DNA from: Nitrospirota bacterium
GTDB lineage: Bacteria; Nitrospirota; Nitrospiria; Nitrospirales; UBA8639
Direction: 5' to 3'
Assembly: GCA_003695915.1 (NCBI GenBank)
Contig: RFGF01000059.1
Location: 1 to 39,660 of the forward strand
DNA length: 39,660 nt
A model generated the notes under the pieces. It worked only from the letters and a program-made list of their open reading frames with translations. It did no database searches and was not told where the DNA came from. Below, one piece after another: positions 1-39,660 of this stretch (positions are counted from its first letter, which is position 1; each line of letters opens with the position of its first letter). The translations under genes and the position numbers were made by a program.

Positions 1-1098
1 CGCCCGAGGGACCAAGTGCCCAGCCTTTTGCTCCTGCTGCATTTCCTCTAGGAGCGCTTCCCCTGCTTTTTCCGCTACCACCTCGACCGTCACTCCATAA
101 TCGGCCGCGATCAGCGAGGCCGCATCCAAATTCATGGGTTGATTCAGCGTCAACAACACTCCCATGTCCATGAGCTTTTTCACGATATCCGCCGGGCGCT
201 GCCCCAACAATTCAGCAAAGGCTTTCACCGTAATTCCAGGCTCGAGCTTGATCCCTTTTTTTCTCGGTTTGGTGATCTCGGTGACAGCGGTAGGCTGGTG
301 ATGTCGGATCCGTTCTTCACGACGCAATGTCGGAAGGGGACGAAGATCTTGCCAACGGGCTGCGTCTTCATAGCGTGCCGCGAAGAGATCTTCATCTCGT
401 AGACGACCGGCTTTCTTGGGTTTTTTGACTTTTTCCTCGACGAGGTCATCGACCACGAGCGAGCCAAGTTCTTTCTTCCGAGGGGGTTCTTTCGCCTCGA
501 TCTTCTCCTCGCGCGTTTCGGGAGAAACCGGGAGAGGCCCCTGAAGCACCTCTTCTTGACCTATGGAATCCGTCACCAGCTCTTCTGCGGCCACTTCAGA
601 AGCCGTAAGATGCTCTGCCGATTCCACTGAGCCAATACTTTCCGGAACAACGGATGTATCCGGCTCAGCCTCCTTCGGTTCTTGCGGAACAACAAAAGCT
701 TGGGCCTGACTATCTGCCGCCTCGGCTTGAGCGGTCACGCTTTCGATCTGGGATTGCGGAACTGCGGTTTCCTCGGCTTCCAGCTTTTTTCGTTTGATGA
801 GAATCCGCTTTCTTTGGGGTTTAGGGGCCGCTTCTTCCACGGCCGCTTTTGCGCGAGAGCCACCCTCAGTCTGCCCTGTTCGCTTTTTGTACAGTGACCC
901 CTTCTCTTTTCTGGAGACGAGAGGCTCCTGTCGTCGGTCGATCCGCCCATCCTCTTGAAACGCTTGCAAGACACGTTGTGCGGTCGCTTCATCCAAGGCG
1001 TTACTATGGGAGGTGACTTCGATGCCCATGCGAACAAGCTCAGGGATGAGTTGTCGGCTTTCCATCCCTAACTTTTTCGCCAATTCATAGACTCTCAT
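1..1098 (-). CDS. infB: Translation initiation factor IF-2, N-terminal part (cut by window edge)
   Basis: IF-2 is the GTPase that brings fMet-tRNA to the 30S subunit and promotes subunit joining. Only the first 366 codons are in the window and the frame is open to base 1, so the GTPase core lies outside. The N-terminus (MRVYELAKKLGMESRQLIP...) is a typical IF2_N helical domain. A long charged Ala/Glu/Lys-rich linker follows, then a second IF2_N-like domain near residues 290-350 (GITVKAFAELLGQRPADIVK). The ATG at 1098 has AGGAG about 9 nt upstream and lies 24 nt after the nusA stop. It is the third gene of the rimP-nusA-infB cluster. Confidence 0.95.
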   Translation of the reverse strand, partial: MRVYELAKKLGMESRQLIPELVRMGIEVTSHSNALDEATAQRVLQAFQEDGRIDRRQEPLVSRKEKGSLYKKRTGQTEGGSRAKAAVEEAAPKPQRKRILIKRKKLEAEETAVPQSQIESVTAQAEAADSQAQAFVVPQEPKEAEPDTSVVPESIGSVESAEHLTASEVAAEELVTDSIGQEEVLQGPLPVSPETREEKIEAKEPPRKKELGSLVVDDLVEEKVKKPKKAGRLRDEDLFAARYEDAARWQDLRPLPTLRREERIRHHQPTAVTEITKPRKKGIKLEPGITVKAFAELLGQRPADIVKKLMDMGVLLTLNQPMNLDAASLIAADYGVTVEVVAEKAGEALLEEMQQEQKAGHLVPRA

Positions 1099-1122
1099 TT
1101 CGCTTCACTCCTCTCGCCGTCC

Positions 1123-2355
1123 TCACCCGGCTGACTCCTCAACTGCAGTGGCTCCTTCTCGTTCCTGCGAAAGCGGTACGGGCTCAGTCCCTGCAACGAC
1201 TGTTTGGCCCGTGTCCGCTTCCCCGGCCGATTCCGATATCGCTCTGGCCTCTCGTTCCTCTTGCGAGGCAGCTTCTTCTGCCAAGGCAGCTTTGATTTCG
1301 CGTTCGCGTTCGAGCTTTTCCTTTTCATATTGACTGGTGCTGATGATGTCGATCTTCCATCCCGTCAATTTCGCCGCCAGCCGGACGTTTTGCCCGTTTT
1401 TCCCGATGGCCAACGAAAGCTGGGAGTCCGCCACGACGACCAAGGCTGCCTTCTTTTCTACGTCAACCCCGACTTTCTCGATAGATGCAGGATTCAAGGC
1501 CTCACCGATAAACACCCGCGGATCATCGGTCCATGGAATAATATCGATTTTTTCCCCTCTCAATTCCCGAACGATCGCTTGCACCCGCGACCCTTTAATG
1601 CCCACACAGGCTCCGACGGGATCAACCGCCTTGTCTCGTGACACCACCGCGATTTTGGTACGATCGCCGGGCTCCCGGACAACGCCTTTAATTTCCACAA
1701 TTTTTTCGGAAATTTCGGGCACTTCCAATTCAAACAATTTGACCACAAATTGCGGATGCGCACGCGACAAGATGACCTGCACATCTTTTGACGAGCGCCG
1801 AACTTCGAGCAACAACGCTCGAATGCGATCGCCACGGCGATGCGACTCCCGAGGAATTTGCTCTTGCACCGGAAGAATGGCCTCGGTCTTGCCGATATCC
1901 ACCAGATAGTTTCGCCGTTCTTGGCCAAGAACGATGCCATGAACCAAATCACCGACGCGCTTGGAATATTCTCTCTCCACGGCTTCCCATTCCGCTTCGC
2001 GAACTTTCTGACAAATCACTTGCTTGGCGGCTTGGGCCGCAATGCGACCGAATTCTTCCATCTCCAACACAGAGCCGATTTCATCGCCCATTTCTGCATC
2101 GCTATCGATTTTTCGTGCCTCTTCGAGCGAAATTTCGGTCTTGGCATCCGTCACTGTTTCCGCAATCGTCTTTTTCGAGATAATGGAAATCTCTCCGGTC
2201 TCGGGATCGATATCTACTTGAATATTTTCTCCATGCCCGTACCGCTTCTTCGCGGCTGTCAATAATGCCGATTCCACAGCAGCAAGAATTTTGGCTTTGT
2301 CGATCCCTTTTTCACGGCCAAGTTGCTCAATGACCGCCATTAATTCGCGTTTCAT
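1123..2355 (-). CDS. nusA: Transcription termination/antitermination factor NusA
   Basis: NusA binds RNA polymerase and nascent RNA and modulates pausing, intrinsic termination and antitermination. The 410-residue product has the NusA N-terminal domain (1-125), an S1 domain (about 134-198) and two KH domains, with GIKGSRV near 252 and AIGKNGQNVRLA near 316. An acidic low-complexity tail (about 345-410) replaces the acidic repeats of enterobacterial NusA. The frame is open to 2379, but the ATG at 2355 is preferred: it has GGAGGTGA 7 nt upstream and begins the conserved MKRELMAVIEQL segment. The gene lies between rimP (57-nt gap) and infB (24-nt gap), without the ylxR and L7Ae-like genes seen in Firmicutes. 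Confidence 0.97.
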   Translation of the reverse strand: MKRELMAVIEQLGREKGIDKAKILAAVESALLTAAKKRYGHGENIQVDIDPETGEISIISKKTIAETVTDAKTEISLEEARKIDSDAEMGDEIGSVLEMEEFGRIAAQAAKQVICQKVREAEWEAVEREYSKRVGDLVHGIVLGQERRNYLVDIGKTEAILPVQEQIPRESHRRGDRIRALLLEVRRSSKDVQVILSRAHPQFVVKLFELEVPEISEKIVEIKGVVREPGDRTKIAVVSRDKAVDPVGACVGIKGSRVQAIVRELRGEKIDIIPWTDDPRVFIGEALNPASIEKVGVDVEKKAALVVVADSQLSLAIGKNGQNVRLAAKLTGWKIDIISTSQYEKEKLEREREIKAALAEEAASQEEREARAISESAGEADTGQTVVAGTEPVPLSQEREGATAVEESAG

Positions 2356-2412
2356 ACGCCTTTCACCTCCACACACCACGGCACGGATCTCCGCACCGAC
2401 GCTCCAGTTCCT

Positions 2413-2889
2413 TCACCACTCCGGCTCCAACCGTGTGGCACGAATCCTATCCCAAGCCACTCGAACGACGTGATCTCGTTTTTGCGCACGAAGGGCCATG
2501 ACAACGCCGTCCTCCTCAACGCGCATCATGCGTCCCATGAGAACCGAATGCCCATCGACTGGCTCCCGAAGTTTCATGCGAATCATCTTGCCGACCGCTT
2601 TTTGAAACTCTTCTCGTGTTCGAAGAGGACGATCCAACCCGGGAGACGAAACTTCGATTCGGTAGGCCTCCGCAAGTGGCCCAATAACCATCAGCGCACG
2701 GCTCAACGAATGGTGCAGTCGCTCACAATCGTCAAGTCCGACACCGCCTGGTTTATCGATGGTCACCCGAATGACCGCAGCTGGACCCCGCCCACGGCAT
2801 GTCACTTCAACTAATTCTAGTTGAAGCGCCTTTGCCAGAGGTGCAACGATTTCCTCAATTTGACTACTTATCTCCCGATCGTCGAGCAT
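2413..2889 (-). CDS. rimP: Ribosome maturation factor RimP
   Basis: RimP assists 30S maturation and is the usual first gene of the nusA-infB operon. The 158-residue product has the alpha/beta N-terminal domain (LELVEVTCRGRGPAAVIRV..., then the GVGLDDCERLHHSLSRAL segment), the signature VSSPGLDRPLRT near the middle, and a C-terminal SH3-like domain. The start is the ATG at 2889 (MLDDREISSQ), preceded by a purine-rich AGAGGAAAAGG with a somewhat long spacing. A TTG three codons upstream (2898) sits closer to that purine run and is an alternative. The frame is open to 3024, but that would run through the upstream terminator hairpin and is rejected. Confidence 0.94.
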   Translation of the reverse strand: MLDDREISSQIEEIVAPLAKALQLELVEVTCRGRGPAAVIRVTIDKPGGVGLDDCERLHHSLSRALMVIGPLAEAYRIEVSSPGLDRPLRTREEFQKAVGKMIRMKLREPVDGHSVLMGRMMRVEEDGVVMALRAQKRDHVVRVAWDRIRATRLEPEW

Positions 2890-2959
2890 GATCTGCAAAC
2901 CTTTTCCTCTGCTTTGTATTTCTCGCACTTGCCACGCTGCAACGATCGAAGAATAGACC

Positions 2960-2985
2960 AAAAAAAAGTGGGCTTTTGCCCACTT
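2960..2985 (-). terminator. Intrinsic terminator/attenuator in the rimP leader
   Basis: On the minus strand an 8-bp perfect stem (AAGTGGGC/GCCCACTT, 2966-2973 and 2978-2985) with a 4-nt loop is followed by an uninterrupted run of eight T. It lies about 70 nt upstream of the rimP start and in the same direction. The next gene upstream is divergent, so the hairpin cannot terminate an upstream minus-strand gene. It must act inside the rimP-nusA-infB leader, as an attenuator. Confidence 0.85.
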
Positions 2986-3291
2986 GGTTGATTTCAGCTT
3001 AGCACTTCTCCCTACGAAACGCAAGATTTATGAAGTTCGGATCGCCACCGCTCCCAATCTCCAACGCGATATACTCCCACCGTTTCAATCTACAGGCCCC
3101 AGGCTTCATCGAGCCAAACCTTGCTCTGGATTGGGAAGAACTATGAAGCGACAATCCACAGAGAACCTACCATAGGCATAAGCAGACGCTCATGGTAGAC
3201 TGCAGGGTGTCAGATCAAAGGCACCTAGTATCGGCACTCGCGATGGCGGTTCGGCAGTCCACAATCTCTCATCCAGAGCCAGACTAGACCG
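2986..3291 (-). promoter_or_regulatory. Probable structured leader/promoter region of rimP-nusA-infB
   Basis: This 306-base gap separates the divergent rimP and MinD-like genes. It contains inverted repeats that could fold on the minus-strand transcript: TCCCAATC/GATTGGGA (3052-3059 with 3129-3136), GGCT/AGCC (3102-3105 with 3112-3115) and CTACCAT/ATGGTAG (3167-3173 with 3192-3198). No convincing sigma70 promoter was found for either direction, and no tRNA is present, unlike the metY of E. coli. The leader role is inferred from position and from the terminator before rimP. Confidence 0.4.
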
Positions 3292-4167
3292 ATGGCCACC
3301 ATTGTTTCGATCGCTTCGGGGAAAGGAGGAGTTGGCAAGAGTGTGGTGGCGAGCAACCTCGCGTTGCTTCTCGCAAAAACCGGCAAGCGAGTGATCGTGG
3401 TTGATCTGGATACCGGAGGGGCCAACCTCCATGTCCTGTTCGGCCTATTCCACCCTCCGTCGACCTTAACGGATTTTCTCAACAACCGCATCAAGGACTT
3501 AGCGGAGATCGCTTATCCCGTTCAAGGCTGTTCTCCCCTTCGATTGATTCCTGGCACAGGGGAGACCTTACTCACGGCCAACCTGCCACATAGCAAGAAA
3601 AAGCGTTTGATCCGATGTCTCCAACGACTGGACGCGGAATTGATTCTCGTGGATGTCGGAGCCGGCACCCACTATCACGCACTGGACTTTTTTCTGCTGG
3701 CCGATCGCTATATTGGCGTAGCGACTCCCGATCCCACTTCGGTGGTCGATCTCTATCGCTTCATCAAACTCGCGGCCATCCGCAAAGTGCTCACGGCATT
3801 TCTTGCCCGCGATCCGGTAGCCGAACATCTCCTCAACCAGGATTTTCACAGTATCACCGAAGTAATCGAGGCCGCGGGGAAAACTCATGAATCGAGCGCA
3901 GAGATCGCCAGAAGCGTATTGCACGATTTTCGTCCGATGCTGGTGTTAAACCGAATGACCAACGGATCCCGAATCAACACGCTTCATCTACAAAACCTAT
4001 TGAAACAATATGTCGGGACAGATCTCGAGTTGTTGGGAAAAATCCCTGAGGATCAATCCGTGCAACTCTCGGTGCTCAATTATCTTCCGGTCGTGGAATT
4101 TGCTCCGTCTTCGCCAGCGGCCACAGCGTTTCGGGTCATCGCCGAGCGCCTGACAGCCAAGCTATGA
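3292..4167 (+). CDS. MinD/ParA-like (FlhG-type) P-loop ATPase
   Basis: A 291-residue ATPase of the MinD/ParA/Mrp superfamily, which typically dimerises on ATP binding and positions or regulates partner proteins. The deviant Walker A motif GKGGVGKS spans residues 10-17, with the signature lysine at 11 and the P-loop lysine at 16. A VVDLDTGGAN stretch follows and a VDVGAGT switch motif lies near 120. The C-terminal region (VLNRMTNGSRINTLHLQNLL, then GKIPEDQSVQLSV) is typical of FlhG/YlxH-like proteins. There is no clear amphipathic C-terminal membrane helix. The start ATG has only a weak ribosome-binding site; an upstream in-frame ATG at 3244 is blocked by a stop. The gene stands alone between divergent rimP and convergent SWIM genes, so the partner is unknown. 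Confidence 0.85.
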   Translation: MATIVSIASGKGGVGKSVVASNLALLLAKTGKRVIVVDLDTGGANLHVLFGLFHPPSTLTDFLNNRIKDLAEIAYPVQGCSPLRLIPGTGETLLTANLPHSKKKRLIRCLQRLDAELILVDVGAGTHYHALDFFLLADRYIGVATPDPTSVVDLYRFIKLAAIRKVLTAFLARDPVAEHLLNQDFHSITEVIEAAGKTHESSAEIARSVLHDFRPMLVLNRMTNGSRINTLHLQNLLKQYVGTDLELLGKIPEDQSVQLSVLNYLPVVEFAPSSPAATAFRVIAERLTAKL

Positions 4168-4283
4168 CTTGATCTCATGACGAAAGCCTCTATCTCGTGA
4201 GAGATCGGATCGTTGCAGATCGTGGCGAATGAAGAGAGCGAATCGAGCAAGACAGAGAAATCGCGATCGTCGATCCTCGCCTG

Positions 4284-5162
4284 TCAGGACGGCAAGATTC
4301 CGTGAATGGCCTTGGAGACGGTTTTGATGGTCAAGGAGAGGCTATCCAATTCTGCGCATTTCTTCTGGAGTTCATCCTTCATGGTCTTGATGGTACTGAT
4401 CAACCGATCACGTTCTTTCGTCACGGCATCGAACTCGGCCAATAGATCTTGACAGCGTTCCAACTCCTTTTGCAATCCGACGCACGCCCCTTGAACTTCC
4501 ATCATCTCGCGCCGAGCGACATTCAACTCCAATTCCAAATCCTTGATCCGGGTTCCCGCGTACTGCAACTCGTTTTGCGCATGAATTCGGTCTTCTTCGC
4601 TTTGCAACAAACGTTGATGAAGTTCGGTCAGCGTCGCGATCCAGGATCGAACCCCTCCGGGCGGCAAGTCCGGAGCAGGTGGAAGCGACTGTGGTGTACC
4701 GAGGTATCCCACAGCTCCCTGCATCCAATCGACAAAACATGTCACTTCTCGAAAATGGAAATCCCCCGACGCCCTACCGGCCGATTCAGAGGCCTTCAGG
4801 GGATCCGTCACTGCCGATGAGGCCGGTTCCGAGAGGCTTGTCCCTGATTGCTTGGCCATTCCGTCATGAAACAGCTGCAACAATACCGCTACACAGTGCC
4901 GGCAAAACGGCTGTTCGGTCGAGGGACAAGAACATTTGGTGATCAACGTGCCACCCCGCAGCTTGATCAGTTGGGAATACACTCCAAAAGTTCCATTCAC
5001 CTCTGCGGTAACTTGGCTGGGCTCCGCTTCAAGAATGCGCACGCGGTTTTCGGAAAAATATTGATTCCCGAGTTTGTAAACTTGTCCTCCGACGACCGAT
5101 TGAATCATGCCCGGTTCTAATTGAATCAATGATTGTGCTGAACAAGCAATTCGGTTACGCAT
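4284..5162 (-). CDS. SWIM zinc-finger protein with C-terminal coiled coil
   Basis: A 292-residue protein whose N-terminal half matches SWIM-domain proteins. The metal motif C-x-C-x7-C-x-H is at C77, C79, C87 and H89, preceded by the typical KLGNQYFSENRV segment. After a linker, residues about 180-270 are heptad-rich (LELELNVARREMMEVQG...) and probably a coiled coil. SWIM domains bind DNA or protein; the target here is unknown. Two starts are possible: ATG 5180 and ATG 5162. The second is preferred because the stop codon of a 15-codon upstream ORF with a strong ribosome-binding site overlaps it, suggesting translational coupling. The gene converges with the MinD-like gene and no clear terminator separates them. 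Confidence 0.8.
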   Translation of the reverse strand: MRNRIACSAQSLIQLEPGMIQSVVGGQVYKLGNQYFSENRVRILEAEPSQVTAEVNGTFGVYSQLIKLRGGTLITKCSCPSTEQPFCRHCVAVLLQLFHDGMAKQSGTSLSEPASSAVTDPLKASESAGRASGDFHFREVTCFVDWMQGAVGYLGTPQSLPPAPDLPPGGVRSWIATLTELHQRLLQSEEDRIHAQNELQYAGTRIKDLELELNVARREMMEVQGACVGLQKELERCQDLLAEFDAVTKERDRLISTIKTMKDELQKKCAELDSLSLTIKTVSKAIHGILPS

Positions 5163-5202
5163 CGTCAACAAGACCTTCATTGTTCCGGATTCTCAAAGCC
5201 AT
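5155..5202 (-). CDS. Short leader ORF (15 codons) overlapping the SWIM gene start
   Basis: ATG 5202 is preceded by GAGAGGAG at ideal spacing (6 nt after GGAG), far better than any site for the SWIM gene itself. It encodes MALRIRNNEGLVDDA and ends in TAA at 5155-5157, inside the sequence ATGCGTAA that also carries the SWIM ATG at 5162. This geometry fits translational coupling. A sequencing or evolutionary frameshift that once joined both frames is the alternative. Confidence 0.5.
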   Translation of the reverse strand: MALRIRNNEGLVDDA

Positions 5203-5509
5203 CGCACTCTCCTCTCGTTGAGTGAACAGGGAGTATTTGTTCGTAACGGATTGACCAAGACAACCGTGGCTCCCAGTCCACCCGGCTTCACAACGACAAG
5301 CCCGCAAACATCCCGATGTTCTCCTTCAAAGATTGCCTCCATTACTCATGGCGCCGTGCCCGGCTTTTTAACTTTTTAATCTATCGGGAAGACATACCGA
5401 CAAATTAAACGGCGATGACACAAGACATTCGGCTTCATCCGGTATTCATGCATATTCAACAGCGTTTTTTCATGAATAGCTGGGATAGAGCTTTTCAACT
5501 CGTCTCCTG
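5203..5509. other. Intergenic region between divergent SWIM and HDOD genes, with an inverted repeat
   Basis: This 307-base divergent intergenic stretch shows no ORF of substance. It contains an 8-bp inverted repeat, TATTCATG (5443-5450) and CATGAATA (5471-5478), separated by 20 bases. The repeat lies about 30 bases before the HDOD start and could be an operator or an mRNA hairpin. No clear sigma70 promoter was found for either direction. Confidence 0.4.
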
Positions 5510-7096
5510 ATGATGTCTCATCCCAGCCCCACAGACCGACCTCCAGAAACGCGCCTCGTCGCAGAACTTCTTCGCCTTGCACCGGATACGCTACCGATCC
5601 TTCGACAAAGCTGCATTCGTGTCCTCGATCTCACAGCAGATCAGCGCTCTAGCGCCAGCGATGTGGGGGCCGTCATCATGCGAGACCAATCGCTCACGGC
5701 CAATATCATCAAAATTGCCAACAGCGCTGCGTATCATACGCGATTTCCGGTCAAAACGCCAACTCAAGCCGTAACCATTATTGGCTTTGACGTAATCAGA
5801 TCTGTTGTCGTCACTGCGCAATTGGTGGAACAGGCTCAAGCATATGGTGCTGACATGGCGAACGTCACACGCTTGCTGGCGAGATCCCTCGTCGCAGCGA
5901 CGCTGGCCTCGGAATGGGGCGATCGCCTCCATTATCCCGAGAACGGCTTCCTCTTCACCAACGCCATGCTCTTTACGTTGGGCGATCTTGTATTGGCTCT
6001 GTGTCGCCCTGATCTCCTTGCCAACTTGGAAGACATACGGATTCACAATCCAAAGGGCGCGCCGACTCTGGAACGGGAACTCCTCGGTCGCCCTTTGCGC
6101 CTGATCGGCGCAGCCATCGCCAAACACTGGCACTTACCAGATCATCTTGTATATCTGCTCGAACGCACTCCGATGCTCTCTCCACAGCGGCTGGAGACTC
6201 CACAAAGCCAATTGGAAGGAATCGTTTACGCCGCGAACGAACTTGCCAGATGCCTGCTTCTTCCTGCTTCCCCGCAGCAGGCCGCATACATCGAAACCCT
6301 CATCGTCACCCTTGCAGCTGCGTTCGACATATCGCGATCTCAACTCATCGCATCCGCTGCCAATGCATTTCGCAAAGCCAAGGAATTTTCCCTGCTGGTC
6401 AATATTCCTCAATGGTATTTTCTTCCCCGACCTTCGACGTTGGCTGTCACCAATTCCTTGTACGCACAATTGACCCACGCTATCTTGGAGACCATTTCTC
6501 CAAATCAGGAACCCGTGGCTACCTCTCTTCAAACCTTAACGCCGCCAACAGATCGCCAAAGGCTTTCCATTACCGAGACATCTTTAATTGAATCCTTGCC
6601 TTCCGCCAGTTTTCTTCTCGATTTCACACTCAAATCGCTAGAATTGCACGATCCGAACGCCTTGTTCACGCTTGCCGCGGAAGGGCTGCATCGTGCCTGC
6701 GGATTTTCACGCGTCGTTCTGCTACTCGTCGTGCCTTCTTCAGGATCCCTAGAAGCTCGAATCGGATACGGTGCGAATATCGAGTCACTGTTACCCGGGC
6801 TCCACTGCCGACTCACAAACGATCATGTGCTCGTTCGCCTATTGCATCAAAAGCAACCAGCAAAAATTACGAGCCTTTCGGCTGAAGACCATGGCAAGAC
6901 GCTCCCGGTAGACTATCGCGTCGCGTGGGGAAATGGGCCCTGCCTCGTCGGACCTCTCAGAACCCCCTCCCGTCCCATTGGCCTGCTGCTTGCGGATCAC
7001 GGTCCTGATACCCACCATATCGCCGATGCCGAACTCGCCACGTTTACACTCATTGTGACGCAACTCAATGCAACGTTGCTCCAACTGGCGCAATAG
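5510..7096 (+). CDS. HDOD-domain protein with C-terminal GAF-like domain
   Basis: A 528-residue protein with an N-terminal HDOD domain (about residues 15-215), shown by LPILRQSCIRVLDL, an SLTANIIKIANSAAY segment and the TPTQAVTIIGFDVIRSVV helix. HDOD domains resemble HD hydrolases without the metal site and act as scaffolds in signalling. Residues about 365-520 (HDPNALFTLAAEGLHRACGF, then VDYRVAWGNGPCLVGPL) resemble a GAF sensory domain. No enzymatic output domain is visible. The ATG at 5510 has no good ribosome-binding site; a second ATG follows immediately. A degenerate receiver gene follows in the same direction 144 nt later, so the two may work together. Confidence 0.85.
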   Translation: MMSHPSPTDRPPETRLVAELLRLAPDTLPILRQSCIRVLDLTADQRSSASDVGAVIMRDQSLTANIIKIANSAAYHTRFPVKTPTQAVTIIGFDVIRSVVVTAQLVEQAQAYGADMANVTRLLARSLVAATLASEWGDRLHYPENGFLFTNAMLFTLGDLVLALCRPDLLANLEDIRIHNPKGAPTLERELLGRPLRLIGAAIAKHWHLPDHLVYLLERTPMLSPQRLETPQSQLEGIVYAANELARCLLLPASPQQAAYIETLIVTLAAAFDISRSQLIASAANAFRKAKEFSLLVNIPQWYFLPRPSTLAVTNSLYAQLTHAILETISPNQEPVATSLQTLTPPTDRQRLSITETSLIESLPSASFLLDFTLKSLELHDPNALFTLAAEGLHRACGFSRVVLLLVVPSSGSLEARIGYGANIESLLPGLHCRLTNDHVLVRLLHQKQPAKITSLSAEDHGKTLPVDYRVAWGNGPCLVGPLRTPSRPIGLLLADHGPDTHHIADAELATFTLIVTQLNATLLQLAQ

Positions 7097-7240
7097 CCAC
7101 TTCCTGCTCTCATGGCCGGAACAGAGGCCATCCAACGGAAACGAAGAGGCCGAGAAAACGAAGCGACCCTAATCAATACCCTGATTCGTTCGCTTGAGTT
7201 CATCCATGACCACACCGATAACGCCCTCATAACCGCCGTG

Positions 7241-7720
7241 ATGACCCTTCGAATTCTCGTCGTCGATAGCGATAGCCACGAAGTTGATTCCCTCAAAGAA
7301 GCGCTTGCCGCGGCTCAAATTATCAATGTCGAGGTCGGAGATGTCGAAGACGGCGAGCAAGCCCTAGCCTATTTGCGAGGAGAATATCCATTTCTCGATG
7401 GTCCCCGTCCTCATGTCGTGTTTTTAGGGCTCAATCTCCCGGGCATGAGCAGCCAAGAATTTATCCGAGAACTCCGGCGGGACCGCGACCATCGTCAGCT
7501 CCCCGTCGCCATCCTCACCACGGCAACGGACCATGAACGCCTCGACTTCCGTTTAGCTGCGGCAGAGCGCTGTTATGTGTTCAAGAAGCCCACAAGCTGC
7601 GACCAATGGATGTATACGCTCCGATGCATCGAGGATGTCTGCTCACTATCGCAAACAGTCCTGGACAGCGGGCCCTCTAACACCCCTACCTGTATTTTCA
7701 TCCAAGAGGACAATCGATGA
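7241..7720 (+). CDS. Stand-alone receiver-domain protein lacking the phosphoacceptor Asp
   Basis: A 159-residue CheY-like fold. The first strand and acidic pocket (MTLRILVVDSD, D9 and D11), the helix EDGEQALAYLRGE, the switch threonine in ILTTAT (about 93) and the lysine in FKKP (about 115) are present. The canonical phosphoacceptor Asp in strand 3 is replaced by Gly63 (VVFLGLNLPGM, codon GGG). The sequence resembles Rcp1-type single-domain regulators, but phosphorylation at the usual site should be impossible. ATG 7241 begins exactly at the first strand; an in-frame ATG at 7112 would add 43 residues without receiver similarity. No DNA-binding domain is present. The gene lies downstream of the HDOD gene, so a non-phosphorylated protein-interaction role is inferred. 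Confidence 0.8.
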   Translation: MTLRILVVDSDSHEVDSLKEALAAAQIINVEVGDVEDGEQALAYLRGEYPFLDGPRPHVVFLGLNLPGMSSQEFIRELRRDRDHRQLPVAILTTATDHERLDFRLAAAERCYVFKKPTSCDQWMYTLRCIEDVCSLSQTVLDSGPSNTPTCIFIQEDNR

Positions 7721-7940
7721 GATCAGCGTAAAGGCATGAAGAGGTTTTCGCACACGGCGACAGCTTCCCTTTACCAAAGGGAATTCATAGCGACGTCAGT
7801 CCAAAGCCCCGTTAATGAGCGCGAACAGCCCAAGCGATGGAAGCCGACGACCGGCAGTCGATGCCTTCGCGTAAAATCCGTAAAAATCCCGTTTCAATTG
7901 CCTATTCGTGGTTATTACTTGGCGAGTTCCGCACGATGAC

Positions 7941-8306
7941 TCAAGCGACGACTATAGCACGGGCTGGCAACCAGGATCCCTTTGGGGCATGAGCCGTCAG
8001 GGTCGCCATATGCTTGCGGCACAGCGAGACGAACCTGTTGAGTCGTGCCGCTCCGAGATTGTCGGCTGTTATTTCTCGAGCACGATGACGCCGATCGTTT
8101 CTAATACATTTCAGCGCCAGCTGTTGATCGAGTCGCTTCAAAAGCCTTCGTGACTGCAAGGCTTCGAATGAGTGTTTCACATGCAAACCGGCGCCCGAGA
8201 CCTCGCTCCAGCCTCGTTTGAACAACGGTTCGCCCGAAGTGTCGAGATATCCTGCGCATTCGTTTCGATCCCTACACGCTACGATCTGAATATCGGGGCT
8301 TCGCAT
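7941..8306 (-). CDS. Hypothetical protein, possibly a relic
   Basis: A 121-codon frame beginning with ATG and rich in Arg and Leu (for example HSFEALQSRRLLKRLDQQLA). Its composition is protein-like, but there is no good ribosome-binding site, no recognisable family and no operon partner. It may be a small real gene or a fragment of a decayed one. Confidence 0.25.
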   Translation of the reverse strand: MRSPDIQIVACRDRNECAGYLDTSGEPLFKRGWSEVSGAGLHVKHSFEALQSRRLLKRLDQQLALKCIRNDRRHRAREITADNLGAARLNRFVSLCRKHMATLTAHAPKGSWLPARAIVVA

Positions 8307-8418
8307 TTCGACCGATGCCGACGGTCATGTTGTGCAAGCAAGACATCGCAGAAGGCGGCTTTGGTTTGCTAGGCGGCAAATTTCACGCTCTGAAGAGGGC
8401 TGCGACGAGCCACGACGA

Positions 8419-8610
8419 TCACTTTCGTCTGGCTCGCTGAAAACCGTTCGAACCATGGCATGGCATGTGCGCCTCGTAGACCTCGGCAACACCCTGGTAG
8501 ACTCCCTTGAAGACGTGTCCCAGCACCTGGCCGGCGATATAACTTTCACAGTCGATTCGATCACGCACCGAGAGGCCTCCAGCGAACTCGACACCTTCCG
8601 GTTCCATCAT
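8419..8610 (-). pseudogene. Coding-like fragment, probable gene relic
   Basis: The minus strand reads EPEGVEFAGGLSVRDRI followed by IAGQVLGHVFKGVYQGVAEVY, a convincing protein-like stretch, and then stops. The next 70 bases become protein-like again in a shifted frame (ERFSASQTKVIVVARRSPLQ). That suggests a frameshifted, decayed gene. The family was not recognised. Confidence 0.3.
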
Positions 8611-8744
8611 GAGGCTTTCAGCACCTCATAATTTCAATCCCGCGACCAGCACGATTCCAACCCTCACGACGCACGCTAAACAAGGTTTTTCGCTGTCCAC
8701 CGAGCAAGGTATCGGCTTTGGCCGCCATAACCCAGACCGGATGC

Positions 8745-9083
8745 TTATGGCATAGCTGTCGAAAGTAGCGCGTCGATGATCAATCGGGCATCGGCAATCG
8801 GATCGATCGAAAAGGGCGCACGATCCCGTTCCGTCACTTTCGTGCTCAAACGTTGTGCGGCCAAAACAACTTCCCGGGGAAATTGCGTTTGCTGCTGAAT
8901 CCATCGAAGGTGCGCCAACGTATCTCCCGGAAGGGGCGGCTCTCCTCGCCGGATACGCCAATGAGTAAGCGCACGGCTCACCGCACGGCGAGCGCAGACA
9001 CGGGCCTGTCCCTCGTTTCCTTCTTCCCAAGCCTTCCGAGCACTGGCGAGTTCGGCCTTAATTTGCGCTAAACTCCCTGACAT
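8745..9083 (-). CDS. Small helical protein, HEPN-like
   Basis: A 112-residue, probably all-helical protein (SLAQIKAELASARKAWEEGN, then CARRAVSRALTHWRIRRG, ending IADARLIIDALLST). The helix pattern and lengths resemble HEPN-type proteins, but the strict R-x4-6-H RNase motif is not present (R37/H41 have spacing 3), so no toxin role is claimed. ATG 9083 has GAGG 9 nt upstream. Upstream in-frame ATGs (9098, 9110) lack a site. A longer open frame upstream in this phase overlaps the dehydrogenase gene and is not real. It is the last gene of the exchanger-dehydrogenase group. Confidence 0.65.
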   Translation of the reverse strand: MSGSLAQIKAELASARKAWEEGNEGQARVCARRAVSRALTHWRIRRGEPPLPGDTLAHLRWIQQQTQFPREVVLAAQRLSTKVTERDRAPFSIDPIADARLIIDALLSTAMP

Positions 9084-9157
9084 GATCCTATGCCTCATCG
9101 TATGCGGCATGCGAGATGATGCATCGACCGATGGCCAGCCCATGTGTTCGCGAGACA

Positions 9158-10168
9158 TCACCTTGCGTGATAGACCTCGGGATTCACGCACTGCGGCAGT
9201 CGTTCTCCCTTGATCCCGGCCAAGACATTCTCCACTGCCAGCAACGCCATCTTGGTTCTGGTAGCTACCGATGCGCTGGCAATATGAGGGACAATCAGGC
9301 AATTGGGAAGCTGGAGCAGTGGATCGTCGGCAGGAAGCGGCTCCGGCTCCGTAACATCCAGTGCAGCGTATCCGATTGTTCCATTGGCCAAGGCCGCAGA
9401 CAAGGCCGCGTGGTCCACCACACCGCCTCTGGCCGTATTGACTAAAATCGCCGTCGATTTCATCAGGTTCAATTCTCGCGTGCCGATCATGTGATAGGTC
9501 TGCTCGGTCAACGGCACATGAAGACTGACAAAATCTGATTCGCGCAAGAGCGTGGGAAAATCCACGAACTCTACAGACTCTATTTGGTGGGACGAGGTCG
9601 ATGCCCGATATGCCAAGATCCGCATCCCAAACCCAGTAGCACGCCGAGCGACGGCTTGTCCGATCCGCCCAAATCCGACAATCCCCAGCGTTGCCCCATG
9701 GAGATCGCGGCCTAACAAGAGCGTGGGGCTCCAAGTGGTCCAGCGCCCCTGCTCGACATATTTCAGGGCTTCTGGAAGACGACGGGCTGCCGCCAACAAC
9801 AACGCAAAGGCAAAATCCGCGGTCGTGTCCGTCAGGACCCCAGGCGTATAGCCGACGGGAACGCCGCGTGCGGTACAAGCTTGAATATCGATATGATCGT
9901 ATCCCACAGCCATGGTGCTGACGACACGCAATCGAGGGGCCCGGGCCAGCAGCGCAGCATCGATTCGATCGGTCAGTAAACAGAGAATGGCATCGACCTC
10001 TGCGCTGTACGCCTCGAGCCAATCCCGCGGCGCCACCGTGTCGCGATCCCAGAGGACGAGTGCAGCGTGAGCCTGTAGCCGTTCCATGGCCGGCAAAGGA
10101 AGCCGCCGAGTCACAAGAATACGAAAAGTTCGACTCGAAGAAGCTGAGAACGTTCCTAAGTGTTTCAT
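9158..10168 (-). CDS. D-2-hydroxyacid dehydrogenase (glyoxylate/hydroxypyruvate reductase type)
   Basis: A 336-residue NAD(P)-dependent D-isomer 2-hydroxyacid dehydrogenase, cytosolic. The Rossmann motif GFGRIG is at 165-170. The catalytic triad is visible: R247 in NTARGG, E276 in DVTEPEP and H295 in PHIAS. The substrate-loop stretch STMAVGYDHID near 84-94 is typical of GyaR/GhrB-like enzymes that reduce glyoxylate or hydroxypyruvate, but the exact substrate cannot be fixed from sequence. ATG 10168 lies 13 nt after the exchanger stop codon, so the two genes are probably cotranscribed. A weak ribosome-binding site suggests coupled translation. Confidence 0.92.
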   Translation of the reverse strand: MKHLGTFSASSSRTFRILVTRRLPLPAMERLQAHAALVLWDRDTVAPRDWLEAYSAEVDAILCLLTDRIDAALLARAPRLRVVSTMAVGYDHIDIQACTARGVPVGYTPGVLTDTTADFAFALLLAAARRLPEALKYVEQGRWTTWSPTLLLGRDLHGATLGIVGFGRIGQAVARRATGFGMRILAYRASTSSHQIESVEFVDFPTLLRESDFVSLHVPLTEQTYHMIGTRELNLMKSTAILVNTARGGVVDHAALSAALANGTIGYAALDVTEPEPLPADDPLLQLPNCLIVPHIASASVATRTKMALLAVENVLAGIKGERLPQCVNPEVYHAR

Positions 10169-10181
10169 CCGAGCAAGACCG

Positions 10182-11189
10182 TCATTGGCCCATGACGACC
10201 GAAAGACAAAACCCGAGATAACACAATCCGTTGATGACCAAATGGTACACTCTGAGCGTACGACACCGAACCATGACCAATAAATAAACGGCCGCTATCA
10301 AGGTTATGACCATCCCGATCACAACTTCCCGCTGAGGCACCCATGGCGTCAGCAAGATGCCTAACGCTGGAAGCAAGCTTCCTTGAAAGACCATGGCCCC
10401 CGTAATGTTTCCAAAGGCCAACGTGTCGCGTCCACGTCGAATCCACAAAATGCTGTTCACCTTTTCCGGCAATTCCGTCGCCACGGGAATAATTAACACT
10501 GATAGGGAAAGTGCGGAAATTCCGAGCCATTTGGCCAAATGTTCGATTCCGTACACAAATCCTTTTGCCCCGAACATGATCAAGACAAATCCAATGGCTA
10601 GCTGACCCAGCACCATTCCCAGATGATTCGGCAACCCTATGCGTGTCAGGTACAACGAACGATCTGCTTCTGTTCCATGTCCCTCGTTGACCAACTGGGC
10701 TGAGGCTTGAATCGTGAGGAATAAATACATGCCGTACAACAGCGTGAGCATCACGGCCATGCTACCACGAGCCAACATCCAGTCCGCAGGAAGGAGCGCC
10801 GCGAGGACACCCAAGCCGAACGCCACGCTAAACCACAGCAAATCTCGACTGAGGCCGGTGCGCTCCGGACGAAGCAGCCCTTTCCAGCCTCGTCGACTGG
10901 CTGCAAACGCCCCCATCAAGAACAAGGAGAGCGTGGACAACATGAGCGGGGCACCCAAAATGGCCCCGATCCCGACTTCGTGACGGACTTCGATCGAGCC
11001 TGTTCCAGAGAGAATGGCAAAGATCGGCACCATCGTTTCCGGAAGCGCTGTGCCAACTGCAGCGAAAATCGATCCCGTCACCCCTTCCGAAATCCCGAGA
11101 CGCTCTCCCAGATGTTCCAGTGCATTGGTAAAGGTTTCCGCCCCTAGCAGAATGACAACCAGTGCACCGAGAAGAACGGCAAATTCCAT
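10182..11189 (-). CDS. Sodium/calcium exchanger-family (CaCA) membrane transporter
   Basis: A 335-residue polytopic inner-membrane protein with about ten hydrophobic segments in two inverted halves, as in CaCA cation exchangers. The alpha-1 repeat shows AVGTALPETMVPIFA followed by GIGAILGAPLML. The alpha-2 repeat shows IPVATELPEKVNSI and GNITGAMVFQGSLLPALGI. Both have the acidic residue in the PE motif that coordinates the cation. Na+/Ca2+ or H+/Ca2+ antiport is the usual family activity; the ion cannot be determined here. The ATG has a weak GGGA ribosome-binding site. It heads the exchanger-dehydrogenase-helical protein group. Confidence 0.9.
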   Translation of the reverse strand: MEFAVLLGALVVILLGAETFTNALEHLGERLGISEGVTGSIFAAVGTALPETMVPIFAILSGTGSIEVRHEVGIGAILGAPLMLSTLSLFLMGAFAASRRGWKGLLRPERTGLSRDLLWFSVAFGLGVLAALLPADWMLARGSMAVMLTLLYGMYLFLTIQASAQLVNEGHGTEADRSLYLTRIGLPNHLGMVLGQLAIGFVLIMFGAKGFVYGIEHLAKWLGISALSLSVLIIPVATELPEKVNSILWIRRGRDTLAFGNITGAMVFQGSLLPALGILLTPWVPQREVVIGMVITLIAAVYLLVMVRCRTLRVYHLVINGLCYLGFCLSVVMGQ

Positions 11190-11516
11190 GATTTTCCCGA
11201 TCGCTCACCATCAAAAAAACGGTACAACGGTAGGGGTGAACCGGGCTGTCGAGGCTGCCCGCTTTTCAGAGCACCTGCCAAAACCCCACTGTCAAACCCA
11301 TTACAATGCTCTTCCTTCCGTCAAAAAGGACTTCCTTTTCAACGGATCATGGAGATCGGTCTCGACGTTTTTCTCTTCAAAGATGAAGATCAATATTTCT
11401 CGAAAGATCAATGAAGTACAAACTTCTATGCTTCGTCAGAGTGGTGAATCATGGAATAGGCGATTCTCGTCATCACGAATCTTGCTCCGGCCATATTCTT
11501 TGACTACACTACCATC
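11190..11516. other. Intergenic region between divergent exchanger and small membrane protein genes
   Basis: This 327-base divergent gap shows no coding signal. A TTGACA hexamer occurs on the minus strand near 11290-11300, but no matching -10 box follows it. No hairpin or RNA gene was seen. Confidence 0.4.
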
Positions 11517-11669
11517 ATGAGCGATCTAACCTTTGCCCTTCTACTTTCTATCGGGACGGTGGTTGTGTACGTCCTTCTCTCCCGCTGGTGGCGCTACCGT
11601 CGTGCAGCCAAACTCGCTGACAGCCTGCTTGAAGAAGTCATCAAAGGCAAAGATTCCTTGCGTCGATAA
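11517..11669 (+). CDS. Small single-span membrane protein (50 aa)
   Basis: The frame encodes 50 residues. A hydrophobic helix (LTFALLLSIGTVVVYVLLS, about 4-22) is followed by a strongly basic segment (RWWRYRRAAK) and a charged helical tail (ADSLLEEVIKGKD). This is the layout of an N-out/C-in small membrane protein obeying the positive-inside rule. No Shine-Dalgarno sequence precedes the ATG. Function is unknown. It lies between the exchanger and the convergent SprT-like gene. Confidence 0.45.
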   Translation: MSDLTFALLLSIGTVVVYVLLSRWWRYRRAAKLADSLLEEVIKGKDSLRR

Positions 11670-11759
11670 ACAACACCGGTACACATCTCCTCGAGTACAC
11701 TTTCTTTACACGACTGAAAGGAGAACTGTCACGCGTGAGTGCGCAAGAAATCGTGTCAA

Positions 11760-12488
11760 TTACGAGGGCCGTTCCATGAAATCGAATCGAAGCTGAGCAA
11801 GCGTTGAGGCCTTTGTGGTTGGTTGCGCTTTGTACGCTGCGCTTCGTTTCCACATCGGCGCATTCGGCGGAGAATCCACAGTCAAATTCGTGGGGTGCAG
11901 GGCATCTTCGACCAACAGACCATGACAAGATCCGCACCGATGTCGTTGCGGAGAAATGGTTCGCCGCTGACGCCGGTACAGCATGCCACACCGGAGGCAG
12001 CGCCATACATATCGTGCCAGCGCTTCGACTTCCCGATTCAATGTATGGCGGATGGTGACATCCAATCCATCTCGATTCAACTCTTCCATTTTGTCTCGAA
12101 AATCGCGCCCATGTGATGGACGACTTCGCCGAATATCGTATTGCCACTGATGGATCATTTCATGCGCCAAGGTACGGATGATCTCTCGTTCTGGCTGATG
12201 ACCCAGCAAGGGAAGAGAAAGCCGAATGAGCCGATCCATACTGTTTACCTGCACGGATTCGCCGCGGCGCGCACGGGCACCGACTAGGCTGACAAATAAT
12301 CCGGCCGAGGACGTCAGTCGAGAGCTCCATTCGATACGGATCGGCGGAAGGCGATTGTCGAAATAGCGACAGGCCAACTCTCGCCAATAGCCTTGCAATC
12401 GATCGAGAGATAAGGGAGTCCGCGATGTTAGGGATTGGGCAGGAGTCTTGCGCCGATTTGGGTTCCATCCTCGTAGAGATTCGCGCAT
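11760..12488 (-). CDS. SprT-like zinc metalloprotease
   Basis: A 242-residue SprT-family protein. The active-site motif HEMIH is at 109-113 (HExxH) with a downstream His in SHGRDF (H126) as likely third ligand. A zinc ribbon with two CxxC pairs follows (C164/C167 and C185/C188). Eukaryotic relatives (Spartan) cleave DNA-protein crosslinks; the bacterial role is less clear. The ATG at 12488 has no good ribosome-binding site. The gene is divergent from tadA across about 215 bases. Confidence 0.88.
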   Translation of the reverse strand: MRESLRGWNPNRRKTPAQSLTSRTPLSLDRLQGYWRELACRYFDNRLPPIRIEWSSRLTSSAGLFVSLVGARARRGESVQVNSMDRLIRLSLPLLGHQPEREIIRTLAHEMIHQWQYDIRRSRPSHGRDFRDKMEELNRDGLDVTIRHTLNREVEALARYVWRCLRCGMLYRRQRRTISPQRHRCGSCHGLLVEDALHPTNLTVDSPPNAPMWKRSAAYKAQPTTKASTLAQLRFDFMERPS

Positions 12489-12702
12489 AGAACGAGCACC
12501 ACCGCTTTATCTCGAGACCGTTTCACTCGATCATGGTAACGCCGCTTTTAGGGATGTTTTTTCGATGGGTTGGCACCTTGTCCCACGAAAACACGCAACC
12601 GTTCGAGATGAAAATCTGCCTCCTATACAAGATGACGCTGCTATGGTACCATGCCTCTCGTTTCTCCCGAAAAGCCCCTCTGTCGCTCGGCTGGGTATCA
12701 CG

Positions 12703-13242
12703 ATGGCATTAAATTGGGCAAGTTTTGCCGGCGCAAGCTGTGGTTCATCGAACCAGCAAATCGAGGAAGCCGATCACTACTTCATGCAATTGGCCCTTCG
12801 CCAAGCCGAACAGGCCTTTGTACAGGGAGAAGTCCCAGTCGGCGCTGTCTTGATCCACCAGGATCAAATCATTGCCACCGGTTTCAATCGTCGAGAAGCC
12901 AAGCAGGACCCATTGGCCCATGCCGAAATGCTCGCCATTCGGAAAGCTTCGCGTTGTTTACGATCGTGGCGACTGACGGGGACAACGTTGTACGTCACCT
13001 TGGAACCGTGTGCCATGTGCGCCGGAGCCATTATCCAGGCTCGCGTGAGCCGAGTAGTGTTCGGAGCGGCAGACCCCAAGGCCGGAGCCTGCGGTTCTCT
13101 CTATCATCTGTTGGCCGACCCCCGAGTCAATCACCGGGTTGCTGTCACCGGCGGCATTCTTGCCGAACCGAGTCGGACTTTATTGAAGAACTTTTTCTTG
13201 GAGCGTCGGCGATTCAGAGCTGCCGGACAGGCTCTAGCTTAA
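12703..13242 (+). CDS. tadA: tRNA-adenosine deaminase TadA
   Basis: TadA converts A34 to inosine in tRNA-Arg(ACG). The product has the zinc-dependent deaminase signature: HAE at 73-75 (zinc ligand H73, proton shuttle E75) and PCAMC with C103 and C106. The core [20 protein letters not shown] and [15 protein letters not shown] match TadA rather than cytidine deaminases. The upstream frame is open to 12448. ATG 12703 (179 aa) is preferred because it leaves only a short N-terminal extension over E. coli TadA; the ribosome-binding site is weak. A tRNA-Ser gene begins 17 nt after the stop and may share its transcript. Confidence 0.93.
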
Positions 13243-13259
13243 CTGATTCGCGGACAGGC

Positions 13260-13347
<88 letters not shown>

Positions 13348-13503
13348 CTTTCGTCTCACGCTTGCCGAAATGACCAAACCTCAAGGTTCTTGTTGACCGG
13401 GACCGCCGAATTGCTCGCTTCTATCTCTTTTTGGTACTTTTTAAAAAAACATTTTGCAACCCGTAATCACCCAAGTCGATATCCAATCCATAAGGAGGTG
13501 AAG

Positions 13504-13860
13504 ATGATCGAACGGACTCGGGAAATACCGCGCACTGAATGGGGCACTTATTTCGATTTCGTCTCAAAACATTTGCCCCTGGAAGGCAAGCGGGCGGAAA
13601 TCGAAGTGGCCGCTCTTTCGCTCGGCGATCAGATCGAAGCCGAATGGGTTCCTATCCACGGCATCGTTTACGATCGGAAAGATGATCTCTTCGAAATCGC
13701 CGTCGAAGGGCTCGATCATCTCATTTACAAACCGGTCAGGGTCTGGGTAGAAGAAGGACCCGATACCTTGAAGGCTGTGGAGATCGAGGATGCAGAAGGC
13801 AAAACGCATATTGTCAAACTGCGCGAGCCGCTGGCTCTCCCTCCGACAAGCCAAGGGTGA
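13504..13860 (+). CDS. DUF5335-family protein
   Basis: A 118-residue protein with the DUF5335 pattern: N-terminal TREIPRTEWGTYFDFVSK, central GDQIEAEWVPIHGIVYD, then HLIYKPVRVWVEEG and a final AVEIEDAEGKTHIVKL. No biochemical function is established for the family to my knowledge, and no motif suggests catalysis. The start is clear: ATG 13504 with AAGGAGGTG immediately upstream at standard spacing, although the frame is open further upstream into the tRNA. The gene lies alone between tRNA-Ser and the convergent coaBC end. Confidence 0.85.
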   Translation: MIERTREIPRTEWGTYFDFVSKHLPLEGKRAEIEVAALSLGDQIEAEWVPIHGIVYDRKDDLFEIAVEGLDHLIYKPVRVWVEEGPDTLKAVEIEDAEGKTHIVKLREPLALPPTSQG

Positions 13861-13863
13861 TTC

Positions 13864-14070
13864 CTAATGAAGCGAATCATGGGGCAACACTGCCTTCGGA
13901 CGTGCAAAACCCATCGGCTTCGAGCTTTCAAAGCGCGGAATGTCCTTTTGCGCGACGATGAAAGGAAGTAACTCCCAACCCGCACAAATCTTGCGGAATG
14001 ACCGCTCGGCATTCTCTTGCGCGTCCGTCCTGTTTTTCAAAGGCTGCTGGCAGGGAGCGCTACAATCCAT
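13864..14070 (-). CDS. Small hypothetical ORF trailing coaBC
   Basis: A 68-codon frame (MDCSAPCQQPLKNRTDAQEN..., ending FARPKAVLPHDSLH) with GAGGTG upstream at slightly long spacing. The same frame is open to a TTG at 14112 that overlaps the coaBC stop as TTGA, so coupling to coaBC is possible with that start. No family recognised. The composition is protein-like, but the evidence is only moderate. Confidence 0.35.
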   Translation of the reverse strand: MDCSAPCQQPLKNRTDAQENAERSFRKICAGWELLPFIVAQKDIPRFESSKPMGFARPKAVLPHDSLH

Positions 14071-14108
14071 GAATCGCCAAGCACCTCTGACGCGAGGACC
14101 TCTTCCGC

Positions 14109-15341
14109 TCAAGAGGAAGGGAGGAATTCAGAGGTGCAGGCAGGGGCATTTATTCGATGCAATTCATCGAGAATGCGGTCAGCGACAGCACGCTTGGAAG
14201 AGCGAGGGATGTGGACGGTCGCTCCATGTTTGGTAAGCACGAAGACGTCGTTCGTCTCGCTGCCGAAGGCTGACTCGCTGCCTCCGACACGATTCACCAC
14301 GACCATGTCCAAACGTTTCCGCATCAGCTTGTCGTGCCCGTGGCGAAGCACATCTTCGGTCTCGGCAGCAAAACCGACAAGACATTGATGTGTACGCTGG
14401 GCCGAGAGCGCGGCAAGAATGTCCGGTGTGCGTTCTAATTCCAAGGGCTCGCCATTCCATTGATCTTTTTTGATCTTCCGATCACTGAGCGGCTTGCGAG
14501 GGCGAAAATCGGACACGGCAGCTGCCATAATCAAGACCGTAGCCCATGGAAAACGCAGAGACAAGGCCTGGTACATCTCCTCAGCGCTCACAACCGATAC
14601 CTGCTCCACTCCAGCAGGCGGGAGAAGTTCGGTTGGACCGCTGACCAGCACGACTTCTCCGCCTCGTTGCACCGCGGCTTCCGCAATAGCATAGCCCATT
14701 TTTCCTGTAGACCCGTTTGAGAGAAATCGCACAGGATCGATCGCCTCTCGCGTGGGACCAGCCGAAATCAAAAATCGATGCCCCTGCCAGTCTCTTTGTG
14801 CGGAAAGCCGTGCCCGCAGTGCCGAGAGAATCGCCTCCTCGCCAGGCATCCGGCCTTCCCCCCATTGACCCGATGCGAGAGGGCCCGACTCGGGATCAAG
14901 GACCGTCACGCCACGCGCTCTCAGTGTCTCGACATGGTGCATCAAGGCCGGCTGTCGCCACATCGCCCCATCCATGGCCGGAGCGAGAATCACGGGACGG
15001 GCCGTCGTGAGCAGCAACGTGCTCAGGAGATCGTCGGCAATTCCCAGCGCATATTTGGCCAGACGATTGGCCGTACACGGCGCAATGAGAATCAGATCCG
15101 CCTCTTCCGGCAATCGAATATGCGGCAGTCCAGAGGGATCGGAAAAGAGATTGTCGACTACTGGATGACCTGATAAGACTTCGAACGTCAAGGGCGTCAC
15201 AAATCGTTTGGCAGCACTCGTCATCACCACCCGCACATCTGCACCCTGCGCTCGAAGAGTGCGTAGCAAAGTCACAGCCTTATAAGCGGCAATGCTTCCC
15301 GTGACGCCCAGGAGAATTCGTCGATGTGCGAGCGGCATCAT
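14109..15341 (-). CDS. coaBC: Bifunctional phosphopantothenoylcysteine decarboxylase/synthetase CoaBC
   Basis: CoaBC performs two steps of CoA synthesis: ligation of cysteine to 4'-phosphopantothenate (CoaB) and FMN-dependent decarboxylation (CoaC). The CoaC half (1-180) has GVTGSIAAYKAV, the active-site His (H74), the APAMDGAMW clamp at 120-128 and the GPLASGQWGEGRM loop. In that loop Ser157 occupies the position of E. coli Cys158. The CoaB half (about 190-400) has SAGPTREAIDPVRFLSNGST, AAAVSDFRP and the KIKK segment. Length 410 is normal. The ATG has GAGG 6 nt upstream. It follows rpoZ by 18 nt. Confidence 0.96.
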   Translation of the reverse strand: MMPLAHRRILLGVTGSIAAYKAVTLLRTLRAQGADVRVVMTSAAKRFVTPLTFEVLSGHPVVDNLFSDPSGLPHIRLPEEADLILIAPCTANRLAKYALGIADDLLSTLLLTTARPVILAPAMDGAMWRQPALMHHVETLRARGVTVLDPESGPLASGQWGEGRMPGEEAILSALRARLSAQRDWQGHRFLISAGPTREAIDPVRFLSNGSTGKMGYAIAEAAVQRGGEVVLVSGPTELLPPAGVEQVSVVSAEEMYQALSLRFPWATVLIMAAAVSDFRPRKPLSDRKIKKDQWNGEPLELERTPDILAALSAQRTHQCLVGFAAETEDVLRHGHDKLMRKRLDMVVVNRVGGSESAFGSETNDVFVLTKHGATVHIPRSSKRAVADRILDELHRINAPACTSEFLPSS

Positions 15342-15359
15342 CGTGATCCTCAGATTCTG

Positions 15360-15725
15360 TTATTCTTCAGCCTCTGAACGCTCTTCGATTCGTGGCGTGT
15401 CGTCGATATACACACTCAAATCTTTTTGTAACTCGCTTGCTACTTCTTGATGACGCGCTAACGCCGCAGCGTCGACCTCCCGCTCGACCACTCGCCTGGC
15501 CTCCTTCATAGCCTGCTTGGCTTCGTCTCCCACTAAAAAGGGCACTCGCCCCTCCAACACTTCCTGGAGTGCTTGCGACGTTTCTTTTTTAAATTTCGTG
15601 GGACCGCTCAGCTGCGCTCCTTGCATGAGCTGTCTGGCCCGTTGAGCCGCTATAATGACAATGCGGTATCGGGAGTCAAATTGCTGTTCGTGTCCCTCCG
15701 GCAATAATGACAAGGCATCGACCAT
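15360..15725 (-). CDS. rpoZ: RNA polymerase omega subunit
   Basis: Omega stabilises assembly of the beta' subunit. The 121-residue product has the conserved N-terminal helix region (EQQFDSRYRIVIIAAQRARQLM followed by KKETSQALQEVLEGRVPF). The C-terminus is an extended charged tail. ATG 15725 has GGAG 8 nt upstream. The order gmk-rpoZ-coaBC is a common bacterial arrangement and supports the call. Confidence 0.92.
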   Translation of the reverse strand: MVDALSLLPEGHEQQFDSRYRIVIIAAQRARQLMQGAQLSGPTKFKKETSQALQEVLEGRVPFLVGDEAKQAMKEARRVVEREVDAAALARHQEVASELQKDLSVYIDDTPRIEERSEAEE

Positions 15726-15770
15726 AGTCTTTTCTCCTTTCTTGAAGGGATCTGTGAAGGTCTCTCCGAC

Positions 15771-16409
15771 TCATGATTCGATGGAATTCGGCAAGAGACC
15801 GACTTTTATCAACCAGGCACGGTCTACCCGTGTCGTTCGTAAGCGCTCCGCACGGATGACGGACTGAAAAGCCATCATCGCCTGATCGAGCTCGTCGTTA
15901 TAGATTATATACTGATAAGCTGCATAGTGGGCGATTTCACGTTGTGCAGCCTGAAGTCGTCGTGCGATTTCATCCGGTGCATCCATCGCTCGACGCCGCA
16001 AACGTTGCGTGAGCACATCCAACGAAGGGGGAAGGACGAAAAGAGAGACGGATTCAGAAATCTTCGCCATGAGTTGGCGAGCCCCCTGAACATCGATATC
16101 CAGCACGAGGTCCATCCCCTCTTCTTGTGCCTGACGCACTTCACGCCATAATGTTCCATAATAATGACCATGCACCTGAGCCCACTCGATAAATGCACCT
16201 TCCTGCACCATCCGTTGGAAGTCGTCTTCGCTGACGAACCAATATTCGCGTCCATTGACTTCTCCTGGCCGCGGTCGGCGGGTCGTGCACGACACAGACA
16301 TGCGCACCTGAGGCATCGCGCTCACGATGGCCGCGCAGAGAGTGGATTTCCCGACCCCCGATGGACCGGAAACAATAAAGATAATTCCTCGTCGAGAAGG
16401 CTGAACCAT
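15771..16409 (-). CDS. gmk: Guanylate kinase
   Basis: Phosphorylates GMP to GDP with ATP. The 212-residue product has the P-loop GPSGVGKS (15-22), the GMP-binding segment VSCTTRRPRPGEVNGREYWF, and LVLDIDVQGARQL. ATG 16409 is chosen because it leaves the usual short N-terminus before the first strand. The frame is open to a TTG at 16442, 9 nt after the yicC stop, and neither start has a good ribosome-binding site. Translation may depend on coupling to yicC. Confidence 0.95.
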   Translation of the reverse strand: MVQPSRRGIIFIVSGPSGVGKSTLCAAIVSAMPQVRMSVSCTTRRPRPGEVNGREYWFVSEDDFQRMVQEGAFIEWAQVHGHYYGTLWREVRQAQEEGMDLVLDIDVQGARQLMAKISESVSLFVLPPSLDVLTQRLRRRAMDAPDEIARRLQAAQREIAHYAAYQYIIYNDELDQAMMAFQSVIRAERLRTTRVDRAWLIKVGLLPNSIES

Positions 16410-16451
16410 GGCGTCGAATAAGAACGACACAATTGTGCTCAATATAGGAGC

Positions 16452-17327
16452 TTACTCGATATTTTGGACTTGTTCTCGCATTTTTTCCAGTTCGCTTTTC
16501 ACCTCGACCACAGCGAGCGCAATTGCAGCGTCATTGGCCTTGCTGCCGATGGTATTCACCTCCCGCCCCATTTCTTGCAGTAGAAAATCCAATCGTCTGC
16601 CGACCGGGCCTGTCTCAGTTAATGCTGCCCGAAATTGTGTCAGATGACTCTCCAAACGGATTAATTCCTCGGTCACATCACAGCGATCGGCAAAGATAAC
16701 CACTTCTTGCTCAAGTCGATCCGTGTCAAGGTGTCCGCCTTCGATGAGCCCAGCTAAGCGGGCCTTCATTTTCGTCATATGCTCGCTGACGACCCGAGGA
16801 GTTCGACGTTTGATTTGATCGAGTTGGCGTTTGACGACCCGCAAGCGAGCCGTGAGATCGCGCAACAGGGATTTTCCTTCTTGGCAGCGCATTCGCGCGA
16901 GATCCTTCAGCGCGCCACTGGCCAACTTGTGAATCACAGGGCCTATGGCCCGCTCATCAAAGACCATGTCGGACGCCGCAAACAATTCACGAAATCCCGC
17001 CATGAGCGCAATGTCGATTGTCCCGGGAAGACGAAGCGCTCGTTGGAGCCGTCGTAGTCCTTCATAGTAGCGCCTGGCCGAAAGAAGATCGAGCCACTCC
17101 CCTTGCCTCCGTACACTCCCGACCACGGATACGGTAAGCTCGATCCGTCCCCGCTCACACTGCTGCCGAATGGTCTGCTTGAGCGCTTCTTCTAACCTGC
17201 CCAAGCCTTTGGGTAAACGGCATATGACCTCACAAAACCGATGATTCACGGATTTCATCTCTACGGTGATGCTCATTCCGTTCCATACGCCAGTTCGCCG
17301 ACCATATCCGGTCATGCTTTTAATCAT
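16452..17327 (-). CDS. YicC-family endoribonuclease
   Basis: A 291-residue YicC/YloC protein. The N-terminus IKSMTGYGR and VEMKSVNHRFCEV are the family signature, and the C-terminus has GRRLDFLLQEMGREVNTIGSKAN. E. coli YicC has been reported to act in small-RNA turnover as an endoribonuclease. ATG 17327 has GGAAAG upstream and begins the conserved MIKSMTGYG; the frame is open further upstream, inside nth. It overlaps the nth stop by 8 nt and precedes gmk, the standard yicC-gmk-rpoZ order. Confidence 0.95.
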   Translation of the reverse strand: MIKSMTGYGRRTGVWNGMSITVEMKSVNHRFCEVICRLPKGLGRLEEALKQTIRQQCERGRIELTVSVVGSVRRQGEWLDLLSARRYYEGLRRLQRALRLPGTIDIALMAGFRELFAASDMVFDERAIGPVIHKLASGALKDLARMRCQEGKSLLRDLTARLRVVKRQLDQIKRRTPRVVSEHMTKMKARLAGLIEGGHLDTDRLEQEVVIFADRCDVTEELIRLESHLTQFRAALTETGPVGRRLDFLLQEMGREVNTIGSKANDAAIALAVVEVKSELEKMREQVQNIE

Positions 17328-17964
17328 CGAGCCGCTTTCCTTCCCATGGACATTCCCGATTGACGACACAGGCAAAACAGCGTGGAGCACGGGCCCGACA
17401 GACCATCCGACCATGCAGCAGCAACCGCTGCGATGTCGCCGTCCATTGCGTGCGGGGAATCATTCGTTGCAAGTCGAACTCGACCGCGGTGGGATGGCGG
17501 CCAGCACTCAATCCTAAGCGATGGGCAACACGCATCACATGAGTATCGACGATGACAGCCGGCTTCCCAAACACATTGCCCAGGAGCACATTGGCGGTCT
17601 TTCTTCCGACACCCGGTAACGCCGTCAGCGCCTCCAACGTTTCGGGCACCCTGCCATGATAATGCTGACTCACGATTTTCCCACAGGCGATCAGGTTTCG
17701 GGCCTTGCTTGTATAGCATCCAACCGGACGAATCAAGTTCTCCAGTTCCCGGCAATTGGCTTGCGCATAGGCCGCAGCTGTAGGATAGCGTTCGAATACT
17801 GCAGGCGTGACCCGATTGACCTGATCATCCGTGCATTGCGCGGACAAAATCGTCGCTACCAACCACTCGAGCGGCGTCTGCGCCACAATCCCGCTTCGAG
17901 GCCGAGGAAGTGTTCTTTCCAACTGTTGAAAGATTCGCTGAACCCGATCCATCGGATGAGGCAT
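17320..17964 (-). CDS. nth: Endonuclease III (DNA glycosylase/AP lyase)
   Basis: Nth removes oxidised pyrimidines and cleaves AP sites. The 214-residue product shows the helix-hairpin-helix LPGVGRKTANVLL with catalytic K122, catalytic D140 in VDTHV, and a 4Fe-4S cluster motif C-x6-C-x2-C-x5-C at C189, C196, C199 and C205. All key residues are present. ATG 17964 has a weak ribosome-binding site; ATG 17952 is an alternative. It overlaps yicC by 8 nt, so the two are coupled, and it follows hflX by 74 nt. Confidence 0.96.
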   Translation of the reverse strand: MPHPMDRVQRIFQQLERTLPRPRSGIVAQTPLEWLVATILSAQCTDDQVNRVTPAVFERYPTAAAYAQANCRELENLIRPVGCYTSKARNLIACGKIVSQHYHGRVPETLEALTALPGVGRKTANVLLGNVFGKPAVIVDTHVMRVAHRLGLSAGRHPTAVEFDLQRMIPRTQWTATSQRLLLHGRMVCRARAPRCFACVVNRECPWEGKRLDD

Positions 17965-18038
17965 TTGGCTACCATCGGAGCCGCAAACCGCGTTCGCTTA
18001 CCAAACGATCCGGCTTGCCGTCTCTTTGGAAAAGACCG

Positions 18039-19745
18039 TCAGGATCGAGGTGCAAGCGAGATGAGAATGGGCGAATCCAGACCCGTACACTCGTGACCAC
18101 AGGACTGCATGGTGTGCAACGCACGAGCCACGGCTTCTTTTAGTGGTGCCAACGTGTGTTCTTGGAGAGCGGAGACCCCCAACGCATGATATCGTCCACA
18201 GATAATGGAAATCTGATCCGCTGCGAGACGATCACATTTATTGAACACCAAAATTTGAGGGATTCTATCCAATTGTAAATCCGCAAGGATAGCTTCGACC
18301 GCGGCAATATGCCTCCCCGGATTAGACGAGGTCGCATCGACAACATGGAGCAAGAGATCTGCTTCTTCCAATTCCTGCAAGGTGGTACGAAAGGCCATGA
18401 ACAATTCTTCTGGCAAGTCTCGTATAAACCCTACGGTATCAGTGAGAATGGCTTCGCCAATTCCTGGCAGAAACCATCGCCGATTCACGGTATCCAGTGT
18501 CTCAAACGGACGATTGCCGGCCGGAACGTCACTCTTAGTGAGAGCGTTGAGCAGCGTCGATTTGCCGGCATTGGTATATCCCACGAGCGACACAATCGGC
18601 ACGGTTCGGCGGCTCCGCACTTTGCGCTGTTGGTCGCGATGGCGCGTCACCTGCTCCAGTTCGCGCTCCAGGTGCTTGATGCGATCGCGGATCCGTCGAC
18701 GGTCTGTTTCCAGCTTTGTTTCGCCAGGCCCACGCGATCCGATGCCACCGCCTAGACGTGAAAACGCCGTATCCGATTGGGATAAGCGCGGCAACCGATA
18801 ACGGAGTTGAGCCAATTCCACTTGGATTTTGCCGGCTCGAGTATGGGCTCGTCGTGCGAAGATATCCAAAATCACCTGCGTTCGATCCAAAACCTTCAAT
18901 TCTGTCAGATGGGAAATGCCATCAACCTGAGCCGGAGTCAGATCCCGATCAAAGATCAACAAATCCGCCCCAGCATGAAGCGCTTGGATCACCACTTCTT
19001 TGATTTTTCCTGTTCCAACGACATATTTGGGATGAATCGTCGCTGGACGCTGAAACACGGTCTCCAACACTCGTACGCCGCTCGACGTCACGAGTTCTTT
19101 GAGTTCTTCCATTCGCTCTTCGGCTTCGGGCGAATACTGTGAGCCAATGCCGACGAGCACAGCTTGTTCCGCCTCAATCTGCTCTCGCAATCCAGGATTC
19201 TCGTGGCTCAACTCCTGTTCCAACGATTCGATAAACGCGCGACAATCCAGTTGGAATGTATAGAATGACTGTTTAGCCCACGTCTGATAGACCTTGCCAT
19301 TCAGCGGCCGCGGCAAAATATGAGCAAGGTATAGATCGACTGGACGGCCATCTTCCCCGATCCCTATGGCCACCATGAGATCGAGACGCAATAATGCCAG
19401 ATCGGCTAAATCATCGTGGGTGAGCGGTTGATTGCGGAGATGCGTATGAACCAGCCGGAGTCCACGGAGCAACCGCAGGCTGGAACGACTGCGCGCCAGC
19501 TTGGGAATTACCAACTCCTGGCTTGTTCCAATTATGACGGACTCGATATGCCCCTGTCGATCGATGAGCAATCCAATTTGCCGTCCGGTTTCAGCCGTGA
19601 GCTGGGCACAAGCCAAAGCTAAGTCAGGTGTGATGACTTTATCAGGAGGAACACGTCGTCGATAGAGACGTTCCAACCTTGCCAATTGATTGGCCTTGAG
19701 TCCATGTAGGTTTCCAAAAATAGCGGAAATAGACAACCTCCTCAA
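18039..19745 (-). CDS. hflX: GTPase HflX, long form
   Basis: HflX is a ribosome-associated GTPase that splits stalled or heat-damaged 70S ribosomes. Residues from about 185 form the HflX core: a glycine-rich segment FSRLGGGIGSRGPGETKLE, a coiled region, and a G domain with P-loop GYTNAGKST, switch FETLDT, DTVGFIRDLP and NKCD. An extra N-terminal domain of about 180 residues (LARLERLYRRRVPPDKV...) precedes the core; this longer form occurs in several phyla, whereas E. coli HflX is about 430 residues. The start is uncertain: TTG 19745 is given here, but a perfect AGGAGG at 19737-19742 is placed best for an ATT codon at 19730. It begins just after tsaD. Confidence 0.94.
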   Translation of the reverse strand: MRRLSISAIFGNLHGLKANQLARLERLYRRRVPPDKVITPDLALACAQLTAETGRQIGLLIDRQGHIESVIIGTSQELVIPKLARSRSSLRLLRGLRLVHTHLRNQPLTHDDLADLALLRLDLMVAIGIGEDGRPVDLYLAHILPRPLNGKVYQTWAKQSFYTFQLDCRAFIESLEQELSHENPGLREQIEAEQAVLVGIGSQYSPEAEERMEELKELVTSSGVRVLETVFQRPATIHPKYVVGTGKIKEVVIQALHAGADLLIFDRDLTPAQVDGISHLTELKVLDRTQVILDIFARRAHTRAGKIQVELAQLRYRLPRLSQSDTAFSRLGGGIGSRGPGETKLETDRRRIRDRIKHLERELEQVTRHRDQQRKVRSRRTVPIVSLVGYTNAGKSTLLNALTKSDVPAGNRPFETLDTVNRRWFLPGIGEAILTDTVGFIRDLPEELFMAFRTTLQELEEADLLLHVVDATSSNPGRHIAAVEAILADLQLDRIPQILVFNKCDRLAADQISIICGRYHALGVSALQEHTLAPLKEAVARALHTMQSCGHECTGLDSPILISLAPRS

Positions 19746-19754
19746 AAATGACGA

Positions 19755-20807
19755 TCAACACAGAACCGCTGACGATCTCTCCTCATCCTGGGCAGGCTCG
19801 AACGTGGTCCAGTTGGGCACCACATCCATATCCCAAGACGCGGAGCGTCCCAGACGAAATTCTTCCCAACCTGCGGCAGCGATCATCGCGGCGTTATCCG
19901 TGCAGAAATGAAGCGGCGGTATGACCAAGCAGAGATCTTCCTGCGCGGCTCGTTCCGCAAGGCGAGCTCGCAATCGCGAATTAGCCGCGACCCCGCCGAC
20001 GACAGCCAGTCCCTTGATGGGATAGGACTGCACGGCTCGAAAGGCTTTTTGTACGAGCACATCGACGATCGCTTCTTGATAGGAAGCTGCGATATCGGCC
20101 ACAGGCGGTGCTGTACCATCCCATTTACGGAGATAATACAATAAAGCTGTCTTCAACCCGCTGAAGCTAAACTCCAATCCTGTCCGCTTCAAAAATGGCC
20201 GAGGGAAATGAACAGCCGTGGGTGATCCAGTCCTGGCCAGACGATCCAGTGCGGGCCCTCCAGGATACCCCAACCCTAGCATTTTGGCTCCTTTATCAAA
20301 AGCTTCCCCAGCTGCGTCATCGACCGTTTTGCCGAGCAGATCGTACTGACCAGGCTTTTCAGAATAATACAGATGTGTATGCCCCCCCGAAACGACGAAC
20401 ATCAGAGCCGGCCGAGGAAAATCAGGATGAGCCAACCAAGCCGAGGCCAAGTGCCCCTTGAGATGATTGACAGCGATCAAGGGTACCCCGCTCGCATAGG
20501 CGAGGGCTTTGCCAAAATTGAGTCCGACCAACAAGGCCCCAGCCAAACCAGGACCTTGGGTAACGGCGATGGCTGCCAGATCAACCCATGTACAGTCAGC
20601 CTGGCGCATCGCCATATCGACAAGATCTTCAATCCGTTCAAGATGACGGCGAGCGGCCAGTTCCGGAACCACTCCTCCGAAGCGAGCATGTACAGAAGCT
20701 TGCGAGTCCAGGACATTGGACAGCACACGGCCGTCACTGGTTACCACAGCTGCCGCCGTTTCGTCGCAAGAAGTCTCGATGCCCAGAATAGCCTTCGGTC
20801 GTTCCAT
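19755..20807 (-). CDS. tsaD: tRNA N6-threonylcarbamoyladenosine transferase TsaD
   Basis: TsaD transfers threonylcarbamoyl to A37 of ANN-decoding tRNAs, with TsaB and TsaE. The 350-residue product has the ASKHA nucleotide motif GIETSCDETAAAV (9-21), the metal pair HxxxH at H115/H119 (NHLKGHL), VSGGHTHLY and GLGYPGGPALD, and the late GGVAANSRLR. The family length is normal. The start ATG 20807 follows a terminator that isolates it from clpC, so tsaD probably heads the tsaD-hflX-nth-yicC-gmk-rpoZ-coaBC run. Confidence 0.97.
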   Translation of the reverse strand: MERPKAILGIETSCDETAAAVVTSDGRVLSNVLDSQASVHARFGGVVPELAARRHLERIEDLVDMAMRQADCTWVDLAAIAVTQGPGLAGALLVGLNFGKALAYASGVPLIAVNHLKGHLASAWLAHPDFPRPALMFVVSGGHTHLYYSEKPGQYDLLGKTVDDAAGEAFDKGAKMLGLGYPGGPALDRLARTGSPTAVHFPRPFLKRTGLEFSFSGLKTALLYYLRKWDGTAPPVADIAASYQEAIVDVLVQKAFRAVQSYPIKGLAVVGGVAANSRLRARLAERAAQEDLCLVIPPLHFCTDNAAMIAAAGWEEFRLGRSASWDMDVVPNWTTFEPAQDEERSSAVLC

Positions 20808-20822
20808 GTATCAAATCTATGT

Positions 20823-20867
20823 ATTAAACACAAAGACCCTCAGCATCTTCACGACACTGAGGGTCTT
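20823..20867 (-). terminator. Intrinsic terminator downstream of clpC
   Basis: On the minus strand, 11-bp perfect arms AAGACCCTCAG/CTGAGGGTCTT (20857-20867 and 20833-20843) enclose a 13-base loop. They are followed by a T-rich tail (TTTGTGTTTAAT). The element starts 30 bases after the clpC stop and ends before tsaD. Confidence 0.85.
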
Positions 20868-20896
20868 GCCTATGGATCCGAACCGCCATTGCCGGG

Positions 20897-23329
20897 TTAG
20901 ACACCAGCCATCGCTGCTTCCTCGACAAACATGGGCACCTGGCCTTCGCCTAGCACCACTTTAATTTTCCGCGCATCTTTGAACCGCCCTTTAATCAACT
21001 CTTCCGACAGCGGATCGCCCAAATTCTTCTGAATGGTTCGCCGCATAGGTCGGGCACCATATTGCGGTTCATATCCTTGGCTGATGAGCCATTCCTTGAC
21101 CTCGTCGGTGACTTCCAATTGCACACCGCGCTCGGCTAACCGCGTATTCAATTCGCCAATCAAAATGTCGACGATTTTCACCAAGTGCTCTTTGCCGAGT
21201 TGATGGAACACGACGATTTCGTCGATTCGGTTCAAGAATTCCGGACTAAAATTCCGCCGGAGTTCGCTCAGGACCTCGCTCCGAATCCGCTTGTTTTGTT
21301 CAGAGACTTCTTCAGGTTGGAATCCCAATGACACACTCTTTTGAATAAGCTTGGTGCCGAGATTCGAGGTCATAACCAAAATCGTGTTTTTGAAGTCGAC
21401 CTTCCGCCCGAGACTATCGGTCAGCACTCCGTCATCCAAGACTTGCAGCAACACATTGAAAATATCCGGATGGGCCTTTTCGATTTCATCAAATAACACG
21501 ACGGAATACGGACGCCGCCGCACCTTTTCGGTCAACTGTCCTCCCTCTTCGTAGCCCACATACCCAGGAGGAGCACCAAACAATCGTGAACTGGTGAATT
21601 TTTCTTGATATTCCGACATATCGATCCGGATAAGGGCATCCTCGGTGTTAAACAAGAACTCGGCCAACGCTCGTGCCAGTTCGGTTTTGCCAACCCCGGT
21701 CGGCCCGAGGAAAATAAACGATCCGATCGGCTTTCGCGCATCCTTCAGGCCGGCCCGCGACCGGCGAATGGCTCGACTGATCGCAGAAATGGCTTCGTCT
21801 TGTCCGACAATCCGTTTATGGAGAAATTCTTCCATATGCAGAAGTTTTTCCGATTCTTCCTCTTCCAATTTAAACAAGGGGATGCCGGTCATCTTGGACA
21901 CGACATACCCGACATCTTCGGCAGTGATCACGGGCTTATTTTTTGCTTGGTTTTTCTTCCAATCCCGTTTCGCATCCTCTAAGAGCTTCCGGAGTCGCTC
22001 TTCTTCTTCACGGAATTTCACAGCATCCTCGAAACGTTGAAGGCCGATAGCAACTTCTTTCTCCCGTGCCACGCGTTTGAGCTCCTGTTCCAAGGATTTG
22101 AGTTCGGGAGGTAAGGCATAGGACAGCAATTTAGCCCGTGATCCAGTCTCATCGATCAAATCGATGGCCTTATCCGGGAGAAACCGATCCGTGACATAGC
22201 GATCCGTGAGCTTGACTGCCTCGATGACCGCCTCATCCGTGATCTCCACCCCGTGATGCTCTTCATAACGATCCCGCAATCCCTGAATGATGCGAATGGT
22301 TTCCTCCACCGAAGGTGGCTGCACATAAATCGGTTGGAACCGTCGTTTGAGGGCTCCATCCTTTTCGATGTGCTTTCGATATTCATCCAATGTCGTCGCT
22401 CCGATACATTGAATTTCGCCTCGAGACAACGCCGGTTTCAGCATATTGGCTGCATCGATCGACCCTTCGGCAGCTCCGGCACCAACGAGAGTATGTAACT
22501 CGTCGATAAACAAGATGATGTTGCCGGCTTGGGCAATTTCTTTCATGACTACTTTGAGCCGCTCTTCAAATTGCCCTCGATATTTCGTACCAGCGACAAG
22601 CGACCCGAGATCCAATGCGATCACCCGACGATTCAACAGATTATCCGGCACATCCATGGAAACGATTCGCTGGGCCAATCCTTCCACAATCGCTGTTTTT
22701 CCGACTCCGGACTCGCCGATCAAAGCCGGATTGTTTTTGGTGCGACGGCTGAGAATCTGCAACACGCGTTCGATTTCATCCGAACGGCCGATCACGGGAT
22801 CTAGCAATCCTTCTTGAGCAAGCTGAGTCAAATCGCGCCCAAACTCATCAAGTGCCGGAGTGCTGCTCTTTTTGTCGCGTTCCCGTGTTCCGGACTTGCG
22901 AAGGAAGGTGACTGTCAACTGCCGGGCCGTCAAGAGATTGGCTCCCAGGCTGCGCAGTACTTTCCCGCCGATGCCTTCTTCTTCTCTCAGCAATCCCAGC
23001 AGCAAGTGCTCGCTGCCAATATGATTATGTCCGAGCAGGCGCGCTTCTTCGACGCCATACTCAATCACCTTTTTGACACGCGGGCTAAACGGGATCTCCC
23101 CAAACGTCACGGTCGTGCCGCCCCCTGGCAGGTTCCGCTCGATCTCCAACCGGATTTGCTCAGGAGACAAGCCCATCTTTTTGATGATCATCAGGGCAAT
23201 CCCATCGGATTCACGGAGAATAGCCAGCACCAGGTGTTCCGTTCCTAAGTAATCATTCTGATGACGCTCCGCCTCCTCGCGAGCCAAAATAATAATTTTT
23301 CTTCCTCGGTCCGTGAATCGTTCGAACAT
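20897..23329 (-). CDS. clpC: AAA+ unfoldase ClpC
   Basis: Hexameric Hsp100 unfoldase that feeds substrates to ClpP. The 810-residue product has two Clp N repeats (1-145), AAA+ domain 1 with Walker A GESGVGKT (205-212) and Walker B ILFIDE (272-277), a short middle domain with a UVR-like segment (about 415-460, [17 protein letters not shown]), AAA+ domain 2 with GPTGVGKT (542-549) and VVLFDE (610-615), and a likely ClpP-binding LGF loop (668-670). The short middle domain marks ClpC rather than ClpB. ATG 23329 has GGAG 8 nt upstream. A sigma70-type promoter at 23407-23436 and a terminator make it monocistronic. No CtsR or mcsAB genes adjoin it. Confidence 0.96.
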
Positions 23330-23406
23330 GTGTTGGTCTCCTCTACTTCAATTTCGGAATGACAAGCAAACAAGTAATGTTCACTACCCGCATGCCATCG
23401 AAATCC

Positions 23407-23436
23407 AGTCTATCCATGGTCTCATAAAACTGTCAA
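23407..23436 (-). promoter_or_regulatory. Sigma70-type promoter for clpC
   Basis: On the minus strand a perfect -35 box TTGACA (23431-23436) is followed by an 18-base spacer and TAGACT (23407-23412, four of six consensus positions). Transcription would start near 23400, about 70 bases before the clpC ATG. The intergenic region to nadK (23330-23680, 351 bases) holds nothing else recognised. Confidence 0.6.
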
Positions 23437-23680
23437 GACAAGAACCCCTGCCGATGATCGATCGAAAAGCCTACTGCGGCTATGAGCCCACAGCAGTTTC
23501 ATTTGATTCACAATGCATCATTCAGGACAGAGTAAATAACACAGAACCCACGCTCAGCTCGTGCGAACACCGGCAAATTTTGCCGATGGTTTGTCTTGCC
23601 ATCCTCTCCTTCAAATGTCTATGCTCACAAAACATAAACAAGGCCCGTCCGTCGACCATCCTCATCCCAATTTGCCTTTT

Positions 23681-24547
23681 ATGTCGCAGCCTTCATTCGT
23701 TACAGTCGGCATTCTCATCAAACCTGATTCCCCTCAAGCGCAACCGGTTCTGAATGGACTCATCGCATGGTTAGAGCGACGAGGAAAAACAGTCCTGGTA
23801 GCCCGCTCACCAGCCGGTCCGTCAGACACACAAGATCGTCTCGCGCTTGATGCCCTTGCTTCCCAATCTGATTTGCTCATCGTTTTGGGTGGTGACGGCA
23901 CCATGCTAAGCGCCTCCCGTCTGGTTGAGCAACGCGGCACACCGATTCTGGGAGTCAACATGGGCGGGCTTGGATTTCTGACTGAAACGACCATCGAACA
24001 CCTCTATCCCTCACTCAACCGTGTGTTGGCCGGTGATTATTGTATTGAACAACGACTCATGCTTCGCGTTGGCATTCACCGAAATCAAACATGCATCCGC
24101 ACGGCGACGGTCCTGAACGATGCCGTCATTAGCAAAGGCCCCCTGGCGCGGATGATTTCCATCAAAATAGAAATTGACAAGGCCTTCATGACCAACCTGC
24201 GCGGGGACGGCGTGATCCTCGCTACCCCCACCGGTTCGACGGCCTATTCGCTTTCTGCTGGCGGTCCTATTCTCGACCCGTCGCTCAACGTCTTGATTCT
24301 GAATCCTATTTGCCCCCACACCTTGTCACATCGTCCCTTTTTGGTCGCGAGTCATGCCCTCATCGAAATCCTGCTGAAGAGCCAGGAAAAAGCCATGGTG
24401 ACGTTCGACGGGCAAAGCGGCATGGAAGTCTTCCCCGGAGACGTGACCACCATTCAAGCCTCGGAGCACCGCGCCCATCTCATTCGCTTTCCCGACCGCA
24501 GTTTTTACGATGTGTTGAGAACGAAACTCAAGTGGGGAGACGGATAA
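23681..24547 (+). CDS. nadK: NAD kinase
   Basis: Phosphorylates NAD to NADP. The 288-residue product shows GGDGT in VLGGDGTMLSASR, the GVNMGGLGFLTE segment, LNDAVISKG and TPTGSTAYSLSAGGP, all NAD kinase signatures. ATG 23681 (MSQPSFVTVGILIKPD) begins exactly at the first strand, but no Shine-Dalgarno sequence precedes it. The frame is open to 23561, and two further in-frame ATGs also lack a site. Its 3' end converges on fumC with only 12 bases between stop codons. Confidence 0.94.
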   Translation: MSQPSFVTVGILIKPDSPQAQPVLNGLIAWLERRGKTVLVARSPAGPSDTQDRLALDALASQSDLLIVLGGDGTMLSASRLVEQRGTPILGVNMGGLGFLTETTIEHLYPSLNRVLAGDYCIEQRLMLRVGIHRNQTCIRTATVLNDAVISKGPLARMISIKIEIDKAFMTNLRGDGVILATPTGSTAYSLSAGGPILDPSLNVLILNPICPHTLSHRPFLVASHALIEILLKSQEKAMVTFDGQSGMEVFPGDVTTIQASEHRAHLIRFPDRSFYDVLRTKLKWGDG

Positions 24548-24564
24548 CCGATTGCGGGGTTATC
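24543..24564. terminator. Hairpin holding both convergent stop codons of nadK and fumC
   Basis: Perfect 7-bp inverted repeat GATAACC (24543-24549) and GGTTATC (24558-24564) with an 8-base loop. The nadK TAA (24545-24547) and the fumC TAA (24560-24562 on the other strand) both lie in the arms. There is no T-tract on either strand, so it may stop or stabilise transcripts only weakly. Confidence 0.4.
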
Positions 24565-26080
24565 GTCGCGCGGCTTTGTTCGGCTTTGGCACTTGAGGTT
24601 CTGTCATGCGCCAAGGATCGAGCAGTTGGTTGAGTTGAGCGTCCGGGAGAATGTGCCGGGCACGAGCGACTTCACGCACCGTCTTTCCCGTTCGATACGA
24701 TTCTTTGGCGATTTCGGCTGCGGCCTCATAGCCGATGACCGGAGCGAGTGCCGTACACATCGCAAGACTTCGTTCGATCATCCCTTCGCACACGGCGCGG
24801 TTCGCAGTAATTCCCTCGATACAGCGTACACGGAAATTTTCAGAAGATCGGGCGAGGAGCTCGATCGATTGCAATAAATTGTACGCCATAACCGGAAGCA
24901 TCACCAACAGTTCAAAATTTCCTGCCTGACCAGCCACCGTAATCGTCACGTCGTTTCCTATCACCTGTGCCGACACCATGGTAACGGATTCCGCGATCAC
25001 GGGATTGACTTTCCCCGGCATAATGGACGACCCTGGCTGGGTTTCCGGCAGGTGAATTTCGCCCAATCCGCACCGCGGACCAGACCCCATCCATCGAATA
25101 TCGTTGGCAATTTTCATCAAACTCACCGCAATGGTACGGAGACACCCGCTGGCTTCAACCACGGAATCTTGAGCAGATTGCGCTTCGAAATGATTGACGG
25201 CCTCTTTGAGCGCGACACGCAATTCCCTCGAAAGATATTGCAACACCATCCGCGCAAACCGTGGATGGGTATTCAGGCCGGTCCCCACCGCCGTTCCGCC
25301 CAACGCTACTTCGCGGAGCACATCGAGTGCATGCCGGGCACGTGCAATGCTCAATTCCATTTGCCTCGCATATCCACTAAATTCCTGACCTAATCGAATC
25401 GGCGTCGCATCCTGCAAATGCGTCCGTCCGATTTTGACGATCTTGTCGAATTGCTGCGCCTTGGTTCGAAGCGCGCGATGCAGCCGCATCAAGGACGGAA
25501 TCAATTCTTCACGAATCTGATCTATCGCCGCCACATGCATGGCTGTGGGAATGACATCGTTGCTCGATTGCCCCAAATTCACATGATCATTGGGATGAAC
25601 GTAACGGCTGCCTTTGGCTTGCCCCAGCAACTCGCAGGCCCGATTGGCAATCACTTCGTTAGCATTCATGTTGGTAGAGGTTCCCGATCCTGTCTGAAAA
25701 ATATCGACCGGGAATTGGTCGTCCCATTGTCCTTCTGCCACTTCTCGCGCGGCTTGTTCGATGGCCCGAGCTCGCTCGGGATCCAGCAATCCTAAGGCAG
25801 CGTTTGCGCGGGCCGCCCCGGCCTTAATCAGCCCCAGCGCCCGAATAAAGGCTCGCGAAAACCGCAACCCGCTGATGGGGAAATTGCGAATCGCCCGGGC
25901 CGTTTGCACCCCATAATAGGCATCTGCTGGAACTTCGAGTGCCCCCATCGTGTCTCGTTCGATCCGGACATCGGATGGCGAACCTGTCGTTCGTCCTCCA
26001 CGGCTTGAGGCGTCAGCCGTTGACGGCTTTGATGGCGTTTTTGAACGGAGATTCTCAGGCGAAGCGCCTTTGTTCGGCAT
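24560..26080 (-). CDS. fumC: Fumarate hydratase class II
   Basis: Interconverts fumarate and malate in the TCA cycle. The 506-residue product has the superfamily signature GSSIMPGKVNP, and VHPNDHVNLGQSSNDVIPTA and GRTHLQDATPIRLGQEFSGY, which fit fumarase better than aspartase. Residues 1-40 are a Ser/Thr/Arg-rich extension not found in E. coli FumC (467 residues). No in-frame ATG, GTG or TTG was found between it and the conserved core that would remove it cleanly, so the extension is retained. ATG 26080 has GAGG at rather long spacing. It converges with nadK. Confidence 0.94.
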   Translation of the reverse strand: MPNKGASPENLRSKTPSKPSTADASSRGGRTTGSPSDVRIERDTMGALEVPADAYYGVQTARAIRNFPISGLRFSRAFIRALGLIKAGAARANAALGLLDPERARAIEQAAREVAEGQWDDQFPVDIFQTGSGTSTNMNANEVIANRACELLGQAKGSRYVHPNDHVNLGQSSNDVIPTAMHVAAIDQIREELIPSLMRLHRALRTKAQQFDKIVKIGRTHLQDATPIRLGQEFSGYARQMELSIARARHALDVLREVALGGTAVGTGLNTHPRFARMVLQYLSRELRVALKEAVNHFEAQSAQDSVVEASGCLRTIAVSLMKIANDIRWMGSGPRCGLGEIHLPETQPGSSIMPGKVNPVIAESVTMVSAQVIGNDVTITVAGQAGNFELLVMLPVMAYNLLQSIELLARSSENFRVRCIEGITANRAVCEGMIERSLAMCTALAPVIGYEAAAEIAKESYRTGKTVREVARARHILPDAQLNQLLDPWRMTEPQVPKPNKAARR

Positions 26081-26215
26081 GGGATACCGTTTTCCTCATT
26101 CCGTTTCATGAAATGAACACGGCAGAATGATCCTTACGAGTACGAATGGCTAGACGTACTTCCAAAAACCCGATCCAATGCCGTCCATGATTCGCACATT
26201 GGAACGCTCAGGCGC

Positions 26216-26584
26216 TCAGGGCGCGCACTCCGGGCATTCTGTACGCTCCTGTTCCGCCCAAAATTCTGCGGAAGTCAACGGAAATAACTGATCGCACGTT
26301 TGGCAATAGCGAATTTCAAAGTAGGCGACACCGTCTTCATGGATTTCACACGGGAGCAGCAACTCGGAAGGATCATAGCCAACCAGTTTTCCGTCCTCGA
26401 ACTTGACGACCGCCAATCGGACATTGAAATATTCAAAGATCGCTTCTTTGCCCTTGTACCGATCGTCGTGCCCAACCACGTAGACTGGTTGACCCTTTCG
26501 CTTCACGCGCAGATCGCGTAATGTTCGTTGTGACTCTGTCGCTACAGCAAATTCGCCGACAGACGACGTTCCGATTATAGTCAT
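26216..26584 (-). CDS. Zinc-ribbon hypothetical protein
   Basis: A 122-residue protein not assigned to a family. A beta-rich N-terminal part (GQPVYVVGHDDRYKGKEAIF, then VRLAVVKFEDGKLVGYDPSE) is followed by two CxxC pairs, C94/C97 and C117/C120, forming a probable zinc ribbon. There is no good ribosome-binding site before the ATG. It lies 135 bases upstream of fumC in the same direction and may be cotranscribed. Function unknown. Confidence 0.75.
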   Translation of the reverse strand: MTIIGTSSVGEFAVATESQRTLRDLRVKRKGQPVYVVGHDDRYKGKEAIFEYFNVRLAVVKFEDGKLVGYDPSELLLPCEIHEDGVAYFEIRYCQTCDQLFPLTSAEFWAEQERTECPECAP

Positions 26585-26725
26585 AGGACTTGCACTACCG
26601 GCTAAGAACGCAACGGTGCGCTGCGTGAAACTCGGACGAGTGCTTTAGCATACGCCCGAAAAACTGGTCAAGATACATTCGTTTTTCATTTTTGTTGCAC
26701 ATGCTCGCAATCGCCTTATGAAAAA

Positions 26726-26755
26726 AGATGTATGAAGATGTATGAAGATGTATGA
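26726..26755. repeat. Three perfect 10-bp tandem repeats before the ArsC-family gene
   Basis: The unit AGATGTATGA occurs three times without interruption, ending 5 bases before the ribosome-binding site of the ArsC-family gene. The period equals about one helical turn. Each unit carries TATGA, which resembles a weak -10 box. It could be a protein-binding array or a slippage-prone tract. Confidence 0.8.
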
Positions 26756-26773
26756 AAAAGAAAGGAGGGCCCA

Positions 26774-27130
26774 ATGGTTAAGCTCACCGTCTATCAAAAA
26801 CCCACCTGCACGACATGCCGACAAGTCCTCAAACTGATAGAGGCCAGCGGCCATCCCTATCAAGCGATCAACTATTACGAGACCCCCCTGACGAAAACCA
26901 AATTGAAACAGCTTTTAAAAAAAGCCGGGTTGACGGCACGAGATGTACTGAGAACCAAAGAAGACGTGTACAAACGCTTTAAAGATCGCATTGCCACGAT
27001 GACGGAAGAGCAATTGATCGATTTCATCCTGGAACACCCGGATCTGCTCCAACGTCCGCTTGTGGAAAAAGGCAACACCGCCATCCTCGCCCGACCTGCC
27101 GAAGCGGTCAAGCGGCTATTAAACGCATAA
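26774..27130 (+). CDS. ArsC/Spx-family thioredoxin-fold protein (arsenate reductase-like)
   Basis: A 118-residue ArsC-family protein. Cys12 (PTCTTC) and arginines R60, R94 (QRPLVEKG) and R107 (ARPAE) fall exactly at the E. coli ArsC catalytic positions Cys12, Arg60, Arg94 and Arg107, which supports arsenate reductase chemistry. A second cysteine, C15, makes a CxxC motif as in Spx and YffB-like proteins, so a redox switch or another thiol role is possible. No other ars gene is nearby. The ATG has AAAGGAGG at 5-nt spacing, a strong site. Three 10-bp tandem repeats precede it. Confidence 0.85.
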   Translation: MVKLTVYQKPTCTTCRQVLKLIEASGHPYQAINYYETPLTKTKLKQLLKKAGLTARDVLRTKEDVYKRFKDRIATMTEEQLIDFILEHPDLLQRPLVEKGNTAILARPAEAVKRLLNA

Positions 27131-27209
27131 ACCGAATTCTTGTCTTCTGGATGTATGCCGTTTGGGCAGCGAGCCAATGCTAGGGGACCGGCTGCGACGA
27201 TGGGCATGG

Positions 27210-27794
27210 TCATCGTGCGTAGAGCTCATTTTTCAAAAGTTGATAGGCTTCGATAATCCGGCGGAGCTCGGGTTCGGCACTCCGGTCGCCGTTTCGAATG
27301 TCCGGATGGATTCGTTTGACTTTTTGCCGGAAAGCTTTGGTCACCGCTGAAAGAGGACTGCCATATTCCAGGCCAAGCGCTGCATAGGCCTCCGTCATGG
27401 AATGGATCTCCCCTTGGCCAGCGGCACGCGCCGTTCCACCCCTTGACGAGGCCTGAAAGAAGGCAAAGAGATTGATACGACGGCGACGGCGGCGTGGCCG
27501 TTGACGGATTTCGCTATCGTATTCTTCAAATTGATCCTCGATAAATTCCAGTCGTGATTCCAGGCGCTGGGCGGTCGCTAACTCGTGAATATCCTCTAGT
27601 TCCTCATCGAGCAGCTCCAGCATGCGGATGACTTCAGCTAATCCGCGTTCGATACGGAGGTACGTATCCAATCGCTCTTGGAACATCGTCTCGATCGCAA
27701 ATTCCCAACTCTCGTCGGCTTTCGTGCGCAAATCGAGAATACGACGTCGCATGTCATGGAGAAACCGTTGGCGAATCCGTTCATTCAGCGCCAT
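27210..27794 (-). CDS. J-domain (DnaJ-like) protein with N-terminal coiled coil
   Basis: A 194-residue protein with the J domain at its C-terminus (about 134-194): YAALGLEYGSPLSAVTKAFR and the HPD tripeptide at 163-165 (KRIHPDIRNGD). J domains stimulate Hsp70 ATPase. The N-terminal 95 residues are heptad-rich and acidic, probably a coiled coil, then a basic patch RPRRRRRRINLF. No zinc-finger or substrate-binding DnaJ domains are present, so it is a specialised co-chaperone. The start site is weak. It converges with the ArsC-family gene. Confidence 0.85.
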   Translation of the reverse strand: MALNERIRQRFLHDMRRRILDLRTKADESWEFAIETMFQERLDTYLRIERGLAEVIRMLELLDEELEDIHELATAQRLESRLEFIEDQFEEYDSEIRQRPRRRRRRINLFAFFQASSRGGTARAAGQGEIHSMTEAYAALGLEYGSPLSAVTKAFRQKVKRIHPDIRNGDRSAEPELRRIIEAYQLLKNELYAR

Positions 27795-27922
27795 TGGCCA
27801 AGCCCACCATCCATCGGATATCTAATTCCGATAAAGCCACGAATTTAATAAACAGAAATCTTACACGCTGCTCCTTGACCTTGGCCAGAGCATCGTCTTT
27901 CATCGATTCACGTCACTCCTCG

Positions 27923-27951
27923 TTGCCGAGCAAACAATGACGTGCTATTCT
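27923..27951 (+). promoter_or_regulatory. Possible sigma70 promoter for the cytochrome c gene
   Basis: TTGCCG (27923-27928), a 17-base spacer and TATTCT (27946-27951), each four of six consensus positions. The inferred start is about 65 bases before the GTG of the cytochrome gene. Confidence 0.4.
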
Positions 27952-28023
27952 GCCCTTTCATCTTGCGTGTCCGCATCGTCCTTGATTTCCATCGTCACCG
28001 AACCAATGCTCAAGGAGGGTCAT

Positions 28024-28527
28024 GTGAAATCACTCATACTTGTAGGGCTGGCGTTCTTGTCTGTGCTTGCAGGCATCCATGAACAGGAGGCTTGGGCTGT
28101 GAATCCGTCAGGATACGGACAACCTGGCGGTGAGTTTGACATTCGCGTTCGCCGGGTCCCCGCTTCGGAACTCGCCAAAGCTCAAGCCATGAAACCGCCA
28201 TTTGAACCCACACCAGAAATCCTAGCCGAAGGCAAAGAAATCTTTCTGGGGCGCGGGACGTGCTTCCGGTGCCATGGCCAAGAAGGCAAAGGCGACGGCG
28301 GCGCGGCCAAAATTTTGCCCATCAAGCCGAGAAATTTCACGAATCCCAAGTTCATGAATTATCGTACACCAGGCGAACTCATGTGGGTGCTCAAGAACGG
28401 CAGCCTGGGGCAATCCGGCAAGGTTCCGGGTACGGGGATGCTCCCTATCGTAGGACAATTCCTCTCGGAAGAAGACGGATGGAAAGTCATTTTGTATGAA
28501 ATCAGTTTGGGACAACGAAAGCACTAA
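28024..28527 (+). CDS. Secreted monohaem cytochrome c
   Basis: A 167-residue periplasmic c-type cytochrome. The first 25 residues are a signal peptide (MKSLILVGLAFLSVLAG...) with a likely cleavage after AWA. The haem motif CFRCH lies at 80-84, in CHGQEGKGDGGAA. Met139 (TGMLPIVGQ) is the likely distal ligand. The start is GTG 28024, with GGAGG 5 nt upstream; the in-frame ATG at 28006 would lie before the ribosome-binding site. It lies 54 bases before the DUF255-AKR gene in the same direction and may be cotranscribed. The electron-transfer partner is unknown. Confidence 0.9.
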   Translation: MKSLILVGLAFLSVLAGIHEQEAWAVNPSGYGQPGGEFDIRVRRVPASELAKAQAMKPPFEPTPEILAEGKEIFLGRGTCFRCHGQEGKGDGGAAKILPIKPRNFTNPKFMNYRTPGELMWVLKNGSLGQSGKVPGTGMLPIVGQFLSEEDGWKVILYEISLGQRKH

Positions 28528-28581
28528 TTTCCCCATCCATGCGAACACCCACGCATAGTGGGCGCAGGATGTTCGACCTCT

Positions 28582-31500
28582 ATGGCCATACCGCATACCG
28601 AACGACGACCGAATCGTCTGATCCACGAGACGAGTCCATATCTCCTTCAACATGCCTACAATCCGGTGGATTGGTACCCCTGGGGCGAAGAAGCCTTACG
28701 CCGAGCTAAAGAGGAGAATAAGCCTATTCTCCTTTCCATCGGTTATTCTGCCTGCCATTGGTGCCACGTGATGGAAAAGGAATCGTTCGAAGACGAGAAC
28801 ATCGCCGCCATCATGAACGCCAATTTTATCAACATCAAAGTCGATCGAGAAGAACGCCCGGATCTCGACGAGATTTACATGCAGGCCACGGTCGCCATGA
28901 ATCAGGGCCATGGGGGCTGGCCGATGACGGTTTTTCTCACGCCCGACCAAGAGCCCATTTTTGCTGGAACCTATTTCCCGCCCACCGACAAATGGGGGCG
29001 CCCGGGCTTTGTCACGATTCTCCGAAATATCGCCGACGCCTGGACGAGAGATCGAGACACGATCGTCAAACAAGCCGCGCGCTTCACCGAACGGCTCCGA
29101 TCCGCCATGCAGCAAACAGCCCCAATGGCCGTCGGACAAACGGAAATTGACGCCGCTGTCCAGCAATTCGCTCGACAGTTCGACGCGCGATATGGCGGGT
29201 TCGGACCGGCGCCGAAATTTCCACCCGCCACTGGCCTTTCGTTTCTCCTTCGGCAATATGTCAAAACCCAAGATGCTCGCATTCTCAAAATGGTCACGAC
29301 GACCCTGGACACCATGGCCGCAGGCGGTTTATACGATCACATCGGTGGCGGGTTTGCCCGCTATTCGACCGATGAACGGTGGCTGGTCCCGCACTTCGAA
29401 AAGATGCTGTATGACAACGCATTGCTCGCGCACACCTATCTCGAAGCCTATCAGGTCACCGGTGACCTCGATTATCGTCGTGTGACCACCGAGACGCTCG
29501 ACTATATCCTTCGTGAAATGACCGCACCCGAAGGCGGGTTCTATTCCGCCACCGACGCCGATTCCGAAGGCGTAGAGGGCAAATATTTCGTGTGGACACC
29601 TGAACAGGTCCGTGAAGCTCTCGGCAACGATGAAGACACGCGCTGGTTCTGTGCCTACTATGACATCACTCCCGACGGGAACTGGGAAGGGGTGAGCATT
29701 CCCCACACCCCGAAGTCGATCGAAACGGTGGCACACGAACTCGGCTGTTCACCAGAGGATCTGCAGCGCATGCTGGAGCGCACGCGTCCTCTTATCTACG
29801 AAGCACGGCGGAAACGTGTGCCGCCCGCGTTGGACGACAAAATCATCACGGCTTGGAACGGCATGATGATCAGCGCCATGGCTGAAGCCGGCCGTGTCTT
29901 GGGGACATCTCGCTACCGCGATGCGGCGATACGCGCCGCGGATTTTCTGCTCTGCACGATGACGCGACCAGACAGTCGATTGTATCGCACGTATCGTGCG
30001 GGCCGCGCTCAGCATGAAGCCTGTCTCGAAGATTATGCGTACTTGGCGGAAGGCCTGATCGATCTATATGAAGCCGTCGGGGAAGAACGATATGTATATG
30101 AAGCCGTCGCATTGGCCGAACGGATTCTCGAAGACTTTGCCGATCCCGAGCATGGTGGGTTCTTCACGACAGGACGAGCGCATGAACCGTTGATCGTGCG
30201 CGCTCGTGAGGGTCAAGACGGCGCTACACCCAGCGGAAACGCTGTCGCCGCCTCTGCGCTGGCTCGCCTGTCTTGTCACTTCGGACGCGAAGATTTCCGC
30301 AACGCCGCTGTCGATGCCATCCGTGTCTGGGGGCGACACATCGCACACGCTCCGCGAGCCTTCGCCAAAAGTCTCATGGTCGTCGATTATCTTTTACAAG
30401 GGCCGGTAGAGATTGCGCTGGTGGGAGAGCCCGGCGCATCCGACTATGAGCAGCTATACGCCGAGCTGGGGCGCCGATTCATTCCTTATCGCATCATCGC
30501 CTATCGGCACGATCAGGAATCCGAGCCTGCACATCCTTTATTGAAAGGGAAATCGCTCATCCATGGTCGGGCAGCGGTCTATCTCTGCCGGAACTTTGCC
30601 TGTCAGGCTCCTATAACCGATCCGCAAAGCTTGGCCTCCGCGCTGGCATCGGGAGCCTCTCATTCGCCGCCTACGCCTTCTGCACGGACCTTGACGGCAC
30701 GTGGGCATGCAGGCCATGCAACGCCAGCGGGCACCGCCGCCTATGTCGCCCGTATGCTCGGCAGTGCCCAACACCCACGCCCGGCAGCAACAGGATACAC
30801 ATCGTTCGGCGCAACCGGGCTCACCGTGTCTCGAATAGGATTCGGGGGATATCGGATCGACGACTCGATCGGGGACTATCAGGAAGCCTTGGCTCAGGCT
30901 TTGCGTCGGGGCATTAATCTGATCGATACCTCTACCAATTACGCCGACGGCGAGAGCGAACGAGTGATCGGGCGCGTGCTGGCCGATCTCATAAAGGGCG
31001 GAGCGGTGACCCGTGAAGAAATCGTCGTGGTCTCAAAAATCGGCTATGCGCAAGGACAAGCGTTAGTCCAAGCGCAAACACGGGAACAAGCCGGAAACCC
31101 GTATCCCGACATGGTCAAATACGGCGAGAACCTGTGGCATTGCCTCCATCCGGAATTTCTCGCCGATCAGTTGACACGGTCCCTCGATCGCCTTGGCTTG
31201 CAAACGCTGGATGTATGCCTCTTGCATAATCCCGAGTATTTTCTGGCCGACGCCAAAAAACGCCGTCCGACGATGACCGCTTCGGAACAGGTAGCGCTCC
31301 GTCAGGAATTCTCGCGCCGGCTCCAACACGCCTTCGCCTTTTTTGAACAACAGGTCGCATCAGGCCGCCTTCGCTATTACGGTGTCTCCTCCAACACCTG
31401 CACAGCGCATCCTGAGGACATCGAAGCCACATCGTTGTCTTGCATGCTCGAAGCGGCCACCGCAGCCGCGAACGCGCTTGGGGCATCTGCCCATCATTTT

Positions 31501-32304
31501 GCTGTGCTCCAGCTTCCTCTGAACCTGTTGGAACCGGGTGCCCTGTTGACCCCTAATACCGGCTCGGATCACCGCGATACCGTCTTAGAACTGGCGCAGC
31601 GGGCACAGATCGCCGTGTTGGTGAATCGCCCGCTGAATGCCATTGCAGAAGCGGGCGTTGGACTGATTCGCTTGGCCGATCCACGGGCCGAGCGACCGCA
31701 GACAACGTTCGAGCATCAACGCACCACGGTTCAGGCGCTCGAGGAAGAATATCAACGAACGATTGCCCCGCTCCTGCCACGTCCAGGCGAAGGCGTTCCA
31801 CCCTCCGAATACTTTGCCTGGGCGACGGAACTCGACCGAATTCGGTCCGCTATCCATAACCTCGAACATTGGGAACATGTCGAAGCCCAGATGATTGCCC
31901 CACATCTCAGCCAGGTCTTTCAGGTCGTGACTCGCTACTTCGCTCAACACACGGAGCACCAGGCAGACTGGGATCGTTGGCGCGAACGCTACATCCCGGA
32001 ACTATTGACACTCCTCAACGTACTTCGCATGGAGGCGGCCCAGAAAAGCGCCGCGCAGATTCACCGGCTTCGCCAAGCCATTGACCCATTTTTACCGGAG
32101 TCGCACCGCAACGAATCATTTGCCCGAAAAGCTCTCTGGATCGTGGCGAGCACGCCTGGTGTCACGAGCGTGCTGAACGGCATGCGGCGTCCGCACTATG
32201 TCGATGACGCCATTACCGTGTTGAGCTGGCCACCGCTTGTCGAGGTCCGACCGATTTACGAAGCTGCTGCACGCACTGTTCTGACGGACGAGCACCGCTC
32301 GTAA
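28582..32304 (+). CDS. DUF255 (YyaL/SPATA20-like) protein fused to an aldo/keto reductase
   Basis: A 1,240-residue fusion. Residues 1-680 form a complete DUF255 protein: [20 protein letters not shown], a thioredoxin-like CHWCH motif (58-62) and a (alpha/alpha)6-type C-terminal part ([42 protein letters not shown]). A Pro/Ala/His-rich linker (about 690-735) follows. Residues about 738-1238 form an aldo/keto reductase: [19 protein letters not shown], then the tetrad D782, Y787 (DTSTNY), K819 (VVSKIG) and H882 (LLHNP), all intact. DUF255 alone is usually about 690 residues. The ATG is 28582; a GTG at 28558 is an alternative. The joint substrate is unknown. Confidence 0.93.
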
Positions 32305-32526
32305 CCAGGCACCATTTGTTCACTCCTTGGCACCCACCTCCTCTGCAATCACATCGGTGAGCTTGCCTAGCGCTTTCATCGATCCTGAGCGCGACGTTTC
32401 ATACGTTCGCCGAAACCAGATCGAGCGGAATGCGGATCATTCGTCCAAGCGCGACTTAAACGATATCGTTCCGCCTCCATGCCGAGCGCTCGAACATCGA
32501 TCGCTTCTCAGACCGAACCCGAATCC

Positions 32527-32799
32527 CTAGCACACAATACCCACCGCACTTTTGTAACCTGGGATTTCCTGCCTGATCAGATCGAACACTGTCTCGGCCA
32601 AAGTCCAGGCTTCAACGGTTGGAAAGTATCGTCCGAAGAACAGGTATGAAATTCCTCTTGGACAAGGCTGCCTATCCCCGACTGGACACCAAAATTGAGC
32701 GCGGGTAGAAACCTGTTCGTGCACGACATTGACGCCGACGCTGGATGCATCATCTCCGGCGGGACCTATCGAAAAGATGCCACGATCGGCATGCTCCAA
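32527..32799 (-). pseudogene. Coding-like fragment, unrecognised
   Basis: A 90-codon frame (TTG start) containing GIFSIGPAGDDASSVGVNVV and FFGRYFPTVEAWTLAETVFD, strongly protein-like. It ends ...GYKSAVGIVC. No start signal and no recognised family. It is more likely the remaining part of a lost gene than a functional small gene. Confidence 0.3.
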
Positions 32800-33003
32800 G
32801 ATTTCTATCTTAATCTACGAATGCCTGCAAGCTCGCGCACGGAGCTATAACCGAATCTGGTGTATGAGCGGAGATTGAAGAAGACGGCGTACTCTGCTGA
32901 AATTGGTTTTGCAGAACTGATGAACAACAGAGGAAGTATGCCGGCCGGAATGCCTGCCGAAGGACTAACCGCAAGGCAATCCTCGATGCGTCTAGTTCGT
33001 CAC

Positions 33004-33180
33004 TCACAAATCAAAGATCATTGACGCGGCCTCATTGAGATCCGAAATTTCATTATTCGCTTCAACCGTTAAGCAGAAACGCTGGGGCAGAAGATGGATT
33101 GCTTCTGGGAAGCGCTGTCGAATCGCATCGACAGTCCCGATATCACATTTTCCTCTGTTCCTTCGATCATCGGCATCCAC
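33004..33180 (-). pseudogene. Coding-like fragment, unrecognised
   Basis: A 58-codon frame reading DADDRRNRGKCDIGTVDAIR, then FPEAIHLLPQRFCLTVEANN and ending EAASMIFDL, with protein-like composition. A stop codon lies just upstream of its GTG, and there is no Shine-Dalgarno sequence. It is probably the 3' end of a decayed gene whose upstream part may be the coding-like sequence near 33200-33430. Confidence 0.3.
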
Positions 33181-33450
33181 GACACCGTGATCCTAGTGCT
33201 CAACAGGGTCCGGTCGGCCACATAATTTTCGCATGTTCTGTTCTTCCTCAACCGTCCGTCGCCGAAGCAAGATGATCGCCCTACCGGGGTCTCTAGGGAA
33301 GCAGGAGCACACGATGCTCTGAAACAAAGTGAAGCGGAAAAGCCTGGAAGTCGTTCGATGACTTTTCTCGACCAGCTGGGCCATTGCCCTCAAAAGGGCT
33401 ATCTCTGTGGGAACCGCATCGGCTGATCCTGCTCCGATCGCTGTTCATCG

Positions 33451-36015
33451 TTACACTTCTCCTGACCATTGCCGCCACAGCCGCGACCAATTCTTGATTT
33501 CGATGTCGATGATCGAACGACCAAGCCATACCGGTTGGACCATTTGGTCGCGAGCCGTCTGTACGCGATAGCGAGGATCGTCGAGCTTTGCAGTGATCCA
33601 GACCGCTCCATCGCGATCCGTCCGATAGACCTGTATCCCGTGCTGCACATAGGCATCGACAACCGAGCGATCGGGGTGTCCATAGCGGTTGCGCCGCCCG
33701 ACCGTAATTACGGCAATTTCAGCATTGAGTCCATTGATCCACTCCCGTTCCAGGGAACTTTTTGCGCCATGATGCGGGACTTTGACGACTCGCGCTCTAT
33801 GGTTTTCCGGCATACGGCTCAATCGCCGGAGCGCTTCGCGTTCTGCATCGGCCGTAAACAGGAAGGAATGGAGACCGCAATCAAGCTGCGTCACAATGGA
33901 GTGATTATTCAAAAGACTTCCGTTTTGTGAGATGGCGGACAGAACGGTTCGCGTGTCTGGGAAAAGCGGTGGATTGAGGACCATCAATCGACAGGGACCC
34001 GCTCTGGTGATGATTTGTCCCGCCCAGGCTCGTGTTTCTCCCACACCCGACTCTCGAACCGCCTGTTTTACGCGGAGGTAAAAGGGATTGGATCGTTCGA
34101 TGCCGTTGCTCCAAAATTGCCCAACATCGAAATGACGAACCACCCAGGCGAGCCCACCCATATGATCCCATTGCGGATGGGTCGCAATGATGTGATCGAT
34201 TCGCCGGATCCCACGATCCCAGAGATATGGACCAATCACAGCGCGCCCCATATCCAGGCGCGTGTAAGTCGGTCCGCCATCGATGACCACGACCTGCCCA
34301 TCAGGTAACTCAATAACCGCAGCATCTCCCTGTCCGATGTCGAGAAAAGCGACGCGCAGGGAATCCTCGTCCCAACCGAGCTTTGGCGACCATGCCCACC
34401 ACACGGTCAGAATCAGAATTCCCCCAACACTCGCAACTCGCCACCACCGCGAACCTTCCGGCCGCGTGGCCAGTACCATTAGAACATAAAAGACAAGGAT
34501 GCTGAGAAATGCCGGTGATGCCACATGCCACTCAGTACCTGGGATCACCTCGCTCAGCAGCCGCAAGCCGTGAAACACCGCATCCAAAAGCCTTTGCAAT
34601 ATGGTGGCAAACGGGAGTGTGTCCATGTCCGAACCTATCACCCAAAAGGCTGACATCAATCCAATCGGGATTACCAGGAAGCCGACGAACGGCACCACGA
34701 CGACATTGGTGAAAGGACCGATCCAAGCCAGTTGATTGAAATGATAGGCCACCAATGGGAGCGTTGCTGTCGTCACCACCAGACTGACCAGGACAATCTG
34801 CCGGAAGCGTGACCCCCATCGTTGCCAGTGCCGAGGGGCTGCCTCTGTGTTCATAGACCCATCGTCCGTACCAGCCCAGTTTTGCCAGCGAAGCATGAGC
34901 GCGATGGCATAAACCGACACAAACGACAATTGGAATGAGGCATCATATAAGGAGGATGGATGGTAAAGCAGAAGAAGACATGCGGCAATCGCCAGCACGG
35001 TGAGCAGTTGACGTTCGCGCCCAAGCCATACGGCCGTCATAGCGAACAGAATCATGACCAGAGCGCGCACGGTAGCGATCTTGGCACCAGCCAATAATGC
35101 ATACAATACGACGACAGGGACCGTGGCTAGAACAGCTAGTCTGGTGGGCGTGATCCGGAGCGCTAAGCGCTCCAGCCATGCCGATGGCAGGCGACGCACC
35201 CCGTCTCTCACGAGAAAGAACATAAGGCCGGCAAGGATTCCCAGATGTGTTCCCGAGATGGCCATAATGTGGGCTGTCCCAGTCGCAGTGAACACATCGC
35301 GCTCATCAGGAGAGAGAAGTCCTTGCTCGCCGATTATCACTGCCAGAAAAATGCTGAGCGCCGGGCCATTGAGGGAGTTCGTCGCAGCCTCGTTAACAGC
35401 TCCACGCCATCGAGCAATGGTCCTCGATACCCAATATCGCAACGATGGCGGCTGCTCACGAAGGCGCAGGTGTTCGGCATCCCATAGAGAAGCGACAGCA
35501 TGCACCCCTTCTCGGGCGAGATAGGCCGCATAGTCGAAGCCACCTGGATTTCTCGTCCCATAAGGTGGCCGCATGTGTACAGACGTTTCGATGGTATCGC
35601 CTGGATAGAGCCTGTGATCAGGGGCCCGCCATGTGATCAACAACCGACCCGATGCCGGTTCCCAACCGGAAGCCTCTCTCACTTGAGAGAGTTGGACGAT
35701 GACCGCCAGGCGATCAGGCGTTCGATGTACCTCTTCAGCGACTGTTCCTCTCACCTGGACGGTTGGACGATCGAGCCATCGAGTTAGATCATGATGTCCA
35801 CTCCACCACCCCGCCGCGTTCCACCACACGATCCCGAACACGAAGCTTCCAAAGAGGACAAGCCCCTTCGAGACAGAAACATGCCCAGATCGTTCCTGCC
35901 ATGCGAGAACAATCCCGAAGAGGAAAACGAGCAAGCTAATGGAACAAGGGAGATAAGGAAGGAACGACCCCGCCAGGAGTCCTGCAAGCACGCTGAGGAC
36001 AGGAGGCAGGATCAT
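33451..36015 (-). CDS. comEC: DNA internalization/competence protein ComEC/Rec2
   Basis: The inner-membrane channel for transformation. The 854-residue product has N-terminal transmembrane segments with a DUF4131-type domain, the Competence domain (GEQGLLSPDERDVFTATGTAHIMAISGTHLGI region, then many hydrophobic helices), and a C-terminal metallo-beta-lactamase domain from about residue 560. The latter shows IDGGPTYTRLDMG, THPQWDHMGGL and VPHHGAKSSLE. The full three-part architecture is present. The ATG at 36015 has no good ribosome-binding site and lies 16 bases after the glmM stop, suggesting coupling. Confidence 0.95.
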   Translation of the reverse strand: MILPPVLSVLAGLLAGSFLPYLPCSISLLVFLFGIVLAWQERSGHVSVSKGLVLFGSFVFGIVWWNAAGWWSGHHDLTRWLDRPTVQVRGTVAEEVHRTPDRLAVIVQLSQVREASGWEPASGRLLITWRAPDHRLYPGDTIETSVHMRPPYGTRNPGGFDYAAYLAREGVHAVASLWDAEHLRLREQPPSLRYWVSRTIARWRGAVNEAATNSLNGPALSIFLAVIIGEQGLLSPDERDVFTATGTAHIMAISGTHLGILAGLMFFLVRDGVRRLPSAWLERLALRITPTRLAVLATVPVVVLYALLAGAKIATVRALVMILFAMTAVWLGRERQLLTVLAIAACLLLLYHPSSLYDASFQLSFVSVYAIALMLRWQNWAGTDDGSMNTEAAPRHWQRWGSRFRQIVLVSLVVTTATLPLVAYHFNQLAWIGPFTNVVVVPFVGFLVIPIGLMSAFWVIGSDMDTLPFATILQRLLDAVFHGLRLLSEVIPGTEWHVASPAFLSILVFYVLMVLATRPEGSRWWRVASVGGILILTVWWAWSPKLGWDEDSLRVAFLDIGQGDAAVIELPDGQVVVIDGGPTYTRLDMGRAVIGPYLWDRGIRRIDHIIATHPQWDHMGGLAWVVRHFDVGQFWSNGIERSNPFYLRVKQAVRESGVGETRAWAGQIITRAGPCRLMVLNPPLFPDTRTVLSAISQNGSLLNNHSIVTQLDCGLHSFLFTADAEREALRRLSRMPENHRARVVKVPHHGAKSSLEREWINGLNAEIAVITVGRRNRYGHPDRSVVDAYVQHGIQVYRTDRDGAVWITAKLDDPRYRVQTARDQMVQPVWLGRSIIDIEIKNWSRLWRQWSGEV

Positions 36016-36031
36016 GGAACACGCGGTTTGG

Positions 36032-37381
36032 CTAATGAATATGTTTTTTTACCACATGAGCCAAATCTTCGGCGATATCGCGTATCATCGTTTTCTCGCG
36101 TCCTTCAACCATGATCCGCAGCAGCGGTTCTGTGCCAGAATATCGAACCAAGATTCGTCCCGTTCTGTTCAACCGTTCTTCACCGCTTTGGATGGCATGC
36201 TGGATTTGAGGAATCGTGCTCAAATCTGGCTTGCTCGGCACCGAGACATCCAAACGAACTTGCGGGACAGATGTCATACATTGAGCGATCTGGGAAAGCG
36301 GCTGTCCCGTGCGCTTCATCAATTTGAGCATTTGAAGCCCGGAAATCAACCCATCCCCGCTGGTATGGAAATCGAGGAAAATCAAATGCCCCGATTGCTC
36401 GCCCCCCAGATTGTACCCGTGTCGAACCATGGATTCCAAAATATACCGATCTCCAACCGGTGTTCGAACGAGATTGATACCTGCCTTCTGCAACGCCAGT
36501 TCGAGCCCAAAATTGCTCATGACCGTTCCCACCACGGTACTATGCCGCAGGCGACCCCGTGCTTGTAAATCGAACGCAAAGGCAGCCAAGGCGTGATCCC
36601 CATCGACCAGTTCGCCTTGCTCCGAGACGAAAACCGCACGATCAGCATCACCATCGAGCGCAATGCCGATATCCGCTCTCAGCTCCCGAACAACCTGCTG
36701 CAAGCGCTCCGGGTAGACAGCTCCGCAGTTCGCATTGATGTTGGTCCCATCGGGTTCATCGGCAATCACCTCGACTGTCGCCCCGAGCTCGCGCACCACT
36801 TTGGGAAAGACATGATACGCAGCCCCATTGGCGCAATCGATGACCACGTTGAGACCTTGAAAATCCATCTGCCGCGGTAGCGACCGCTTGACGAATTCGA
36901 TATAGCGACCTTCTGCATCGTCAATGCGATACGCCTTGCCGATTTCGTCGGCCGTCGGACGAATATGCTCGATTTCGTTGGTCAGAATCAGCTCTTCGAT
37001 ACGATGCTCCAGTTCGTCGGGCAGTTTGAAGCCATCACGGGAGAAAAATTTGATACCATTGTCTTGATAGGGATTATGCGATGCGGAGATCATCACGCCC
37101 GCATCCGCGCGCAAGCTCCGCGTCAAAAAAGCAATGGCCGGCGTGGGAAGCGGGCCGACAAGCAGAACATCCACCCCCATCGAACACAGGCCAGAAGTCA
37201 GGGCCGATTCCAGCATATAACCGGAAATCCGCGTATCTTTCCCGATAACAATCTTATGACGACCTTTTCCCTGCTTGAACACATAGGCCGCAGCACGGCC
37301 GAGCTTCATGGCTATTTCGCTGGTCATCGGTTCCAAGTTCGCAACACCTCGCACACCGTCGGTCCCAAAGAGCTTTTTCAT
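36032..37381 (-). CDS. glmM: Phosphoglucosamine mutase
   Basis: Converts glucosamine-6-phosphate to glucosamine-1-phosphate for UDP-GlcNAc synthesis. The 449-residue product begins [11 protein letters not shown], has the phosphoserine loop SASHNP (S101 phosphorylated), the metal loop DGDADR (243-248), the sugar loop GGEQSGH and the phosphate-binding [13 protein letters not shown] 37381 has GGAGG 5 nt upstream; the frame is open to 37402. It follows folP by 17 bases, in the common folP-glmM order. Confidence 0.97.
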
Positions 37382-37398
37382 TTGCGCCTCCCCGATCA

Positions 37399-38310
37399 TC
37401 ATGACATCCCCTTGCGCAAAGCCCGTACCACGTTGACGACGTCTGTCATGGCCCGGACATCATGAACCCGCACGATTCCGGCTCCGTGCAGGACGGCAAC
37501 AGCCACAGCGCCCGCCGTCCCGAAGAGTCGATCTTCAACAGGCTTCCCTAGGATCCGGCCGATAAACGTTTTCCGAGACACCCCAATCAGCAGCGGCCTG
37601 CCCAACTCCAGAAACGCATCCAGATGGGCGACAAGAAGACAATTATGCGTGGTATTCTTCCCGAATCCGATTCCCGGATCAAGCACGATCTGATCTCGTT
37701 GGATTCCTGCCTGTTCAGCCATCATAAGTCGTTGGGCCAAGAACGCTTTGACCTCTTGAATGACATCGGCATACTTCGGTGCCTGCTGCATAGTCCCCGG
37801 CTCTCCCTGCATATGCATCAGCACAACGCCAGCCCCTGATTCTGCTACGAGCTGCGCCATGGCGGCATCCGCCCGCAAGGCGCTGATATCGTTGACAATG
37901 GCGACCCCATGATCCAACGCGACGCGAGCCACCGCTGCCTTTTGTGTATCGATGGAAAGCGGAACCGGGCTCCGATGACCAATGGCACGCAAAAGGGGAA
38001 GGAGTCGCCGCAACTCCTCGGTCTCATCGACTCGTGTCGAGCCGGGACGGGTAGATTCGGCTCCAACATCGATGACATCCGCACCTTCTTCGGCCATTTC
38101 AAACAATCGATCGAGAGCAGCCTGAGGATCGAGGAATCGACCACCGTCGGAAAAGGAATCCGGCGTGACGTTGAGAATGCCCATGATCAGCACGCGCGCA
38201 TCTAATGGAAACACGTAGTCTCGTGCTCGAAAGATTATCGATCGCCCACAGCTGAACGTGCTAGGATTGGCTGTGATGACCGATTCGCGCTCGCGCGAGC
38301 CCATGTTCAT
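37399..38310 (-). CDS. folP: Dihydropteroate synthase
   Basis: Condenses p-aminobenzoate with dihydropterin pyrophosphate, the sulfonamide target. The 303-residue product has the signatures [15 protein letters not shown] and GAESTRPGS, the [10 protein letters not shown] strand, LDPGIGFGK and GVSRKTFIG. The N-terminus carries about 40 residues before the first signature. ATG 38310 or 38304 is possible and neither has a Shine-Dalgarno sequence; a TATAGACCCT tandem repeat lies immediately upstream. It precedes glmM and comEC. Confidence 0.95.
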
Positions 38311-38319
38311 GTTGTACGG

Positions 38320-38339
38320 AGGGTCTATAAGGGTCTATA
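38320..38339. repeat. Two tandem 10-bp repeats just upstream of folP
   Basis: AGGGTCTATA occurs twice in direct tandem; on the minus strand this is TATAGACCCT twice, ending 9 bases before the folP ATG. Each copy includes TATAGA, a -10-like hexamer, so transcription could begin almost at the start codon. Confidence 0.7.
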
Positions 38340-38387
38340 TATTAAGGCAAGAGCTATCCCGCACAAGCCAACCGCACGTCTTGGGAT

Positions 38388-38429
38388 CAAAAAAACAAAG
38401 GGCTTTGATTTGTCAGAAATCAAAGCCCT
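38388..38429 (-). terminator. Intrinsic terminator downstream of ftsH
   Basis: On the minus strand, perfect 13-bp arms AGGGCTTTGATTT/AAATCAAAGCCCT (38417-38429 and 38399-38411) with a 5-base loop are followed by TTTGTTTTTTT. It lies about 100 bases after the ftsH stop and separates ftsH from folP. Confidence 0.9.
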
Positions 38430-38532
38430 CGCATTCGATCACGCAGCCTTTACCAAGACATCAGGGCCGATTGGGTCGTTGTATTCGCCGTCCACGTCCC
38501 AAAAACCGAGGAAGCTCGTTCCAGTTTCGATG

Positions 38533-39660
38533 TTAGACGGCGGCCGGCTCGGCCTGAGGCGAACATTGCCGCACAATGCGATCGATTTCCGCTGAATCCA
38601 ACACCTCGCGCTCCAGCAATTCTTCCGCCAACGTTCGCAAGGTATGGATATGTTCGGTGAGCATTCGCTTGGTTCGCTCATACGCCTCGAGTACCAAGCG
38701 CTTGACCTCGCGATCGATTTCCACCGCGACCTGTTCGCTGAAATCGCGACGCGTCGTAATTTCGCGCCCTAAAAATATTTCTTCGTCGCGTTTCCCAAAG
38801 GTCAATGGTCCCAGTCTTTCGCTCATCCCCCACTCACACACCATTTTCCGCGCCAATTCCGTTGCACGTTCGATATCGTTTCCGGCGCCTGTGGTGATAT
38901 TTTTGAGGATAAGCTCCTCTGCGACACGCCCCCCTAACAAAATGGCAAGCGTATTATAGAGAAAATCTTTTGAATAGCTATGCCGATCATCCAGCGGGAG
39001 CTGCATAGTCATCCCCATGGCCCGTCCTCGCGGGATAATCGTGACTTTATGGACCGGATCCGCGCCCGGGAGCAACTTCGCCATTAACGCATGCCCTGCC
39101 TCATGATAAGCCGTGATGCGCTTCTCTTCTTCGCTCAGCACCATGCTTTTCCGCTCTACGCCCATCAAAACCTTATCTTTCGCGTTCTCAAAATCAATGG
39201 GCTCGACACATTTCTTATTGAGACGAGCCGCTAAGAGTGCGGCCTCATTGACGAGATTCTCCAAATCAGCCCCTGAAAAGCCGGGTGTGCCCCTGGCAAT
39301 TTGTTCGAGATCCACATTCTCGCTAATGGGCACTTTCTTGGTATGCACTTTTAAAATCTCGACGCGACCACGGACATCAGGCCGATTCACGACGACTTGA
39401 CGGTCAAAGCGCCCCGGGCGTAGCAGTGCCGGATCCAAGACGTCAGGTCGGTTGGTGGCCGCAATCAAAATCACCCCTTCGGTCGTATCGAACCCGTCCA
39501 TCTCGACCAGCAGCTGATTCAACGTTTGTTCACGTTCATCATGACCGCCACCCAGACCGGCTCCACGCAGTCGACCTACGGCATCAATTTCATCAATGAA
39601 AATGATGCAGGGGGCATGCTTTTTCCCTTGCTCAAATAAATCGCGAACGCGGGAAGCTCC
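38533..39660 (-). CDS. ftsH: ATP-dependent zinc metalloprotease FtsH, C-terminal part (cut by window edge)
   Basis: The membrane-anchored AAA+ protease. The window holds the last 375 codons; the N-terminal membrane segment and Walker A lie beyond the right edge. Visible: Walker [11 protein letters not shown], the second region of homology [19 protein letters not shown], and the zinc-binding HEAGH, with the peptidase domain to the C-terminus (ending [18 protein letters not shown]). The frame runs open to base 39660, beyond the internal ATG at 39522. The downstream order ftsH-folP-glmM is common in bacteria. Confidence 0.97.

Follow-up and report, generated by a model that had tools for sequence, protein, structure and literature searches.

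A conserved terminator hairpin before rimP-nusA-infB in Nitrospirales, probably a NusA feedback attenuator of the rimP-leader type

What does a terminator-like hairpin do at the head of an operon, where there is no preceding gene for it to terminate? The question is raised by a 39,660-nt stretch of DNA, the window analysed here, from a Nitrospirota bacterium (contig RFGF01000059.1, assembly GCA_003695915.1; order Nitrospirales, UBA8639). On its minus strand, a hairpin with a T-run is followed by a gap of 70 nt, the rimP ATG at 2889, nusA and the start of infB. The first gene of the operon, rimP (2413-2889, reading-frame end taken from the ORF list), was recognized by its RimP_N (6.4e-21) and RimP C-terminal (2.5e-09) domains, nusA (1123-2355, counted from a chosen ATG at 2355) by NusA_N (4.5e-41) and KH_5 (4.5e-30), and the N-terminal part of infB (1-1098), the gene for IF2, which is cut by the window edge, by IF2_N (8.2e-24). 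The hairpin opens an operon of essential genes for ribosome assembly and transcription. An earlier note on this DNA had stated that the hairpin has no upstream gene to terminate, and this holds: the neighbouring gene on the other side of rimP (3292-4167, plus strand) is divergent, so that no minus-strand gene lies directly upstream. This neighbour encodes a ParA/MinD-type ATPase; of the 45 other genomes of the family, 29 have a relative (56-77% identical stretches) at their rimP locus.

The hairpin, AAGUGGGC-AAAA-GCCCACUU, occupies positions 2966-2985 and reads on the minus strand as the stem arm AAGTGGGC (2978-2985), the loop AAAA (2974-2977) and the stem arm GCCCACTT (2966-2973). It runs into eight T at 2960-2967, the first two of which are paired inside the stem. 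Read on the plus strand, the hairpin is followed by GGTTGATTTC and the T-run is absent, so the T tail belongs to the minus strand only. The isolated hairpin folds with -13.3 kcal/mol (z -2.44), and a comparable hairpin with T tail, for which the stem had to be perfect and 8 bp or longer, the loop short and five or more of the next eight bases T, arose in 1 of 1,000 dinucleotide shuffles of 2890-3291. Both the sequence and these shuffles bear out the earlier description of a perfect 8-bp hairpin with eight T on the minus strand before rimP. The hairpin and its U-tract (2960-2985) are a real intrinsic-terminator sequence pointing at rimP-nusA-infB.

Elements of this kind are already known. The available part of Naville and Gautheret (2010, PMC2965389) describes the rimP-leader as an attenuator hairpin before rimP with NusA as the best candidate reader, having a GGGc...gCCC stem with conserved letters and a T-stretch, placed 4-130 nt before rimP, operon-specific and lacking a visible antiterminator. 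The window leader shares these traits: GGGC-AAAA-GCCC lies inside the 8-bp stem and is followed by T8, 70 nt separate the end of the T-run from the ATG at 2889, and an upstream antiterminator, sought as a copy of at least 6 nt of the 3' arm, was found in 0/46, 0/32 and 1/8 genomes in the order's three families. The window leader is a further rimP-leader. It differs from the published description in that its conserved letters extend to AGUGGGC/GCCCACU, in a T-run of exactly eight throughout the family, and in a promoter-like block located 12-13 nt upstream in most of the order. No paper on a rimP-leader in Nitrospira appeared among the matches listed in the open-licence literature, which is weak evidence; the spread of the element through Nitrospirales and other Nitrospirota seems to be an addition to the known rimP-leader.

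Comparison with related genomes shows how closely the leader is kept. The window's genome is the sole member of its genus in the genome collection, so that the comparison begins at the level of the family. Within the family, 46 of the 48 genomes searched have a RimP match, and the hairpin lies upstream of rimP in 46/46 of these. A gapless profile of the 46 leaders shows stem letters that are identical except for one C to T, a T-run of exactly 8 in every leader, and 12 different loop sequences; one family genome (G008) has a GTGGGT stem. The RimP match is missing in G015, where the hairpin is immediately followed by the start of RimP, which then gives way to N, and in G025 (64% complete), which has neither a RimP match nor the exact hairpin pattern. 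Across the order, the GUGGG/CCCAC core was present in 86/86 rimP leaders read (46 + 32 + 8, three families). The earlier note would have been refuted by a hairpin lacking in close relatives, and these counts show the contrary, with the hairpin retained in 46/46 leaders of the family and its core in 86/86 of the order.

The element is also a single-site feature. The exact pattern GTGGGCN4GCCCACT6 occurs in 104 of the 117 genomes of the order, in single copy each, including one match in the window's own genome, while a permuted stem occurs in 0/117; for the 104, the position before rimP was confirmed in the genomes whose leaders were read. Among the 13 genomes without an exact match, G008 carries its GTGGGT stem, while in G251 and six family f27 genomes the hairpin is present but differs in loop, stem end or T-run. 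The other five are G025 and four members of family f28, and they lack a RimP match too. In family f28, RimP match and exact leader pattern are both absent from 4/4 genomes (G235, G237, G239 and G241; 73-96% complete), a possible joint loss of RimP and the leader pattern.

Outside the order, the core was found in 3/3 leaders from the remainder of the class, in 58/93 leaders read from the remainder of the phylum sample and in 28/30 leaders read from the phylum of a Clostridia genome. It was missing within 300 nt upstream of rimP in 35/93 and 2/30 leaders of the last two samples, and is not universal across the bacteria examined. The sample from the rest of the phylum comprised 96 genomes outside the class with a RimP match, of which G055, G059 and G117 were left out (matches near contig ends or split); G119, with 88 bases upstream only, was scored as a miss, and weak second RimP matches in four genomes were disregarded. 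For the Clostridia phylum, 41 genomes were searched, 40 had a RimP match and 30 leaders were read. Since the count required exact GTGGG/CCCAC, the invariance of the core outside the order is by construction; within the order there were zero failures. Four rearranged 5' arms used as controls were found in at most 3/93 and 1/30 leaders of these two samples, and three C-rich arms in at most 2/93 and 0/30. It is the stem letters that recur, and not the pairing alone, in groups as far apart as Nitrospirota and the Clostridia phylum, with one site per genome in the order, and such recurring letters point to a specific and old reader.

In the family profile, conservation besides the hairpin and T-run is confined mainly to a -35-like block, a -10-like block, the handful of bases leading into the stem and a small number of columns past the T-run. 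Reading the minus strand of the window from 3024, TTGCGT is followed by 17 nt ending in TGC, then TAAGCT, 12 nt, GTGGGC AAAA GCCCAC and eight T. The -35-like hexamer TTGCGT (3019-3024) corresponds to a conserved TTGcsTT block of the 46 leaders and is separated by a 17-nt spacer from the -10-like hexamer, which with its extension TGC-TAAGCT (2996-3004) corresponds to a conserved TGcTAggGT block. The block 12-13 nt before GTGGG is promoter-like, resembling a sigma-70-type promoter. In an unguided promoter scan, the top-scoring site lay 12-13 nt ahead of GTGGG in 33/46, 32/32 and 7/8 leaders of the three families (72/86), compared to 30/900 for shuffles of 45 family leaders in which only base composition was kept. 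The top match lies elsewhere in 13/46 family leaders, and in the window's genome the aligned promoter ranks second, with 7.7 vs 7.8 for a site at 3092. Beyond the order, the best site falls at 12-13 nt in 0/3 leaders from the rest of the class, 3/58 from the rest of the phylum and 0/28 from the Clostridia phylum. With a start about 7 nt after the -10, the transcript would begin near 2989, i.e. not downstream of 2966, and an RNA ending with the U-tract would be 30 nt long, the terminator taking up about +5 to +30. This compact geometry, in which promoter and attenuator are fused in the order, seems to be a further addition, with a streptococcal case as precedent.

The position of the promoter-like block also bears on how far the leader extends. 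Three further inverted repeats had been noted upstream (3052-3059/3129-3136, 3102-3105/3112-3115 and 3167-3173/3192-3198), and all three are present; they lie beyond the promoter block, on the side of the divergent gene, and, given the conserved block, would be upstream of the transcript. The stretch 3000-3291 contains 4 perfect repeats with arms of at least 7 nt separated by up to 80 nt. Shuffles have 0.83 on average and 2/100 reach 4, which makes for a mild excess located between two divergent promoters; the repeat 3102-3105/3112-3115, with 4-bp arms, falls outside this count. The proposal of a structured leader up to 3291 did not stand. The 402-nt stretch as a whole folds with a z of -0.25, the family profile, which extends up to 90 nt before the core, is poorly conserved ahead of the -35, and the 25 best rows of a BLAST comparison with other leaders do not go beyond 3027. 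When eight sub-stretches outside the hairpin were folded against shuffles, six gave z values of -0.46 to +1.28, and 3160-3205 folded somewhat better than shuffles (z -1.81 on the minus strand, -2.23 on the plus strand). A known Rfam RNA in the leader could likewise be discarded: the covariance models of Rfam release 15 gave zero leader matches at the gathering threshold, and one sub-threshold match to a snoRNA family (3249-3297, E 0.7) is at chance level.

As the rimP-leader features looked for are present and NusA feedback has been reported in other bacteria, we read this element of the rimP-nusA-infB 5' leader as an attenuator through which NusA exerts feedback, with a probability of about 0.75. 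Transcription would start near 2989, and the first ~30 nt of the RNA would form the GUGGGC/GCCCAC hairpin followed by U8, at which a share of the RNA polymerases would stop before rimP. NusA, a product of the same operon, would favour hairpin formation and pausing on the U-tract, so that a high level of NusA would lead to more termination and a low level to read-through, resulting in negative feedback on RimP, NusA and IF2. In this scheme we infer the start site, the termination in vivo and the action of NusA as effector in this organism; the choice of NusA rests on analogy because no antiterminator or other sensor is visible, and a terminator at about +5 to +30 would leave no room for an upstream antiterminator. 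A more specific version, which we regard as tentative and rather doubtful, is that NusA reads the hairpin letter by letter, and that the promoter and attenuator in Nitrospirales form a ~65-bp module measuring NusA loading without RNA switching. The decision to terminate or continue would then be taken at about +30, near the handover from sigma to NusA, at the earliest possible point.

The same attenuator could instead have RimP, IF2 or another factor as the specific reader of GUGGG/CCCAC, leaving NusA as a general helper only. The stem letters, and not pairing alone, are kept across groups, which generic NusA-stimulated termination would not need, and the available text of PMC2965389 also raises the possibility of feedback by RimP. 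We nevertheless consider this unlikely, as the accessible parts of PMC12288461 and PMC6511841 report NusA feedback on the operon in B. subtilis and E. coli and contain no report of feedback by RimP or IF2. It is less probable still that the terminator ends a small RNA or antisense transcript from 3000-3291, shielding rimP from read-through. The mild repeat excess of that stretch, the folding of 3160-3205 and the top-ranked promoter match of the window's genome at 3092 would fit such a transcript, but the conserved promoter-like block stands between the stretch and the hairpin, the Rfam and BLAST searches described above returned nothing that favours it, and the hairpin sequence is specific to rimP leaders.

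The least probable reading, to which we give very little weight, takes AGTGGGC-N4-GCCCACT, a palindrome that closely follows the promoter, as a DNA operator bound by a dimeric repressor. Its perfect symmetry, fixed letters and fixed distance from the promoter within the order are what such a site would show. However, the distance from GTGGG to CCCAC ranges from 4 to 12 nt across groups, for which the operator was set aside, and the T-rich tail is retained. Moreover, at the second position out from the core, leaders of the order have an A-U or G-U pair, and 47/58 leaders from the rest of the phylum and 26/28 from the Clostridia phylum have G-C. Variable arm spacing and a changed outer pair are easier to reconcile with an RNA stem than with a fixed-spacing DNA operator; nothing on pairing can be learned from the core pairs, as they are invariant in these counts.

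The NusA attenuator has counterparts of differing architecture. According to the consulted portion of a review (PMC12288461), NusA of B. subtilis autoregulates by termination in the leader; that leader is 180 nt long (quoted in the available text of PMC2965389), compared to about 100 nt in all here, with the terminator predicted at about +5 to +30. The closest parallel is the rimP-nusA-infB operon of S. agalactiae, in which, as far as the accessible text of PMC4448216 goes, an intrinsic terminator stops transcription 31 nt after the start and NusA feedback was suggested; termination was there seen by RNA-seq, whereas in the window it is deduced from sequence. The metY-rimP-nusA-infB operon of E. 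coli has a similar hairpin, GGGC-TTTAG-GCCC with seven T, just before rimP, and is said to be regulated by NusA. Its leader, unlike that of the window, contains a tRNA gene, three promoters, two terminators upstream of rimP and RNase III sites (PMC6511841, available part). In a Rho mutant, rimP fusions fell and did not rise (PMC7815308, in the text available), and the accessible portion of PMC8060035 makes no mention of ylxS or rimP. The compact form in the order, with a predicted terminated product of about 30 nt, offers a minimal template for a purified-system test of the NusA feedback idea.

A different arrangement is seen in family f10 of the same phylum, in which 8 of the 9 leaders examined (L065, L079, L081, L084, L085, L087, L124 and L127) carry a 5-6 nt copy of the terminator 3' arm (CACTC/CACTCT) upstream of the hairpin at a near-constant distance. 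This copy is a possible antiterminator of a sort lacking in the window's order; the f10 genomes are related, so the eight leaders are not eight independent cases. Just after the T-run (2955-2959, minus strand), a G is present in 45/46 family leaders and a T five bases on is invariant (46/46), and the T-run of E. coli is followed by a similar TGTCTT. These conserved letters are possibly a pause or release signal.
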